64,000 nucleotides of DNA, from positions 62,001-126,000 of the forward strand of contig JAJECP010000032.1 in assembly GCA_022821985.1 (NCBI GenBank). Reading direction: 5' to 3'. The notes under the pieces are model-generated. The model did no database searches. It was not told the origin of the DNA and worked only from the letters and a program-made list of their open reading frames with translations. This document shows positions 1 through 64,000 of the stretch, in pieces. Positions within the stretch are counted from its first letter, which is position 1, and each line of letters opens with the position of its first letter. The stretch comes from Acidimicrobiia bacterium. GTDB taxonomy: Bacteria > Actinomycetota > Acidimicrobiia > Acidimicrobiales > Poriferisodalaceae. The position numbers and the translations under genes were made by a program.

Positions 1-133
1 TTCTGTCGAAGAAGGCTTTGTCGCCCACGCCGCCAACTACGGCCAGCGCAAGGGAATCCAGTACGCCACCTGGCGAGAATTCGGCGTTCCGACCGACATG
101 CTGACCCGTGCGGGCATCACACGGGGCGGCTGA
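1..133 (+). CDS. C-terminal end of an unrecognised protein (5' end outside window)
   Basis: An open frame enters at the left edge (first full codon at base 2) and stops with TGA at 131-133, giving 43 residues that end in YATWREFGVPTDMLTRAGI and a short tail. A tryptophan/arginine motif followed by a VP..L..AGI ending looks like a conserved terminus and not a random frame, but I do not recognise the family. It converges on purQ across a 60-base gap. Too little is visible to assign a function. Confidence 0.55.
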   Translation, partial: SVEEGFVAHAANYGQRKGIQYATWREFGVPTDMLTRAGITRGG

Positions 134-193
134 CACCTCAGATCTCCTGGCTCTCGGCCAGCGAAACCCGAGCCATTGCAGTCCTGCGCGTCT

Positions 194-892
194 TCATGCC
201 GCGTGGAAACCGACGGCTTGACGGGTGCTCGCTGCCGCACAGAGCAATGCTTCGAGCAACTTGCGGCCGTCAGCAGAACCCAGTAGCTCAGACGTCGCCC
301 GTTCCGGATGGGGCATCAGGCCCACCACATTGCCCGCTTCGTTGCAAACGCCGGCGATGTTGTCCACTGAACCATTCGGGTTGGCGACATAGCGCATCAC
401 GATTTGACCGTTCGTATGTAAACGTTGCAACGTCGCGCGGTCACACACATAGTTCCCTTCAAAGTGATTGATGGGAATGCTCAGTTGATCCGACGGCGAC
501 AGACCATGTCCCAATGCGTGATTCACCGACGCCATGATCAACTGCTGCGGTTGGCACAGGAACGAGAGCCCGGCATTGGGTCGCAATGCTCCCGGAAGCA
601 GTCCTGCCTCGGTGAGTACTTGGAATCCGTTGCAAATGCCGACCACGGGACCTCCGGCACCCGCAAATGACGCCACCGCGTTCATGATCGGCGAGAAGCG
701 GGCGATTGCCCCAGTACGCAGGTAGTCGCCGTGAGCGAATCCACCCGGAATGACGACGGCGTCCACACCGCCCAGCGAGGTTTCGTCACTGCGTAGCAGC
801 GCTGTCCGCGCCCCGAGGTCGGCCAGAGCATCGATCGTGTCGAGATCGCAGTTCGTGCCGGGAAATTGGACCACGCCGACTGTCACACTCAT
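194..892 (-). CDS. purQ: Phosphoribosylformylglycinamidine synthase, glutaminase subunit PurQ
   Basis: PurQ releases ammonia from glutamine for the FGAM synthase step of purine synthesis and works with PurS and PurL. The 232-residue class I glutamine amidotransferase domain has the nucleophile in GICNGFQ (about Cys87) and the His-Glu pair in HPERA (about 195-197). I chose the ATG at 892, which begins [16 protein letters not shown] as family members do; the frame stays open a further 20 codons upstream, overlapping the purS stop. It is the last gene of the minus-strand purine cluster. PurL is not in this window, so the complex is completed from elsewhere. Confidence 0.95.
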
Positions 893-923
893 TGGCACAT
901 TCGTGGCCGCACTCACGGGGCAC

Positions 924-1196
924 TCACGGGCTGTGATCCTGCGTCGTGGCACGCAGCTCGATACGCGCGTCCTCGATCACTGGATTCGCCAGCAGGCGTT
1001 CGCACATCTGCTCTGTCACCGAACGGGCTTCGGACACGTCGGCGGCGGTGACCTCCATGCGGATGGCCTTGCCGACCCTGACGCCGCTCACGCCCGCAAA
1101 TCCGAGCGCTGCGAGGGCTCGCTCGATCGTGGTGCCGGCCGGATCGGCAATCTCGGCTCGTGGCGAGACTTCCACCAGCACATCCCAGCGATTCAT
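924..1196 (-). CDS. purS: Phosphoribosylformylglycinamidine synthase, PurS subunit
   Basis: A 90-residue protein of the small PurS family, which bridges PurL and PurQ in the multi-subunit FGAM synthase found in Gram-positive bacteria and archaea. It shows the usual LVEVSPRAEIADPAGTTIERAL start and the GVRVGKAIRMEV segment. Its ATG overlaps the purC stop by four bases, which implies translational coupling, and purQ follows about 30 bases later. Length and placement are normal for the family. Confidence 0.95.
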   Translation of the reverse strand: MNRWDVLVEVSPRAEIADPAGTTIERALAALGFAGVSGVRVGKAIRMEVTAADVSEARSVTEQMCERLLANPVIEDARIELRATTQDHSP

Positions 1197-2143
1197 GAAG
1201 CGGGAGTTCCCGCCGGCACGCCGGAGTGCGCCAACCAGTCGTCGAATGACTCACCGGTCAGTGTCTCGTACGCCTCGATGTAGCGAGCGCGGGTGGCGGC
1301 AACCACATCGCCAGTGAGCGGCGGCGGGGGCGGTTCCTTGTTCCATCCGGTGGCTTCGGTGGCGTCGCGCACCGGCTGCTTGTCGAGCGACGGCGGCGAT
1401 GCGCCGGGCTGCCAGTGATCCTTGGGCCAGAAGCGAGACGAGTCGGGTGTGAGCCACTCGTCGGCGACCACCAGGGTGCCGTCCACATAGCCCAGCTCGA
1501 ACTTGGTGTCGGCGATGATGATCCCCCGCTCGGACGCATGTGCGGCCGCCGTGCTGTAGGCATCGACGCACACTCGGCGGGCGGCTGCAGCCGCCTCGGA
1601 GCCCACCAGTTCCGCGGCAGCAGCGAACGAGATGTTCACGTCGTGTCCATCGGTTGCCTTGGTGGACGGCGTGAAGACTGGTTCGGGGAGCTGCTGTGAT
1701 TCGAGCAGACCGGCCGGCAGCGGCTCGTCGTGCATGGTGCCGCGCTCGCGGTATTCCTTCCATGCCGAGCCGGTGATGTACCCGCGCACGATGCACTCGA
1801 TGGGCAGCATCTCCGCCCGCCGAACGAGGAGCGCTCGGCCGGCCCATTCGGGTCGTCGCGCCGCAGCCGGGAAGTCGGCGGGGTCGGCGGAGACCACATG
1901 GGTCGGGGCGATGTCGCCGAGCCATGTCGACCACCACGCCGTCATGGCCGTCAGCACTCGGCCCTTGTCGGGCACCGGTTCGTTGAACACGACGTCGAAG
2001 GCCGAGATGCGGTCACTGGCCACCATCAACAGGTGCCTGTCGTCGACGCGGTACATCTCGCGTACCTTCCCGCGGTGGACTAGCTCAAGCTCGCTCACGT
2101 TGCCTCTCTTGTCATCGTCTCGCCGGTCATCGTTCGGCGTCAC
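1193..2143 (-). CDS. purC: Phosphoribosylaminoimidazole-succinocarboxamide (SAICAR) synthase
   Basis: PurC joins aspartate to CAIR using ATP in purine synthesis. The protein has the family signatures HRGKVREMY, ASDRISAFDVVF, a phosphate-binding RGYITGSAWKEY and DTKFELGY. From the ATG at 2143 it is 316 residues; an in-frame GTG at 2098, just before SELELVHRGKVREMY, would remove 15 charged residues and fits family members equally well. It lies 12 bases after purB and overlaps purS by four bases, so the genes are probably one transcript. Confidence 0.95.
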   Translation of the reverse strand: MTPNDDRRDDDKRGNVSELELVHRGKVREMYRVDDRHLLMVASDRISAFDVVFNEPVPDKGRVLTAMTAWWSTWLGDIAPTHVVSADPADFPAAARRPEWAGRALLVRRAEMLPIECIVRGYITGSAWKEYRERGTMHDEPLPAGLLESQQLPEPVFTPSTKATDGHDVNISFAAAAELVGSEAAAAARRVCVDAYSTAAAHASERGIIIADTKFELGYVDGTLVVADEWLTPDSSRFWPKDHWQPGASPPSLDKQPVRDATEATGWNKEPPPPPLTGDVVAATRARYIEAYETLTGESFDDWLAHSGVPAGTPAS

Positions 2144-2155
2144 CCGCCGCTCGGC

Positions 2156-3586
2156 TCACAGCACCTCACCCGGCTCGTAGTCGACGGCTGCGCCGTACCG
2201 CTCCGCAACCTTGGCCGCGGCAGCCACGAACTCGTCGACCTGGTCCGCAGCGCGGCCGCTGAACGACGCCCGATCTGCAAGCGCTGCCGCGACATCGTCG
2301 TCGCTGAGCTGCAGCTCAGGATCGGCCACGATGCGAGCCGCGAGATCGTTGCGGTCGACGGTGCCCTCGCGCAGCGCCAGCACTGCAGCGGTCGCATGCG
2401 CGCCGATGCGCTCGTGCGCTTCCTCGCGGCCGGCGCCTGCTGCCACGGCGGCGGCGAGCAGACGGGTGGTTGCGAGAAACGGCAGGTATGCGGCCAGTTC
2501 GGCTTCGACCCGAGCCGGGAAGACGGCGAAGCCGTCCAGGACGCTGAAGGCAGTCTGCAGCGCTCCGTCGAGTGCGAAGAAGGCATCGGGGAGCACGACG
2601 CGGCGCACTACCGAACAGCTCACGTCACCTTCATCCCATTGGTTGCCGGCGAGCTGCGAAGCCATCGTCAGGTGCCCGCGCAGGATGGTCACGAGGCCGG
2701 TGATTCGCTCGCACGAGCGGGTGTTCATCTTGTGCGGCATGGCAGACGAACCGACCTGGCCGGCAGCGAAGCCTTCGGTGACCAGTTCGTGACCGGCGCC
2801 GAGCCGTACGCCCAGCGCCAGGTTGCCGAGCGGTGCCGCGGCACCGACCAGCGCTGCCACGACGTCGAGGTCGAGCGAGCGGGGATAGATCTGCCCAGCG
2901 GAACCGAGCACCCGGGTGAAGCCCAGCTCGGCGGCGAGGCGTCGCTCCAGGCGATCCACAGCTGCTGGATCGTCACCCAACAGCTCCAGCATGTCCTGCT
3001 GCGTGCCCACCGGTCCGCGGATGCCGCGCAACGGGTAGCGGGCCACGAGCGCCTCGGTGCGCTCGAGCGACACGAGCGCCTCGGTGCCGATCGTGGCCCA
3101 GCGCTTGCCCAGCGTGGTCGCCTGCGCGGGCACATTGTGCGTGCGTGCGGTCATCACGAGGTCGCGGTACGAGGTCGCCAACCCGGCGATGCGCACGATG
3201 AAGGCCGCCATGCGTTGGGCTACCAGGCCCAAGGCGGCGGCGACTTGGCACTGCTCGACGTTCTCGGTGACATCGCGTGAGGTCATGGCGCGATGGATCT
3301 GCTCGTAGCCGGCGAGCGCGCAGAACTCCTCGATGCGCGCCTTCACGTCGTGGCGCGTGATCCGTTCCCGCTCGGTGATCGAGTCGAGGTCGACCTGGGT
3401 GGCCACCTCTCGGTACGCCTCCAGCGCGCCGTCAGGCACGTCGACACCCGCGTCTCGCTGCGCCTCGAGCACCGCGATCCACAAGCGACGCTCGAGGACG
3501 ACCTTGTGGCCGGGCGACCAGAGCTCGGCCATCTCCGCCGAGGCGTAGCGAGTCGCCAGAACGTTGGGAATGACCTCGGGGCTCAC
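2156..3586 (-). CDS. purB: Adenylosuccinate lyase
   Basis: PurB cleaves SAICAR to AICAR and adenylosuccinate to AMP, so it serves two steps of purine synthesis. The 476-residue protein has the fumarase/aspartase signature [10 protein letters not shown] that carries the flexible catalytic serine loop, plus [12 protein letters not shown] placed the start at the GTG at 3586, 22 bases after the purE stop and preceded by a GGTGAGG-like ribosome site; the frame stays open to an ATG at 3661 inside purE, which would add 25 glycine/serine-rich residues. Confidence 0.93.
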
Positions 3587-3608
3587 ACCGACCTCACCGG
3601 ACCCAGCC

Positions 3609-4055
3609 TCACCGGGCACCAGCGGCGCGGAACTCGTCCAGGCGGGCAGCGAGCTCCGCATCGGTCACCGCCAGCATCTCCACCACGAGCACAGCCGCAT
3701 TCGCCGAGCCGTTCACCGCGACGGTGGCGACCGGGATGCCCTTTGGCATCTGCACCGTCGACAGCAGCGCATCGAGGCCGTCGGCGAGGCCGCCGCTGAG
3801 CGGCACGCCGATCACCGGCAGGGTGGTGTGCGCAGCCACCACACCAGCCAAGTGCGCTGCCATGCCGGCCCCGCAGATGACCGCGGCAAAGCCGGCGTCG
3901 CGTGCTCCGGTCGCGAACGACGCCACGGCTGCAGGTGTGCGGTGAGCGCTCATCACTTCGGTCACGTGTTTGATATCGAACCTGTCGAGCATCTCGGCGG
4001 CGGGTGCCATCTTCGACGCATCGTTCGGTGAGCCCATCAAGATGGCGACCTTCAT
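3609..4055 (-). CDS. purE: N5-carboxyaminoimidazole ribonucleotide mutase
   Basis: PurE moves the carboxyl group of N5-CAIR to give CAIR. At 148 residues it is a typical class I PurE, with the substrate loop [10 protein letters not shown], the SAHRTP motif with its catalytic histidine, and [15 protein letters not shown]. The usual partner PurK is not in this window. It lies between purD and purB in the minus-strand cluster, separated from purD by 118 bases in which I see no gene. Confidence 0.95.
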
Positions 4056-4173
4056 CGATTTGCTCTCCTGACATGCATCGGCGTGTTGCCCATCGACGTA
4101 CCGTCTGAGTCTCGCCTCCCGGAGCGAGTGATGGGGCGATGTCCGAACAGGACGCCAGCACCCATGAACGCCG

Positions 4174-5445
4174 TCATCGGCTGAGGCTGGCGGCTGCCGC
4201 GGCCTCAGCAGCGGCGATGTCGGTGCGGTAGGTCATGCCCGGCCAGCTGAGCTGCCGCACGGCTTCGTATGCGCGGTCGCGTGCCACCGCCACATCGGGC
4301 CCGCGGCCGCACACATTCAGCACCCGGCCGCCCCCGGTCAGCAGCGACTCGGACGGAACCGTCTGCCCGTCGCCAGCCCCGACGCCTGCGCAGAACACGG
4401 TGACGCCCGGAACTTCTCGCGCACGCTCAAGGCCCGCAATGAGATCACCCGTGCGCGGCGCTGCCGGGTATCCCTCGGCGGCGCAGACGACGCACACCAT
4501 GGCATCGTCGGAGACGACGACCTCGTCAGTCAGCTCTCCCGCTGCCGCTTCCGCCAAGAGCTGCGCCAGATCGTTCTCGATGCGCGGCAGCGTGACCTGT
4601 GCCTCGGGATCGCCGAAGCGGACGTTGAACTCCAGCAGCCGGGGTCCGTCGGGCGTCAGCATGAAGCCCGCGTAGAGCACGCCGCGATAGTCGACGCCCC
4701 GCCGGATCAACTCAGCCAGCGTCGGCTCGAATGCCATCGCGGCCAGTTCGTCGCAGGCGGCCCGGTCGACATCGGCCAGCGGCGAGACGCAGCCCATGCC
4801 GCCGGTGTTGGGCCCCGTGTCGCCGTCGCCGATGCGCTTGTGATCGCGCACGGCCGTGGGCAGCAGCACCACGCGGCGGCCGTCGCACAGCGCGAACAGC
4901 GACACCTCGGGGCCACCCATTCCCTCTTCGATCACGATGCGGCGACCGGCATCCCCGAATGCAGTGCCGTCCAGCTTGGCATCGACGTCGGCGTGGGCTT
5001 CGGCCAGCTCGTCGGTGACCAGCACGCCTTTGCCCGCAGCGAGGCCGCTGGTCTTGACAACGTACGGCGGCGGCAGCGTCTCCAGGTAGGCGTGCGCTGC
5101 ACGGCGGCCTGCGGGGTCGCTGTCGAATGCCGCATAGGCCGCCGTGGGCACGCCGGCGGCGCTGACGACTTCTTTCATCCACGCCTTGGAGCTCTCCAGC
5201 GCGGCGCCGTCCGCGCCCGGTCCGAACACGAGCCGGCCGTCTGCTCGCAGGCGATCAGCGAGGCCGTCTGCCAGCGGCCCTTCCGGGCCGATCACGAAGA
5301 GGTCGGCATCGATCTCGGCGGGCGGTGTTGCGACGCTGCCCGAAATGCCGGGATTGCCCGGCGTGACAACGACCTCGGCGTTGCGGGCGAGAGCGCTCGC
5401 GAACGCATGCTCACGACCGCCTTGGCCGACCACACAGACCTTCAT
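4174..5445 (-). CDS. purD: Phosphoribosylamine-glycine ligase (GAR synthetase)
   Basis: PurD condenses phosphoribosylamine with glycine using ATP. The 423-residue ATP-grasp protein shows the N-terminal VVGQGGREHAFA, the ATP-grasp lysine loop PPYVVKTSGLAAGKGV, GDGDTGPNTGGMGCVSP and the signature LLEFNVRFGDPEAQV. Length and motif order are standard for a stand-alone PurD without fused PurM or PurN. It sits 73 bases downstream of purA in the same direction. Confidence 0.96.
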   Translation of the reverse strand: MKVCVVGQGGREHAFASALARNAEVVVTPGNPGISGSVATPPAEIDADLFVIGPEGPLADGLADRLRADGRLVFGPGADGAALESSKAWMKEVVSAAGVPTAAYAAFDSDPAGRRAAHAYLETLPPPYVVKTSGLAAGKGVLVTDELAEAHADVDAKLDGTAFGDAGRRIVIEEGMGGPEVSLFALCDGRRVVLLPTAVRDHKRIGDGDTGPNTGGMGCVSPLADVDRAACDELAAMAFEPTLAELIRRGVDYRGVLYAGFMLTPDGPRLLEFNVRFGDPEAQVTLPRIENDLAQLLAEAAAGELTDEVVVSDDAMVCVVCAAEGYPAAPRTGDLIAGLERAREVPGVTVFCAGVGAGDGQTVPSESLLTGGGRVLNVCGRGPDVAVARDRAYEAVRQLSWPGMTYRTDIAAAEAAAAASLSR

Positions 5446-5518
5446 CGGCCGTCAACCTCATGGGCAGGGGGTGCGAACGGAAGGTGTCTCACGCTGCGCT
5501 GGGTCCAAACTTCGCAGC

Positions 5519-6799
5519 TCACGCTGCGAAGCGGATGTACTGCTCACGGCCGGGGCCGACGCAGACATACCGGATCGGCAGACCGAGCTGGCGTTCGAGG
5601 AACACGATGTAATCGACCGCTTGGCGGGGCAGCTGCCACCGCTCGGTGACCTTGTCGAGCGGTGTCTTCCAGCCCGGCAGCGTGGCGTACACGGGGACAG
5701 CTCGATCGTGCAGGGAGCGCAGGTGTGGCAGGTGGTCATACCGGCGACCGTCCACCTCGTAGGCAACGCAGACCTGGATCGTGTCGAGTTCGTCGAGCAC
5801 GTCGAGCTTGGTGAGCGCGATCTCGGTGCATGCATTCAGGCGCACTGCCTGGCGGCCCATCACGGCGTCGAACCAACCGCAGCGGCGCGGCCGGTTGGTG
5901 TTGGTGCCGTATTCCGCGCCGCGATCTCGCAGATGCTCGCCGACCTCGCCGTCGAGCTCGGTGACGAAAGGGCCAGAGCCCACCCGGGTGGTGTACGCCT
6001 TGGCGATGCCGATGACCTGATCGACAGCGCCGGGGCCGATGCCCGAGCCGACGAGCGCGAACCCTGCCACCGGATTCGACGACGTGACGAACGGGTAGGT
6101 GCCGTGGTCGAGATCCAAGAACGTGGCTTGGGCACCCTCGAATAGCACCCGCTCGCCGGCGTGCAGCGCTTCGTGCAGCCAGCCGACGGTGTCGGCCAGC
6201 AGCGGCCCCAGGCGGGGCGCGACCTCGTCGAGCAGTTGATCGGCCAGCGTGTCCGGGTCGATGCCCGGATGATCGAACACTCGCCCCAGGTAGTCGTTGC
6301 GGTCGTCGAGGACGTTGTGCAGCCGCTCGCGCAACACGGCTGGCTCCAGCAGGTCTTCGACACGAAGGCCCACCCGCGCTGCCTTGTCGGCATAGGCGGG
6401 CCCGATTCCTCGCTTGGTGGTGCCCAGCCCGGCGTGACCGTGCCGCTCCTCCACCAGTTCGTCCACGAGCTGGTGGTAGGGCAGTACCAGGTGTGCCGCC
6501 GGGCTGAGCATGAGGCGCCGGCAGTCGACGCCCCGCTCGGTCAGCATGTCGATCTCGCCCAGCAGCACCCAGGGGTTCACCACGACCCCGTTGCCGATGA
6601 TGGGCGTGACGTGGTCGTACAGGACGCCGCTCGGGATGAGCTGCAGCTTGAACGTCTCGCTGCCGACCACGAGTGTGTGCCCGGCGTTGTGGCCGCCTTG
6701 GTAGCGAACGACGTGCTGGCATTCCTTTGCGACGATGTCGACGATGCGGCCCTTGCCCTCATCGCCCCATTGCATTCCTACGACGATCGAGCCGGGCAT
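5519..6799 (-). CDS. purA: Adenylosuccinate synthetase
   Basis: PurA makes adenylosuccinate from IMP, aspartate and GTP, the first step of the AMP branch. The 426-residue protein has the N-terminal [14 protein letters not shown] nucleotide loop, [25 protein letters not shown] and the [14 protein letters not shown] region. It is the first gene of the minus-strand purine run, so its upstream region (6800-6959) is the likely promoter site; that region carries a 15-base motif also found upstream of dnaB. Confidence 0.96.
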
Positions 6800-6959
6800 G
6801 CGTCAGCCCATCGCCAGCCGGCAGGACGCTGTCGTCGTCACCAAATCAGTCTAGGGAGTGACCCCTCCGGGGCCGCCGGATTTCCGGTGGAATTGGCCGA
6901 CTTGCGGGGCGTTCAAGAGGCTGAGACCTGGCCCCGGGCGGCCAGACTGCGCTGACTGG
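6800..6959. promoter_or_regulatory. Intergenic region upstream of purA
   Basis: This 160-base gap between clpB and purA should hold the purA promoter, though I cannot pick a convincing -35/-10 pair. At 6878-6892 it contains GGATTTCCGGTGGAA, which is repeated exactly upstream of dnaB (21271-21285). At about 6912-6940 there is a short partial copy, in reverse orientation, of the dispersed repeat described elsewhere in this annotation. Confidence 0.35.
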
Positions 6960-9167
6960 TCAGGAGGCTTTCGGCCAAGGTTGCGCGCCGTCGTGCTCGT
7001 CAGGTGCGGTGCGCGCCGGCGGCAACGTCGTGTTGAGACTGAACGAGCCGTCGACGTTGTCCACCGTCACCGCGTCGCCATCGGCGAACGTGCCGTCGAG
7101 CAGACCAGAGGCCAGCGGATCGGTGAGCTCGCGCTGGATCAAGCGCCGGAGCGGCCGGGCGCCGTAGGCGGGGTCGTACCCGCGGTTGGCGAGCAACTCG
7201 GCTGCTGCCGCCGTGACCTCCAGCGTGATCTCGCGATCGGCAAGACGGGTGCGCAAGATCTCCAGCTGCCGCTCGGCAATGGCAGCCACGTCGCTGCGAC
7301 TGAGGGCGTCGAACTGCAGGATCTCGTCGACGCGGTTGATGAACTCCGGTGCGAAGAACTCCGCTGGGTCAACCGCCAGGTTCGACGTCATGATGAGGAC
7401 GACATTGGAGAAGTCGACCGTGCGACCTTGACCGTCCGTCAGCCGACCGTCGTCGAGCACCTGCAGCAGCACGTTGAACACGTCGGCGTGTGCCTTCTCG
7501 ATCTCATCGAGCAGCACAACCGAGTACGGCCTGCGGCGGACTGCCTCGGTCAGCTGGCCGCCGTCGTCATGGCCGATGTACCCGGGGGGTGCGCCGATCA
7601 GGCGGCTGACCGAGTGCCGTTCCAGATACTCCGACATGTCGATCCGAACCATGGCGCGTTCGTCGTCGAACAACGCTTCGGCCAACGCACGGGCCAGCTC
7701 GGTCTTGCCGACACCGGTCGGACCCAGGAACAGGAAACTCCCGATGGGCCGATCCGGCTCGCTCAGCCCGGCGCGGCTGCGCCGGATGGCATTGGCGACC
7801 GCTGCGACCGCACGTTGCTGGCCGACGACTCGGCGAGCCAGCGTCTCTTCCAAGTGCACCAGCCTGTGCACCTCTCCTTCGAGCAGCCGCCTCGTGGCGA
7901 TGCCCGTCCAGCGCGACACCACCTCGGCGATGTCGTTCGCATCTACCTCTTCCCGCAGGATCCGCTTGCCTGCCTGCAGTCGTGCCAGCTCCCCGGCTGC
8001 TTCATCGAGATGCCGGTGCACCTCTGGCAGTTCACCGAAGCGGATCTTCGCGGCCTGCCCAAGATCGGTTTCGCGCTCCACTTGGGCAGCCAGTGCCTCG
8101 GCTTCGGACTTCAGCGCCCGGATCCGGTTGATCGCCGCCTTCTCCGCCTGCCAGTGCGCCTTGAGCCCCCCAACACGCTCGCGCTCAGATGCGAGTTCCT
8201 CCGCGATCGCGTCGCGCCGCTGGTTCTCGTGCCCCTGGCTTCCCGATGAACTGCTGCTCGACTCATTCGACGATTCCTCGCCGCTCAGCGCCAGTTCCTC
8301 GATCTCGAGCTGGCGGATGCGCCGCTCGCACACGTCGATCTCGAGGGGCACCGAGTCGATCTCGATCCGCAGGCGGCTGGCAGCCTCGTCCATGAGATCG
8401 ATGGCCTTGTCGGGCAGGAAACGCTCTCGCAGGTATCGATCCGACAGGTTGACCGCGGCCACCAGTGCTGCGTCGGTGATGCGCACGCCGTGGTGGACCT
8501 CGTAGCGCTCTTTCAGCCCGCGCACGATGGCCACCGCATCAGTGACCGATGGTTCGCCGACATAGACGGGAGCGAAGCGCCGTTCGAGCGCAGCGTCGTC
8601 TTCGATGTGCTGGCGGTACTCGTCGAGCGTCGTCGCGCCCACTAGTCGCAGCTGCCCGCGCGCCAGCATCGGCTTGAGCATGTTGGCTGCGTCGAGCGAA
8701 CTGTCACCGCCCGCGCCGGCGCCGACCAGCGTGTGCACCTCGTCGAGGAACGTGATGATCGCGCCGTCGGATTCGGCGATCTCGCCCAGCACCGCTTCGA
8801 GCCGTTCCTCGAATTCGCCCCGGTACTTGGCCCCTGCCACCATCGCAGCCAGGTCGAGCGCGACGACACGCTTGTCGCGCAGACCGTCGGGAACGTCGCC
8901 CTCGGCGATGCGGCGGGCCAGGCCTTCGACGATCGCCGTCTTGCCCACGCCTGGTTCGCCGATCAGGACCGGGTTGTTCTTGGTACGCCTTGACAGCACC
9001 TGGATGATCCGGCGGATCTCGTCATCGCGGCCGATAACAGGATCGAGCTTGTCATCGCGAGCCTCGGCCGTGAGATCGCGGCCGAATCGCTCGAGTGCCT
9101 CGGAGCACTGGTGCATCGGGGGGCTGGACGGCAGCGGACGGTTGTGAGGATCTGCGTCGTGGTTCAT
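6960..9167 (-). CDS. clpB: ClpB-type AAA+ disaggregase lacking the N-terminal domain
   Basis: ClpB threads aggregated proteins and works with DnaK. The 735-residue protein begins almost directly at the first AAA+ domain (Walker A GEPGVGKT at 70-77, arginine finger ALERRF), continues through a middle coiled coil at about 280-395 and ends with the second AAA+ domain (GPTGVGKT at 482-489). The substrate-gathering Clp N domain of about 145 residues is absent. The middle domain carries a serine-rich run at about 299-309, and the segment after MTSNL is about 20 residues shorter than in E. coli ClpB. It closes the dnaK operon but is preceded by an AT-rich gap with an HspR-like site. Confidence 0.92.
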
Positions 9168-9188
9168 GATGTCAAGTTTAGCAGAAAT

Positions 9189-9209
9189 CTTGATAATAGA
9201 TGACTTAGA
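9189..9209 (-). promoter_or_regulatory. Possible HspR operator (HAIR-like) before clpB
   Basis: The HspR-associated inverted repeat is CTTGAGT-N7-ACTCAAG. Here CTTGATA and ACTTAGA are separated by exactly seven bases inside an AT-rich 74-base gap between hspR and clpB. Only five and four bases of the two arms fit, so this is a weak match supported mainly by spacing and location. It would give clpB its own stress-controlled promoter. Confidence 0.4.
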
Positions 9210-9241
9210 GTTCTTGACTGAACAATAGGCAGCCGACTGGC

Positions 9242-9673
9242 TCAGCCTTGCGGAAGCGGCCCCGAGCCGGGCGCCGAGCCCGGACGCCTGATGAGATCGG
9301 TCTGCGGAAGCGGCACCAGGTCACGCCGGTACTGCCGGTGCGTCTCGGCCACCAGCGTGGCTGCCTCGGCCTGCACGCCGGCCAGCTTGCGCTCCAGCGC
9401 CGCCACGCGCTCCTCGAGCTCCATCACGCGCTTGACGCCTGCCAGGTTGAGGCCCTCGCTGGTGAGCTGGCTGATGCGGTTGAGCATGGCGATGTCGCGG
9501 TCGCTGTAGCGACGGCTGCCGCCGGAGGTGCGTGCGGGGGCCAGCAATCCCTTGCGCTCATAGATCCGCAGTGTTTGGGCATGCACGCCAGCGAGCTCGG
9601 CCGCCACCGAGATGACATACAGCGCCCGGTTGCGCTCGGACGCAGATGGCGTTCGCCTGGGTTGTTCGGTCAT
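9242..9673 (-). CDS. hspR: Heat-shock repressor HspR (MerR family)
   Basis: HspR represses the dnaK operon and clpB in actinobacteria, usually with DnaK as co-repressor. The 143-residue protein has a MerR-type winged helix ([27 protein letters not shown]), a wing [12 protein letters not shown], and a coiled coil at about residues 85-115 ([19 protein letters not shown]). It sits between dnaJ and clpB, the standard place for this gene in the actinobacterial dnaK-grpE-dnaJ-hspR order, so it is probably autoregulated. Confidence 0.93.
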
Positions 9674-9703
9674 GACGGTGTTCCTCGGTTCGTCCCCTGG
9701 TCG

Positions 9704-10687
9704 CTACTGCTTCGCTCCTGCGGTGTCGGCGAACGTCGCCGGTTCCGGCTCGGCCTCGCGCTGTCGCCGGCCTGTCCCTGCCTCGAAGTCGGTGACGTCG
9801 CGCAGCGCCTCGATGGCCTCCTGCTCGGCAGACGACAGCTTCGTCGGCACCCCGATGTCGACGCTCACCAGCAGATCGCCGGTGCCGCGGCGGGTGGTGA
9901 CGCCTCGATCGCGCACCCGGAAGGTCTTGCCCGACGGGGTGCCTGGCGGGATACGCAGCGTCACCGAGTTCCCGTCGAAATCCAGCACCCTGACATCGGC
10001 CCCGAAGACGGCCTCGGGAAAGGTGATCGGGACGCTGACGGTGAGGTTGCGACCGTCACGGCCGAAGTCGGCATCGGGTGCCACGTCCACCAGCACGAAC
10101 AGGTCGCCGTTGGGTCCTCCGCCCGAGCCGGGCGAGCCCTTGCCCGCAAGCCTGATCCGCCCGCCGTCGTCAACTCCGGCGGGAATGCGCACCTTCACGA
10201 TGCGCATGCCGCCTCCGGACGGGTCCGGAACGCTGACCTCGGTCACCGCACCTTCCACGGCGTCGCGAAACGAGATGCCGAGCCGGGTCTCGAGATCGTG
10301 ACCGCGCATCGGCATGGGCCCGCCACGGCCGGCCCGCCCGCGGCCGTCGCCGAAGAGGTTGCCGAAGATGCCGCCCAGGTCGCCCAGATCCTCGATGCGG
10401 ATGCTGAAGCCGCCCGGCCCCGACGCAAACCCCCCCATCTGGGGGCCGAAGCCGACGGGCCCCAGACGGCGCGCCTCGTCATACGCCGCGCGCTTTTCGG
10501 AGTCGCCGATGACGTCGTACGCCGCAGAGATCTGCTTGAAGCGTTCCTCGTCGCCGGCGCTCGAATCTGGATGGTGCTTGCGCGCGAGCTTCCGGTACGC
10601 CTTGGTGATGTCCTTGTCCGACGCATCGGGCGAGACACCCAAGGCCGCGTAGTAGTCGTTCTCGAACCACTCGCGTCGTGGGTCCAT
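9704..10687 (-). CDS. dnaJ: DnaJ-family co-chaperone without zinc finger
   Basis: DnaJ delivers substrates to DnaK and stimulates its ATPase. The 327-residue protein has a J domain (about 9-74, with the HPD triad in KHHPDSS), a glycine/phenylalanine-rich stretch at about 76-130, and two C-terminal beta domains. The cysteine-rich zinc finger of classical DnaJ is missing and the protein contains no cysteine, so it is built like CbpA/type II J proteins although it occupies the dnaJ position between grpE and hspR. Confidence 0.9.
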
Positions 10688-10696
10688 CGTGGCCCC

Positions 10697-11314
10697 CTAC
10701 CCCGTGCGCACCTTGACCATGGCGGCGCGCAGCACCCGGCCGTCGAAGCGAAAGCCGCTGCGCAGCTCAGCTGTCACCACTTGACGGGCGCCGTCGGCAT
10801 GGGCCAGCGCATCGGCATCGTCTGGCTCCGCGGCGGCCGTAGAGTCTGCATCGGAGGCGTCAGCGTCTTCGTCCGGCGCCGGAGTGGCGGGCGCTTGCTC
10901 GATCGTCACCGCCTCGTGCTGGGTGGGATCGAACGGCTCCCCGACGGCGTCGATGCGTTCGAGCCCCGCTTTGCCCAACGCCACCATGAGCGACTGGCCC
11001 ACGGCGGTCACTTCGCTGTGTCCCTGGGCAACGGCGGCGTCGCACCCGTCGAGCACCGGCAGCAGCGACTCGACCAAGCGGCTGACGCCGGCAGACACCT
11101 GCTGACGCCGCTCCGCTTCGACTCGCTTCCGGTAGTTCTGGAACTCCGCCCGTTGGCGCTGCAGCTGGTCGAGGTAGTCGTCGCGCTCGGCGGTCACGGC
11201 GTCGAGCTGGGCCAGCAGATCAGCCGGCTCAGACCCTGGACCGTCCAGATCCGCTGGGCTCTCGCCGACTGCTTCCGCAGCCGCTGCATCGAGCTCGGTC
11301 TCGGTCTCGCTCAC
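10697..11314 (-). CDS. grpE: Nucleotide exchange factor GrpE
   Basis: GrpE releases ADP from DnaK. The 205-residue protein has an acidic N-terminus, the coiled coil with [19 protein letters not shown], and the C-terminal beta domain ([36 protein letters not shown]). The beta domain is interrupted by an acidic alanine/aspartate insert of about 35 residues ([11 protein letters not shown] and following), longer than in most homologues. Its ATG overlaps the dnaK stop by four bases. Confidence 0.93.
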
Positions 11315-13128
11315 TTCTCCTCGTCCACGATCTCCGCGTCGACGACATCGTCGTCAGAACCGGCGCCATCAGCATCAGTCGCGGTGTTCGCGGCCGCAGA
11401 CTCGTACAGCTTCTGGCTGAACGCGCTGCTGGCCGCAGCGAGCGTCTCGGTGGCCGAGCGGATGGCGTCGAGATCGTCGCTCTCGAGTGCCTCGCTGGCA
11501 GCCGCCAAGGCGGATTCCACAGGCTCCTTGTCGTCGGCGGAGACGCTGTCGCCTTGCTCATCGAGCAGCTTGCGGGTCTGGTACACGAGCGTGTCCGCGT
11601 TGTTGCGGATCTCGGCCTCCTCCCGCCGGCGGGCGTCCTCCGCGGCATGCGCCTCGGCATCGGAGACCATCCTCTCGATCTCCTCGGGCGACATGGCCGA
11701 CTGCCCGGTGATGGTGATCGACTGCTCCTTGCCGGTCGCGCTGTCCTTCGCGGACACGTGGACGATGCCGTTGGCATCGATGTCGAACGCCACCTCGATC
11801 TGCGGGACGCCTCGCGGCGCCGGCGGCAGGCCGACCAGCTGGAACTTGCCCAGTGTCTTGTTGCCGGCCGCCATTTCCCGCTCGCCCTGCAGCACGTGGA
11901 TCTCCACGGAGGGCTGGCCGTCTTCGGCGGTGGTGAACATCTCCGACCGGCGCGTCGGGATCGTGGTGTTGCGATCGATGAGGCGCGTCATCACGCCGCC
12001 CTTGGTCTCGATGCCCAAGCTGAGCGGTGTGACATCCAGCAGCAGCACGTCGGTGACGTCGCCCTTGAGCACCCCGGCCTGGATGGCCGCGCCCACCGAG
12101 ACCACCTCGTCGGGATTCACGCCCTTGTGGGGTTCACGGCCGGTGAGCTCGGTCACCAGCTTCTGCACGGCGGGCATGCGCGTGGAGCCGCCCACCAGGA
12201 TCACGTGATCGATGTCGGACTTCGCGAGGCCCGCATCATTGATGGCCTGCTCGAACGGCGACCGGCAGCGCTTCAGCAGGTCGAACGTCAGCTCCTCGAA
12301 CTTGGACCGGCTCAGCTCGTAGTCGAGGTGGAGGGGGCCGCTGTCGGTTGCCGTGATGAACGGCAGGTTGATCTGGGTGGTTTGCTTGGACGACAGGTCC
12401 TTCTTGGCCTGCTCGGCCGCCTCCCGCAAACGCTGGCAGGCCATTGCGTCGCTGCTCAGGTCGACCCCATGGTCGCCCTTGAACGACGCCACCAGCCACG
12501 CGACCACAGCGGCGTCCCAGTCGTCGCCGCCAAGGTGAGTGTCACCGGCGGTGGACTTCACCTCGAAGACGCCGTCGCCGATCTCGAGCACAGACACGTC
12601 GAACGTGCCGCCGCCGAGGTCGAACACCAGGATCGTCTGGTCCTCGGTTTCCTTGTCGAGGCCGTACGCCAGCGCGGCGGCCGTGGGCTCGTTGATGATG
12701 CGCAGTACGTCGAGGCCGGCGATCTTTCCCGCCTCGGTCGTGGCGGTCCGCTGCGCGTCGTCGAAGTACGCCGGCACGGTGATGACCGCTTCGGTCACCG
12801 TGTCGCCGAGGTACTGCTCGGCGTCGAGCTTCAGCTTCTGCAGCACCCGGGCCGAGATCTCCTGCGGCGTGTAGTTCTTGTCATCGATGGACTTGCCCCA
12901 GGTGGTGCCCATGTGCCGCTTGACCGAGGCAATGGTGCGGTCGGGGTTTGTGACCGCCTGCCGCTTGGCGACCTCGCCGGTCAACACCTCACCATTGCGG
13001 GCAAACGCCACGACCGACGGGGTCGTGCGGTCGCCTTCGGCGTTGGCAATGACGGCGGGCTCGCCGCCCTCCATCGCAGCCACCACCGAGTTCGTGGTTC
13101 CGAGGTCAATTCCGACAGCCTTGGGCAT
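11311..13128 (-). CDS. dnaK: Chaperone DnaK (Hsp70)
   Basis: Central Hsp70 of the cytosol. The 605-residue protein shows the three Hsp70 signatures ([42 protein letters not shown]), the linker leading to [17 protein letters not shown], and a lid that ends in an acidic tail ([14 protein letters not shown]). It is the first gene of the operon, with a good ribosome site (AAGGAAAGG) eight or so bases before the ATG and an HspR-like operator over its promoter. Confidence 0.97.
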
Positions 13129-13196
13129 CGCTGTGCCTTTCCTTGTGTGGTATCCCGGCCCAAACCGGCCAAGAATGCAGATTGGTAGTGGAGATA

Positions 13197-13228
13197 AGCA
13201 TATAAGTTGAGTGTCTTACTAGCAACTT
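13197..13228 (-). promoter_or_regulatory. dnaK operon promoter overlapped by HAIR-like HspR operator
   Basis: On the minus strand TTGCTA (13220-13225) and TATGCT (13197-13202) are 17 bases apart and form a plausible -35/-10 pair upstream of dnaK. Overlapping the -35 is GTTGAGT-N7-TAGCAAC (13206-13226), which keeps the HAIR spacing and most of its first arm; the wider AAGTTG...CAACTT repeat (13204-13228) is exact. A repressor bound here would cover the -35, as known for HspR. The promoter hexamers are inference. Confidence 0.5.
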
Positions 13229-13292
13229 CTCTGAGTCATGCTACCGGTACTGCCGCACAAGCGTCATAGCAGCCGAGGCGGCAGGAGACTCT

Positions 13293-13330
13293 GCGACGTT
13301 GCGACCAGCCGGATCGCTGGTCGCTGAGGG
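13293..13330 (+). repeat. 38-bp hairpin repeat, copy 1 (upstream of gpmA)
   Basis: These 38 bases recur exactly at 14169-14206, so the two copies flank gpmA in the same orientation, with weaker similarity extending outward to about 60-85 bases. The core is a perfect hairpin, GCGACCAGC-CGGATC-GCTGGTCGC (13301-13324). This copy lies in the divergent dnaK/gpmA leader region, where a terminator would be unexpected, so it may be a REP-like element. Confidence 0.7.
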
Positions 13331-13393
13331 TCCTGGCGCCTCTGCTGCGGGCCCACAACTGACCACGACCGTGGCGGGCTACCGTGCAGGCCC

Positions 13394-14116
13394 ATGCCAT
13401 CGTCAGGCGACACGCACACCCTCGTGCTCCTGCGCCACGGCCAGAGCGCCTGGAATCTCGAGAACCGCTTCACCGGCTGGTGGGACGTCGGGCTGACTGA
13501 CGACGGGCAGGCGGAAGCCCACGCCGCCGGCGCCACCCTCCTCGCTGCAGGCATCGCACCCGACGTCGTGCACACATCGCTCCTTCGGCGTGCCATCCAG
13601 ACCGCCAACGCGACGCTCGACGCGATGGGCCGGAGCTGGCTGCCGGTACGGCGGCACTGGCGTCTCAACGAACGGCACTACGGCGCGCTCACCGGTCTGA
13701 ACAAGGCGGAGATGGCCGAACGGCACGGCACCGAACAAGTCCATCTCTGGCGGCGCAGCTATGACGTGCCTCCCCCGCCGATGCCCCCAGACCACGAGTT
13801 CGACGTCGCCAGCGACCCGCGCTACGCAGGCTTGGCCGCCGGCGAGGTGCCGCGCGGCGAGTGCCTAGCCGACGTCGTGCAGCGCATGCTGCCCTACTGG
13901 CATGACGGCATCGTCGGCGATCTGCGAGCCGGCGCGACCGTGTTGGTCGCCGCGCACGGCAACAGCCTGCGGGCGCTCGTGAAGCATCTCGACGGCATCG
14001 GCGACAGCGAGATCGCCCAGCTCAACATCCCCACCGGCATACCCCTCGTCTACGAACTCGACGCCGACCTGCAAGTAACAACGCAGTGCCCAGTAGAAAC
14101 CCGCTACCTCCGCTGA
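13394..14116 (+). CDS. gpmA: 2,3-bisphosphoglycerate-dependent phosphoglycerate mutase
   Basis: Interconverts 3- and 2-phosphoglycerate in glycolysis and gluconeogenesis. The 240-residue histidine phosphatase-fold protein has the [20 protein letters not shown] phosphohistidine motif, the RAIQTA loop, [12 protein letters not shown] and [15 protein letters not shown]. Length is normal. It is a single gene flanked by two copies of a 38-base hairpin repeat, and it converges on the PII gene. Confidence 0.95.
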
Positions 14117-14168
14117 GTATCGCCTAAAGCGCACCAGACGAATAGCGGCAAGGGCGGCGGTGAACTCG

Positions 14169-14206
14169 GCGACGTTGCGACCAGCCGGATCGCTGGTCGC
14201 TGAGGG
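14169..14206 (+). repeat. 38-bp hairpin repeat, copy 2 (gpmA/PII convergent gap)
   Basis: Exact second copy of the repeat at 13293-13330. The hairpin GCGACCAGC-CGGATC-GCTGGTCGC spans 14177-14200 and is followed by a second short stem (GAGGGC...GCCCTC). Because it lies between the ends of two convergent genes it could act as a bidirectional terminator, although there is no T-run. Confidence 0.65.
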
Positions 14207-14251
14207 CACTGCCGCCCTCGCCGCGGGCACACAGTTCAGCGCGCCTTCCGG

Positions 14252-14605
14252 CTAGAGAGCGTCGATGCCGCGCTCACCAGTGCGAATACGCACAACGCTG
14301 TTGACGGCAGTGACCCACACTTTGCCATCGCCAATCCGCTCAGTACGCGTGGATTCGACTATGGCATCCACCACCCGCTCCGCCAGCTCGGTCGCCACCA
14401 GCACCTCGATGCGAACCTTCGGAATGAAGTCCACGTGGTACTCGGTGCCCCGGTACGTCTCGGTGTGGCCGCCCTGACGGCCGAATCCCCGTACCTCCGA
14501 TGCGGTGAGCCCGGTGATGTCGAGATCCCGCAGCGCCTCGAGCACCATCTCGAGCCGGTGCGGCTTGATGACCGCTGTCACCATCGCAACCGAGGCCTCA
14601 ACCAT
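14252..14605 (-). CDS. glnB: Nitrogen regulatory protein PII
   Basis: PII senses 2-oxoglutarate and ATP/ADP and controls nitrogen metabolism through its T-loop. The 117-residue protein has VTAVIKPHRLEMVLEAL at its start, the T-loop GGHTETYRGTEYHVDF with the tyrosine that is uridylylated or adenylylated in homologues, and the C-terminal signature GDGKVWVTAVNSVVRIRTGE. I chose the ATG at 14605 because GGGAGG lies seven bases upstream. No amtB or glnD is adjacent, so the GlnB versus GlnK assignment is open. Confidence 0.92.
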   Translation of the reverse strand: MVEASVAMVTAVIKPHRLEMVLEALRDLDITGLTASEVRGFGRQGGHTETYRGTEYHVDFIPKVRIEVLVATELAERVVDAIVESTRTERIGDGKVWVTAVNSVVRIRTGERGIDAL

Positions 14606-14790
14606 TGCGCCCTCCCGACTCAGCCTCTGTAGCGTCGCACGCCGCAGGGCCGATTGCACGCAACTTGCCCGTCTGGCGGGCGGCGGGCGCTAGTCTCTGG
14701 CGCGTCTTGGGGGCCGGGCGCGTGCTACGGTCCGGCGCTTGTGGGCCAGCCAGCCCCGGCGCAACAGCCCACGGCGGCAAGGAGCGGGAT

Positions 14791-15222
14791 ATGTCGGTAG
14801 CGAATCGTGCGGAGAGTCTTCGTGAAGTTGATCTGTTCTCCGACTGCAGCAAGAAGGAACTCCAGCACATCGCACGCAGGGCCGAGCAAATCGATTTCAC
14901 GGCCGGCGACAACATCGTGGAGGAAGGCAGCGGCGGTCCAACGGCCGGCTACGCCTTCGTGATCGTGCACGGCACCGCAGTCGTGCGGCGCAACGGGCGC
15001 AAGGTCGCCGAGATCGGCCCGGGCGAGTCCATCGGCGAGATGTCGCTGTTCGACGATGGCCCGCGCACCGCGTCGGTGGTTGCCGCTACCGACATGGAGA
15101 CGATCATGCTGTCGCGGCGGGAGCTGAAGGGCATCATCGACAGCACCCCGTCGGTGGCGCACAAGCTGCTGTCAGAGCTGGCAGCTCGCCTGCGCAAGGC
15201 CAACCGCAAGCTCTACGGCTGA
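14791..15222 (+). CDS. Cyclic-nucleotide-binding domain protein
   Basis: A 143-residue protein made of a single cNMP-binding beta-barrel (FSDCSKKELQHIARRAEQIDFTAGDNIVEEG, then GPGESIGEMSLFDDGPRTASVVAATD, the phosphate-binding cassette) and a short C-terminal helix. There is no helix-turn-helix, so it is not a complete Crp/FNR regulator and may be a regulatory subunit or a stand-alone sensor. The start is the ATG after AAGGAG. It lies just upstream of, and in line with, the EtfD-like oxidoreductase gene, 85 bases away. Partner and ligand are unknown. Confidence 0.85.
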   Translation: MSVANRAESLREVDLFSDCSKKELQHIARRAEQIDFTAGDNIVEEGSGGPTAGYAFVIVHGTAVVRRNGRKVAEIGPGESIGEMSLFDDGPRTASVVAATDMETIMLSRRELKGIIDSTPSVAHKLLSELAARLRKANRKLYG

Positions 15223-15307
15223 ACCGCTCGCGGCATCGTGAGCCCGCGGGCGCCGTTGGCGTTCGAGGCTCCCGGGTGTCGCAGGGCCGTCAGCTAACTT
15301 CGCCAGC

Positions 15308-17485
15308 GTGAGCAAGCCGCCTCTGCGACCGCACCAGCTCGTGCTGGGCATCGGTATCGCATTCGCGGCGATCACCGCTGCCTCGGGCATCGCCGCGGCG
15401 GCGTTCGGTTTCCACGAAGACACCGACGCCGCGCATCGAGAAGTGTTCGGCAATGTGCCGGGCGGGGTCAAGTTCGCGTTCTACGCCTTGACGTGCGTGC
15501 TGATCGTCTACGGAGCATGGAACTTCGCCCAGCGCACGCGTAACTGGCAGCGGGGAGCGCCCGATCGACGCTCCACCACTGCGTCCAACGCCCGCCGGCG
15601 ACTGCACGATTACCGCGGCGGTGTGCTCATGCGGACACTGCTGCGCGACCCGGCCGCCGGCGTGATGCACGCACTGCTCTACTACGGCTTCCTGGTGCTG
15701 CTGGCGGTCACCACCACGCTCGAGATCAACCACCAGCTGCCGACGGCTGCGAAGTTCCTCGTCGGACCCACCTACCAGGGCTTCAGCTTCGTCGGTGATC
15801 TGGCGGGAGTGATCTTCCTGGCCGGAGCGGTCTGGGCGATCGTGCGCCGGTATGCCGCGCGCCCGTACCGCATCCGGATCAAGTCGCGGCCAGAGCACAT
15901 GGTCATCTTGGTCGTGCTCGCCGCGCTGGGTGCCACCGGGTTCGTGGCCGAGGCCATGCGCATTGTGATCGACGGACGGCCCGCATACGAGCAGTGGTCA
16001 TTCATCGGCTATCCGCTGTCGGCCGCGTTCGACGGTCTCGCCAACATCCGCGGCTGGCACCAGGTGTGGTGGATCGCCCACGTGGGCTGCTTCATGGCCT
16101 TCCTGGTGATGCTGCCCATCACCATGCTGCGGCACATGTTCACCTCGCCGCTCAACATGTACCTGCGCGATCGCGAGCGGCCCAAGGGCGCCATGCGGAT
16201 GGTGCCCGACCTGATGGAGGCCGACGACATCGAGACCATCGGCGTGTCGCTGGTGAACGAGTTCACCTGGAAGCAGCTGCTCGACACCGATGCCTGCACC
16301 ATGTGCGGCCGCTGCACCGCGGTGTGCCCGGCCCATGCCACGGGCAAGCCGCTCGATCCCCGCGAGATCGTGCTGAAGACCGGCGAGATCATGGCCGCGA
16401 CCGGGGAGCACGGCGGGGTGACGCCGCCGATTGGCACCGATGCCGAGATCACCGTGACGGCGGACTCGGTGTTCGAGCGGATCACCCATGAAGAGCTCTG
16501 GGCATGCACGACCTGCAAGGCGTGCGACGAGAACTGCCCGGTCAACATCGAGATCCTCGACAAGATCCTCGACATGCGTCGCTACCTGACGCTGATGGAG
16601 AGCGAGTTTCCCGCCGAGCTGGGCGGCGCGTTCCGGGGCATGGAGAACAACGCCAACCCCTGGAACCTCAACAACGGCGAGCGGGCCGACTGGGCCGACG
16701 GCCTCGATGTGGAGGTGGTCGACGCCGATGACCCGTTCGATCACGAGTACCTCTACTGGGTGGGCTGTGCCGGCTCGTTCGACGACAAGAACCGCCGGGT
16801 GTCAGTAGCCACGGCGAAGCTGTTGCAGCGCGCCGGGGTCGACTTCGCCATCCTGGGCCCGGGCGAGAACTGCACTGGCGACAGCGCGCGGCGCTCGGGC
16901 AACGAGTACCTGTTCCAGATGCTTGCGGCCGAGAACATCGCGGCGCTCAACGGCATGGGTGTCCGCAAGATCATCACCCAGTGCCCGCACTGCTTCAACA
17001 CACTGCGCAACGAGTACCCGCAGTACGGCGGGAACTGGGAGGTCATCCACCATGCCCAGTTCCTCGAACAGCTTGTGGCCGACGGGCGTTTGGATCTCTC
17101 CGAGGCACGGTTGGACGAGCGGGTCGTGTACCACGACTCGTGCTACCTGGGCCGCCACAACGACGTGTACCTGGCGCCGCGCAATGTCATCGGCAGCCTC
17201 GGCGGCGTGGAGATCGTGGAGGCCCCCCGCAACGGCACCAAGGGCATGTGTTGCGGGGCCGGCGGGGCGCGCATGTGGATGGAGGAGACCATCGGCACCA
17301 AGGTGAACGACGAGCGCTCACGCGAGCTGCTCGACACCGGCGCCGACCGCATCGCCACGGCGTGCCCGTTCTGCTTCATCATGATCGACGACGGCGTAAA
17401 GGGCCATGGCGTCGAGGACGACGACGTCAAGGTGGCCGACATCTCCATCCACCTCATCGACGCCCTCGAAGCCGCCGACGACTGA
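15308..17485 (+). CDS. Membrane Fe-S oxidoreductase, EtfD/FadF-like (HdrD-related)
   Basis: This 725-residue protein has an N-terminal membrane part with about six hydrophobic helices (residues 10-290), a dicluster ferredoxin domain (CTMCGRCTAVCP and CTTCKACDENCP), and two C-terminal CCG domains (CPHCFNTLRNEYP, CCGAGGARMWME, ACPFCFIM). This order matches the membrane ETF:menaquinone oxidoreductases called EtfD in mycobacteria and FadF in Bacillus, which take electrons from fatty-acid oxidation. That role is inferred from architecture; no etfAB genes are adjacent. The start is a GTG. Confidence 0.8.
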   Translation: MSKPPLRPHQLVLGIGIAFAAITAASGIAAAAFGFHEDTDAAHREVFGNVPGGVKFAFYALTCVLIVYGAWNFAQRTRNWQRGAPDRRSTTASNARRRLHDYRGGVLMRTLLRDPAAGVMHALLYYGFLVLLAVTTTLEINHQLPTAAKFLVGPTYQGFSFVGDLAGVIFLAGAVWAIVRRYAARPYRIRIKSRPEHMVILVVLAALGATGFVAEAMRIVIDGRPAYEQWSFIGYPLSAAFDGLANIRGWHQVWWIAHVGCFMAFLVMLPITMLRHMFTSPLNMYLRDRERPKGAMRMVPDLMEADDIETIGVSLVNEFTWKQLLDTDACTMCGRCTAVCPAHATGKPLDPREIVLKTGEIMAATGEHGGVTPPIGTDAEITVTADSVFERITHEELWACTTCKACDENCPVNIEILDKILDMRRYLTLMESEFPAELGGAFRGMENNANPWNLNNGERADWADGLDVEVVDADDPFDHEYLYWVGCAGSFDDKNRRVSVATAKLLQRAGVDFAILGPGENCTGDSARRSGNEYLFQMLAAENIAALNGMGVRKIITQCPHCFNTLRNEYPQYGGNWEVIHHAQFLEQLVADGRLDLSEARLDERVVYHDSCYLGRHNDVYLAPRNVIGSLGGVEIVEAPRNGTKGMCCGAGGARMWMEETIGTKVNDERSRELLDTGADRIATACPFCFIMIDDGVKGHGVEDDDVKVADISIHLIDALEAADD

Positions 17486-17493
17486 GCCGCCGG

Positions 17494-18810
17494 TCAGCGG
17501 CGATATTCGTAGACGACGTTGGCTGCGGCAGCGGCCGGATCGGTGGGGTCGTCGTGGCGGTAGACGGCGAAGCGAGCAGCTCCGCAGTCGCCGAAGACAT
17601 CGCAGGCGAGCGTGCCGGTGAGACCGCCATAGCCCTCGACTGCGGACAGATGGCTGCGCAACGCTGCGCGGTCGATGACAAGCACGTCGCCGTCGAGATG
17701 TGAGGCGCTTTCGATGGCATCCAGCAGCAGTGTCGTGGCGTCGTAGGCCTGCGGCCAGAACGACCCGGCGGACACGTCGCCGATGTCTGCGGTGATGCGA
17801 TCCAGCACGTCGGCCACGCCGCGGCCGGTGGACTCGTTGAAGTCGTCAGGGTGGCGCACGTCACGACCGGCCAGATACAGACCCGCAGACCGGGGCTCGC
17901 CCAGGTAGGGGCTGGCGAAGAAATCCGACGTCACCACCAGCGACACGCCCTCGCCGAAGTCGTCGGCGCGCTGGTGCGCCAAGACATTGTTCGCCTCGTC
18001 GGGGAAGAGCGTCACGACGACCGCCTCGGGCTCGCCGTCGGCGATGGCATTCCATGTCGCCGCATGGCTCGCGGCCTGGCGGTGAATGCTCTCCGAGGCT
18101 GTGACCGTTCCCCCGAGCTCGGTGAATGCCGCAGCGAATGCGGTCGCCAGCCCTTCGGTGTACGGGTCACCGTCGTGGATCGCTGCGGCCCGGCGACGGC
18201 CCTGTTCGACGAACAGGAAGTCGGCGATGGCCTCGCCGATATTCAGGTCGTTGTAGGCCGTGCGGTAGTAGCCGTCGTGCTGGTGCTCGCCCGGATTGCC
18301 GGCCAGGTCGGAGGTGAGCGACGGTGCGGTGTTCGACGGCGAGATCATCACCAGGCCCGCCTCGGTCAGCGGCGGCGCTGCCGCGATGGCCGCAACCGAG
18401 CACGACGTGCCGATCACGCCGATCACCTGCGTGTCCCGCAACACGGCGCGCGCAGCACGACGGCCTCCCGCCTCCGAGCACTCGCCGTCGAGTCCCCCGC
18501 CCAAATTCACCACGAACTCTCCGTGCAGCGGGCCGTAATCGCTCACGGCCATCTGCACCGCGAGGTACACCGGGGACTCGGTGTCGGCGGAACCGCTGAG
18601 CGCGCTGATCGAACGAATCTGCACGGCCTCGTCGGCTGCTACCCGCACTTCACCCGAAGCGCTGCCCGAGCTGCCGTCGTCGGGCGCTCCATCGCTGTTG
18701 CTCGAGCACGCGGCCGCGAGCACGGCGGCCGCCGCCACCAAGCCAAACCATCGAGTTATGCAGAGAGTGCATCTCACGGCCGACATCCTGCCACGGACCC
18801 CTCGGGCCAT
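17494..18810 (-). CDS. Branched-chain amino acid-type substrate-binding lipoprotein
   Basis: A 438-residue periplasmic-binding protein of the LivJ/Peripla_BP_6 fold. The N-terminus has a hydrophobic segment ending in the lipobox LAAAC (Cys35 from the first ATG, Cys27 from the ATG at residue 9), so it is probably a lipid-anchored solute receptor. Internal motifs such as VIGVIGTSCSVAAIAAAPPLTEAGLVMISPSNTAP resemble the ligand cleft of amino-acid receptors. No ABC permease or ATPase genes are adjacent, so it may serve a distant transporter or a sensory role. Its stop is only 8 bases from the convergent Fe-S oxidoreductase stop. Confidence 0.82.
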   Translation of the reverse strand: MARGVRGRMSAVRCTLCITRWFGLVAAAAVLAAACSSNSDGAPDDGSSGSASGEVRVAADEAVQIRSISALSGSADTESPVYLAVQMAVSDYGPLHGEFVVNLGGGLDGECSEAGGRRAARAVLRDTQVIGVIGTSCSVAAIAAAPPLTEAGLVMISPSNTAPSLTSDLAGNPGEHQHDGYYRTAYNDLNIGEAIADFLFVEQGRRRAAAIHDGDPYTEGLATAFAAAFTELGGTVTASESIHRQAASHAATWNAIADGEPEAVVVTLFPDEANNVLAHQRADDFGEGVSLVVTSDFFASPYLGEPRSAGLYLAGRDVRHPDDFNESTGRGVADVLDRITADIGDVSAGSFWPQAYDATTLLLDAIESASHLDGDVLVIDRAALRSHLSAVEGYGGLTGTLACDVFGDCGAARFAVYRHDDPTDPAAAAANVVYEYRR

Positions 18811-18893
18811 GGCTTCGCTCTGTGCTTCCCGCTCAGACTCCCGAGTCCCATGTGATTGGGCTCGCGGGCCGCTTGGGCCCGGGACTCAGCCTC
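18801..18893 (+). repeat. Dispersed intergenic repeat, copy R1
   Basis: This copy runs from CTCGGGCCATGGCTTCG to ACTCAGCCTC and abuts the dcd stop. It shares TTCCCGCTC, a GGGCCGCTTGGGCC-like core and the CTCAGCCTC end with copies at 23345-23460 and 31732-31802 (same orientation) and 54311-54366, 60165-60300 and 61703-61814 (opposite orientation). It is one of the more diverged copies. Confidence 0.55.
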
Positions 18894-19472
18894 CTACAGC
18901 ATGCGGCGGGAGCGGAAGTTCTCGTGGTAGCGGCTGGGGGTGGGGCCGCGCTGCCCGCGGTACTTGGATCCCAGCAGCTCGGCACCGTAGGGGTGCTCGG
19001 CCGGCGTAGTCATCTCCATGAAGCTGATCTGGCAGATCTTCATGCTCGGATACAGCGTGATCGGCAGGTTGGCCACGTTGGACAGCTCGAGGGTCAGGTA
19101 GCCGTCCCAGCCGGGGTCCACGAACCCGGCCGTCGTGTGGATGAGCAGGCCGAGACGCCCCAACGACGACTTGCCCTCGATGCGGCCGACCAGGTCGTCT
19201 GGCACGGCCACCCGTTCGAGCGTGGAGCCCAGCGCGAACTCGCCGGGGTGCAGGATGAACGCGTCGCCCGCCGCGACCTCCACCTCCTCGGTCAGGTCGG
19301 TCTGGTCCTCGATGACGTCGATGACTCGACGGGTGTGGTTGCGGAAAACCCGGAAGGTGGCATCCAGCCGCAGATCTACCGATGACGGCTGCACTGCTGC
19401 GTCGCCCAGCGGCTCAATGACGATGCGGCCCTTCTCGAGCGCTTCACGGATGCTCCGGTCCGACAGGATCAC
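18894..19472 (-). CDS. dcd: dCTP deaminase (possibly bifunctional with dUTPase)
   Basis: Converts dCTP to dUTP; in some actinobacteria the enzyme also hydrolyses it to dUMP. The 192-residue protein has the family motifs MILSDRSIREAL, PSSVDLRL, the substrate loop GKSSLGRLGLLIHTTAGFVDPGWDG and ICQISF. The catalytic region includes LTLELSN. Sequence alone does not settle mono- versus bifunctionality. The gene is divergent from tRNA-Gly. Confidence 0.94.
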   Translation of the reverse strand: MILSDRSIREALEKGRIVIEPLGDAAVQPSSVDLRLDATFRVFRNHTRRVIDVIEDQTDLTEEVEVAAGDAFILHPGEFALGSTLERVAVPDDLVGRIEGKSSLGRLGLLIHTTAGFVDPGWDGYLTLELSNVANLPITLYPSMKICQISFMEMTTPAEHPYGAELLGSKYRGQRGPTPSRYHENFRSRRML

Positions 19473-19512
19473 CTCGGCTCCTTTCCGTCTGAATAGGCTC
19501 CGGCCTCATTCC

Positions 19513-19583
19513 GCGGGTGTAGTTCAATGGCAGAACTTCAGCTTCCCAAGCTGATAACGGGGGTTCGATTCCCCTCACCCGCT
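19513..19583 (+). tRNA. tRNA-Gly (anticodon CCC)
   Basis: A 71-base cloverleaf. The acceptor stem GCGGGTG pairs with CACCCGC, the anticodon stem TCAGC/GCTGA encloses the loop TTCCCAA with anticodon CCC, and the T arm is GGGGG-TTCGATT-CCCCT. The discriminator base is T and CCA is not encoded, so the tRNA needs the CCA transferase present at 25.2 kb. It reads GGG codons. Confidence 0.93.
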
Positions 19584-19587
19584 CAAC

Positions 19588-19854
19588 TCACCCCGCCAGC
19601 AGCGTCGCGAGCGCCCAGATAGCTGCGACCAGTCCTACGAGTGCGAGCGGTACCGCCCGCCGTGCCGACGCCCGCACCGGCTCTCCCCCACCGCCGTCAC
19701 GCCGCGGGCGCACCATGGCCGCCACGTTGCCCACCAGCAGCGCGCCGCCCACTGCCAGCACGAGGTACGGGATGAGATCGTCGCCGAGGAACATCGTGCC
19801 GCCGCCGTCGGCGGCCAGCATGTGGGCGGCACTCAAGAAGCAGTCCTCGGCCAT
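19588..19854 (-). CDS. Small two-helix membrane protein downstream of dnaB
   Basis: An 88-residue reading frame starting three bases after the dnaB stop. It has two hydrophobic segments (LIPYLVLAVGGALLVGNVAAMV and VPLALVGLVAAIWALATLLAG) joined by an arginine/glycine-rich loop, so it is probably an integral membrane protein. The true start could be a later methionine (residue 12 or 21). I do not recognise the family. Tight linkage to dnaB and membrane-protein composition support it being real. Confidence 0.6.
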   Translation of the reverse strand: MAEDCFLSAAHMLAADGGGTMFLGDDLIPYLVLAVGGALLVGNVAAMVRPRRDGGGGEPVRASARRAVPLALVGLVAAIWALATLLAG

Positions 19855-19857
19855 CGG

Positions 19858-21219
19858 TTACTCGTGCGCCATGTCGGCGAACAGCGTGTACTGCGGCATG
19901 AACGCCAAGCGTGCGGTGCCGGTGGGCCCGTTGCGGTGCTTCGCGACGATGATCTCCGCCATGCCTCGATCAGCGGTGTCCTCGTTGTAGATCTCATCGC
20001 GGTAGATGAACATGACGATGTCGGCGTCCTGCTCGATCGAACCCGATTCACGCAGGTCCGACAGCATGGGTCGCTTGTCGCTGCGCGACTCCAGGTTCCG
20101 GCTCAGCTGCGAGAGCGCCACGATCGGCGTCTCGAGCTCGCGGGCCAGGATTTTGAGGCCGCGTGAGATCTCCGCGATCTCCACCTGGCGGTTCTCGGCG
20201 TTCGCCCGCCCGCTCATGAGCTGCAGGTAGTCGACCACGATCAGACCCAGACCGCCCAGCCGGCTGCGCAGCCGCCGCGCCTTGGCACGAATCTCGGTGA
20301 CGGTCACGTTCGGGTTGTCGTCGATCCACATCGGCGCATCGCCCAATCGACCCACGCTGCGCGTGATGTGGTTCCACTCGTCGGCGCGCAGCTGGCCCGT
20401 TCGCACCCGCGTGGCATCGACCCGTGCGTCGGAGGCCAGCAGCCGGCCCGTCAGCTCGGCATGGTTCATCTCCAGCGAGAAGAGCAGCACCGGCTGCTGC
20501 AATTCCAAGGCCACGCTGGAGGCCATCGTCAGCGCCAGCGACGTCTTGCCCATTGCGGGCCGGGCACCCACGACGACCAGCGACGACGGCTGGATCCCCG
20601 CCAGGATGCGGTCGAGCGAGGAGAAGCCGGTCGCCAGGCCCGAGAACGCATCGCCCCGTTCGTACAGCTCCTCCAGCCGGTCCAGGCTCTCGTCCAGCAA
20701 GTCGTGCAGTGACTGGGTGGAGTCGACAATGCGGCGCTCGGCCACGCTGAACACCAACGACTCCGCCTGGTCGATGGCCGCAGCCGTGTCGTCGGGGCGA
20801 CTGTGCGCCAGCTCCGAGATCTCCGACGAGACGGCGATCAAGCGGCGCAGCAGCGCCGTGTCTTCCACGATGCGCGCATAGCGGTCGACGTGGGTGAGCG
20901 TGGGCGTGGCGGCTTCGAGCGCCAGCAGGCGATCGGCGCCCCCGGCCGCGGCGAGGTTGCCGCTGCGCTCGAGCTGATCGGCAACGGTCAGGCAGTCGAC
21001 GGGTTCGGAGGAGACGTAGAGCGACTCGATCGCCTCGAACACGAGGCCGTTCGCGGGCACATAGAAGTGATCAACAGCGAGACGCTCGACCGCGGCGCCG
21101 ATGGCATCGTTCGAGAGCAGCATCGCTCCGAGCACCGATTCCTCGGCGTCGATGTTCTGCGGCGGGACCCGACCGCCGACTCGGCGCGCAACATCGGTCG
21201 GCAACTCGGCGAGACTCAT
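19858..21219 (-). CDS. dnaB: Replicative DNA helicase DnaB
   Basis: The 5'-3' helicase that drives the replication fork. The 453-residue protein has the N-terminal helical domain (PPQNIDAEESVLGAML), the linker, and the RecA-like domain with Walker A GARPAMGKTSLALTMA, the DDNPNVTVTEIRAKARRL region, IVVDYLQLMSG and SQLSRNLESRSDKRP. Length is normal with no intein. The helicase loader candidate DciA is encoded at 48 kb. The 204-base upstream gap contains an inverted repeat and a DnaA-box-like site. Confidence 0.97.
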   Translation of the reverse strand: MSLAELPTDVARRVGGRVPPQNIDAEESVLGAMLLSNDAIGAAVERLAVDHFYVPANGLVFEAIESLYVSSEPVDCLTVADQLERSGNLAAAGGADRLLALEAATPTLTHVDRYARIVEDTALLRRLIAVSSEISELAHSRPDDTAAAIDQAESLVFSVAERRIVDSTQSLHDLLDESLDRLEELYERGDAFSGLATGFSSLDRILAGIQPSSLVVVGARPAMGKTSLALTMASSVALELQQPVLLFSLEMNHAELTGRLLASDARVDATRVRTGQLRADEWNHITRSVGRLGDAPMWIDDNPNVTVTEIRAKARRLRSRLGGLGLIVVDYLQLMSGRANAENRQVEIAEISRGLKILARELETPIVALSQLSRNLESRSDKRPMLSDLRESGSIEQDADIVMFIYRDEIYNEDTADRGMAEIIVAKHRNGPTGTARLAFMPQYTLFADMAHE

Positions 21220-21270
21220 CGCCCGCGATCCTGCCGTGCGGACCCTCTGGAACGCTTGGGCACATCACTG

Positions 21271-21326
21271 GGATTTCCGGTGGAAATCAGCCCGGCTGCG
21301 TGTGCACAAGCCGCCGTTTTTCCACA
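21271..21326. promoter_or_regulatory. Inverted repeat and DnaA-box-like site upstream of dnaB
   Basis: The gap between dnaB and rplI holds a perfect inverted repeat GATTTCC-GGT-GGAAATC at 21272-21288; 15 bases of it (21271-21285) recur exactly upstream of purA. At 21318-21326 is TTTTCCACA, which fits the DnaA box consensus TTWTNCACA. Both are candidate control sites for dnaB. Roles are inferred. Confidence 0.4.
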
Positions 21327-21423
21327 AGCACCACAGCGACGTATGGCCATGGCGCCATCGCACCAGGGGGGTGTGACACGAATATCGGCGACGCCGCAGT
21401 GGCGGCACCCGCGCGGCGCCTGA

Positions 21424-21873
21424 CTAGCTCAGCGCAACGACCTCGACGTTGAAGGTGAACGACACGTCGGGGTGCAGCGCTGCCGAGACCTCGTGCGTGC
21501 CGATGGTCCGGATCGGCGCCTCGATCGTCAGCTTGCGGCGGTCGACCTCGGCGCCCGTCCGGGCCGTCATCGCCGCCGCGATCTCCGCGGTCGTGACCGA
21601 TCCGTAGAGATGCGTCCCCGAGCCAGCCCGGGCAGCAATGGTCACACCGTCCGCGACCAGTTCCTTGGCGACACGCTCGGCCGTCTCGCGCTCACGCAGA
21701 TCACGCGCGGACCGCGCCCGGGCCATGGCCGCTGCCTGGCTGACGGTGCCGTCCGTCGCTCGCAAGGCCAGCCCGCGCGGTATCAGGTGGTTCCGGGCGA
21801 ACCCGTCGGCCACGTCGATCACCGATCCGGCAGTGCCGACACCGTCGACATCGCTGCGCAGCACGACCTTCAT
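21424..21873 (-). CDS. rplI: Large subunit ribosomal protein L9
   Basis: A 149-residue L9 with the usual MKVVLRSDVDGVGTAGSVIDVADGFARNHLIPRGLA N-domain signature, a central helix (ARSARDLRERETAERVAKELV) and the C-terminal rRNA-binding domain (LYGSVTTAEIAAAM). Its ATG overlaps the rpsR stop by four bases. It ends the rpsF-ssb-rpsR-rplI cluster. Confidence 0.96.
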   Translation of the reverse strand: MKVVLRSDVDGVGTAGSVIDVADGFARNHLIPRGLALRATDGTVSQAAAMARARSARDLRERETAERVAKELVADGVTIAARAGSGTHLYGSVTTAEIAAAMTARTGAEVDRRKLTIEAPIRTIGTHEVSAALHPDVSFTFNVEVVALS

Positions 21874-22316
21874 GCCTGCTCCCCCGCCACGGCAGCCGGT
21901 GCAGGGGCAACGACCTCGTCAAGATGCTCGTCGACCACGTCGTCGCGGTGTTCCCGCTCGTCGCCCGGCGGGCCATCTGCTCGATCAACAGGTGGGCGGC
22001 GGTCGTCGCCCGGTCGCTGGCCGCGTCGCTTGTCACCGCGCCGCTGCGTCATCGGCCGGCGCGCGTACTCGATCAAGGCCATCTCCCGGGCCGTCTTGAT
22101 CGCTCGTGCTACCTCGCGCTGCTGCTGGCGGTTGTTCCCCGAGACGCGCTGAGCCCGGATCTTGGCTCGCTCGGAGACAAACGACCTGAGCAGTTCGACG
22201 TCCTTGTAGTCGACGTAGGACACCCCAGCTGTGGTGAGCGGGCTGACCTTGCGCCGCCGCGGGCGGCTCCGAAGATCCTTCGCACGGGCCCGACCGGTTC
22301 GCTTGCGTGGTGGCAT
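21870..22316 (-). CDS. rpsR: Small subunit ribosomal protein S18 with long C-terminal tail
   Basis: The first 85 or so residues are ordinary S18 (VSYVDYKDVELLRSFVSERAKIRAQRVSG, then the RNA-binding end AIKTAREMALIEYARR). Most S18 proteins stop there at 75-90 residues, but this one continues to 148 with a charged tail, first arginine-rich (RRGDKRRGQRPGDDRR) then acidic (DDVVDEHLDEVV) and ending alanine-rich. The frame overlaps the rplI start by four bases, so the tail is not an artefact of a missed stop unless there is a sequencing shift. Location beside ssb and rpsF is canonical. Confidence 0.93.
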   Translation of the reverse strand: MPPRKRTGRARAKDLRSRPRRRKVSPLTTAGVSYVDYKDVELLRSFVSERAKIRAQRVSGNNRQQQREVARAIKTAREMALIEYARRPMTQRRGDKRRGQRPGDDRRPPVDRADGPPGDEREHRDDVVDEHLDEVVAPAPAAVAGEQA

Positions 22317-22780
22317 TAGAACGGTTCCTCCTCAGGTGACTGTTGTGGTGCGCTGTCGCCGGATTCCCAGGTGCCGCCGCCGCGGCGCTCGCGGGATCCG
22401 CCCCCGTCGCCAGCCGGGCCTCGCGGGATCCGGGTGATCTCGGCAGTCGCCCAGCGCAGTGATGGCGCAATCTCGTCAGCAACGATCTCCACAACGCTGC
22501 GCTGGTCGCCGTCTGGTGTCTCCCAGCTGCGCTGCTCGAGCCGCCCGGTGACGACCACGCGGTTGCCCTTGGCCAGCGACTCGCTGACGTTCTCGGCCAG
22601 TTCGGCCCAGCAGACGACGTTGAAGAAGCTGACTTGCTCCTCCCAATCGTTCGTCTGGCGGTTCATCCACCGCCGGTTCACGGCTACGCCGAGCACTGCC
22701 CGGGCGCGGCCGGTCTGGGTGAATCGAAGTTCAGGATCGCGGGTGAGATTGCCCACCACGGTGATGGTGTTGTCAGCCAT
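22316..22780 (-). CDS. ssb: Single-stranded DNA-binding protein
   Basis: Binds ssDNA as a tetramer during replication and repair. The 154-residue protein has the OB-fold (NTITVVGNLTRDPELRFTQTGRARAVLGVAVNRRW, FFNVVCWAELAENVSESLAKGNRVVVTGRLEQRSW), a glycine/arginine-rich linker and an acidic tip ending EEEPF, which fits the protein-docking peptide of SSBs. Its stop touches the rpsR start. It lies between the S6 and S18 genes as in most bacteria. Confidence 0.96.
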   Translation of the reverse strand: MADNTITVVGNLTRDPELRFTQTGRARAVLGVAVNRRWMNRQTNDWEEQVSFFNVVCWAELAENVSESLAKGNRVVVTGRLEQRSWETPDGDQRSVVEIVADEIAPSLRWATAEITRIPRGPAGDGGGSRERRGGGTWESGDSAPQQSPEEEPF

Positions 22781-22791
22781 GACGCCTCCGC

Positions 22792-23127
22792 TTAGTGGCT
22801 GTTGGTCGACCCCTCGTCGAGCAATCCGCGCCGTTGCGCTTCGTCGTCGGGAAGTCGGATGAGCTTGTGGCGGACGACGTCGTCCGCGATCCGCAGGTAC
22901 CGCTCAACTGGGTCCATCGCTCCGGGCTCAGCCCGCAGCTCGATCACCGAGTAGTAGCCGCGTGTCTTGTGGTTGATCTCGTACGCAAAGTCGCGCAGAC
23001 CCCAGAAATCGAACGAGGCCACCTCGCCGATCTCTGAAATGCGGCCTTGGACTTCATCCATGGCCTTGCGGGCTTCAGCGTTCTCCAGGTCACCATCGCA
23101 GATGACCATCAGCTCGTACGCGCGCAA
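22792..23127 (-). CDS. rpsF: Small subunit ribosomal protein S6
   Basis: A 111-residue S6 (RAYELMVICDGDLENAEARKAMDEV, FWGLRDFAYEINHKTRGYYSVIELRAE, RLPDDEAQRR). I chose the TTG at 23127 because AGGAGG lies ten bases before it and because S6 proteins begin with RAYELM; the frame remains open upstream to an ATG at 23235, which would add 36 low-complexity residues not typical of S6. It is the first gene of the rpsF-ssb-rpsR-rplI cluster. Confidence 0.93.
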   Translation of the reverse strand: MRAYELMVICDGDLENAEARKAMDEVQGRISEIGEVASFDFWGLRDFAYEINHKTRGYYSVIELRAEPGAMDPVERYLRIADDVVRHKLIRLPDDEAQRRGLLDEGSTNSH

Positions 23128-23344
23128 TTGGGGGCGACCTCCTGTGGACCCGCCGGAGCGGGGCCCCTTGCGGGGCAGGGATATGTTCTTGCACCCACCC
23201 TGCGAACCCGGCCCCAATGAGCAGGCTCGCTGCAAGCGTCGCTGACGCCTGTGGCTGGACGAGCACGCAAATGCCCGTGGTGCGCTCGCAACGCTAGGCG
23301 CGGCACTCGCCGATCACACCCTGAATTACTGGCGCGTCGGCTCT

Positions 23345-23460
23345 GAGAGCGTGCGCGGATTGGCGCACCTTCTCGTCGTACTGCCATCATTTCCCGCTCT
23401 TGTTCCCAGTTTCGATTGGATTCGGGCTCACGGGCCGCTCGGGCCCCGGGGCTCAGCCTT
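23345..23460 (+). repeat. Dispersed intergenic repeat, copy R2 (near full length)
   Basis: This copy has the long form: GAGCGTGCGCGGATTGG..., GCACCTTCTCGTCGT, CTGCCAT, TTCCCGCTCTTGTTC, then CTCACGGGCCGCTCGGGCC and GGCTCAGCCT. The reverse complements of 60165-60300 and 61703-61814 carry the same blocks in the same order. It ends at the stop codon of the PBP-like gene. Confidence 0.65.
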
Positions 23461-25121
23461 TAGGGCGGATGCTGCAAGGGATCCAGCACCGCCGCGAACA
23501 GCTCACCGGTCGCCGGTGCAAGGTCGATCCCGGCTTTGGGGAGCCTCGAAGTGAGCCGCACCGCGGCGCTGTAGTGCGTGGTCCATCCAGCGAACCATGC
23601 GTCGCCCGTGCCTGTCGAAACCGCGGCTCGGCCGAGCGCCGGTACACCGGACGGCAGCGTGAGCGAGTCCATGCCGGCACGCAGCTCGGTGATCGACGTC
23701 GCTGCGGGAACCAGGGTGCGTTCCATCAGCCATCGATCCGTGTCGCGGTCGGGCAGCGACCGACTCGGCGGGATGTCGCTCGTTTCGAGCACGATCCGCG
23801 AGGTGCGCCTTTCCCCGCCGGTGGCAATAACGCTGAACGCCGCCGCAACCTGCGACACGTCGCCGGCGAGCGGGACGGTGCCGGCGGAGATCCCGTCGTC
23901 GACGTCATCGCCGATCCACGCCCCCAGGGCGTCTGCCGCCGGGCCGAGCAGATCGCCGAGCGGCCGCGGTCGCAACCCGGCTTCGATGTCCACATTGCCT
24001 GCCGTCGGGGCGCTGGCGGCGCTCACGAGCACCCGCACATCGCCGCTGCGGTCCAGCACCGCGACTTCGGCGCCGGCCGCAGAGCTGGCCGTGCTGTCGA
24101 GCTGGGCACGAACGGCTTGTACCGCGGCTCGCTGGGCGGGCACGTCGACGCTCGTCGTGACGTGCAGCCCGCCGGTCACCACTCGATGAATGCCGTACCG
24201 CTCGACGAGCTGGACATACGCCTGCCCTACTGCCGCCGTCAGGCCAGCGTCAGCGATGAGCATCCGGACGAACCCACCCGCCGCAGCGTCGAGGGCGCCG
24301 TGGTCTGGGGTGCCATGGTCAGGGGCGCCCGGTCCGGCGGCGCCCACGCCGAGAGCGGCCGCTGGACGGACGCCGGCAGGGACCGGCTGGGATCGCCCCG
24401 TTGCCAATTCGTCGGAGGTGAGCATGCCGTGCTCGTACATGGTCACCAGCACCCGGTCGCGATCTTGCCGGGCCGACCGGTACCGGTCCTCGGCAGGACC
24501 CGACACTGCATCGACGCCCCAGGGAGCGTCGACGAGCGACGCGATGTAGGCCGCCTGGGTCACGGTGAGGTCCGAGGCGGGGACGCCGTACCAAGCGTTG
24601 GCCGCGGCATGGACTCCGTAGGCACCACGACCCAGGTACACGATGTTGGCGAAGCGCTCGAGAATCTCCGGCCGGCTGAGCTGGCGACCCAGCCTCAGCT
24701 CTGCCAGCAGCAGGCGGGCCTCGCTCGCAGCGTCGTCGTGAGGATCGTGGACGGTCTCGAGATACCTGCGCATGATCCCGTCGCGCGCCAGATCCGGTTC
24801 CCCCCAGAGTCGCCGCAGCGCAGCGGCGTATGTCCCGGCATCGACGCCGTCACGCTCCAGGAAGCTCGGGTCCAGCACCGCAACCAGGGCATCGACGAGC
24901 GCAGGTGCCATGTCCTCGAGGCCCAGCGATGCGTGCGGGACGCTGGGGCCGATCTCGGCAATCGGTGTCCCGTAGCGGTCATAGAGCACGCTCGGCGCCA
25001 CCGTCGCGTGCTGCGGTGGCGAAGGGAGATTGTCCAGCAGCCGGCTTCCGGTGCCTGCTGCAATCGCCAACGCCAGCACAAGCCACAGGAGCCATCGAGC
25101 CCAGCGCTGGCGAGCGGGCAT
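23460..25121 (-). CDS. Class A penicillin-binding-protein-like protein with degenerate active sites
   Basis: From the ATG at 25121 (553 residues) the protein has an N-terminal membrane anchor (WARWLLWLVLALAIAAGTG), a glycosyltransferase-51-like region and a transpeptidase-like region. The GT51 fold is clear from PEILERFANIVYLGRGAYGVHAAA. The catalytic EDxxF motif reads LDPSF, however, and the GGSTITQQ motif is missing. In the transpeptidase part the KTGT motif reads STGTGDAWFAGWT, and no SxxK serine/lysine pair is seen at the expected place. It looks like a membrane-bound pseudoenzyme. An in-frame extension to 25253 overlaps the divergent CCA transferase gene and is probably not translated. 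Confidence 0.8.
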   Translation of the reverse strand: MPARQRWARWLLWLVLALAIAAGTGSRLLDNLPSPPQHATVAPSVLYDRYGTPIAEIGPSVPHASLGLEDMAPALVDALVAVLDPSFLERDGVDAGTYAAALRRLWGEPDLARDGIMRRYLETVHDPHDDAASEARLLLAELRLGRQLSRPEILERFANIVYLGRGAYGVHAAANAWYGVPASDLTVTQAAYIASLVDAPWGVDAVSGPAEDRYRSARQDRDRVLVTMYEHGMLTSDELATGRSQPVPAGVRPAAALGVGAAGPGAPDHGTPDHGALDAAAGGFVRMLIADAGLTAAVGQAYVQLVERYGIHRVVTGGLHVTTSVDVPAQRAAVQAVRAQLDSTASSAAGAEVAVLDRSGDVRVLVSAASAPTAGNVDIEAGLRPRPLGDLLGPAADALGAWIGDDVDDGISAGTVPLAGDVSQVAAAFSVIATGGERRTSRIVLETSDIPPSRSLPDRDTDRWLMERTLVPAATSITELRAGMDSLTLPSGVPALGRAAVSTGTGDAWFAGWTTHYSAAVRLTSRLPKAGIDLAPATGELFAAVLDPLQHPP

Positions 25122-25173
25122 CCGGCGCAGAGTACCGCGAATTCGCTGACTGCTTGGGAGCGGGACTCGGCGG

Positions 25174-26535
25174 TTGCAACCGATTTGTACCCTCGACGCA
25201 GTGACATCGAACCCGGCGGGATCGACTTCGGCCCGTGGGCTCGAGCCGGGCACACACGTGCTGAGCGACGATGACCGGCGAGAGCTCCTGGAGCGAATCG
25301 AACCGCTGGCGGCAGCGTTCGCCGACGCGGGATACCGGTTCTTCCTCGTCGGAGGGCTTGTCCGCGATGCGCTGCTCGGTCACGGCCTGACCGGCGACAT
25401 CGACATCACGACGGACGCCATCCCGGATCGGATTGCGGAGCTCGCAGCGGGCTGGGCAGACACCGTCTGGGACCAAGGGAAGCGCTTCGGCACCATCGGC
25501 GCTCGGCGCGGCAGCACGACCGTAGAGATCACCACCCATCGGGCCGAGTCCTACGACAGCGGCTCACGCAAGCCGCACGTGCGCTTCTCCGACGATGTCG
25601 CCACGGATCTGAGCCGGCGCGACTTCACCGTCAACGCCATGGCGATCGAACTCCCGGGCTGGGCGCTGCTCGACCCGTTCGACGGCTTGACGGATCTAGC
25701 GGCCGGAGTACTGCGCACGCCATCGCCGCCAGAGGGCTTGTTCGCCGACGACCCGCTGCGAATGCTGCGAGCGGCCCGGTTCAGTGCGCAGCTCTCGCTC
25801 ATCGCTACGTCCGAACTCGTCGCGGCAGTGCGCAGCTCGCGCCCGCGGCTGGCCATCGTGTCGCGCGAACGCATCGAGGCTGAGCTCACGAAGCTGCTCG
25901 AACTGCCTCAGCCCTCTGCCGGTGTCCGCTTCTTGTACGACACGGGTCTGCTGGGAGATCTTCTGCCGCCATGGCGGCATGCCGACGCCGCGGTGCCGGC
26001 TGCCGCGCTGGACGACGTTGCTGATCTCAGCGATCCGGTTGCTGTGCGCTGGGCCATCCTGCTCGGACCCGTGTGCGACGAAGCAGCCGCGACCCGATGC
26101 CTGTCTGCGCTGCGCTGCGACAACGCGACCCGCAGGAAAGCTGCAGCGATCCTCCGCGCAGCCCGAGCACTCGAGGCCGCAGCCGAGGCCGCAACCGCAT
26201 TGGGCGACGACGCAGCTTGGCGAATGACCGCACGGCAACTGATCGCTGATCACGAGCCGGAGCTGGACGCTGCCGCCGCCAGCCTGGCTGCTTGGGGTCG
26301 GGCCGTCCACGAGCCATTCGCCTCATTGCTGGCCGAGGTTCGAGCAGACGAAGGTGCCAGTCTCCGACATCTGCCGATCGACGGTCGACGCGTCATGGAA
26401 GTGCTCGGAATCTCAGGTCCGGCAGTCGGCGAAGCTCTGGAATGGCTGCGCATCCAGCAGATCGAACGCGGCCCACTGGACGCCGACGAGGCCTGCCGAC
26501 TGCTCACAGCCCGGAACCAGGGCCGGGAGCACTAG
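25174..26535 (+). CDS. CCA tRNA nucleotidyltransferase
   Basis: Adds or repairs the 3' CCA of tRNAs. The 453-residue protein has the nucleotidyltransferase head motif FLVGGLVRDALLG, the metal-binding DIDITTDA, the RRDFTVNAMA motif and DPLRMLRAARF, followed by a helical RNA-binding region. At least two tRNAs in this window lack an encoded CCA, consistent with need for the enzyme. The frame opens with a TTG at 25174; a GTG at 25201 is an equally possible start. Confidence 0.9.
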   Translation: MQPICTLDAVTSNPAGSTSARGLEPGTHVLSDDDRRELLERIEPLAAAFADAGYRFFLVGGLVRDALLGHGLTGDIDITTDAIPDRIAELAAGWADTVWDQGKRFGTIGARRGSTTVEITTHRAESYDSGSRKPHVRFSDDVATDLSRRDFTVNAMAIELPGWALLDPFDGLTDLAAGVLRTPSPPEGLFADDPLRMLRAARFSAQLSLIATSELVAAVRSSRPRLAIVSRERIEAELTKLLELPQPSAGVRFLYDTGLLGDLLPPWRHADAAVPAAALDDVADLSDPVAVRWAILLGPVCDEAAATRCLSALRCDNATRRKAAAILRAARALEAAAEAATALGDDAAWRMTARQLIADHEPELDAAAASLAAWGRAVHEPFASLLAEVRADEGASLRHLPIDGRRVMEVLGISGPAVGEALEWLRIQQIERGPLDADEACRLLTARNQGREH

Positions 26536-26566
26536 GGGCCGGGGACATTTGAGCCCGCGCACTAGC

Positions 26567-26971
26567 GTGAGCCGCGTGGCGCTCCAGCCTCGCATCGCAC
26601 CCGAGCCCGCCCCGGCTGTTCCCGGATCGGTTGACTACCGGCTCAGGCGGCGACGCCTGCTCGCAGATGTGGAAGCGGGCCTGGTGTCGCGTGCCGAGGC
26701 ATGCGATGCCCACCCCGACCTGCTGCGAGCCGCTCGCAACGCTGCCCCGCCGCTAGGCCGTCGCTGCCCGCTGTGCCCCGACGGCGACTTGCGGATTGTC
26801 GGCTACGTCTTCGGCCCGCGCATGGGCAGCGGGGGCAAGTGCGTGCTCTCGGACGCAGAACTCCAGCGTGTCGCCCAGCGCAACGGCAACTTCATGGCCT
26901 ACGAGCTCGAGGTGTGCCCGGAGTGCGGCTGGAATCACCTCATCCGGAAGTACCCGCTCGGCGCCGGCTGA
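26567..26971 (+). CDS. DUF5318 family zinc-ribbon-like protein
   Basis: A 134-residue protein with the actinobacterial DUF5318 pattern: VDYRLRRRRLLADVEAGLVSRAEACDAHPDLLRAA, then CPLC, a GYVFGPRMGSGG segment and CPECGWNHLIRKYPLG. The two CxxC pairs suggest a zinc ribbon. Starts at the GTG at 26567 or nine bases later at another GTG. Function is not known; in mycobacteria members lie near cell-wall genes. It is 31 bases after the CCA transferase gene and upstream of carD. Confidence 0.85.
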   Translation: MSRVALQPRIAPEPAPAVPGSVDYRLRRRRLLADVEAGLVSRAEACDAHPDLLRAARNAAPPLGRRCPLCPDGDLRIVGYVFGPRMGSGGKCVLSDAELQRVAQRNGNFMAYELEVCPECGWNHLIRKYPLGAG

Positions 26972-27067
26972 TCTGGCGCGCGGCTGCGGCTGCGACGGCC
27001 CGGTGGCAGCAGTGAGAGTTTCTGGCATCCTCCGATGAGTCCTGATCGATGAATTCAGTAGGTGACG

Positions 27068-27550
27068 ATGAAGTTTGAGCTTGGCGACCGCGTGATCTAC
27101 CCCCACCACGGTGCGGCGGAGATCATGGCCCGGGAGCAGCGAAACGAATTCGGCGAGGCCCGCGAGTACCTCGTGCTCAAGACCGCACACGGCGACCTGA
27201 CGGTGAAGGTGCCCGCCGACATGGTCGACGAGGTCGGCATGCGGCCGCCGATCGACACCGATGACGTCGAGGATCTCTTCGAGCTGCTCGCAAAGAAGGA
27301 CGTCCGCGAGCCGGCCAACTGGAGCCGGCGCTTCAAGAATCACCAAGAGAAGCTGAAGTCCGGCGATATCTACCAAGTCGCCGAAGTAGTCCGGAACCTC
27401 GCACTGCGCGAGAACGCCAAGGGTCTCTCGGCCGGCGAGAAGTCCATGCTGGAGAAGTCCCGCCAGATTCTCGTGTCGGAACTGTCCATCAGCATGGACG
27501 TCACCGAGGACGAGGCCCGCCAGCAAGTGGAATTGCGGCTCGCCGGCTGA
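27068..27550 (+). CDS. carD: CarD-family transcription regulator
   Basis: CarD binds the RNA polymerase beta subunit and stabilises open complexes at promoters, including rRNA promoters. The 160-residue protein has the N-terminal RNA polymerase-interacting domain (FELGDRVIYPHHGAAEI, EYLVLKTAHGDLTVKVPADM) and the helical DNA-binding domain (PANWSRRFKNHQEKLKSGDIYQVAEVVRNL, KGLSAGEKSMLEKSRQILVSELS). I chose the ATG at 27068; a GTG two codons earlier is also in frame. It is followed by murJ after 23 bases. Confidence 0.95.
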   Translation: MKFELGDRVIYPHHGAAEIMAREQRNEFGEAREYLVLKTAHGDLTVKVPADMVDEVGMRPPIDTDDVEDLFELLAKKDVREPANWSRRFKNHQEKLKSGDIYQVAEVVRNLALRENAKGLSAGEKSMLEKSRQILVSELSISMDVTEDEARQQVELRLAG

Positions 27551-27573
27551 GCGGGCAGCGATCGGGCGCCACC

Positions 27574-29352
27574 ATGCGCCGACAGCAGGGCGCCGCGGCG
27601 GCAGCAGCCGGCATCGGCGTCTCACGCCTGTCAGGTCTCGCTCGCACAGCGCTCGTCACCAACGTTCTCGGGATCGGCACCATCGGCGATGCGTTCGCGG
27701 CAGCGATGCGCATCCCGAATTTCCTCCAGAACCTGCTCGGCGAGGGTGCCCTGTCGGGAGCATTCGTTCCCGCCTACAGCTCGCTGACCGAGCGCGATGC
27801 GCGCGCCGCGGGTCGATTGGCCGGCGCCATCGCCACGTTCCTGGTCGCGGTCACCGCGACTGCTGCGCTGATCAGCATCTTTGCCGCACGGCCCTTGGTG
27901 CGGCTCATCGCCTGGGGATTTGTGGGCGAGCGGTTCGAGCTCACGGTCACGCTCGTGCGCATCACGGTGTGCGGCACGGCACTGGCGGTGCTCAGTGCAT
28001 GGTGCTTGGGGGTGCTCAACAGCCACCGTCGCTTCTTCCTTTCCTATGTGGCGCCGGTGGTGTGGAACGCGACCCAGATCGCCGTGTTGGTCGGCGTGCT
28101 CGCATGGGGGGTGGCGGGCGCCGACCGCGCGACCGCATTGGCCTGGGGCGTGACTGCAGGCGCAGCGGCCCAGGTGCTCGTGCAGTTGCGGGGTGTCTGG
28201 CGGGCCGACCCGCGGATCTCCCTGAACTTCGGTTGGAGGGAGCCGCACGCCGCCGGGGTCATCAAGCGGTTCGGGCCTGCGGTGGCCGGTCGCGGGGTAC
28301 TGCAGATCTCGGCCTTCCTGGATCTCGCGCTGGCCTCACTGCTCAGCGTGGGAGCCGCAGCAGCGATGGCCGCTGCGCAGACGCTGTACCTGCTGCCCCT
28401 GAGCCTGATCGGCACCAGCATCGCCGCCGCCGAGCTGACCGAGCTGAGTCGGATCCGGGAACCCGCCACGATTGCCGAGCGCACGTCTGCACGCCTGTGC
28501 GCGACTGCCTTCGGCGTCTCCGGCGTGGTGGCGATCTACTTCGCAGCCGGCGGACCGCTCACCGACTCGGTGTTCAATCTCGCCGGGCTGCGAACGGCAA
28601 TCGCAGACGACGACATCACCCTGATCGCCCTCGTGCTCGGTGCCTACTCGCTCGGACTGGTGCCGCTCGTGGCATCGAGGCTGTGCCAGAACGTCCTGTT
28701 CGCCGCGCGCGACACGCGCACGGCGGCCACTATCGCAGCGATCCGGCTGGCTGTCTCGCTGGCAGTCGGCGCGGCACTGATGCTGCCGCTGGACCGGGTG
28801 CTCGTGCTCGAGGGCGCCCTCACCGGATTCGGCGACATCGACCTGTTCTCGCTGGAATCCACGTGGTCGCTGCTGGATTCGGGGATCCGCTCAGATCCTG
28901 CACTGCCCGCCCGGCTGGGCGCGGTAGGTCTGGCGCTCGGTGCGGCGTTGGGCGCCTGGGTCGAACTGGGCTTGCTGCGTCGAGCGGTCATGCAACGCCG
29001 TCCCGCGCGGGCTGGCATGCCGACGGCGGCCGACTGGCCGGCGGGGCGGCTGTTCGGCGGCGCGATTGCGCGTCACCTGGTGCCAGCGGCTGTGACATTC
29101 GTTGTCGGTCTGGGGGTCACGCTCGTGCTGGCACCAGTGCCTTCCGTACTGCGAGTCGCGGTTGCCGGCGTGACCATGGCAGGGCTTCACCTTGGCTGCG
29201 GACTGGCGCTCCGGTTGCCTGCGGCCCGAGCACTAACTTCGCAACTGTCCCGCGTGGCCCCGAAGCGCGCGCAACGCTCGCACGACGCCACGCACACTGA
29301 CACCCGCCCCGAACCCGACGAATCCCCCACCGACGACAGCGAAAGAAACTGA
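27574..29352 (+). CDS. murJ: Lipid II flippase MurJ (MviN)
   Basis: Moves lipid II across the membrane for peptidoglycan synthesis. The 592-residue protein has about 14 hydrophobic helices, the early MviN signature IGVSRLSGLARTALVTNVLGIGTIGDAFAAAMRIPNFLQNLLGEGALSGAFVP and ends in a polar tail (DTRPEPDESPTDD). In mycobacteria the homologue carries a C-terminal pseudokinase and sugar-binding domain; here those parts are a separate gene (30207-31712) with a degV gene in between. Confidence 0.93.
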   Translation: MRRQQGAAAAAAGIGVSRLSGLARTALVTNVLGIGTIGDAFAAAMRIPNFLQNLLGEGALSGAFVPAYSSLTERDARAAGRLAGAIATFLVAVTATAALISIFAARPLVRLIAWGFVGERFELTVTLVRITVCGTALAVLSAWCLGVLNSHRRFFLSYVAPVVWNATQIAVLVGVLAWGVAGADRATALAWGVTAGAAAQVLVQLRGVWRADPRISLNFGWREPHAAGVIKRFGPAVAGRGVLQISAFLDLALASLLSVGAAAAMAAAQTLYLLPLSLIGTSIAAAELTELSRIREPATIAERTSARLCATAFGVSGVVAIYFAAGGPLTDSVFNLAGLRTAIADDDITLIALVLGAYSLGLVPLVASRLCQNVLFAARDTRTAATIAAIRLAVSLAVGAALMLPLDRVLVLEGALTGFGDIDLFSLESTWSLLDSGIRSDPALPARLGAVGLALGAALGAWVELGLLRRAVMQRRPARAGMPTAADWPAGRLFGGAIARHLVPAAVTFVVGLGVTLVLAPVPSVLRVAVAGVTMAGLHLGCGLALRLPAARALTSQLSRVAPKRAQRSHDATHTDTRPEPDESPTDDSERN

Positions 29353-29358
29353 GCCGCA

Positions 29359-30210
29359 ATGACAGCGCAAGCCCCCGTGCACATCATCACCGACAGTTCC
29401 TGCGACCTCAGCGAAGAGGTCGCTGCAGGCCTTGGCATCACGGTGGTCCCGTTGGAGATCCGGTTCGGCATGCAGTCATTCACCGATCGCGTCGAGCTCA
29501 GCACGGCCGACTTCTGGATGCGCTGCCGGACCAGCGAGGAGCTGCCGTCCACCGCCGCGCCCTCCCCCGGTGCCTTCGCGCAGGCATACCAGCGCGCCGC
29601 TGACGCCGGCGCGAGCGAAGTCGTCGTGATCACGCTGAGCGGGGACCTCTCGGCGACGATCGAAGCCGCTCAACAGGCGGCATCGGAGCCCCCGAGCGGG
29701 CTCACCTGCCATGTGGTGGACAGCCGAACGGTCAGTGCCGGCCTCGGGCTGCTGGTCATCGCTGCCGCGGAACTTGCCGCCACCGGCGCCGACGGATCGC
29801 AGATCGCCGATGCCGTACGGGCCTCAGCGCAGCGAGTCCGCGTTCACGCCGCTCTGGACACGTTAGAGAATTTGCGCAAGGGCGGCCGCATCGGCGCTGC
29901 GCAATCGCTGCTGGGCTCGGTGCTGTCGATCAAGCCCCTGATCACCGTCACCGACGGCCGCGTCGAGCCGGCGGGCAAGCAGCGAACACGCACTCGCGCA
30001 CTCGCGCACCTGGTCGACCTGGTGGCAACAGAGGGCCCGAACATCTCGGTGATCGCGGTGATGCATGCGGACTGTGACGATGTCGACGATTTTGTGGCGC
30101 GGATCGCGCCGCTCGCTGACACTGAGCCCAGGGTGATGCTGATCGGTCCCGTCGTCGGAGCACACGCGGGTGTCGGCACCATCGGCGTGGTCTTCATCAC
30201 GAAGGAGTGA
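29359..30210 (+). CDS. DegV family fatty-acid-binding protein
   Basis: DegV (FakB-like) proteins hold a fatty acid for phosphorylation by FakA kinases. The 283-residue protein has the N-terminal HIITDSSCDLSEEVAAGLGITVVPL, the TSEELPSTAAPSPGAFAQAYQ segment and LENLRKGGRIGAAQSLLGSVLSIKPLI. No fakA gene is adjacent, so the acid and its fate are unknown. It starts six bases after murJ and overlaps the next gene by four bases, so it is inside the cell-wall transcript. Confidence 0.9.
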   Translation: MTAQAPVHIITDSSCDLSEEVAAGLGITVVPLEIRFGMQSFTDRVELSTADFWMRCRTSEELPSTAAPSPGAFAQAYQRAADAGASEVVVITLSGDLSATIEAAQQAASEPPSGLTCHVVDSRTVSAGLGLLVIAAAELAATGADGSQIADAVRASAQRVRVHAALDTLENLRKGGRIGAAQSLLGSVLSIKPLITVTDGRVEPAGKQRTRTRALAHLVDLVATEGPNISVIAVMHADCDDVDDFVARIAPLADTEPRVMLIGPVVGAHAGVGTIGVVFITKE

Positions 30211-31712
30211 CCGACACCGGCTCGAACGAACGGTACGAGCGGCACGAACTGCTGCAACCGGGCGCAGTCGAGACGTGGTCCGGATTGGATCGCACACTCA
30301 ATCGTCCGGTCACGATCCGCAGGGCAACCGCCGACAGCGAGATAGGTCACCGCCTGCGCCTGCAGGCCAAGGCACTGGCGCGTGTGGAGCACCATGGCCT
30401 GCTGCACATCCTCGATACCTACGACGAAGCGGATCACTTTGCGATCGTCACCGAGCAACTGCCCACCAGGATGCTCACTGAGGAACTCGCGGCACCCAAT
30501 GGAGACACCAGGCGCCTGGCTGCCACCGAGGCGATCCGCGTCGTCATCGCGGTAACTGAGGCGCTGGCTGTTCTGCACAGCGCGGGCTTCGCCCACGGTG
30601 GCGTCGATGCCGAGTACATCGGGTGGCGCGCCGAGGTGGGCTGGGTCATTCTCAACGGCCCGCCCACCGACGACGCCGTCACCATTCCCGCGACACGGCG
30701 TACTGATCTGGCTTCGATCGCTGTGCTCGCGCACCGACTCATTGTCGGAGCAGCACCTCAGCGGCGACCCGATGGCACCTGGGAACTTGACCCTGTCGTG
30801 CCCGATGTCGTGGCGCCGGTGCTCGCACGGGCCATCAGCGCTTCGGACCCATGGCCCGATGTCCCATCGATGCTGCTCGCACTGCGTTCGGTCGTCGACG
30901 AACTGCCGGCGGCCAACGGCACCGGCGCCGATCGCAGATCGGTATGGCAGGCAGAACGGCACTGGTTGGCACCCGTCGGCATTCTGGTAGCCGCAGCGGC
31001 CACGCTTGTCGGGGTCGCCGTGGTCATCGGGCAGCCATCCGAACCGGCCACGGAAGCATCGCCGCCCCCCGTGACCGCGGCCCCGGACGCAGGTACGCAG
31101 CCGGTCGTCACCGTCGTGCCATCGGCAACCGTCGTCGCGACCGCTGTGACCGTCGCGCCGCAGACTGTGCCGACCGCCGCGCCGGCACCGACGACGACCC
31201 AAGTTCGCCGCGTACCGATCCTGCTGGAGTCCATCACCGACTTCGATCCGGCCGGCGACGACCGGATCGAGCATCCCGAGCGCCTCATCTTCATCAACGA
31301 CGGCGATCCGGGCACCGGCTGGAGCACCGCGCGCTACAACACCCGCGACTTCGGCGGGCTCAAGGACGGCGTCGGGCTGATCGTCGTGCTGTACGGCGAC
31401 GAGCCACACTCGGTCGAGCGCCTGGTGATCGACTCTCCCACCGTCGGGTGGTCCTTCGAGCTGTACGCATCGAGCGAGCGCAATCGCACGCTGATCGATT
31501 GGGGAAGCCCGGTCGCAACAGCGCAGGACATCACGGGTTCGACAACGCTCGAGGTGCCATCTGCCGAGGCCGCTGCCCTGCTCGTGTGGATCACCGATCT
31601 CGGTGACGAGTTGCCCAACGGCGGGCATCGGGTCACCGTGTCCCGGATCGAGGTCGCCACCACGAGCAATGCCACCGAAGCACCCCCCAGCACCGACGCC
31701 GTAACCCCCTAG
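30207..31712 (+). CDS. Membrane pseudokinase with extracytoplasmic discoidin-like domain (MviN C-terminal counterpart)
   Basis: A 501-residue protein. Residues 1-235 resemble a Ser/Thr kinase (LRLQAKALARVEHHGLLHILDTYDEADHFAIVTEQL) but lack the VAIK lysine (VTIRRA), the HRD aspartate (HGGVDAEYI) and the DFG motif. One membrane helix follows (about 253-276), then a threonine/proline-rich linker and a C-terminal beta domain (NDGDPGTGWSTARYNTRDFGGLKDGVGLIVVL) like the sugar-binding end of mycobacterial MviN. By analogy it may link MurJ to kinase signalling; that is inference. The GTG start overlaps the degV stop. Confidence 0.8.
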   Translation: MTDTGSNERYERHELLQPGAVETWSGLDRTLNRPVTIRRATADSEIGHRLRLQAKALARVEHHGLLHILDTYDEADHFAIVTEQLPTRMLTEELAAPNGDTRRLAATEAIRVVIAVTEALAVLHSAGFAHGGVDAEYIGWRAEVGWVILNGPPTDDAVTIPATRRTDLASIAVLAHRLIVGAAPQRRPDGTWELDPVVPDVVAPVLARAISASDPWPDVPSMLLALRSVVDELPAANGTGADRRSVWQAERHWLAPVGILVAAAATLVGVAVVIGQPSEPATEASPPPVTAAPDAGTQPVVTVVPSATVVATAVTVAPQTVPTAAPAPTTTQVRRVPILLESITDFDPAGDDRIEHPERLIFINDGDPGTGWSTARYNTRDFGGLKDGVGLIVVLYGDEPHSVERLVIDSPTVGWSFELYASSERNRTLIDWGSPVATAQDITGSTTLEVPSAEAAALLVWITDLGDELPNGGHRVTVSRIEVATTSNATEAPPSTDAVTP

Positions 31713-31731
31713 CGGCGACCGCAAAACTTCT

Positions 31732-31802
31732 TTCTCTCCGCTCTTGTTCGCCGGCGCTCACGGGCCGCTCGGGCCACGGCTTCGCCTCTGGCTCAGCCTC
31801 TA
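31732..31802 (+). repeat. Dispersed intergenic repeat, copy R3
   Basis: A shorter copy with the CCGCTCTTGTTCG block, CTCACGGGCCGCTCGGGCC, ACGGCTTCGCCTCTG and GGCTCAGCCTC, in the same orientation as the copy at 23345-23460. It fills the gap between the pseudokinase gene and the small membrane protein gene. Confidence 0.65.
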
Positions 31803-31813
31803 GGCTTCCGCCG

Positions 31814-32143
31814 ATGATCTCGAAGCGCTCGAAGAGCTCCGGCGAGACGCCCGACGACAGCATCGACGCAGCCGTCGCTCGGTTTACCAATGCCGTCGAT
31901 GCAGTTCGCGCCCGGACGAGCGGACCGCTGATCACGGCTGCGCGAGGGCTGGTGTACGGCCTGGTCATCGTCACCGCGGCGGTGGGTGTCGTGGTGCTGG
32001 TGGCCATTGCGGCGATCAGGGCACTCGATATCGCGGTGCCGGGCGACGTGTGGTCTGCGCACCTGATCGCCGGCGGCATATTCGGCGGTGCCGGAGCATG
32101 GGCGTGGTCCAAGCGGCGACCGCGTGCGGCGAGGGAAGCATGA
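31814..32143 (+). CDS. Small two-helix membrane protein upstream of trxB
   Basis: A 109-residue protein with a charged N-terminus, two hydrophobic segments (LVYGLVIVTAAVGVVVLVAIAAI and HLIAGGIFGGAGAWAW) and a basic C-terminus. Its stop overlaps the trxB start by four bases, which supports real translation. I do not recognise the family, and nothing in the sequence suggests an activity. Confidence 0.75.
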   Translation: MISKRSKSSGETPDDSIDAAVARFTNAVDAVRARTSGPLITAARGLVYGLVIVTAAVGVVVLVAIAAIRALDIAVPGDVWSAHLIAGGIFGGAGAWAWSKRRPRAAREA

Positions 32144-33111
32144 GCAGCGGCGCCGGATCTCCTGACGCCGCGCCGCGCGACGTGATCATCGTCGGGAGCG
32201 GCCCGGCTGGTCTTACCGCAGCCATCTACACCGCTCGAGCAAGCTTGCAGCCGCTCGTGATCGAGGGCGAGCCGTCCTCCACCAGCGACCAGCCGGGCGG
32301 GCAGCTCATGCTGACCACCGATGTCGAGAACTATCCCGGATTTCCAGACGGTGTCCTGGGTCCTGACTTGATGGCCGGCTTCCGGGCTCAAGCAGAACGC
32401 TTCGGTGCCGAATTCCTCACTGCCAAAGCCACCAAAGTCGATTTAGGCGAACGGCCGTTCTCAGTCTGGGTTGGCGACACGTGTTATCGCAGCCGCACGG
32501 TGATCGTGTCCACCGGAGCGCAGAGCTTGTTGCTCGAGCTGCCCAATGAGGAGCGCCTCATCGGTCACGGTGTGTCCACCTGTGCCACCTGTGACGGCTT
32601 CTTCTTCCGGGGTCAGGAGATCGCGGTGGTGGGCGGCGGCGACAGCGCACTCGAAGAGGCCACCTTCCTGACGCGCTTTGCAGCAAAGGTGTACGTCGTG
32701 CATCGACGCGACGAGTTGCGCGCTTCGAAGATCATGCAGGATCGAGCCTTCGCCAACGAGCGGATCGAGTTCTTGTGGAACCGGCAGGTGGTGGAGATCC
32801 TCGGTGACGAGCGCCTCGAGGGCGTCATGCTCGAGGACACACAGACGAAGCAGCGTTCGCCGCTCGACATCTCAGGCCTGTTCATCGCGATCGGGCATCG
32901 ACCGAACACCGAGCTGTTCGCGGATTGGCTCGACCGTAAGCCCAACGGCTATCTCGTGACCGAGGCTGGCAGCGCTCGCACGAACATCGAGGGCGTCTTC
33001 GCCTGCGGCGACGTGCAAGACGACTACTACCGCCAAGCAGTGACAGCCGCCGGCTCGGGCTGCCAAGCTGCCATCGACGCCGAGCGCTGGCTTGAAGCCC
33101 AAGGTCACTGA
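32140..33111 (+). CDS. trxB: Thioredoxin reductase
   Basis: NADPH-dependent flavoenzyme that reduces thioredoxin. The 323-residue protein has the FAD-binding VIIVGSGPAGLTAAIYTARA, the redox centre CATCDG, the NADPH-binding VVGGGDSALEEATFL and the C-terminal FACGDVQDDYYRQAVTAAGSGCQAAIDAE. The ATG at 32140 overlaps the upstream stop as ATGA; earlier in-frame starts would lie within the upstream gene. It forms a unit with trxA 74 bases downstream. Confidence 0.96.
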   Translation: MSSGAGSPDAAPRDVIIVGSGPAGLTAAIYTARASLQPLVIEGEPSSTSDQPGGQLMLTTDVENYPGFPDGVLGPDLMAGFRAQAERFGAEFLTAKATKVDLGERPFSVWVGDTCYRSRTVIVSTGAQSLLLELPNEERLIGHGVSTCATCDGFFFRGQEIAVVGGGDSALEEATFLTRFAAKVYVVHRRDELRASKIMQDRAFANERIEFLWNRQVVEILGDERLEGVMLEDTQTKQRSPLDISGLFIAIGHRPNTELFADWLDRKPNGYLVTEAGSARTNIEGVFACGDVQDDYYRQAVTAAGSGCQAAIDAERWLEAQGH

Positions 33112-33185
33112 GACTCAGACGTCAACCGCCGTCAGACGAGACCGCAGCGGTAGCCTCGCGGCAACCACGAGACGAGGAGCCAGCG

Positions 33186-33509
33186 ATGGCCGAAGGCATT
33201 TCCACCTTGGATGACAGCACGTTCGACGAGACGGTCGGCAGTGCTGACAGCCCGGTGCTGGTGGATTTCTGGGCCGAATGGTGCGGACCGTGCAAGATGA
33301 TCGCCCCCATTCTCGAGGAGATTGCCTCGGAGCACGACAACATCCGCGTCGCCAAGGTCAACGTCGACGAGAGTCCCGACTTGGCCATGCGCTACCAGGT
33401 GATGAGCATTCCGACACTCATCATGTTCCGAGACGGCGAACCGGCTAAGCGTCTCGTCGGCGCCAAGCCGAAGAGCGCCCTGCTGGCTGAGATCGGCGAG
33501 TTCCTCTGA
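33186..33509 (+). CDS. trxA: Thioredoxin
   Basis: A 107-residue classical thioredoxin with the active site WCGPCK in VLVDFWAEWCGPCKM, the conserved cis-proline loop SIPTLIMFRDGE and the usual C-terminal helix. A GAGGAG ribosome site precedes the ATG. It partners with the upstream trxB, and its stop codon overlaps the apparent start of the CwlM-like gene. Confidence 0.96.
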   Translation: MAEGISTLDDSTFDETVGSADSPVLVDFWAEWCGPCKMIAPILEEIASEHDNIRVAKVNVDESPDLAMRYQVMSIPTLIMFRDGEPAKRLVGAKPKSALLAEIGEFL

Positions 33510-34471
33510 TCCGACCGTTCGGCGTCGGCGCGGCAGGTCCGCACGTTCGAGACCTCCAGCATCGGCTGACCGCGACTGGTCACTGGCACGGCCCGATCAC
33601 CGGCATCTTCGACTCGGCAACTGCCGAGTCCGTCAAGGCATTCCAGGCGCAGCGCTCGATTGATGTCGACGGCATCTGCGGCCCCGAGACATGGGGACTG
33701 CTGATCGAGGCGGGCCAGCGGCTGGGAGATCGCTTCCTGTACCTGCGCACTCCGCACCTGCGGGGCGATGACGTCGCCGAGGTGCAACGGATGCTCAGCA
33801 CGCTGGGGTTCTCGGTCGGACGCATCGATGGGATCTGGGGTCCGCTGACCGCAGCCGCGCTCGCCGATTTCCAGACGAATATGAGCTTGGGCGGTGACGG
33901 CGTCTGCGGCGGCCGAACCTTGCAGACACTGCAGCAGCTCGTGCGACCGCTCGGCGACGCATCGGTCGTCGCCCACATCACCGAGCGGCAACGCTTGGAA
34001 TCCGCCGGCGGCCAGTTGATCGGACGGCGCATCGCCGTGGGTGAAGCCGGCGGCCTCGAGCCCGTCACCGCGTCGGTGCGGCGCGAGATCGGGCGCGACG
34101 GCGCCGAGGTGCTGACCGTTCACCATCCTGACTGGTCAACGCAAGCCGCGCAGGTCAACCGATTCGGTGCAGCCGTCTACATCGGTTTCGAGGTCAAGCC
34201 AGCCGCGCCCTCGGTCAGCTACTTCCAGGGTCGTCACTTCGTGAGCCGCGCCGGCCAGAAGCTCGCCACCGACATCGCGGACGGACTGGAACCAATGTTC
34301 GGCTCCGTTGAAACGAACGGCATGGGGCTCCCCATGCTGCGTGAGAGCGCCATGCCCGCCGTGCTGTGCAGGTTCGAGCGCATCGACGCTCTGCTTGAAC
34401 AAAACCGGGAAGTGGCCGACGTCGTTGCCCAGTCGACCCGCGATCTGCTCGCTGATCAGCCTGCAGCCTGA
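33506..34471 (+). CDS. cwlM: CwlM-like protein: two peptidoglycan-binding domains plus pseudo-amidase
   Basis: The open frame of 321 residues begins right at the trxA stop. It encodes two PG_binding_1 repeats (GPHVRDLQHRLTATGHW..., then GDDVAEVQRMLSTLGFS...) and an amidase_3 fold. No ATG, GTG or TTG occurs before about residue 91, which would delete the first repeat; the only start that keeps it is the CTG at 33506, overlapping the trxA TGA (or the next codon, ATC). In the amidase part the zinc ligands are gone: DPGHGG reads VGEAGG and the SIHAN histidine is absent. Mycobacterial CwlM is an essential cytoplasmic regulator of MurA, and that non-catalytic role fits. Confidence 0.82.
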   Translation: MIRPFGVGAAGPHVRDLQHRLTATGHWHGPITGIFDSATAESVKAFQAQRSIDVDGICGPETWGLLIEAGQRLGDRFLYLRTPHLRGDDVAEVQRMLSTLGFSVGRIDGIWGPLTAAALADFQTNMSLGGDGVCGGRTLQTLQQLVRPLGDASVVAHITERQRLESAGGQLIGRRIAVGEAGGLEPVTASVRREIGRDGAEVLTVHHPDWSTQAAQVNRFGAAVYIGFEVKPAAPSVSYFQGRHFVSRAGQKLATDIADGLEPMFGSVETNGMGLPMLRESAMPAVLCRFERIDALLEQNREVADVVAQSTRDLLADQPAA

Positions 34472-34494
34472 CCTCGGCGCAAGTTTCTCCCCAC

Positions 34495-34517
34495 GTTGTC
34501 CACAACTAGTGGACAAC
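34495..34517. promoter_or_regulatory. Palindrome made of two head-to-head DnaA boxes
   Basis: GTTGTCCAC-AACTA-GTGGACAAC is a perfect inverted repeat with nine-base arms. It contains TTGTCCACA on the plus strand (34496-34504) and TTGTCCACT on the minus strand (34508-34516), both close to the DnaA box consensus. It lies in the 122-base gap between the convergent cwlM and parB genes. It could also fold as a transcript hairpin, but there is no T-run. Confidence 0.55.
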
Positions 34518-34593
34518 AAGTTCAGATTGAGGCTACGAATCTCGGCGCCAGCGCCTCCGTCATCGGTAGCTTGAGTCGGTCGGCATACACCAC

Positions 34594-35496
34594 TCAACCT
34601 TCGAGGGTCGCTTGAAAGTTGGCGGTCAGCGCCTCGTAGAGCCGGCCGAGATCTTCCATATCGGCGAATCTGATGATAATCTGACCCCCCTGGCGGCCGA
34701 GTTGCACCTCGACGGCAGTGGTGAGGGCGGCGGCCAAGGCCGACTCGACCTCCAACACTGCTGCCGGACGGTCCTCGACAGCAGGGGTCGGCGCAGCGGG
34801 TTCGTCGATTGGCTGACCGGGCGCCGACTCGCGTTCAGACGGTGCGCCGAGAGATCGGACTTCCTCCTCCACCGCGCGCACTGACCAGCCTTCATCGACC
34901 GCGCGCTCGGCGAGCAGTTCGAGTTCGACAGGGTCGTCGCATCCGAGCAGCGCACGGGCGTGCCCGGCGGAGAGCTCCCCATCCAGCAGGTAACGCTGCA
35001 CACTGACCGGCAACGACAAGAGCCTGAGTGAGTTGGTGACCGTCGCACGGCTGCGACCCATGCGACGTCCGAGCTCATCGTGGGTGACGCCAAAGTCATC
35101 GATGAGCTGCCGGTACGCAGCCGCCTCTTCCAAGGGATTGAGATCTGCCCGGTGAACGTTCTCGATCAGCGCGTGGGTCAGGCTGGTCTCGTCGTCCGCG
35201 GCGCGCACGACGACCGGAATCGTGTCCAAGCCGATGCTGCGCGCCGCCCGCCAGCGCCGCTCGCCCGCGATGATCTCGAAACGGCCGACAATGCCCGTCT
35301 CGCGCACGACGATCGGCTGCAAGACCCCGATCTGGCGAATTGAATCGGCCAGGGTGTCCAGTGCTGCAGTGTCGAAATGCTGTCGGGGTTGGAGCGGATT
35401 GACTTCGACGGCCGAGACGGGCACCTCGCGATAGGCCGATTGGCCGGTCGGGATGAGTGCGCCGAGCCCCCGCCCGAGCCCTCGTTGGGCATTCAT
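34594..35496 (-). CDS. parB: Chromosome partitioning protein ParB
   Basis: ParB loads at parS and spreads to organise the origin region. The 300-residue protein has the N-terminal arginine-rich CTPase patch (IAGERRWRAARSIGL), ENVHRADLNPLEEA, a helix-turn-helix (TVTNSLRLLSLP) and a C-terminal dimer domain with a long acidic linker. The start overlaps the parA stop by four bases. A perfect parS lies upstream of parA. Confidence 0.96.
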   Translation of the reverse strand: MNAQRGLGRGLGALIPTGQSAYREVPVSAVEVNPLQPRQHFDTAALDTLADSIRQIGVLQPIVVRETGIVGRFEIIAGERRWRAARSIGLDTIPVVVRAADDETSLTHALIENVHRADLNPLEEAAAYRQLIDDFGVTHDELGRRMGRSRATVTNSLRLLSLPVSVQRYLLDGELSAGHARALLGCDDPVELELLAERAVDEGWSVRAVEEEVRSLGAPSERESAPGQPIDEPAAPTPAVEDRPAAVLEVESALAAALTTAVEVQLGRQGGQIIIRFADMEDLGRLYEALTANFQATLEG

Positions 35497-36374
35497 GTGG
35501 GGGCTCCCTCGCGACTGATCGACCAGACGCCGCTCGGATCTGCCTGCTCATGTTCCCGGCCCTCATTCGAACCGGGATCATGAGCCGTGCGGGCACCGGC
35601 TGCCTCCGCCTGGCCGCCGCGCTCATGAATCTCCCGGGCGAGTTCTCGGTAGGCCACGGCGCCACGGCTGTTGGGCGCGTACACCGTCACCGGCTGCCCC
35701 ACGCTCGGGGCTTCAGACAAGCGCACCGTCCGCGGGATCACCACCCGGCACACCCGATCACCGAAGTGCCGCCGAACATCAGAGACCACCTCCGCCGCAA
35801 GCCGTGTCCGGGCGTCGTACATCACCATGACGATGGCACTGATAACGAGGGCGGGATTGAGTCCCTGGCGCACCATCTCGACGTTGTGAAGCAGTTGGCC
35901 CAGCCCCTCGAGCGCGTAGTACTCGCACTGGACTGGCACCAGGATCTCGACTGCCGCACTCAACGCGTTGACGGTCAACAGTCCAAGCGACGGCGGGCAG
36001 TCGATGAAGATGTAGTCGTAGTCGTCAGCGACCGGGGCGAGAGCGTGCCGGAGTTTCAACTCGCGACTGAAGGCCGACACGAGTTCTATCTCCGCGCCAG
36101 ACATTTCTAGCCGTGCCGGCGCCACATCGAAGTGCTCGATGCCGGTCGGTTGGATGCAGTCGACGATTTCTGCTGTGCCGAGCAGTACCTGGTACATGGA
36201 AGTGTCCACCACACGCGGGTCGATGCCGGCGCCAGTAGCGGCATTGCCTTGCGGATCCATGTCGACAAGCAGCGTCTTCTGGCCCAGATCGGCAAGTGCC
36301 GCACACAGATTGACGGCTGTCGTCGTCTTGCCGACGCCGCCTTTCTGGTTCGTCACCGCAATGATCCGACCCAT
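35493..36374 (-). CDS. parA: Chromosome partitioning ATPase ParA (Soj)
   Basis: A 293-residue ParA with the deviant Walker A KGGVGKTTTAVNL, the Walker A' motif VDMDPQGNA and the switch IFIDCPPSLGLLTVNAL. It acts with ParB to move the origins. I chose the ATG at 36374 because GGAG lies seven bases upstream; the frame stays open a further 48 codons, but that extension would translate straight through the parS site. The last 35 residues are a hydrophilic tail not usual in ParA. Confidence 0.95.
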   Translation of the reverse strand: MGRIIAVTNQKGGVGKTTTAVNLCAALADLGQKTLLVDMDPQGNAATGAGIDPRVVDTSMYQVLLGTAEIVDCIQPTGIEHFDVAPARLEMSGAEIELVSAFSRELKLRHALAPVADDYDYIFIDCPPSLGLLTVNALSAAVEILVPVQCEYYALEGLGQLLHNVEMVRQGLNPALVISAIVMVMYDARTRLAAEVVSDVRRHFGDRVCRVVIPRTVRLSEAPSVGQPVTVYAPNSRGAVAYRELAREIHERGGQAEAAGARTAHDPGSNEGREHEQADPSGVWSISREGAPT

Positions 36375-36441
36375 GCAGTCTCCGTTCATTGACGCCTGAG
36401 GGTCAGCGTAGGCCAGTAGTCGACCCGCTGCGGGGCCGCAG

Positions 36442-36457
36442 TGTTTCACGTGAAACA
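36442..36457. promoter_or_regulatory. parS centromere site
   Basis: TGTTTCACGTGAAACA is the perfect 16-base parS palindrome recognised by chromosomal ParB. It lies in the divergent gap between parA and rsmG, about 9 kb from oriC. I found no second exact copy in the window. Confidence 0.95.
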
Positions 36458-36483
36458 TCCCAGGACCCGAGCGGCCTGCTGAT

Positions 36484-37137
36484 GTGCATCGTTCGTCGGG
36501 TACGGTTCCACGCATCATGGCGGCGGCAGAAGAACGCCTCGTTGCCGTGCTCAGGCACGGTCAACAACAGGGCTTTCTGGGCCCGGGTGACCTCCTGGCC
36601 CACGTGGAGCACGCACGAGCTCATCACGCGGCGGCTCGACCGATGCCCGGTCAGCGCTGGTGCGATCTCGGGAGCGGTGGGGGAGTGCCCGGACTTGTGA
36701 TGGCGCTGGAGCAACCCAATATCGACCTCGTGCTGCTGGATCGGTCCCAGCGACGGGCAGATTTCCTCGAAATTGCTGTTCAGGACCTCAAGCTCGCTGA
36801 TCGTGTCACGATCGCGCTCGGCGATGCCGCCGAGCTCGCTCACCTCCCCCAACATCGCCATGTCTATGACGGCGTCGTCAGCCGGGCGTTTGGTCCTCCA
36901 GCCGCGGTCGCGGAGTGCAGTGCCGGCTTGTTGCGCGCCGGCGGGAGACTGGTGGTCAGCGAGCCGCCCGGATGTGGTGAGGCGCGCTGGCCGACCGAGG
37001 CTCTCGCTCGGCTCGGGATGCGCTTCGTGCAGAGAATCGCACGCGCACCGACGTTTGCCGAGCTGGAATGCCTGGCAGCGGCCGACCCGGCGTACCCCCG
37101 AACCTGGAAACAGATCCGGAAGCGACCGCTCTTCTGA
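36484..37137 (+). CDS. rsmG: 16S rRNA (guanine527-N7)-methyltransferase RsmG
   Basis: RsmG methylates G527 of 16S rRNA. The protein has the SAM-binding WCDLGSGGGVPGLVMAL, LLDRSQRRADFLEIAV, and the [31 protein letters not shown] stretch. It is 217 residues from the GTG at 36484 or 206 from the ATG at 36517, which is the more usual start codon. In most bacteria rsmG is in line with jag and parA; here it is reversed, divergent from parA and convergent with the jag C-terminal gene. Confidence 0.93.
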   Translation: MHRSSGTVPRIMAAAEERLVAVLRHGQQQGFLGPGDLLAHVEHARAHHAAARPMPGQRWCDLGSGGGVPGLVMALEQPNIDLVLLDRSQRRADFLEIAVQDLKLADRVTIALGDAAELAHLPQHRHVYDGVVSRAFGPPAAVAECSAGLLRAGGRLVVSEPPGCGEARWPTEALARLGMRFVQRIARAPTFAELECLAAADPAYPRTWKQIRKRPLF

Positions 37138-37141
37138 TCGA

Positions 37142-37669
37142 TCAGGCGGACTGCGCCTCGTCGCTCGGGCTGGGAGCGTCGCTCGAGCTGGACGGCACCA
37201 GCACGACCCGCCGGCGGGGCTCGTCGCCCACCGAGATCGTGTCGACACCGGCGATCTCGTTGACGGTGTCATGCACGACCTTGCGGTCAGCTGCATTCAT
37301 CGGCTCGAGTCCACGTTCCGTTCCGCGTTCCAACACCGCGCCCGCGAGCTCGCGTACGTACGCCTCCAGCGCTTCGCGGCGGCGCTGCCGGTAGCCGCCC
37401 ACATCAACCCGTACTCGCGCGCGGCGCACACCTGGCAGCCTGCGCTGCAGCATGGTCTTCGCGACCTCCTGGAGTGCAACGACATGGCGGCCGCGCGGCC
37501 CGATCAGCAACCCCAGCGCCTCGTTCTCACCCTCGAGGTTGATCTCGAAGCTGTCGTCGTCTGCTGCGACTGGCACCGCCTGTGCCTCGATACCGAACGC
37601 ATGTACCAAGCCATCCAGAAACTCCTTGACCATGACTTGCTGTTCGGCTGTCGTCGTCTCATCTGTCAT
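37142..37669 (-). CDS. C-terminal half of Jag/KhpB: KH and R3H RNA-binding domains
   Basis: A 175-residue protein with a KH-like domain (FEINLEGENEALGLLIGPRGRHVVALQEVAKTMLQRR) and an R3H-like domain (QRRREALEAYVRELAGAVLERGTERGLEPMNAADRKVVHDTV), ending in a serine-rich tail. This is the second half of Jag/KhpB. The N-terminal Jag_N domain is missing and is encoded separately at 41114-41449, with about 3.4 kb of unrelated genes between. The ATG at 37669 has AGAGG eight bases upstream, so the fragment appears equipped for its own translation. Stand-alone KH-R3H function is plausible but inferred. Confidence 0.85.
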   Translation of the reverse strand: MTDETTTAEQQVMVKEFLDGLVHAFGIEAQAVPVAADDDSFEINLEGENEALGLLIGPRGRHVVALQEVAKTMLQRRLPGVRRARVRVDVGGYRQRRREALEAYVRELAGAVLERGTERGLEPMNAADRKVVHDTVNEIAGVDTISVGDEPRRRVVLVPSSSSDAPSPSDEAQSA

Positions 37670-37843
37670 CTTCATCACCTCTGATCGGGCACGCATGCGT
37701 TGGGGCCCGCTGCTCGCCGGGCGGCATCAGTCCACGGGCGCTGCTCGTCGATTGCTCGCACGACGTGGGCGGTGCTCAGCCTACGGGTCCGCCGCCGCGG
37801 AACCCATGAGACTCGCAACGCTCATGGCGACCGATCGAGGAGT

Positions 37844-38914
37844 TCAGAGGCGGGACGGCTCGCACTGACGCTCGCCGGGGTAGAACTGTGCGCAGTACTC
37901 CCGGTACTTCCCAATTTCGCCGTCGGTGCGAACGAGCCGCGGGCGTGGCACATAGTGCTTGCGACTCCAGATGACGACGTCCTGTTGAACATCCCGGATC
38001 TGCAGATCCGCAATGAACTTGTTCACGATGGGTGCCCGCATCCGTGTCGGCAAGAAGCGCAGGCCGGCGATCGGTCGCTCGGGTTTGTGCAGTGTGCGCA
38101 TCCGCGAGACGATGGACAGGTCAATGAGCGTGCCGTCGACAGGCGTTGCCAACACCCACAGCCGGGCATCGATGCCAATCGAGTGCTCCTGGAATTCGAC
38201 AAACGAGTAGCCCAGCCCGACTACGTGGGCGATAGCCGACACGTCCATGGTCAGCTTGGCGAGCTTGGCAATCTTCCGGGTTGTCGAGAAGCCGAACCGG
38301 CTCTCGAGTCGTGGTCCGTCGATCAACACCGGGGTTTCGTGGGTGACGTTGTGGTAGCCGTGGATGTAGCTCAGGTGCGCGATGTCCACCGAATTCTCGC
38401 TGGTTTCCTGCGGATGGCCATCGAAGCGAATCGTCCGGATCTGCAAGTCAGTCCAGTCGTCAACGGATTGAGGAACATCGGGCAGCTGCCACTGCGAGGC
38501 TCGACCGCCGAGGCCCCACCAACCGAAGATGAGGCCTTCGATCTCACGGGCTTCGAAGAGGTCCAGCTTCGCGGAGCGGGCGGGCGCTCCAGATGGCGTG
38601 GCCACGCACTGCCCAGTGATCTCGAACTCGAACCCGTGAAAGGGACAGACAAGTCTCCCGCCGACCACCCTCGCCCCGGCCTCAGGTCCCAGATCGGAGC
38701 CCAGATGAGGGCATACCGATTTCGCGATGCAGATCTGACCGGCCGGATCAGACCAGATGACGATCTCTTCGCCCATCCAGGTACGTTGAATCAATCCCGC
38801 CTTCTGGACTGCGTCGCGCGTCGCGATGAAAAACCAGCCTTCTGGAAATGGCGGAAGCGAACTAACGTTTGCTGCCTGCTGGGGTCTGGCCATCGAGCCG
38901 CGCTCTCCATCCAA
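37844..38914 (-). CDS. Rieske [2Fe-2S] oxygenase, alpha-subunit type
   Basis: A 356-residue oxygenase with the Rieske cluster ligands CPHLGSDL and CPFHGFEF (about Cys68, His70, Cys90, His93) and the mononuclear iron motif ENSVDIAHLSYIHG (Asp177, His180, His185). This is the architecture of KshA-like ring hydroxylases and of the DAF-36/Neverland cholesterol 7-desaturases; the substrate cannot be read from the sequence. An internal ATG eight codons in is an alternative start. It diverges from the P450 gene over a shared 145-base region and lies inside the split jag locus. Reductase and ferredoxin genes are not adjacent. Confidence 0.88.
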   Translation of the reverse strand: MDGERGSMARPQQAANVSSLPPFPEGWFFIATRDAVQKAGLIQRTWMGEEIVIWSDPAGQICIAKSVCPHLGSDLGPEAGARVVGGRLVCPFHGFEFEITGQCVATPSGAPARSAKLDLFEAREIEGLIFGWWGLGGRASQWQLPDVPQSVDDWTDLQIRTIRFDGHPQETSENSVDIAHLSYIHGYHNVTHETPVLIDGPRLESRFGFSTTRKIAKLAKLTMDVSAIAHVVGLGYSFVEFQEHSIGIDARLWVLATPVDGTLIDLSIVSRMRTLHKPERPIAGLRFLPTRMRAPIVNKFIADLQIRDVQQDVVIWSRKHYVPRPRLVRTDGEIGKYREYCAQFYPGERQCEPSRL

Positions 38915-39059
38915 AGCGATGCCGGCAGGCTAGACCGGATGATCGGCGCCTCCGGGAAGTGCCGGTGCTGTACTCCGTACCAGTAACTATCCGTACACTT
39001 GAGACGATCTTCCCGAACGCCGGGCCGACCACCGTGCCCCGCGTGATCAGGAGTGTCAC
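38915..39059. promoter_or_regulatory. Shared divergent promoter region of Rieske and P450 genes
   Basis: This 145-base gap must hold the promoters of both divergent genes. Two CCGTAC words (38975-38980 and 38991-38996) are spaced 16 bases apart, with a third GTAC just upstream, so a dimeric or tandem regulator could bind. No regulator gene is adjacent. AGGAG ends six bases before the P450 TTG start. Promoter hexamers cannot be assigned with confidence. Confidence 0.4.
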
Positions 39060-41102
39060 TTGACTATTGCATCGACAGCCTCGACGAAGGTCACTGCTGC
39101 GCAGCCGCTCGACCTGACCGAGGAACTCATCTTGGTGCTGCTCAGCGAAGAGAGCGGGTACTTCCACCAGGTTCCCGGCTGGCATTTGAATTGCGCCATG
39201 GCCGGTGCGGCGCTGGCCGAGCTCTCGCTGCAGGCGCGCATTGACACCGACATGGAGTCGCTGATCCTGCTGGACAAGACGCCGACGGGCAAGCCGATCC
39301 TGGACCTCGCCCTCCAGCAGATCGCGAGCGAGCCCGATCAGCGCAGCGCCCAGTACTGGGTGGAGCGCCTCGCGCCTCGCGCCGAGATGATGCTCGACTT
39401 GGCACTGGAACAACTGGTCAGACTCGGGATCCTCGAGCATCACGACGGCGAATTCTGGAGCTTGACGGCAGCGGCCCGGCACAGCGATTTCTTTGCCGGC
39501 GATGACGACGACACGGCTGCCCAGTTCATCAAGACGCGCATTGGCAGATCGATCCTGCTGGGCGAGATTCCGAGCCCGAGAGACGTCATCATCATCGGTC
39601 TCGCCCACACCTGCGATGTGCTGCGCTTCATCTTCGAGCTCGACGACGAAGCGGAGGAGCGGGTCCAGCTCATCTGCCAGATGGACCTGATCGGCAGGGC
39701 CATCGCGGATGCCGTCGCGCACAACCTGGTGGCGTCGCTGCTCAGAAGCTCTGCGCTGACGAAGTCGGTGCCCAAGCTGCCGCTCAACAAACTGCTGCTC
39801 AATCGCCATTTCCTTCGCGGGAATATCCCGGCTGTCTATGCACAATTGACCGAAGAATTCGGTCCAGTCTTCAGACTCAGCCCCTTGTTCTCCGGGCAGG
39901 AGATCACATTCCTATCCGGCCCCCGCGTCAATCGCTGGGTTCACCGTCACGGTCGCATGCACCTCAGGTCGAGCGATTACCTCCGAGGTCTCGAAACTGC
40001 GTATCACGCCTCCGGGCTGCTGCCTGCGCTGGATGGTGCAGATCATTTCCGCATGCGCAAATCGCTGCGTGCTGGCTACGGCCGCGCGCGATTCGAACAG
40101 CAGCTCGAAACGGTATATCAGCACGCTCGAACATACATCAGCAAGTGGAACGTCGGGGACACATTTGGAGCCGTATCGATGTGTCGCGGCTTCTCCGGCG
40201 CTCAGGTCACGCCGTTTCTCGCGAGCATCGAGGCAGATGATGTCATCGATGACCTCATCGCGTATAAGTCCCGAGTGCTCATGACCCAAGTCGTCAACGT
40301 CTTGCCGAATTTCATGCTCAATACGCCCCGCATGAAGCGCAAGAAGAAGGTTGTCGACGTTCTGTACGAACGCGTGCTGGAATCTCACACGGCCGCGCAG
40401 AGGGCTGGTTGCCCTCGCGACCTTGCCGACGACGTACTCAGCCTGCACACCAGCGATCCGATTTTCGTACCCGAGTCAAATCTGAGCTTTACCTTCTCCG
40501 CACCAGTACTTGCGGGAATGTACGCGGGAGACGAGCTCAGCTTCATCTTGCATGCGATGGTGTCTCAACCGCATTTGTATGAGCAGATCCGAGCAGAGGC
40601 TGACGCCTTGTTCAGCAACGGAGATCCGTCGGCAGATGATTTGAGTTCTCCCGCGATCGATGTCACTCGACGTTTCATCATGGAGTGCTTGCGGCTGTGG
40701 CCCACGGTGCCGATGTCCATCCGCACAGTAATGAACGCATGCGTTGTTGAAGACTACGAATTGCCGGTGGGCTCCAAGGTGTTCATTGCCACTACGGCAC
40801 CGCATTACATGAACGAGATTTTTCCGGATCCGTTCACATTCGACATCGATCGCTACCTGCCTTCACGCGGCGAGCACCGTACACCTGGATACGCGCCGTT
40901 CGGCCTCGGCACGCATAGCTGTCTTGGCTCTCACATGGTGGAGTTGCAGATGCTGCTGAGCCTGTTGATGCTCGCGCACTATTTCACTTTCGAGATTGCG
41001 CCGTCGAACTACAAGCTGAAGATCAGCCCGTTTCCATCAATGTCGCCGAACAAGCGGTTCAAACTCAAAGTCGTGGAGCAGCGGCACCCGTTGACGAGTT
41101 GA
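39060..41102 (+). CDS. GPP34 (GOLPH3/Vps74-like) domain fused to cytochrome P450
   Basis: A 680-residue fusion. Residues 16-225 match the GPP34 family: LTEELILVLLSEESG, DTDMESLILLDKTPTGKPILDLAL, WVERLAPRAEMMLDLALEQLVRLGIL and a helical end (RSILLGEIPSPRDVIIIGLAHTCDVLRFIF). Residues 240-675 are a P450 with the ExxR pair in ECLR (542-545), an I-helix AGMYAGDELS and the heme loop FGLGTHSCLG with Cys621. Eukaryotic GPP34 proteins bind phosphoinositides on membranes; bacterial members are uncharacterised. The start is a TTG six bases after AGGAG. No transmembrane helix is evident. GC looks lower than in flanking genes, suggesting transfer. Confidence 0.88.
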   Translation: MTIASTASTKVTAAQPLDLTEELILVLLSEESGYFHQVPGWHLNCAMAGAALAELSLQARIDTDMESLILLDKTPTGKPILDLALQQIASEPDQRSAQYWVERLAPRAEMMLDLALEQLVRLGILEHHDGEFWSLTAAARHSDFFAGDDDDTAAQFIKTRIGRSILLGEIPSPRDVIIIGLAHTCDVLRFIFELDDEAEERVQLICQMDLIGRAIADAVAHNLVASLLRSSALTKSVPKLPLNKLLLNRHFLRGNIPAVYAQLTEEFGPVFRLSPLFSGQEITFLSGPRVNRWVHRHGRMHLRSSDYLRGLETAYHASGLLPALDGADHFRMRKSLRAGYGRARFEQQLETVYQHARTYISKWNVGDTFGAVSMCRGFSGAQVTPFLASIEADDVIDDLIAYKSRVLMTQVVNVLPNFMLNTPRMKRKKKVVDVLYERVLESHTAAQRAGCPRDLADDVLSLHTSDPIFVPESNLSFTFSAPVLAGMYAGDELSFILHAMVSQPHLYEQIRAEADALFSNGDPSADDLSSPAIDVTRRFIMECLRLWPTVPMSIRTVMNACVVEDYELPVGSKVFIATTAPHYMNEIFPDPFTFDIDRYLPSRGEHRTPGYAPFGLGTHSCLGSHMVELQMLLSLLMLAHYFTFEIAPSNYKLKISPFPSMSPNKRFKLKVVEQRHPLTS

Positions 41103-41113
41103 GCGGTTCTGGG

Positions 41114-41449
41114 TCATCGACGACCTGAACGGGAACGACGGCGCGAAGATCTGGCGCCGCTGTGCTGACCTTGTCCGGAATTCTGCCGCCGGTTCGCGCC
41201 GCGATTGCCGCCGCCGGAGCGCCGGCGGGATCTGCGGCGGTCTCGGCGCTGGTCGCCCACTCGCGGCGGCGGCCCAGTCGGCCGCACTCGCAGGCGAACG
41301 CGAGCGGGTTGGCGTCGAAGCCCCCAGTGAGAGCGGCCCGGCTCAGCCACGATCTCGATGTCTGCATCCTCGGCGGCGACCGAGAGCGCATCGAGGCCAC
41401 GATCACGAGCCTCTGCAACGGTATGCCCGGTCACCACGATCCACTCCAC
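41114..41449 (-). CDS. N-terminal half of Jag/KhpB: Jag_N domain with basic linker
   Basis: A 111-residue protein. Residues 1-57 match the Jag_N domain (EWIVVTGHTVAEARDRGLDALSV..., EIVAEPGRSHWGLRRQPARVRLRVRP) and the rest is an arginine-rich linker (RRDRRRSRRRSGGG, ending RRSRSGRR) where an intact Jag would continue into KH and R3H domains. It starts with GTG 39 bases after yidC, the canonical jag position, and stops 11 bases from the end of the convergent P450 gene. The KH/R3H part is at 37142-37669. Confidence 0.82.
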   Translation of the reverse strand: MEWIVVTGHTVAEARDRGLDALSVAAEDADIEIVAEPGRSHWGLRRQPARVRLRVRPTGPPPRVGDQRRDRRRSRRRSGGGNRGANRRQNSGQGQHSGARSSRRRSRSGRR

Positions 41450-41488
41450 GACGCAGTGCCTAACTCTCCACCGCAGTTGCCGGTGTGT

Positions 41489-42694
41489 TCATCGCTTGCG
41501 GCGATTGCGGGTCCTGCCGTCTCCCGAGGTACGACGACTCTGGATGGGCTTCGATTCCGGCTCCGGTTCGGCACGCCCACGCCGCCTGCCGCGCTCGCGG
41601 GGCTGCGGCCGATCCTGATTCCGATTCGAGGAGCCGGTGCTGCGACGTGCTCGCTTGCGCGCATCGACAACTCGTTCTTCCGATGAGCGAGTCCGGCGGA
41701 TCGTAGGAGACTCAGAAGGTTCCGGCGGCGCAGGCTCCGGTGCGCGTTCGCCCGACGAGTTCTGTGAGCTCTCGCGTCGCTCTGCACGGCGACGCTCACG
41801 CTCCGCACGGCGCTCCGCCTCAGCATCAAGCGCCTTGCGTGAGCGCTGATTCGGCACCTGGCGCGGCGGCTCTGGTTCGGGGACCTCTTCGGCTTCGATG
41901 ACCTTGGCGTCGGACTCCGCGGCGGTCAGTGACTGCGGGGGCTTCATCGTGGCGTGAATGAACGCTTGCTGGAGCATGCGGTAGATGCTCGACACGATGA
42001 AGTAGGGCACCAGCGCCGCCGGCACGAAGAAGCTGAAGACCGGCAGCATGAACGGCAGGTACTTCATCATGATTTCCATCTGGCGGTTCGGCATTGCCGC
42101 ATTGCCGCGCCGCCGCGCCATCTGGCGCTGCTGCAGCCAGGCCAGCAGGAAGGTGATGGCTATGAGCCCCAAGTACGGCAGCCCGTCGACGAAGTCGGCC
42201 TGAACCACGTCCTTCGCCACCTTCGACAGGTCCATGCCCAAGGACCGCATCTCGCCCTCCGCATCGACGATGTCCTTGTACATCTGCGAGTCAGGGCTCA
42301 GGTTTCGGGGAAACGGGTTGTCGATCAGATGGTTGTCGTCGGGTATGCGCAGGTTCCAGATGACCCGGTAGAGCACGATGAAGATCGGAATCTGCACCAA
42401 GTTCGGCAAGCACCCGCCCAGGGGGCTCACCCCGTGCGACTGGTACAGCCTCATCATTTCTTCGTTGAGTTTCTGGCGGTCGCTGCCGTGCCGCTTGCGC
42501 AGCGCCGTCATCTCCGGCTGCAGTGCCTGCATCTTGGTCATCGACCGTGCGCCCCGCAGGGTGAGCGGGGTGAACAGCAGCATGATCGCCAGGGTCAGCA
42601 TGCAGATCGCGAAGGTGTAGTCAGGCACCAACGAGTAGAACCACGCCAATACGGCGGCGATGCCGTCGAATATCGGGTCAGCCCAGTCGAACAT
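41489..42694 (-). CDS. yidC: Membrane protein insertase YidC/OxaA
   Basis: Inserts and folds inner-membrane proteins. The 401-residue protein starts [26 protein letters not shown] and shows the YidC core (MLLFTPLTLRGARSMTKMQALQPEM, LYQSHGVSPLGGCLPNLVQIPIFIVLYRVI, YLPFMLPVFSFFVPAALVPYFIVSSIYRM). A tail of about 140 residues rich in arginine, glutamate and serine follows, which may bind ribosomes as basic YidC tails do elsewhere. The ATG overlaps the yidD stop by one base. Confidence 0.94.
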   Translation of the reverse strand: MFDWADPIFDGIAAVLAWFYSLVPDYTFAICMLTLAIMLLFTPLTLRGARSMTKMQALQPEMTALRKRHGSDRQKLNEEMMRLYQSHGVSPLGGCLPNLVQIPIFIVLYRVIWNLRIPDDNHLIDNPFPRNLSPDSQMYKDIVDAEGEMRSLGMDLSKVAKDVVQADFVDGLPYLGLIAITFLLAWLQQRQMARRRGNAAMPNRQMEIMMKYLPFMLPVFSFFVPAALVPYFIVSSIYRMLQQAFIHATMKPPQSLTAAESDAKVIEAEEVPEPEPPRQVPNQRSRKALDAEAERRAERERRRAERRESSQNSSGERAPEPAPPEPSESPTIRRTRSSEERVVDARKRARRSTGSSNRNQDRPQPRERGRRRGRAEPEPESKPIQSRRTSGDGRTRNRRKR

Positions 42695-42924
42695 CAGCGC
42701 GTCTCCGGTACCGGGTCGTAGCCCCAGCCGCCCCAGGGATGGCAGCGGCAGATGCGGCGGAGGGCCAGCCAGCCGCCGCATGCTGCTCCCCAGGTGCGCA
42801 GGGCGTCCAGCGCATACTGCGAGCACGTCGGATCGAAGCGGCACGACGGCAGCCGTGAGCGGGGGAGTGCTCGATAGAGCTTCACGGCGGCGATCAGCGC
42901 CCGAGCGAGCGGACCCGAGGTCAT
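42694..42924 (-). CDS. yidD: Membrane protein insertion efficiency factor YidD
   Basis: A 76-residue YidD with [33 protein letters not shown] and [15 protein letters not shown], the conserved cysteine/tryptophan pattern of the family. It aids YidC in membrane insertion. The ATG at 42924 overlaps the rnpA stop as ATGA, and it overlaps yidC by one base, so rnpA, yidD and yidC are coupled. Confidence 0.94.
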
Positions 42925-43268
42925 GGCCGCTGGTTCCCCCGGTCGCTCAGGGCTTCCGCGGCCAGCAGCAATCGCATCAGCTCGGCTCGAGCCCGCTGGT
43001 AGGTCACCGCCGACGCTGCCGCTCGCACACCGACGAGATAGCGGCCAGGTGCCAGGTCGATTGCGAGCTCGCGAAAGACCGCTCTCAAACGACGTCGAAC
43101 TCGGTTGCGCTGCACTGCCGTTCCGCGGTGGCGGCTGAGCGCGAATGCCACGCGCGGCCCGCTCAGACCTCGGTCGGCCGCGAACGTCATCCACAGCAGC
43201 TCGCTGTCGAATCGACGACCGCGGCGCAGTGCTGCGAAGTCGGCCCTGCTGCGGCACGAATCGATCAG
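42921..43268 (-). CDS. rnpA: Ribonuclease P protein component
   Basis: Protein subunit of RNase P. The frame encodes [54 protein letters not shown] (the RNR signature) and a C-terminal helix. The first ATG (43190) would remove about 26 residues that homologues have. The only upstream codon giving a normal N-terminus is the CTG at 43268, which reads [12 protein letters not shown] and overlaps the rpmH TGA as CTGA; ATC at 43265 is the only other candidate. From CTG the protein is 115 residues, the normal size. Confidence 0.88.
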
Positions 43269-43399
43269 GCGCTCAGCCGTTGCCGGCCCTTGCGTCGGCG
43301 AGCGTTCACAATCGCCCGGCCCGCACGGGTGGACATGCGATGGCGGAAGCCGTGGCGGCGGGCCCGTCTGCGGTTGTGGGGTTGGTACGTGCGCTTCAC
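43265..43399 (-). CDS. rpmH: Large subunit ribosomal protein L34
   Basis: A 44-residue L34 ([43 protein letters not shown]). It starts with GTG and has AGGAGG seven or so bases upstream. It is divergent from dnaA and heads the rpmH-rnpA-yidD-yidC-jag run, the standard arrangement beside the origin. Confidence 0.96.
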
Positions 43400-43865
43400 G
43401 CTGCAGCCTCCTGGAGGTTCAGGCCGCGGGCAGGTCCGCGAAATGCGGTGCGGCGGCCGGAGCGTGCCCGGGTGTCGGCCCGAGAGCATGGACAGCCTAC
43501 GGGTGCCGATCCCTTCCGATGCGCGCAGAGGCGAGCTCGCAGGCGAAACCGTGACGCGGACGGCGCGCGCGAAGACGCGCGGCGCCTGCGCACAGAGCCG
43601 TGTCGCAGGCGCCTGATGTCGATCACGACGCTCGTCGCTAGGACAGCAAATTTCCCTGTCATCCGCTTGTTTTGCGGGCGTTATGGGTCTGTCGCTGAAC
43701 TGTTGCGTTCCCGTCAACTCGAGCACCGCGCAGGCGTGCAAAGACGCGCTTGCAGCAGTGACAGCGCGGCCATAGGTTCCGACCACCGGGTGCCGCTTGG
43801 TGGCTCGCAGGCGAACAACAGGTTCCGCGGGTGCACAACGGACAGAGGCGAACGAGGTTGTCGTG
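43400..43865. promoter_or_regulatory. rpmH-dnaA divergent intergenic region
   Basis: A 466-base gap between divergent rpmH and dnaA, where the promoters of both must lie. It contains a perfect inverted repeat GGCGCCTGCG-N13-CGCAGGCGCC (43581-43613) and next to it a more AT-rich stretch (about 43640-43720). I see no clear DnaA boxes and no gene in it, and I cannot assign promoter hexamers with confidence. Confidence 0.5.
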
Positions 43866-45476
43866 GTGAGTTCTCCGCAGGCAGGTGCCACAGCACACGA
43901 ACCTGAGGATCATCACCACATCTCCCAATCGCCAGGCTCCCCATCACCGCCGTCGGCATCTGCCCAGGCGACTCCGGACACGGCGTCTGCACTGCCCGAG
44001 GGCGCCCGCGCGAACACCGACGAGCTGTGGTCGCAGTGCCGCGACATCCTGCGGGCCACCGTGTCCGACGCGCTCTGGCTGGGCTACTTCCGTCACCTGC
44101 AGGCGCTGCATATCGACGGCGAGCTCGCCGTATTGATCGCGCCGAGCAACATGATCCGCGATCGCATCCAGCGGCGATACATCCCGATGCTCCACGCCGC
44201 CTTCGAGCAACTGCCTGTTCGCCCTCAGACCTACGAGATCGAGACCCGCCCCGAGCTTGGCGATCTGGACGGCGCCAACGGCGCAGATGCAGATCCGCAC
44301 GACGTGGATGCAACGGCTGACGGTGACGCTGCGAGCCCAGGCGATGACGAGGTCTGGCATCCCGCGACCGGTTCCGCCAACTCGGCGGTCCCTGCCGATA
44401 ACGCCGTCACAGCGACACCGACGCCCGATGCCAGTGCAACGCCGCGCAGAGTGCCGGGCGTCGACATCACCAATCCCCGCTACACCTTCGAGAGCTTTGT
44501 CACTGGCAGCAGCAACCGGTTTGCACAAGCGGCGGCACTTGCGGTTGCCGAGACTCCCGGCATTGCCTACAACCCCCTGTTCATTCACGGCGGCACCGGT
44601 CTCGGCAAGACCCATCTGCTGCAGGCCATCGTGAACTTCCTCGGCGCCACCCTGCCCGAGCATCGTGTCCGGTACGTCTCCACGGAGACCTTCCTCTCAG
44701 AGTTCATCGAAGCCATCCGGACGAACACGACGCCCGCGTTCAAGAGGCGCTACCGCGAGCTCGACGTGCTGCTGCTCGATGACATCCAATTCATGGAGGG
44801 CAAGGAAGGCCTGCAGGAAGAGCTGTTCCACACGTTCAACTCGCTGCATGTAGCAGGCCGCCAGATCGTGATCTCCTCCGACCGACCGCCTCGCAGCATC
44901 TCCACGCTGTCGGATCGGCTGCGCAGCCGGTTCGAATGGGGCCTGATCACCGACATCCAGCCGCCTGACCTCGAAACCCGAGTGGCCATCCTGCGAAAGA
45001 AGACCGAGCACGGCCATGTGCCCGACGAAGTGCTGGAGCACATCGCGCACCTCATCACCAACAACATCCGCGAACTCGAGGGCGCACTGGTGCGCGTCAC
45101 CGCGTACGCCAGCCTCACCCGCAGTTCCGTCACGCTGGAGATGGCACAGCAAATACTGAGCGATGTCCGTGAACCGCAGGAGACGCCCATCACCACCGAC
45201 CGGATCCTGAACATGACTGCGGACATGTTCGGCTATGACGTGAGCGAGCTCACCAGCCAGCGGCGTCAACAAGGCTTGGTCAACGCCCGCCAGATCAGCA
45301 TGTATGTCATGCGGGAGCTCACTGACCTGAGCTACCCAGCGATCGCCAGCGTCTTCGGCGGGCGCGACCACACGACCGTCATGCACGCTGTCAAGAAGAT
45401 CAACAGCCTGCTGCCTGCCGAACGCAAGGTGTACGACCAGGTTGCCCAGCTGATTGCGCGCGTCCGGGCTGCCTGA
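43866..45476 (+). CDS. dnaA: Chromosomal replication initiator DnaA
   Basis: Opens oriC and loads the helicase. The roughly 536-residue protein has domain I ([31 protein letters not shown]), a long acidic linker, the AAA+ domain (Walker [12 protein letters not shown] at about 242-252, Walker B LLLDDIQF) and the DNA-binding domain with [16 protein letters not shown] favour the GTG at 43866, eight bases after GAGG; a GTG one codon earlier is also possible, and the open frame runs further up to 43797. oriC follows directly. Confidence 0.95.
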
Positions 45477-45799
45477 CGCTGGTCCGCCGCGTGCTGTCCG
45501 CTGCGCGGGTGGGGACTGGATCTAGGGTGTCTCCACACGCTGTGGACAATGAGTGGAAAAGTTCTCGACAAACCTCGGGAAAAGTCGCGCTTTTCCACGA
45601 TCATGCTGGCTATGCAGAAAAGGGAGGGTGAAGCTGTGGACGCGCAGGCAAGACTGTTGACAGGCCGCGTTGCGCTGATCTGCGACAACGGTCAGTCATC
45701 CACAATTCACAGCCCCTATAACCACTACCGAATAAGTCTCAACCTGCTCATTGAGGATGATCTGTCTCATCGGTCTTGTACGGCCAAGGAGAACCGCCC
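45477..45799. other. oriC: Replication origin oriC (dnaA-dnaN gap) with DnaA boxes
   Basis: The 323-base gap contains several DnaA boxes or near matches: TGTGGACAA (45541-45549), AGTGGAAAA (45552-45560), TTTTCCACG (45591-45599), TGTGGACGC (45635-45643) and TCATCCACA (45696-45704). The 45553-45560 and 45591-45598 words form an inverted pair. The DNA is more AT-rich towards dnaN (about 45700-45770), suitable for unwinding. The position between dnaA and dnaN is the usual actinobacterial origin. Confidence 0.85.
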
Positions 45800-46909
45800 G
45801 TGAAACTGCGCATTGAACGAGATGCACTGGTCGACCAGCTGACCTTGGCGAGCCGGGGGGTCAATGCGCGCGGGGGCGGTTTGTTCGTGCTGACCGGATT
45901 GCACTTGCGAGCTGACAGCGAAGGACTCACGGTCACGGGCACCGATCTTGATCTCACCGTGCGCACACAGCTGCGTACGCCAGTGGAGACGGAGGGCGAG
46001 ACCGTGGTGCCAGCCCGGCTGCTGACCGACATTGCCCGGGCATTGCCGCCAGGCGAAGTGGACGTTCAGGTTGACGATGACGAGGTGCAGATCACCAGCG
46101 CACGAGCGCAGTTCTCCGTCCGGACCCTGCCGACCGCCGATTTCCCCACCCTGCTGCAGCCGACAGGAGACGACGTCACCGTGCCGGCCGGCGACTTGGC
46201 GCAGGCGTTTCGCCAAGTGGTCCGCGCGGCAAGTTCTGACGATGCCCGGCCGATCCTGACCGGAGTGCTCATGGCGGCCCGGGGCGACGGCTTGCGGCTG
46301 GTGGCCACCGACTCGTACCGACTTGCCCTGCGGGACCTGCCCGAGGCGCAGGTGCTTGAGCCGGGGCAGCAAGTGCTCGTTCCGTCTCGGGCCCTGGAGG
46401 AGCTTGGTCGGATCCTGGATGCCAGCAAAGACGTGACCATGCGGCTCGGAGAGCGGGAGGTTGCCTTCGAAGTCAGCGACGATGCTCAGTCGGCTCAGGT
46501 GACGTGCCGCCTCATCGCGGGCGACTTCCCCAGCTATGAGCCGTTGATTCCTGACTCTCATGACAACCGGCTGGAGGTCGACCGTGCCGCGCTGCTTGAC
46601 GGTGCACGCCGGCTCCGTCTGCTGGCCCGCGATACCAATGCACCGCTGCGAATGGAATTGCGTCCCGACAGCATCGAATTGACGGTCATCAGTCAGGACG
46701 TCGGCAGCGCGAGCGAGGAAGTCGATGCAAGCTACGAGGGTGAGCCGACCACGGTCGCCTTCAATCCCGATTATCTCATCGAGGGACTCGACGCGGCCGG
46801 CGGTGACACTGTCGAGCTGGTGCGTCTCGATGCACTGAAGCCCGCTGTGCTGCGGACGCCCGGACAGGGAGAATTCCTGTATCTGCTGATGCCCGTTCGG
46901 GTGTCGTGA
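45800..46909 (+). CDS. dnaN: DNA polymerase III sliding clamp (beta subunit)
   Basis: Ring-shaped processivity clamp. The 369-residue protein has three clamp domains, with VKLRIERDALVDQLTLASRGVNARG at the start, RPILTGVLMAARGDGLRLVATDSYRLALRDL in the second and FNPDYLIEGLDAAGGDTVELVRLDALKPAVLR in the third, ending YLLMPVRVS. I chose the GTG at 45800, nine bases after AAGGAG. Its stop overlaps the recF GTG. Confidence 0.96.
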   Translation: MKLRIERDALVDQLTLASRGVNARGGGLFVLTGLHLRADSEGLTVTGTDLDLTVRTQLRTPVETEGETVVPARLLTDIARALPPGEVDVQVDDDEVQITSARAQFSVRTLPTADFPTLLQPTGDDVTVPAGDLAQAFRQVVRAASSDDARPILTGVLMAARGDGLRLVATDSYRLALRDLPEAQVLEPGQQVLVPSRALEELGRILDASKDVTMRLGEREVAFEVSDDAQSAQVTCRLIAGDFPSYEPLIPDSHDNRLEVDRAALLDGARRLRLLARDTNAPLRMELRPDSIELTVISQDVGSASEEVDASYEGEPTTVAFNPDYLIEGLDAAGGDTVELVRLDALKPAVLRTPGQGEFLYLLMPVRVS

Positions 46910-47988
46910 TCATTGTCTGGCTGAGCATCGAGAACTTCCGGAATCACCGGTCCACGAAACTGTCGCTCGACGCAGAGCGGACGCTCGTAGTCGGGCCCAA
47001 TGGACACGGCAAGACCAACCTGCTGGAAGCCGTCGCGTTGCTGGATGGCTCGGGTTCGTTCCGCGGGGCGAGTGCGGAGACACTGGTGCGCGCCGGCTGC
47101 GATCGGGCCTTCGTGCGTGCCGAGGTCCGGCGAGCGCGCCGCACGCACCTGGTGGAGATAGAGATTGCGGTGGCCGGCAAATCTCGGGCGCAGGTGAACG
47201 GGCAGCGGATCCGGTCACTGCGCGACCTCGCTGAGGTGGTCAGCACGGTGGTGTTCTGTCCGGCTGACCTGTCGATCGCGGCGGGCGGACCGTCGGTGCG
47301 CCGCGAGCTGCTCGACAATGTGCTGACCGGCACTGACCGTGAGTACCGGACAATGCGGCTCGATTTCGAGCGAGTGCTGCGACAGCGCAACAACCTTCTG
47401 AAGCAAGCCGGACACCGCCCCGACGACGAGGCCTTCACAACGCTCGATGTCTGGGATGCACAGCTCGCGGACGTGGGCGAGGCCATCGCACAACGGCGCG
47501 ATGCCCTGTGCACAGCGTTGGTGTCTCCGGCTCAGGACGCGTATTGCCAGCTCGCCGGAGGCGCCGCGAACCTGAGATTGTCCTATGCGGCCGAGTGGCG
47601 CGACAGCAGCCTCGCTACCGCGCTGGCGGAGGCACGCTCGGTCGACCTGCGACGCGGTACCACCACGGTTGGTCCGCACCGCGACGACATGACGATCTGC
47701 TTGGACGGTTTGCCGGCACGCACTCACGCGTCACAAGGGGAACAGCGCAGCATCGCTTTGGCGCTGCGGTTGGCCCAGCATCGGTACACAGCGCAGATCA
47801 GCGGGACCGAACCGATTGTGCTGCTGGACGATGTCTTCTCTGAGCTCGACGAAGGTCGGGCCCAACGTCTCATCGGTTGCTTGCCCGCCGCGCAGACCGT
47901 GGTCACCTCGGCCACCGGTCACGTGCCACCCGGAATCGAAGCCCGCAGCCAAATCCACATTGACGACGGCGAGGTAGTCTCAAGATGA
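46906..47988 (+). CDS. recF: DNA repair and recombination ATPase RecF
   Basis: RecF loads RecA at gaps with RecO and RecR. The 360-residue SMC-like ATPase has the Walker A GPNGHGKTNLLEAV, the ABC signature SQGEQRSIALALRLAQH and the Walker B IVLLDDVFSELDEGR. The GTG start overlaps the dnaN stop, and its stop overlaps the dciA ATG, so dnaN, recF and dciA appear coupled. Confidence 0.95.
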   Translation: MIIVWLSIENFRNHRSTKLSLDAERTLVVGPNGHGKTNLLEAVALLDGSGSFRGASAETLVRAGCDRAFVRAEVRRARRTHLVEIEIAVAGKSRAQVNGQRIRSLRDLAEVVSTVVFCPADLSIAAGGPSVRRELLDNVLTGTDREYRTMRLDFERVLRQRNNLLKQAGHRPDDEAFTTLDVWDAQLADVGEAIAQRRDALCTALVSPAQDAYCQLAGGAANLRLSYAAEWRDSSLATALAEARSVDLRRGTTTVGPHRDDMTICLDGLPARTHASQGEQRSIALALRLAQHRYTAQISGTEPIVLLDDVFSELDEGRAQRLIGCLPAAQTVVTSATGHVPPGIEARSQIHIDDGEVVSR

Positions 47989-48323
47989 GCAGACGCCGTC
48001 GCGCAACAGGTGGCCGCGAGCCGCGGTCGATCGGCGACTCGCTCAAAGCAGTCACTGCCGGCTTCGGTTCACGAGGCCGCGCGATCGACCTCAACGAGCG
48101 CTGGGCTGAGGCCGTCGGCGAGGCCATAGCGGCGCACTCGCAACCCGAACGGCTCGACGCAGGCCGGCTCACTGTCGTCGTGGACGATCCCGCCTGGGCG
48201 ACCGAATTGCGCTATCACTCCAGCCGGATTCTGGCCGCGCTGAACGCCGAATCGAGGGCCGCCGCGATCTCTGAGCTACACCTCCGCGTGCATCCTGGCG
48301 CTGGGCACAAAAAACCTCTCTGA
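47985..48323 (+). CDS. dciA: DciA family (DUF721) helicase-loading factor
   Basis: A 112-residue protein with the DUF721 core (LNERWAEAVGEAIAAHSQPERLDAGRLTVVVDDPAWATELRYHSSRILAALN). DciA proteins help load DnaB in bacteria that lack DnaC/DnaI, and the position between recF and gyrB is the mycobacterial one. Its ATG overlaps the recF stop. The DnaB partner is at 19.9 kb. Confidence 0.9.
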   Translation: MSRRRRATGGREPRSIGDSLKAVTAGFGSRGRAIDLNERWAEAVGEAIAAHSQPERLDAGRLTVVVDDPAWATELRYHSSRILAALNAESRAAAISELHLRVHPGAGHKKPL

Positions 48324-48386
48324 CCTGCGGTTTTACCGGTACCGAAACGGCTGCTCCTACGCCGAAAATCAGTCGCCGTCCAGTAG

Positions 48387-50405
<2,019 letters not shown>

Positions 50406-50439
50406 TCGTGGCGGGCAGACGGATCCGGCTGGTATTGCC

Positions 50440-53010
50440 ATGAGCGACGACGAACCCGGTACCGGCGCAGGCACGCCCGACGAACGCAGTGTTATTGGCA
50501 GTGCCGGCTCGCCTGCAGGCGATGCCATTGGCGTCGTGGACGTCGAGATCCAAACCGAGATGGAGCAGTCGTTTCTGGACTACGCCATGTCGGTCATCAC
50601 CTCGCGGGCGCTGCCCGATGCGCGTGACGGATTGAAGCCGGTGCATCGCCGGATCCTGTGGTCGATGTTCGACACTGGCCTGCGCCCAGACCGCCCCCAC
50701 AAGAAATGCGCCACCGTGGTCGGCGATGTCATCGCCAACTATCACCCACACGGCGACGGCTCGATCTACGACGCGCTCGTGCGCATGGGCCAGTCGTTCA
50801 GCCTGGCGAACACGCTGATCGACCCGCACGGGAACTTCGGTTCGCCGTCGGACCCACCGGCTGCGTACCGCTACACCGAATGTCGCCTGACCGACTTGGC
50901 CATGACGATGGCCGAGGGCATCGATGAACAGACAGTGGATTTCGCTGCCAACTTCGACGGCTCCCGCACCGAGCCGCTGGTGATGCCGTCGCGGTTCCCG
51001 AACCTGCTGGTCAATGGCAGCCAGGGCATCGCGGTGGGCATGGCCACCAATATCCCCACGCACAACCTCGGAGAGATCATTGACGCCACGATCCACCTGA
51101 TCGGGAATCCCGAGGCCTCCGTTGAGGACTTGATGGAGTTCGTGCACGGACCCGACTTCCCGACCGGCGGGCGAATGCTGGGCCGCGCCGGCGCCCGTGA
51201 AGCCATGGCCACCGGACGCGGCTCGGTGAAGCTGCGGGCCCGAGCCGAGATCGTCGAGAACGGCAAGCGGTCGAGCATTGTGGTCACCGAGATCCCGTAC
51301 CAGACCTCGGTCGAGAACATCGAGCGCAAGATTGCCGACGCGGTGAATCGCAAGGTCATCGAGGGCATCACCGAGCTGCGCAACGAGTCTGCGAAGGGCA
51401 AGACGCGCTTCGTCATCGAGTTACGACCGTCTGCCCCGGCGAACGTGGTGCTGAACAATCTGTGGAAGCACACGCCGCTGCAGTCCAGCTTTGCAGTGAA
51501 CATGGTGGCGCTGGTCGACGGGGTGCCGCGCACGCTGAATCTCAGGGATGCCCTGGTGGCGTATGTCGACCATCAGATCGAGGTGGTCACCCGCCGCAGC
51601 CAGCACCGGCTGGACGAAGCCAGAGCGAGAGCGCACATCGTGGAGGGCCTGCTGCGTGCGCTGGATCTGATCGACGAGATCATCGCCCTGATCCGCGCCA
51701 GCGACGACCGGGCTGCCGCACTTGCGGGGCTCTGCGATGAGCCGATGTCGTTCAGTGCTGAGCAGGCGAACCACATTCTGGACATGCAGCTCAGCCGCCT
51801 GACCCGGCTGGGGCGCACACGGCTGAGCGACGAACTGACTGAGCTGACGCAGGTGATTGCCGAGCTCGAGGCCATCTTGGGTGACGACGGCCGACTGCGA
51901 CAGGTCATCATCGATGAGCTGAGCGCACTGCGTGACGGGCATCAGACGCCGAGGCGCACGGAGATCGTCACCGACCCCGGCGAGATGGACGCGGAAGATC
52001 TCATCGAGGACGAGCCGTTGGTGGTAACGCTGACGCGTGAGGGCTACGTGAAGGCAACCTCGCCCGACGTATTTCGCACGCAGGGGCGGGGCGGGCGAGG
52101 TGTGCAGAGCGCACGGCTCAAGGACGACGACGTGGTGGTGCGGGTGCTGCTGACCACAGCGCATGCCTGGCTGCTGTGTTTCACCAACCGCGGCCGGGTA
52201 CATCGGTTGAAGGCGTACGAGGTGCCGCTGACTAACCGCACCGCGCGGGGCACGGCGCTGGTGAACCTGCTGCAGCTCACGGCAGACGAACGAGTCGAGG
52301 CCGTAGTGGAAGCACGGGAATTCCCGTCGGATCGGTACCTGATGTTCGTGACTCGTCGCGGTCAGGCGAAGAAGACACCATTGAGCGCGTACGAGAACAT
52401 CCGCGCCAACGGCCTGATTGCGCTGAGCCTGCGCGAAGGTGACGAACTCGTGCGCGTGCTCGAGACATCCGGTGATGACGACGTGCTGGTGGTGTCGCGG
52501 GCGGGCCAAGCCGTACGGTTCGGCGAAGATGACGTGCGGTCGATGGGCCGCAACGCGGCCGGCGTTCGCGCCATGCGTTTGCGCGAGGGCGATGTGGTGG
52601 CATCAGCCGATGTTCTGGACCCCGACGATGCCCGCGACCTCTTGGTGGTGACCAGCGCCGGAGCAGCCAAGCGCACCGGGGCAGCGGAATTCACTCGTAA
52701 GGGCCGCGGTGGCCTCGGAGTGAAGGCCGTGAGACTGGCCGAGCCGGATGCACACGTGGTAGGCGCCCGCCTTGTCGACGACGACGATGAGCTACTGCTG
52801 GTGTCCTCCAGCGGCGTGCTGATCCGAACTCGGGTGTCGGATATCTCCAGCCAGGGACGTGCCGCGTCCGGTGTGCGTGCGATGTCGCTCGACGACGGCG
52901 AGCAGGTCGTGGCGATCGCGCCGGTCGAGCTTTCAGATCTCCCCATTGCCAGCGAAGCCGATGGCGAGTCGCTCGAAAATCCTTCGGATGAGATAGATCC
53001 GGCGTCGTAG
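50440..53010 (+). CDS. gyrA: DNA gyrase subunit A
   Basis: Cleavage subunit of gyrase. The 856-residue protein has the winged-helix/tower core (VHRRILWSMFDTGLRPDRPHKKCATVVGDVIANYHPHGDGSIYDALVRM, catalytic tyrosine in AAYRYTECRL) and a C-terminal DNA-wrapping propeller (the gyrase box lies in RTQGRGGRGVQSARL). In the quinolone region the mycobacterial HPHGDASIYDS reads HPHGDGSIYDA, a natural difference. An acidic C-terminal tail is present. Confidence 0.97.
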   Translation: MSDDEPGTGAGTPDERSVIGSAGSPAGDAIGVVDVEIQTEMEQSFLDYAMSVITSRALPDARDGLKPVHRRILWSMFDTGLRPDRPHKKCATVVGDVIANYHPHGDGSIYDALVRMGQSFSLANTLIDPHGNFGSPSDPPAAYRYTECRLTDLAMTMAEGIDEQTVDFAANFDGSRTEPLVMPSRFPNLLVNGSQGIAVGMATNIPTHNLGEIIDATIHLIGNPEASVEDLMEFVHGPDFPTGGRMLGRAGAREAMATGRGSVKLRARAEIVENGKRSSIVVTEIPYQTSVENIERKIADAVNRKVIEGITELRNESAKGKTRFVIELRPSAPANVVLNNLWKHTPLQSSFAVNMVALVDGVPRTLNLRDALVAYVDHQIEVVTRRSQHRLDEARARAHIVEGLLRALDLIDEIIALIRASDDRAAALAGLCDEPMSFSAEQANHILDMQLSRLTRLGRTRLSDELTELTQVIAELEAILGDDGRLRQVIIDELSALRDGHQTPRRTEIVTDPGEMDAEDLIEDEPLVVTLTREGYVKATSPDVFRTQGRGGRGVQSARLKDDDVVVRVLLTTAHAWLLCFTNRGRVHRLKAYEVPLTNRTARGTALVNLLQLTADERVEAVVEAREFPSDRYLMFVTRRGQAKKTPLSAYENIRANGLIALSLREGDELVRVLETSGDDDVLVVSRAGQAVRFGEDDVRSMGRNAAGVRAMRLREGDVVASADVLDPDDARDLLVVTSAGAAKRTGAAEFTRKGRGGLGVKAVRLAEPDAHVVGARLVDDDDELLLVSSSGVLIRTRVSDISSQGRAASGVRAMSLDDGEQVVAIAPVELSDLPIASEADGESLENPSDEIDPAS

Positions 53011-53019
53011 CTTCGGCTG

Positions 53020-53424
53020 ATGCCGACGTGTGCGTCGCGTACGACTCAGATCCAGAGCGGGCAGGCGGCACTGCCGGTGGCACTGTTGGCACTGGCGCTG
53101 CTGGTGGGGCTGGGATTGGTGGCCCGCTGGGGTCAGGCGGCGCTGGCAAGCTCACGAGCCCAAGCCGCCGCGGACGCTGCAGCGCTGGCGACGCTCGTGG
53201 CTTCGGACCACATCGAGATCGCGGACGGCGTGCTTCCCGATGACGCGACCGCGTCGGCCGTAGCCCTCGACGCTGGCGGGGAATTGGCATCATTCGAAGT
53301 TCGCGTCGGCGATGACACGGTCCAGGTGGAGGTGATCGTGGAACTCGATGGCCAGCGGGCGTCGGCTGCCGCCGCGGCACCGTTGCCGCCGGCTGGCTCG
53401 GCGACCGGGGGTCCTGCGGGCTGA
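53020..53424 (+). CDS. TadE/TadG-like pilus-assembly small membrane protein
   Basis: A 134-residue protein with the TadE/TadG-type N-terminal hydrophobic helix (QSGQAALPVALLALALLVGLGLVARWGQAALASSRAQAAADAAALATL) followed by a polar extracytoplasmic part and a proline/glycine tail. Such proteins are pseudopilin-like parts of Flp pili or secretion systems, but no tad ATPase or prepilin is nearby. It begins nine bases after gyrA. Confidence 0.7.
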   Translation: MPTCASRTTQIQSGQAALPVALLALALLVGLGLVARWGQAALASSRAQAAADAAALATLVASDHIEIADGVLPDDATASAVALDAGGELASFEVRVGDDTVQVEVIVELDGQRASAAAAAPLPPAGSATGGPAG

Positions 53425-53441
53425 CTCCTACACTGCGAAGC

Positions 53442-54155
53442 GTGGCCGATGCGACATCGGGTGGGGAGCCGCCGTCGCCGGAGCCGGGCGGGCCGACTCC
53501 CACCGACGAACTCTTCGCCGAGGCGCTGGGCATTACCCCAGCGAGCAGCACCCGTCGTCGCCGTGGCCGCACGCCGGCCGCACAGAATCCGGCGCCCGCT
53601 GCATCCATGCCGCCTCAGATCCCCCCGTCGCAGGGCCAGAGTGCGCCGGCCCATCTGCCGTCGGGCCAGACGCTGCCACCTCCTGCTGCAGCCAGCCAGC
53701 CGGCGATGGCCCCACCCCCCTCTACCTCGACGCACCCCCAAGAATCCCCGGCGGTGCGCTGGGCATGGCTGAGCCAGCGTCGAGCCCGGGTCCGGCGAAC
53801 GCATCGGATCCTGCGTCACATCGATCCCTGGTCGGTGTTCAAAGTGTCGGTGCTGCTGTACGCCTGCTTGTATGTCGCGGTACTGGCAGCGGGTGTGCTG
53901 CTGTGGAATGCGGCTCAGCGCTCAGGTCTCGTCGACAAAGTGGAGTCGTTCATCACCGAAGTCGGCTCCTATGAAAGCTGGACCATCGACGGCATGGTGA
54001 TCTTCGGGCGTGCCCGGATCATCGGGCTCATCGTCGCCACGGTCGGCGTGGCCTTCAACGTGGTGATGGCGATCATGTTCAACCTGATCAGCGATCTCAC
54101 CGGCGGCATCCGGGTCACGGTGCTCGAAGACGAGCGCCGCCCGCCCGCCCGCTGA
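53442..54155 (+). CDS. DUF3566 membrane protein
   Basis: A 237-residue protein with a long proline/serine-rich cytoplasmic N-terminus (about 1-115) and a C-terminal DUF3566 membrane domain with two helices (VFKVSVLLYACLYVAVLAAGVLLW and RIIGLIVATVGVAFNVVMAIMFNLISDLTGGI). The family typically sits just after gyrA in actinobacteria. Its function is not established; membrane roles in cell division have been proposed for neighbours. The start is a GTG. Confidence 0.85.
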   Translation: MADATSGGEPPSPEPGGPTPTDELFAEALGITPASSTRRRRGRTPAAQNPAPAASMPPQIPPSQGQSAPAHLPSGQTLPPPAAASQPAMAPPPSTSTHPQESPAVRWAWLSQRRARVRRTHRILRHIDPWSVFKVSVLLYACLYVAVLAAGVLLWNAAQRSGLVDKVESFITEVGSYESWTIDGMVIFGRARIIGLIVATVGVAFNVVMAIMFNLISDLTGGIRVTVLEDERRPPAR

Positions 54156-54214
54156 GAGGCTGAAACCAGCAGGCGCACTAGTTGGCCACTTGGCTGTAGT
54201 GTGTGCGGCTCCGC

Positions 54215-54288
<74 letters not shown>

Positions 54289-54310
54289 CACGCACACTGC
54301 ATGCTTCCAG

Positions 54311-54366
54311 CGGCCGAGCCCGTAGCCCGAGCGGCCCGTGAGCGGAGCGAACAAGAGCGGGAAGCT
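54311..54366 (-). repeat. Dispersed intergenic repeat, copy R4 (reverse orientation)
   Basis: A short copy starting 22 bases after tRNA-Ile: GGCCGAGCCCGTAGCCCGAG, GCGGCCCGTGAGCG, GAGCGAACAAGAGCGGGAA. The last block is shared with the copies at 60165 and 61703. The small reading frame at 54369 begins at its end, with its possible ribosome site inside the repeat. Confidence 0.6.
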
Positions 54367-54368
54367 CA

Positions 54369-54506
54369 GTGAGCTTTCTTCGCCGTGCGTTGCTCGCCGT
54401 CGTCGTGGGTGGATTGGTCACGGTCGTTCTGCGGCTGCGCTCGTCGCAGGACATCCCTCGCCGTGAAGGCAGCTGGCGTGAGCTGGCCGGACCAGACCTG
54501 CGGTGA
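54369..54506 (+). CDS. Possible 45-residue single-helix membrane protein
   Basis: A short frame from a GTG: basic start SFLRRA, hydrophobic segment LLAVVVGGLVTVVLRL, then RSSQDIPRREGSWRELAGPDLR. A positively charged end, one helix and a polar tail are typical of real actinobacterial microproteins, and it fills the gap between tRNA-Ile and the dehydrogenase gene. The start overlaps the end of a repeat copy. No family is recognised, and short length keeps confidence low. Confidence 0.45.
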   Translation: MSFLRRALLAVVVGGLVTVVLRLRSSQDIPRREGSWRELAGPDLR

Positions 54507-54531
54507 TCGCTGAAGACATGAGCCCGTTCGG

Positions 54532-55518
54532 ATGAGCACAGTCGCGGTCATCGGTGCGGGCGCGGTGGGGCAGCGAATCGCCCGGCAGCTGGCCTCACGG
54601 CCCGACGTCGATCGTCTCGTGCTGGGATCGCGCCACACTGCTCGCCTGCGCGGCCTCGCTGCACAGTTGCTCGATGTGGACGTGGAGGTGCTGGAACCCG
54701 GTGCCTTGCCCGAAGCGGATGTGGTGGTGCTCAGCCTGCCGAGCGGCGGCCACGCTGCGCTGGCCGGCAAGGCCCTCGAGCGCCATTCGCACGTGGTGTC
54801 GCTGTCGGGTGCTGTGGCCGACGTCGAGCAGTTGCTCGAGATGAACAAGCGAGCCATGAATGCCAAGCGGTCCGTCGTGGTCGGTGCGGGCTTCTCGCCG
54901 GGATACAGCTGCCTGCTGGCGCGCCACGGCGCAGCCCGATTCGACGTGGTCACCGAGGTGCACATCGCCCGGGTCGGCACCGGCGGTCCGGCATGCCAGC
55001 GGCAGCTGCACCGTGCCAGAACCGGCACCTCGGTGGATTGGCGCGACGGTCAATGGCGCCGCCGGCGCGGCGGATCGGGTCGGGAGCTCGTGTGGTTCCC
55101 CGACCCGCTCGGCGCCCACGACTGCTACCGGGCGGCGCTGGCGGATGCGCTGTTGCTGGTGCCGGCGTTCAGTGATGTCGAACGGGTGACCGCTCGGGTT
55201 GCGGGCACGCGGCGCGATCGCCTCACGGCCATGCTGCCGATGCTGCGGCCGCCCCATCCCGAAGGCGGGCCGGGCGGGGTGCGGGTGGAGCTGCGCGGCG
55301 TGCGAGACGGCCGCCACTGCACCGACGTGCTGGGCGTGATCGACCATCCGAGTGCGGCTGCCGCCGCGGTGGCAGCGACCGCTGCCGGCTGGGCGCTGGC
55401 CGACGAATTGCCCACCGGCGCGTGGGGGCTGGGGATGCTCGACGACCCGTTGCCGTGGCTGGCCGAGCTGGCCGAGCGAGGCGTCCGCGCCGCCGCCTAC
55501 GAGGGGGCGCGCCTGTAA
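54532..55518 (+). CDS. Saccharopine dehydrogenase-like NAD(P)-binding protein
   Basis: A 328-residue protein with an N-terminal Rossmann motif (VAVIGAGAVGQRIARQL), a DVVVLSLPSGGHAALAGKALERHSHVVSLSG segment and VVVGAGFSPGYSCLLARHGA, which resembles saccharopine dehydrogenase and related oxidoreductases. The substrate cannot be told. It stands alone, ending at a hairpin terminator shared with the convergent TIGR03083 gene. Confidence 0.75.
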   Translation: MSTVAVIGAGAVGQRIARQLASRPDVDRLVLGSRHTARLRGLAAQLLDVDVEVLEPGALPEADVVVLSLPSGGHAALAGKALERHSHVVSLSGAVADVEQLLEMNKRAMNAKRSVVVGAGFSPGYSCLLARHGAARFDVVTEVHIARVGTGGPACQRQLHRARTGTSVDWRDGQWRRRRGGSGRELVWFPDPLGAHDCYRAALADALLLVPAFSDVERVTARVAGTRRDRLTAMLPMLRPPHPEGGPGGVRVELRGVRDGRHCTDVLGVIDHPSAAAAAVAATAAGWALADELPTGAWGLGMLDDPLPWLAELAERGVRAAAYEGARL

Positions 55519-55525
55519 CGCTGGG

Positions 55526-55550
55526 AGCGGAGGCGCTTGCCGCCTCCGCT
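55526..55550. terminator. Bidirectional hairpin terminator
   Basis: AGCGGAGGCG-CTTGC-CGCCTCCGCT is a perfect hairpin with ten-base, GC-rich arms, seven bases after the dehydrogenase stop and just before the end of the convergent TIGR03083 gene. There is no T-run, as is common in high-GC actinobacteria. The following GCGGGCACACGGTCAG resembles bases after the hairpin repeat at 14177-14230. Confidence 0.65.
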
Positions 55551-55562
55551 GCGGGCACACGG

Positions 55563-56300
55563 TCAGAAGCGCACGTCCCGCTGCCACTCATCCAGCAGCT
55601 CGGTGCGGCCGAACGTTTCGAGCCGTTTGGGGCCGATGCGGCCCCACGCGAACAGCAGGAGGTCTTGCGCCGGGGCTCGGGCAGCTACGTCGCACTTCGC
55701 ATGCGCACGCTCCACCTGCATCCCGTCGGGTGTGCGGGTGATGACCCATTCTCCGTCAGCGTCGGTGGCGTGCAGGTGCAGGGTCTCGCCGTTTCCGGCG
55801 AACCCGTCCGGTAGCCGCAGGCGCACATAGACATCGAAGAGTTCGTCGACGCCGTCGACCGCGAGTTCGGGTGCTATCGGAGCAGGCGTGATGCCGAGGG
55901 CGGCTTCGGCATCCCACCGGTGCATCGTGGATTCGTGGGCCATGCGTCGCCACCAGAAGCTCATCGACTGGTTCTCGGGGTCCCACGTCCAGGCTTCGGC
56001 GTCCGGTGGGCGCTCAGTCATGAGGCTGGTGAGTGCGTCGAATGCGTTCGCGTGCCACTGCGACACCGAACCGGGCGGTCTGGTGATGGTGGCGGGGTCG
56101 ACGCGCGCTCCCGCGGTGATGCTGCTGTGCACGAACGTCCACACCGTGGCGCAGTGCTCGATCAGTGCTTCGAGGGTCCAGTCTCCGCAGCTGGGGACGC
56201 GTCTGGCCCACATGTCCGGTGAGCGTTCAGCATCTGCGGCGATTTCGTTGAGTCGCGCGCCTTCTGCAGCCCGCAACTCTGCGTACCCTGTGGCGTTCAT
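55563..56300 (-). CDS. TIGR03083 family (maleylpyruvate isomerase/DinB-like) protein
   Basis: A 245-residue protein with the actinobacterial pattern of this family: an N-terminal helical DinB-like domain (PSCGDWTLEALIEHCATVWTFV) and the HESTMHRWDAEAALG motif before a C-terminal domain. Relatives include mycothiol-dependent maleylpyruvate isomerase, which fits an actinobacterium. The ATG at 56300 is chosen; the frame continues upstream but overlaps lgt on the other strand. Function unknown. Confidence 0.8.
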   Translation of the reverse strand: MNATGYAELRAAEGARLNEIAADAERSPDMWARRVPSCGDWTLEALIEHCATVWTFVHSSITAGARVDPATITRPPGSVSQWHANAFDALTSLMTERPPDAEAWTWDPENQSMSFWWRRMAHESTMHRWDAEAALGITPAPIAPELAVDGVDELFDVYVRLRLPDGFAGNGETLHLHATDADGEWVITRTPDGMQVERAHAKCDVAARAPAQDLLLFAWGRIGPKRLETFGRTELLDEWQRDVRF

Positions 56301-56351
56301 GGCCTGTGATCTCCTGCTCCTGCCGGTCGAGCCAATGGCCGCAGCCATGAC

Positions 56352-57257
56352 GTGAGCGGGCTCCTGGCGTCGATTCCCAGCCCGTCGCGGAGCTATATCT
56401 CGCTCGGCCCGCTCGATATTCGAGCCTATGGCGTTGCCATCGCGGTGTCGGTGCTGGTTGCGCTGTGGATCACCTCCCGCCGCTGGCGCCGGGCCATCGC
56501 AGACCGGGACGATGCGTACCGGGCTAGCGCCAACGACTTGGTCGGGACGATCGCCATCTGGGCGGTCCCCGCTGGCCTGATCGGTGCCCGGCTGTACCAC
56601 GTCATCACCGACTTCAACCGGTACCAGGACAGCCTCGGCGACGCGCTGAAGATCTGGCAGGGCGGCCTCGGCATCTGGGGCGGCATCTCGGTCGGCGTGC
56701 TGGTGGCGGTGTGGATGCTGCGCCGTGGCGGGCACAGCACCGGAGCGATGCTCGATGCGCTGGCGCCCGCGCTCGCGGTGGCCCAGGCCATCGGCCGGCT
56801 GGGGAACTGGTTCAACCAGGAGCTGTACGGTCGGCCCACGGACCTGCCGTGGGGGCTCGAGATCGACCAGGCGCATCGTGTGGCCAGCTACGGCCTCGAG
56901 GAGACGTTTCATCCCACGTTCGCCTACGAAGCGCTATGGAATCTGTGCCTGGCCGCGACGCTCGTGTGGGTGGTCCCCAAGGTGCTGCCGCACCTGCGCA
57001 CCGGCTACCTGTTCGCGGTGTACGTACTCGGCTACACCGCTGGGCGGCTGTGGATCGAGCTGCTGCGCATCGACACTGCCAACGAGCTGTGGGGCGTGCG
57101 GATCAATGTGTGGACCAGCATCGTGGTCGGCCTCGCAGCGCTGATTGCCGTGCTGGTGGGCCTGCGCCGCGGCCCCGATTCAGCTCAGCAAGCTGATCAG
57201 GGTCTCGCGGGTGGCGGCTTGCTCGTCGAGGGTGCCGAAGGCCGATCCGGCGAATGA
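56352..57257 (+). CDS. lgt: Prolipoprotein diacylglyceryl transferase
   Basis: Lgt attaches the lipid to lipobox cysteines. The 301-residue membrane protein has the Lgt signature QAIGRLGNWFNQELYGRPTDLPWG, VPAGLIGARLYHVITD and the YVLGYTAGRLWIELLRID segment, with about seven hydrophobic helices. It starts with GTG 51 bases from the divergent TIGR03083 gene. Its last 25 or so residues are read from DNA that on the other strand encodes the end of the luciferase-like gene (78-base overlap). Confidence 0.94.
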   Translation: MSGLLASIPSPSRSYISLGPLDIRAYGVAIAVSVLVALWITSRRWRRAIADRDDAYRASANDLVGTIAIWAVPAGLIGARLYHVITDFNRYQDSLGDALKIWQGGLGIWGGISVGVLVAVWMLRRGGHSTGAMLDALAPALAVAQAIGRLGNWFNQELYGRPTDLPWGLEIDQAHRVASYGLEETFHPTFAYEALWNLCLAATLVWVVPKVLPHLRTGYLFAVYVLGYTAGRLWIELLRIDTANELWGVRINVWTSIVVGLAALIAVLVGLRRGPDSAQQADQGLAGGGLLVEGAEGRSGE

Positions 57258-58076
57258 CGTCACGCCGCAGTCGGCCAGCGCATTGATCCGGTCGCTCACC
57301 TCGGCGGCGCTGCCGATGACGGCGATGTCCTCGGGGCCGCTGAGGCCCTCCCGGTCGAGCATCGCCCGGTAGCTGGGCAGCGTGCCGTATACCACCAGGT
57401 CCTTGGCGGCTCGCTCGCGGGCGGTGCCCGCGTCATCGGTCACGCACACCGGGAAGCCGGCCACTACCTGTGGCGCCGGCCGCCCGGCCTCGGCGGCCGC
57501 CTCGTTGATGGTGGGCGCGGTGTGATCCCGCAGTGTCGCCGGTCCGGTCATCCAGGTGAAGGTGCCGTCGGCCATGCGGGCGGTCAGACGCAGCATCTGG
57601 CTGCCCAGCGCCGCGACGAACACCGGCGGCGCATCGGCAGCCGGGGGAGTGATCTCGCCACGTCCGACGACGGCATCGCCGCCGTGGGAGACGCGCCGAT
57701 CGGTCATCAGCTTCGTCAAGATCGTCAGGTAGTCACGCATGTGCGCGATCGGCCGGTCGAACGAGTACCCCCACATGCCTTCGACCACCGGCTTGTGCGA
57801 CGGACCGATGCCCAAATCCAGCCGGCCGCCGATCACGGCTTGGGTCGTGAGCGCCTGCTGGGCCAGCATCATCGGGTGCCGCGGGTAGGTGGGCACCACG
57901 GCGGTGCCGAGCCGGATGCCGGGCACCTCGCGGCCGGCGACGGCGATGGTGGTCAGCGCGTCGTGGCCGAAGATCTGAGGCGTCCAGTAGCGCCGAAAGC
58001 CCTGCTCGGAGGCCTCGCGGATGCTGGCCTCGAAGCGCTCAGGTGTGGTGTCGAATCCGAACAGCTCGATATGCAT
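57180..58076 (-). CDS. Luciferase-like (LLM) F420-dependent oxidoreductase family protein, copy 1
   Basis: A 298-residue TIM-barrel protein of the bacterial luciferase/F420 oxidoreductase superfamily: IELFGFDTTPERFEASIREASEQGF, LTTIAVAGREVPGIRLGTAVVPTYPRHPMMLAQQALTTQAVIGGRLDLGIGPSH, VFVAALGSQMLRLTARMADGTFTWMTGP. Members use F420 or flavin; cofactor and substrate are not evident here. A second LLM gene lies 77 bases upstream on the same strand. The 3' end overlaps lgt. Confidence 0.88.
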   Translation of the reverse strand: MHIELFGFDTTPERFEASIREASEQGFRRYWTPQIFGHDALTTIAVAGREVPGIRLGTAVVPTYPRHPMMLAQQALTTQAVIGGRLDLGIGPSHKPVVEGMWGYSFDRPIAHMRDYLTILTKLMTDRRVSHGGDAVVGRGEITPPAADAPPVFVAALGSQMLRLTARMADGTFTWMTGPATLRDHTAPTINEAAAEAGRPAPQVVAGFPVCVTDDAGTARERAAKDLVVYGTLPSYRAMLDREGLSGPEDIAVIGSAAEVSDRINALADCGVTSFAGSAFGTLDEQAATRETLISLLS

Positions 58077-58153
58077 GCCCGGCAGCGTAACGGCGCGCTC
58101 CTTGGTGTTTCCGGGTTGGCGACCGAGACGGCCTCAGGTTCAGGCGCCGGATC

Positions 58154-59056
58154 TCAGGCGAACGTGTCGAAGAGCTCCTCGAGCGCTTTGAGCTGGCCGC
58201 CGCTCGTGCTGGACGGCACCAGGATCGGTGTCTTGCAGCCAACGTCGAACCATGCCTCGACGCCGTCGCGGACTTGGCTGGCCGAGCCGTACAGCGTCGC
58301 GTTCGACAGCCAGTCATCGGTCATGGCTCGGCTCAACGCCTCGGAGTCGCCCGCGGCGATCGCCGTCTCAGCCGCGTCCATCTCGTCGACCCAGCCGGCT
58401 TGCTTCCAGTAGTTCCGGTAATTCGGCAGCGACACGTAGCCGGCCAGCGTCTTGCGGTTCCGCGCTGCTCCGGCGGCGCGGTCGTCATCGATGACCGTCG
58501 GGATCATGTTCCCCACGAAGAAGTTGTCACGGCTTGCGGCCTCGCCGAGGTGCGCCACGGAGTTCTGGAAGTCGTTGCAGCTCGCATTGGCCCACACCGC
58601 CCCTGAGCTGATCTCGGCCGACAGCTCGGCCATGCGCTGGCGCAGCGTGGCCAGCACGATCGGCGGCAGTTCGCCGTGCTGTGCCGAAGCGGCCTCCATG
58701 GCGGCGATGTACTCGCGGATGTCGGCGAGCGGCTTGCCGGGCGTAATGCCGAGGCGCTCATGCACCGGCCCGTGCGTCACGCCGATCCCCAGCCAGAATC
58801 GCCCGCCCGAGACCTCGTGGATGAATGCCGCAGTCGAGGCCATATCGACCGGGTTGCGGAAGTAGATCGGCTGCACCGAAGTGCCGAAGTGGATCTCGTT
58901 GGTGACATGGGCAATCGCCTGGCACAGCGCCACCGGATCGCCCATCGAGGGGCAGTAGATGCCGCTGAAGCCGCGCTGTTCTATCTCAGCGGCGATTTCC
59001 AGGGTGCGTTCACGGCGACCGCGCACGGCCGCCAGCGAGATGGCAGGCATGTTCAT
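58154..59056 (-). CDS. Luciferase-like (LLM) oxidoreductase family protein, copy 2
   Basis: A 300-residue LLM-family protein (IAAEIEQRGFSGIYCPSM, HFGTSVQPIYFRNPVDMASTAAFIHEVSGGRFWLGIGVTHGPVHERLGI, SGAVWANASCNDF). It is too diverged from copy 1 to be a recent duplicate. It lies between the Erg6-like methyltransferase gene and copy 1 on the same strand, with gaps of 56 and 77 bases, so the three may be co-transcribed. Cofactor and substrate unknown. Confidence 0.86.
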   Translation of the reverse strand: MNMPAISLAAVRGRRERTLEIAAEIEQRGFSGIYCPSMGDPVALCQAIAHVTNEIHFGTSVQPIYFRNPVDMASTAAFIHEVSGGRFWLGIGVTHGPVHERLGITPGKPLADIREYIAAMEAASAQHGELPPIVLATLRQRMAELSAEISSGAVWANASCNDFQNSVAHLGEAASRDNFFVGNMIPTVIDDDRAAGAARNRKTLAGYVSLPNYRNYWKQAGWVDEMDAAETAIAAGDSEALSRAMTDDWLSNATLYGSASQVRDGVEAWFDVGCKTPILVPSSTSGGQLKALEELFDTFA

Positions 59057-59112
59057 GCGGGGTTTCCTAGCAGACGTGCCCGAATGCCGCCGTTGGCTGA
59101 GCAGTCTCAGCC

Positions 59113-60150
59113 TCAGGGCCGCTTGCGGGCCACGAAGCAGTACAGCGGCGTGAAGATTCCCGTCTTGCCGCCGGCGACGTACGCGTTGGCGGTGCGATCG
59201 AGCAGCTTGGCGACCTCAGCGGTGCCTCGGGGCAGGATCCTCAACGTCTCAACGAAGCGTGCGGCCCCGATCGCGAGTCGTCGACTCAGTGGTGTCCCGC
59301 GCGGGGTGTTACGGGCTGTACCGCTGCGCGCCTCCATCGGCTGATACCACGGCGTCGTCGATCCGTATTCGGCAGTTCCGCGGTCAATGCCTTCGATCAC
59401 CTCGAATCCTGCCGACTCCAGTGCTTGGTTGACTTCGGCGAACGTCGCGATCTTCTTGAGCGCGATCCCGCGCATGAGTTCTCGCTTGATCTCTTGGTGA
59501 TTCGTGTTGTCGGCGTCGAACGTGTCGGTCAGGCACATTTCCTGGCCCCACAGCAGTGCGCCTGGCTTCAGCACGCGCGCGATCTCGGTGAAGGCGCCCA
59601 CCTTGTCCGGTGCGTGACAGGTCGACTCGATCGCGTAGGCCCGGTCGTAGCTGCCGTCTTCGATGGTGCCCATGTCCATGAAGCTGGTTTCCACGTAATC
59701 GATCATGTCGCTGAGGCCTGCTTGGGCGGTCAACTCTCTCGCCCTGGCCAGCTGGACTTCGCTGCTGTTGATGCCGGTGACCGTGACTCCTGCTTCACGG
59801 ACCACGGTCCGCATCGGCGCGCCGATCCCGCACCCGACGTCGATGACCGACATGCCCTCGCGCAAATCCAGCTTGTCGATCATCAGCCGCTGATGCCGGA
59901 GCTTCGAGTCTTCCAGGCTCTCCTGCGGAGACAGCGGTGCGAAGTGGAGCGATTCACCCCAGCCGTAGATCATGAGGTGGCTGCAGATGTCGTAGTACTC
60001 CGTCGCCGTCTCGGCGTGGTCGGAAGTCGGGCCGTCGCTCGGCGCGTACGTCTCGTCGAGCCGCCTGTTCAGCTGCTCCACCCGGTGTCGAAGGTCCGAG
60101 CCGCGGTACGACATCTTCAGTCCGCGTGCGACCTGCCAGATGCTGCTCAC
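59113..60150 (-). CDS. Erg6-like (sterol C-24 methyltransferase type) SAM-dependent methyltransferase
   Basis: A 345-residue class I methyltransferase. It has the SAM motif VIDVGCGIGAPMRTV (about 102-116), the sterol-methyltransferase block YGWGESLHFA (62-71), TGINSSEVQLARARE, the YAIESTCHAPD motif (172-182) and a TTPWYQP motif near the C-terminus, all close to eukaryotic Erg6/SMT. The true substrate could be a sterol, hopanoid, carotenoid or lipid. A GTG at 60150 and an ATG at 60114 are both possible starts. Confidence 0.85.
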   Translation of the reverse strand: MSSIWQVARGLKMSYRGSDLRHRVEQLNRRLDETYAPSDGPTSDHAETATEYYDICSHLMIYGWGESLHFAPLSPQESLEDSKLRHQRLMIDKLDLREGMSVIDVGCGIGAPMRTVVREAGVTVTGINSSEVQLARARELTAQAGLSDMIDYVETSFMDMGTIEDGSYDRAYAIESTCHAPDKVGAFTEIARVLKPGALLWGQEMCLTDTFDADNTNHQEIKRELMRGIALKKIATFAEVNQALESAGFEVIEGIDRGTAEYGSTTPWYQPMEARSGTARNTPRGTPLSRRLAIGAARFVETLRILPRGTAEVAKLLDRTANAYVAGGKTGIFTPLYCFVARKRP

Positions 60151-60164
60151 CACGGGGAGCCTAA

Positions 60165-60300
60165 GAGGCTGAGCCTGCAGGGCGAAGCCGTGGCCCGAGC
60201 GGCCCGTGAGCGCAGCGAACAAGAGCGGGAAACGACGGGTGACACCACGGGAAGTTGCGCCAATCCGCGCACGCTCAAGAGGCTGAGCCCCGGGCCCGAT
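60165..60300 (-). repeat. Dispersed intergenic repeat, copy R5 (reverse orientation)
   Basis: The first 67 bases (60165-60231) are identical to 61703-61769 near tRNA-Ala. The rest carries the ATTGGCGCA and GCGTGCGCG blocks in reverse, matching 23345-23460, then the start of a second GAGGCTGAGCC unit. It occupies the gap between the methyltransferase and the MFS transporter genes. Confidence 0.75.
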
Positions 60301-60311
60301 CCATGTACGCC

Positions 60312-61520
60312 CTATGGCGATCCTGCGACGGCCGCTTCCCGCATCGGCAGCATCAACAGACCGAGTGCCGCCAGGCTGGTGATGGTGACCAGCCCGATTG
60401 CGGGTCCGAATCCGGAAGCGTCGATGATGAAGCCGCAAACCGCCGGACCGGCGAGCGCGCCGACCCCGAGGCCCGTGTAGTGGATGCCGATCACGCCGCC
60501 CAGGTTCGCAACTCCGTACCAGCCAGCCAGCACGGAGGGTGTGGCGGTCACCCATACCGCCCAGCCGACGCCGTGAGCAACGGCACTGGCGATCAGCACT
60601 GCGGGGTTCCCGTCTGAGATCCACCAGATCGCCAGCGCTGCGGTCATGGCTGCGAAGGCCGCCCGGCACAGCCACATCGGATCGGCGCGGTGACCCAGTG
60701 CGCCGCAGGCCAGGCGGGCGGCGACGCTCGTCGCGCCCGAGATGCCGATCAGTGCCGCGGCCAATGCCGGCGCGACACCGCGGTCGACCGCGTAGTCGTT
60801 GTAGAACGCGACCGGCGCGTAGAAGCCCGGCCCGATTGCCACGACTGCCGCAAAGAACAGCAGGAACCGGCGCGAGCGCACCAGCCGGGTGACACGAACG
60901 AGGCCGGCCGTCGGCAAGTTCACCCGATCGCCGCGCGTCGCTGCCCAGCCGATGGCGACGAGGGCCACAGCAGCCAGCACGGCGTATGTCTGGCGCCAGC
61001 CCAGCCTCGAGATCAACGCGTGGCTCGCCAGCGGCATGACCAGCCTCCCGGCTCCCACGCCGGCCAGCAGGAAGCCCATCGCCGCCGGCCGCCGTCGCTC
61101 GCTGAAGCTGCGACCGATTAGGCCGATCATCGACGGGTAGCAGAAACCCGTGGCGAGCCCGACCAAGATCCCGAAGGCGGCGTAGGTCTGCCACAGCGCA
61201 TTCGACCAGGCGGTCAGCAGAAGGCCCGCCGACATCGCCACCGCTGCGACACCGACCAGCAGGCGGGCGCCGTAGCGGTCCCCTATGCGACCTCCGATGG
61301 CGCCGCCGGCGTAGTAGGTGCAGACGGCCGTCGAGAACAGGGCGGCCACCGGTCCGGTCGTGGTGCCGAGGTCACGGGCAATGGGCGTCAGGAAGACCCC
61401 GAACGAGAAGAGGATCCCGAACGTCACAAAATTGGCAGCAAATGCCGCAGCCGCAATCGACCACGGGGCCGACGCGTCCTCCGGTTCGCCCGGGAATCTC
61501 AGACTCGATGTGCCGGCCAC
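60312..61520 (-). CDS. Major facilitator superfamily transporter
   Basis: A 402-residue protein with about twelve hydrophobic helices (SIAAAAFAANFVTFGILFSFGVFLTPIARDLG, GGRIGDRYGARLLVGVAAVAMSAGL, GFCYPSMIGLIGRSFSERRRPAAMG between halves). It resembles monocarboxylate-porter or oxalate/formate-type MFS proteins; the substrate is unknown. I chose the GTG at 61520 because the frame further upstream runs antisense through tRNA-Ala and cannot be genuine. Same strand as the methyltransferase gene. Confidence 0.85.
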   Translation of the reverse strand: MAGTSSLRFPGEPEDASAPWSIAAAAFAANFVTFGILFSFGVFLTPIARDLGTTTGPVAALFSTAVCTYYAGGAIGGRIGDRYGARLLVGVAAVAMSAGLLLTAWSNALWQTYAAFGILVGLATGFCYPSMIGLIGRSFSERRRPAAMGFLLAGVGAGRLVMPLASHALISRLGWRQTYAVLAAVALVAIGWAATRGDRVNLPTAGLVRVTRLVRSRRFLLFFAAVVAIGPGFYAPVAFYNDYAVDRGVAPALAAALIGISGATSVAARLACGALGHRADPMWLCRAAFAAMTAALAIWWISDGNPAVLIASAVAHGVGWAVWVTATPSVLAGWYGVANLGGVIGIHYTGLGVGALAGPAVCGFIIDASGFGPAIGLVTITSLAALGLLMLPMREAAVAGSP

Positions 61521-61624
61521 CAGCCTCCAAGCCTGCCCTGCGCCGGCCTGCCCCGCGGGTTCCGCTGACCTCGCCCGGAATCGCGGGGACCGCTGGCCGG
61601 TACCCTCGGTGGCCCTCGCTTCTT

Positions 61625-61701
61625 GGGGCTGTAGCTCAGATGGCAAGAGCACCTGCTTTGCAAGCAGGGGGTCACGGGTTCGAGTCCCGTCAGCTCCACC
61701 A
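61625..61701 (+). tRNA. tRNA-Ala (anticodon TGC), CCA encoded
   Basis: The cloverleaf has acceptor stem GGGGCTG with CAGCTCC, anticodon stem CCTGC/GCAGG around TTTGCAA (anticodon TGC) and T arm ACGGG-TTCGAGT-CCCGT. Unlike the Gly and Ile tRNAs in the window, the 3' CCA is encoded (61699-61701). A dispersed repeat copy begins two bases later. Confidence 0.95.
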
Positions 61702-61702
61702 T

Positions 61703-61814
61703 GAGGCTGAGCCTGCAGGGCGAAGCCGTGGCCCGAGCGGCCCGTGAGCGCAGCGAACAAGAGCGGGAAGAAATGGCAGCACGACGAGAAGGTGCGCCAG
61801 ACAGCGCACGCTCG
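61703..61814 (-). repeat. Dispersed intergenic repeat, copy R6 (reverse orientation)
   Basis: This copy begins directly behind tRNA-Ala. Its first 67 bases are identical to 60165-60231; the remainder (ATGGCAGCACGACGAGAAGG, TGCGCC, GCGCACGCTCG) matches the reverse complement of 23345-23400. It is open through to the DUF1801 gene, so part could be translated. Confidence 0.75.
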
Positions 61815-62231
61815 ATGTCCGATGCGCAGTCACCGAAGCTGCTCGCAGGCGGCAACCCGCAGATTCCCAAGGGCGACGGCGATGCCCCGGTGCAGGCGTA
61901 CATCGTGGCGATGCCGGGATGGAAGGGCACCATCGCTCGCCAGCTGGATGATCTGGTCGAGCACGTCGTGCCCGACGTGCGCAAGGCCGTGCGCTGGAAC
62001 TCACCCTTCTACGGCATCGAGGGGCGCGGGTGGTTCGCGAGCTGCCATGCATTCACCCGGTACGTCAAGGTGACGTTCCTGAATGGCGCGCTGCTGGTTC
62101 CCGAGCCGCCCGGCTCGGGCAAGGATCCTGATTCGCGCTGGGTGGACATCCCTGAGGATCAATTCGACACCGCGCAGATGTCAGCGTGGATTGAACAGTC
62201 GGCAGCACTCGACGGCTGGCATGGGTTCTGA
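61815..62231 (+). CDS. DUF1801 domain protein
   Basis: A 138-residue protein with the DUF1801 fold pattern (PGWKGTIARQLDDLVEHVVPDVRKAVRWNSPFYGIEGRGWFASCHAFTRYVKVTFLNGALL). Such YdhG/DUF1801 proteins are related to iron-binding or frataxin-like folds but lack a known reaction. I chose the ATG at 61815, just after the repeat; an ATG at 61773 inside the repeat has GGGAAG upstream and would add 14 residues encoded by the repeat. Confidence 0.8.
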   Translation: MSDAQSPKLLAGGNPQIPKGDGDAPVQAYIVAMPGWKGTIARQLDDLVEHVVPDVRKAVRWNSPFYGIEGRGWFASCHAFTRYVKVTFLNGALLVPEPPGSGKDPDSRWVDIPEDQFDTAQMSAWIEQSAALDGWHGF

Positions 62232-62262
62232 TTGACGGCGGGCTGCGATCTCACAACCGCGA

Positions 62263-63558
62263 TCAGCACAATTCGAAGCCAGCCACCGGGCGAGTGGGTC
62301 GGCGGTCGACGACCTGGGCACAGAACGCTCGTGCCTCGTCGGTACGACCGGCTTTGACATAGGCCGCGAGCAACGTATTGGTCATCAGGTCACGCTGGGC
62401 CCGGCTGCCGCCGATGCGGACGACCTGGGGGATCAGCGGCTCGAGGACATCGATGACCGTCGACCACTTCTCATCGACGAACGCGCTGTAGGCCCGAGCC
62501 AGCGTTGCTCCGGTGGTGCCTGCCGGCAGGCGGCCTGCCTCGCCAAGCTCCTGCAGCTGGGTGATGCACGCCTGGAGCTCTTCGGTCTCGCCGAGGACGG
62601 CGTAGGTGAGCCCGGCATGGGCATCGACGAACACGATGGGCTGTGGGAACCGCTCCTCGTAGAACTCTCGAACTTGCTGCCAGACGGCGCGATCGCGAGG
62701 TTGCCCTGCCAACTCCGATCGCCACATGAACGATGACGAGTCAGAGTACACGGTGATCGGTGGGCTAGTCGTGGTGCCAGGCAGGCAGTTGTGGCGGAAG
62801 GCCTGCCATGCATCGTCGTGGCGGTTGACCGCCATGAGCACCAGCGCGTAGTGCCACCAGATGTGGCAGTGCAGCACGCTCGCCCGGTCAGCTCCGGGTA
62901 GCCACCCGTCGAGGAAATCGACCGCTTCGTCATCTGCGCCGGCTTCGAAGAGCGCATGTACCAGCGTGTGGGCACCGTGGGGGGTGGTTGGCCGCTGTTC
63001 GAGCGCATGCTCGGCGAGCTGTCGGCCCCGGTCCCACCGTCCGGTCTCGATGAGGGCGAAGGCATGCACGGTGGCAAACCACCAGTCGTCGCCGTAGTGG
63101 GTGGCGAGCGGCTCGAGGAAGGCGAGCAGTTCGGCTTCGCGGCCGATACGGCCGCTGAAGCCGATGGCGCCGAACACGCCGCAGGCAGGCGCCAGGGCGA
63201 ACGCATCGCGCGGGTAGTCGATGACGTGCTGGCGGATGAGGTCGAGCGCTTGGGGCACCTGGCCGGTAATGAGCAGCCGGACGATCTCGATGTGCTGCTG
63301 TTCCCTGATGGTCGCGCCCCGGCTCAGCTCGACGGCGGCCTCCGCTGAGGCCCGTGCTTCGTCGGGCCGCACGTAGAGCTGGTGCTGGCGGGCCAAGGCG
63401 GCGTGAGGGAGGGCAAACCCTGGGTCGGCCGCAATCGCCGTTGACAGGCATTCCTCAACCCCGGCCTCGGCCGACAGCATCCGGTCGATGCCCTCGACAT
63501 AGGCGTCACGGGCCGCGGCGGATGAGGTGCTCACTTCGAGGCCGTAGCGGTCCTGCAT
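62263..63558 (-). CDS. TPR-repeat protein (TTC38-like)
   Basis: A 431-residue all-helical protein. Repeats include ECLSTAIAADPGFALPHAALARQH, LDLIRQHVIDYPRDAFALAP, ALIETGRWDRGRQLAEHALEQRP and AHTLVHALFEAGADDEAVDFLDGWL, typical tetratricopeptide spacing, resembling the TTC38/DUF families. No catalytic signature is seen. It is a protein-binding scaffold by fold, with unknown partner. The neighbouring Asp-box protein lies upstream on the same strand. Confidence 0.75.
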   Translation of the reverse strand: MQDRYGLEVSTSSAAARDAYVEGIDRMLSAEAGVEECLSTAIAADPGFALPHAALARQHQLYVRPDEARASAEAAVELSRGATIREQQHIEIVRLLITGQVPQALDLIRQHVIDYPRDAFALAPACGVFGAIGFSGRIGREAELLAFLEPLATHYGDDWWFATVHAFALIETGRWDRGRQLAEHALEQRPTTPHGAHTLVHALFEAGADDEAVDFLDGWLPGADRASVLHCHIWWHYALVLMAVNRHDDAWQAFRHNCLPGTTTSPPITVYSDSSSFMWRSELAGQPRDRAVWQQVREFYEERFPQPIVFVDAHAGLTYAVLGETEELQACITQLQELGEAGRLPAGTTGATLARAYSAFVDEKWSTVIDVLEPLIPQVVRIGGSRAQRDLMTNTLLAAYVKAGRTDEARAFCAQVVDRRPTRPVAGFELC

Positions 63559-63613
63559 GCGCTCTGTCTCCAGCGTTGCTGACGTCGCTGTGTCGGTGGC
63601 CTCCCGGGTCGCG

Positions 63614-64000
63614 TCAGATCACCGCCAGCGACCAGACGAGCGGGAGACCCGACCCGAGCTCGGTCCACTGGGCATGGTCGGACACTTGCCATACCTCGCC
63701 GGTGTCGGTGCCGACCAGCACCCCGCCCACGTTGTCAGGATCGGCGATCAGGCCATGGAAGTTGACCGGCGACGGCGAGTGGGCGTCGTCGCAGAGCGAC
63801 CGCCACGACTGGCCGTGGTCATCAGACCGGTAGAGGTCCGCATGAGCCCCGCCGTCGTCCTTGTAGTGGGAGAAGGCCGTGGGCGCGCTGGCGACGGTGA
63901 CGCTGTAGGGGTCGCGGCGATCGATACACAGGGGACGCGAGTAGCGCGGCACGACGCCCTTCCATGCATACTGCCATGACTCGCCGTAATCGTCGGAGCG
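63614..64000 (-). CDS. Asp-box (BNR-type) repeat protein, N-terminus outside window
   Basis: The frame is open to the right edge and stops at 63614-63616, giving 128 residues of C-terminal sequence. Two Asp-box motifs, RSDDYGESWQ and RSDDHGQSWR, follow the S-x-D-x-G-x-x-W pattern of sialidase/VPS10-type beta propellers. WD40/YVTN/BNR proteins of this kind may be secreted hydrolases or structural propellers; no active site is visible in this part. It lies 55 bases upstream of the TPR gene on the same strand. Confidence 0.75.
   Translation of the reverse strand, partial: RSDDYGESWQYAWKGVVPRYSRPLCIDRRDPYSVTVASAPTAFSHYKDDGGAHADLYRSDDHGQSWRSLCDDAHSPSPVNFHGLIADPDNVGGVLVGTDTGEVWQVSDHAQWTELGSGLPLVWSLAVI

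Follow-up and report, generated by a model that had tools for sequence, protein, structure and literature searches.

The fusion gene and its domains

The 64-kb stretch of DNA analysed here (the window) belongs to a 3.31-Mb genome of 41 contigs. On its forward strand, positions 39060..41102 encode a protein of 680 amino acids that initiates at a TTG codon and whose frame contains no internal stop. Residues 19-221 (39114..39722, forward strand) match the GPP34 (GOLPH3-like) domain (Pfam PF05719; E 3.1e-32; 112.7 bits vs. a cut-off of 29.1) and residues 240-671 (39777..41072, forward strand) the cytochrome P450 domain (PF00067; E 3.7e-38; 131.9 bits vs. a cut-off of 22.8), bearing out a sequence-only reading of this locus in which one protein joins the two. 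That reading had also named an ExxR motif at residues 542-545 and a heme cysteine at residue 621, each of which is kept in 81 of 81 proteins, i.e. the window protein and the best 80 of 180 relatives, on which all residue counts below are based. The ExxR motif (E542-R545) lies at 40683..40694 and the heme-binding loop with C621 (residues 614-623) at 40899..40928, both on the forward strand; within the loop, G615, G617, H619, C621 and G623 are invariant (81/81). At a threshold of 1e-5, both Pfam domains were present in 70 of 70 aligned family members. The possibility of two separate genes or a frameshift could be rejected, as the domains share a single open frame in the window gene and in all of the best 80 of 180 relatives.

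The divergently oriented neighbour (37844..38914, reverse strand) encodes a 356-aa Rieske oxygenase with a KshA_C domain (KshA_C 4.1e-25, Rieske 1.1e-14), whose best PDB match is 3-ketosteroid 9alpha-hydroxylase (1.1e-18). A sterol methyltransferase (SMT) gene (PF08498 Sterol_MT_C, 1e-16), with an uncertain start at the ATG at 60114 or slightly upstream, is located 18 kb from the fusion (59113..60114, reverse strand). Genes resembling dnaA, gyrB and gyrA, named by eye, also lie near the window's fusion copy.

The I-helix and the active site

An acid–alcohol pair in the I-helix, AGx(D/E)T(T/S), is typical of monooxygenases, yet not of all P450s, and is absent from the fusion P450 in the 81 proteins. 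The segment aligned to AGx(D/E/H)T (residues 485-491; 40512..40532, forward strand) reads A-S-x-Y-L-G-D across the family. Upon alignment to CYP51, Tyr488 occupied the acid/His column in 81 of 81 proteins, and residue 489, in the column of the catalytic threonine, was Leu in 64, Val in eight, Ala in seven and Ile or Met in one each, but never Thr or Ser. G490 (81/81) and D491 (80/81) follow, after which the profile alignment places a one-residue gap relative to CYP51. In the AlphaFold model used (70 sequences; pLDDT 83.5, pTM 0.70, vs. pLDDT 62.6 for an eight-sequence model), residues 472-502 form an unbroken helix. The I-helix acid–threonine pair is replaced family-wide (81/81) and, judged from sequence, the active site appears unusual for an O2-activating monooxygenase; we infer that it could work with peroxide, rely on help from the substrate or catalyse a redox-neutral reaction.

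Relationship to other P450s

The best PDB profile match of the fusion P450 was Methylococcus capsulatus CYP51 (1.3e-37). In fold searches, with rows covering residues 233-679, CYP46A1 and CYP51 headed the list by structural Z score (34.7 and 34.6, respectively), with BM3 about two units below, and by Foldseek E-value CYP184A1 (with oleic acid) and BM3 came first. The modelled fold alone does not point specifically to sterol P450s. By custom, P450s of the same family share ~40% identity. Because the identity to M. capsulatus CYP51 is 18-21% and the I-helix differs, the fusion P450 is not a CYP51. A further P450 was found near the fusion in five of 83 loci, all in Nitrospirota; as the one copy inspected (locus L067) carries the CYP51-type AGQHTS motif, the fusion probably performs another step.

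The GPP34 domain

Profile searches matched the GPP34 part to GOLPH3 (3kn1, 1.3e-5) and Vps74 (0.0017). We take the residues of GOLPH3 that contact PI4P to be W81, R90, R171 and R174, numbering that we checked on an alignment with PDB 9qpq. W81 corresponds to W41 of the fusion, kept in 80 of 81 proteins, R90 to residue 48, which is Ala, Val or Ile in 79 of 81, and R171 and R174, in a part that aligns weakly, to Glu109 and to residue 112, which is hydrophobic. Near-invariant positions comprise G33, Y34, F35, Q37, R60, D62, D64, R160 and R174 of the fusion (81/81 each), W41 and H36 (78/81). The sequence-only reading had GPP34 tethering the oxidase to a membrane lipid. An oxidase acting at a membrane lipid fits the sterol context described below, but, with so few PI4P contacts in the alignment, a phosphoinositide tether is unsupported. 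By analogy, docking on a membrane or a partner would be the likeliest use of the domain.

Stand-alone GPP34 genes were encountered as well. One (L045:6594-7295, reverse strand) lies on the same strand as, and ~0.9 kb from, hopanoid-like genes recognized by eye (HpnC/D/E-like, polyprenyl synthase, squalene-hopene cyclase). In genome G094, two tandem stand-alone GPP34 domains (L035:4076-7009, forward strand) are situated just past NADH dehydrogenase-like genes, the first of them ending a long spurious frame.

Distribution and transfer of the fusion

Full-length orthologues (57-97% identity) were present in nine of ten same-genus genomes and in G094, a member of another family, among 99 relatives searched. 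In contigs from one genome per species, 192 stretches matched two search patterns, both derived from the GPP34 domain, and 180 of these encode relatives; the best 80 are all GPP34–P450 fusions at 55-97% identity, including eight near-kin records (L046-L053) that overlap the genus set and four genomes that give two loci each. By record title, these 80 represent Actinomycetota, Chloroflexota, Nitrospirota, Gemmatimonadota, Pseudomonadota, Latescibacterota, Binatota, Verrucomicrobiota, Myxococcota and Acidobacteriota, plus records lacking a phylum. All 80 are MAGs, and sponges are presumably the source of most of them besides the 12 whose titles carry 'jk18x'. The latter is the MAG prefix of a Caribbean Ircinia sponge study (PMC9531527).

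A GPP34 match occurred in 22 of 149 Actinomycetota genomes, of which only the window's was seen to have it joined to a P450. The remaining Actinomycetota GPP34 frames were rejected as fusions for insufficient length, and the long frames of L166 and L169 upon visual inspection, as the part ahead of GPP34 looks like an out-of-frame translation.

In a tree of 84 fusion proteins, 21 group-label changes sufficed for 11 groups, 'unassigned' counting as one (minimum 10, shuffled mean 47; 16 changes without unassigned rows): the fusions cluster by phylum, and phyla mix repeatedly. For comparison, the best GyrB match was taken from each of 12 other-phylum genomes that we picked from the 80 loci. Window GyrB was 47-55% identical to these, vs. 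55-60% for the fusion, which was higher in 12 of 12 cases; the gene has therefore moved between phyla. The FAD oxidoreductase of a Dehalococcoidia locus has counterparts of 78-80% identity in eight genus genomes. Spread of the fusion by plasmids was rejected, since none of 311 plasmid records in a tblastn search held 80% of the query in one place.

The fused GPP34 domains (n = 18) form one clade (support 100/100), grouping at moderate support (91/79) with four stand-alone Acidimicrobiia GPP34s, of which the window's genus contributes two. This placement suggests an origin of the fusion near Acidimicrobiia.

A diverged fused paralogue

A second GPP34–P450 fusion, strongly diverged (27-28% identity; both Pfam domains), is carried by at least two members of the genus. 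Its representatives at L034:6469-8475 and L033:5283-7286 (both forward strand) lack the usual I-helix motif, and tblastn with Rieske, SMT, FAD and MMPL queries returned no match in these stretches. The paralogue of genome G010 is directly followed by an ERG4/ERG24 gene, with an SMT 10 kb off; neither neighbour occurs within the stretch seen around that of G004. For a common origin of the paralogue's GPP34, p-AU was 0.275. Separately, L085 holds a tandem second fusion copy (10228-11575, forward strand; 49% identical) that is cut by the contig end.

The sterol-gene neighbourhood

Neighbouring genes were surveyed by tblastn (1e-15) at 83 loci (the window, G094, G003 and the 80 named records) over ~8 kb on each side where the contig allowed. 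Rieske oxygenase genes were found at 60 loci, SMT at 41, FAD oxidoreductase at 40, MMPL transporter at 34 and squalene epoxidase–cyclase at five, the last in Nitrospirota only. At least one sterol-type gene lay within ~8 kb at 77 of the 83 loci, and at least three of the five at 37. None of the tested neighbours was detected at six loci, three of which have a flank cut by a contig end. Representatives displayed the corresponding domains: Sterol_MT_C in four SMTs, KshA_C and Rieske, Sterol-sensing and Patched in MMPL proteins, and squalene epoxidase with both cyclase domains in L067. The Rieske (CxH/CxxH) and iron (NxxDxxH(x4)H) motifs were intact in all 42 single-copy Rieske neighbours of at least 300 aa.

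Pairwise identities of single-copy neighbours of at least 300 aa were correlated with those of the fusion by a Mantel test (Spearman). The coefficient was 0.51 for Rieske (42 loci; reached by 0 of 999 permutations), 0.47 for MMPL (31 loci; 0/999) and 0.45 for SMT (30 loci; 2/999); FAD-enzyme identities did not track those of the fusion (35 loci; 0.16; 90/999). Restricted to different-phylum pairs, the values were 0.37 for Rieske, 0.42 for MMPL, 0.12 for SMT and 0.11 for the FAD enzyme. Together, the fusion is recurrently linked to genes for SMT, KshA-like Rieske oxygenase, FAD oxidoreductase and sterol-sensing MMPL protein.

Two further neighbourhoods deserve mention. In the Nitrospirota locus L067 (12467-15895, reverse strand), squalene epoxidase and squalene/oxidosqualene cyclase are joined in one 1143-aa protein near GPP34–P450, an arrangement of the type seen in MsbE from the Melophlus cluster. 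At L109 (7132-7941, forward strand), and also at L080 and L058, a TPR protein and AcrB/HlyD-type genes occur near SMT or Rieske. These may export sterols in the manner of the Bst proteins; the TPR neighbour tested showed no sequence match to BstC.

Predicted sterol metabolism in the window's genus

Among 11 genus genomes, the window's included, SMT was present in 11, KshA_C Rieske in ten and ERG4/ERG24 in ten (at least three matches each). The FAD enzyme was full-length in eight, in two pieces in one and absent from two. In the window's genome, outside the window (contigs C16, C22 and C27), there are three ERG4/ERG24 matches, two of which are adjacent, as well as an FAD oxidoreductase that shares 78% identity with a Chloroflexota copy. 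A squalene-type cyclase (PF13243) was found in none of the 11 genomes, whose assemblies are 84-98% complete; PF13243 matches were present in G094. Judged by gene content, the window's genus looks able to edit, not make, sterols, and the missing cyclase (0/11) suggests that it probably edits acquired ones.

Proposed function and alternatives

We propose that the fusion is probably an undescribed sterol-modifying enzyme. More specifically, with a probability of about 0.6, it is a predicted peripheral-membrane, sterol-modifying P450 of bacteria that appear to be sponge symbionts. Eukaryotic sterol P450s have an N-terminal membrane anchor. In the fusion, GPP34 would replace such an anchor and, by analogy, attach the enzyme to the surface of the membrane or to its partner enzymes, so that membrane sterol could then enter the heme pocket. 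With no squalene-type cyclase found, the window's genus would take this sterol from host or diet, and the P450 might act on its ring or side chain in the same pathway as the Rieske oxygenase and the methyltransferase. Lacking the proton-relay threonine, it would depart from standard monooxygenation and employ peroxide, activate oxygen with the help of the substrate or catalyse a rearrangement that involves no oxygenation. Speaking for this proposal are the counts and domains of the neighbouring genes, the tracking of the fusion by Rieske, MMPL and SMT identities, the ERG4/ERG24 gene next to the G010 paralogue, the rank of CYP51 by profile and Z score, and the gene content of the genus, in which the one genome without the fusion (G002) has no Rieske gene either. 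Several observations speak against it: the distance of the SMT from the fusion in the window, the lack of an MMPL match in the window's genome at 1e-20, the six loci devoid of tested neighbours, the unspecific fold, the FAD-enzyme identities, the low SMT coefficient for different-phylum pairs, the surroundings of the G004 paralogue, the mostly lost GOLPH3 lipid pocket, and the retention of SMT, FAD enzyme and reductases in G002.

It is a real possibility, if not the favoured one, that the fusion is an ordinary sterol monooxygenase, with a substrate hydroxyl or ordered water replacing the threonine and Tyr488 and Asp491 merely shaping the pocket. Such compensation is found in EryF and in the sterol C22-desaturases CYP61 and CYP710, and both the intact heme cysteine and ExxR motif and the sterol-gene context of the loci would suit it. 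However, more than one position has changed, with Tyr at the acid position and a hydrophobic residue at the Thr position in 81 of 81 proteins, and the gap past D491 is a further departure from CYP51 in the profile alignment.

Somewhat doubtful is the idea that GPP34 serves as a protein–protein adaptor, joining the Rieske oxygenase, SMT or transporter in the way GOLPH3 engages enzyme tails, and not as a lipid binder. A largely lost PI4P pocket, the near-invariant GPP34 residues (G33 to Q37, W41, R60, D62, D64, R160 and R174) and the tracking of the fusion by Rieske and MMPL identities agree with an adaptor, yet for each of SMT, FAD enzyme and MMPL, at least half of the 83 loci have no copy nearby.

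A bolder extension of the sterol reading, which we regard as unlikely, is that this P450, devoid of the oxygen-activation pair and anchored to the membrane through its Golgi-type domain, rearranges host sterol in a non-oxygenating or peroxide-driven manner. Exchanged between symbionts of ten or more phyla, it would thereby make some of the unusual sterols credited to sponges. If true, GPP34 would serve to present sterol or membrane to the enzyme, a role new to this fold.

Quite improbable is a P450 acting on another isoprenoid (hopanoid, carotenoid or sponge terpene) or a fatty acid, with the sterol clusters reflecting shared transfer only: CYP184A1 with oleic acid and BM3 do head the Foldseek rows, and G073 has a stand-alone GPP34 relative close to genes that look hopanoid-like by eye, but in many phyla the fusion is linked to genes for an SMT, a KshA-like Rieske protein and a sterol-sensing transporter, the G010 paralogue is linked to ERG4/ERG24 and CYP51 is the nearest profile. 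Finally, a binning artefact, whereby contigs of one organism are scattered over many sponge-metagenome bins, is hardly credible even with every named record being a MAG, as the copies are not one sequence (those from other phyla are 55-60% identical to the window's), several of them sit in 2.5-4.2 Mb records labelled Binatia, Longimicrobiales or Dehalococcoidia, and the window copy neighbours the dnaA- and gyrase-like genes.

Assuming the sterol-modifying reading, the fused P450 seems to have been overlooked as a widely exchanged component of symbiont sterol machinery. Its presence in bacteria seemingly unable to make sterols de novo suggests that symbionts edit host or dietary sterol, which touches on the question of who makes the odd sterols of sponges, including precursors of the 24-isopropylcholestane biomarker. 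The fusion would also place bacterial GPP34 domains in a defined enzymatic context, and it provides a natural family of P450s whose I-helix motif is replaced.

Comparison with known systems

The claim of the sequence-only reading that no such system had been described holds for the open-access PMC literature searched, in which we found no GPP34–P450 fusion; 'GPP34' is absent from the main texts of PMC9531527 and PMC10070321. According to portions of the latter, SMTs of symbiotic bacteria make 24-isopropyl side chains in vitro.

Closest in setting are the symbiont sterol gene clusters (CSGs) of Ircinia sponges, for which horizontal transfer is reported in sections of PMC9531527. As far as these sections describe them, CSGs share with the fusion loci the same kind of hosts, overlapping phyla and SMT, CYP51, ERG24 and cyclase genes, and at five Nitrospirota loci GPP34–P450 is accompanied by a squalene epoxidase–cyclase and another P450; the genus genomes resemble CSGs in possessing SMT (11/11) and ERG4/ERG24 (10/11). 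In contrast to the ERG24–CYP51–LSS core of CSGs, 78 of the 83 fusion loci, the window's included, have no nearby cyclase match. The msb cluster of a Melophlus sponge symbiont likewise combines genes for a fused epoxidase–cyclase, Rieske, lanosterol-demethylase-type, reductase and SMT proteins, but GPP34–P450 is not mentioned in excerpts of its description (PMC7074536). The sterol transporters BstA/B/C, as outlined in excerpts of PMC10942540, offer a parallel to the RND-type transporter and, at some loci, the TPR protein that accompany the sterol genes here, differing in that the tested TPR protein has no sequence match to BstC.

Bacterial GPP34s such as SCO4440 (PMC12402492) belong to the same family and stand alone, whereas that of the fusion is joined to an enzyme; according to parts of that paper, a bacterial GOLPH3-like protein affects the cell wall. 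Compared with GOLPH3 and Vps74, the fused domain keeps one of four PI4P-contact residues, two of the lost three being weakly aligned. As for the P450, CYP51 is a top-tier match by profile and fold, from which the fusion differs by carrying A-S-x-Y-L-G-D in place of a GQHTS-type I-helix. CYP51 of M. capsulatus, which is fused to a ferredoxin, is likewise a bacterial sterol-pathway P450 that bears an additional domain; in the GPP34–P450 protein, the additional domain is an N-terminal GPP34.
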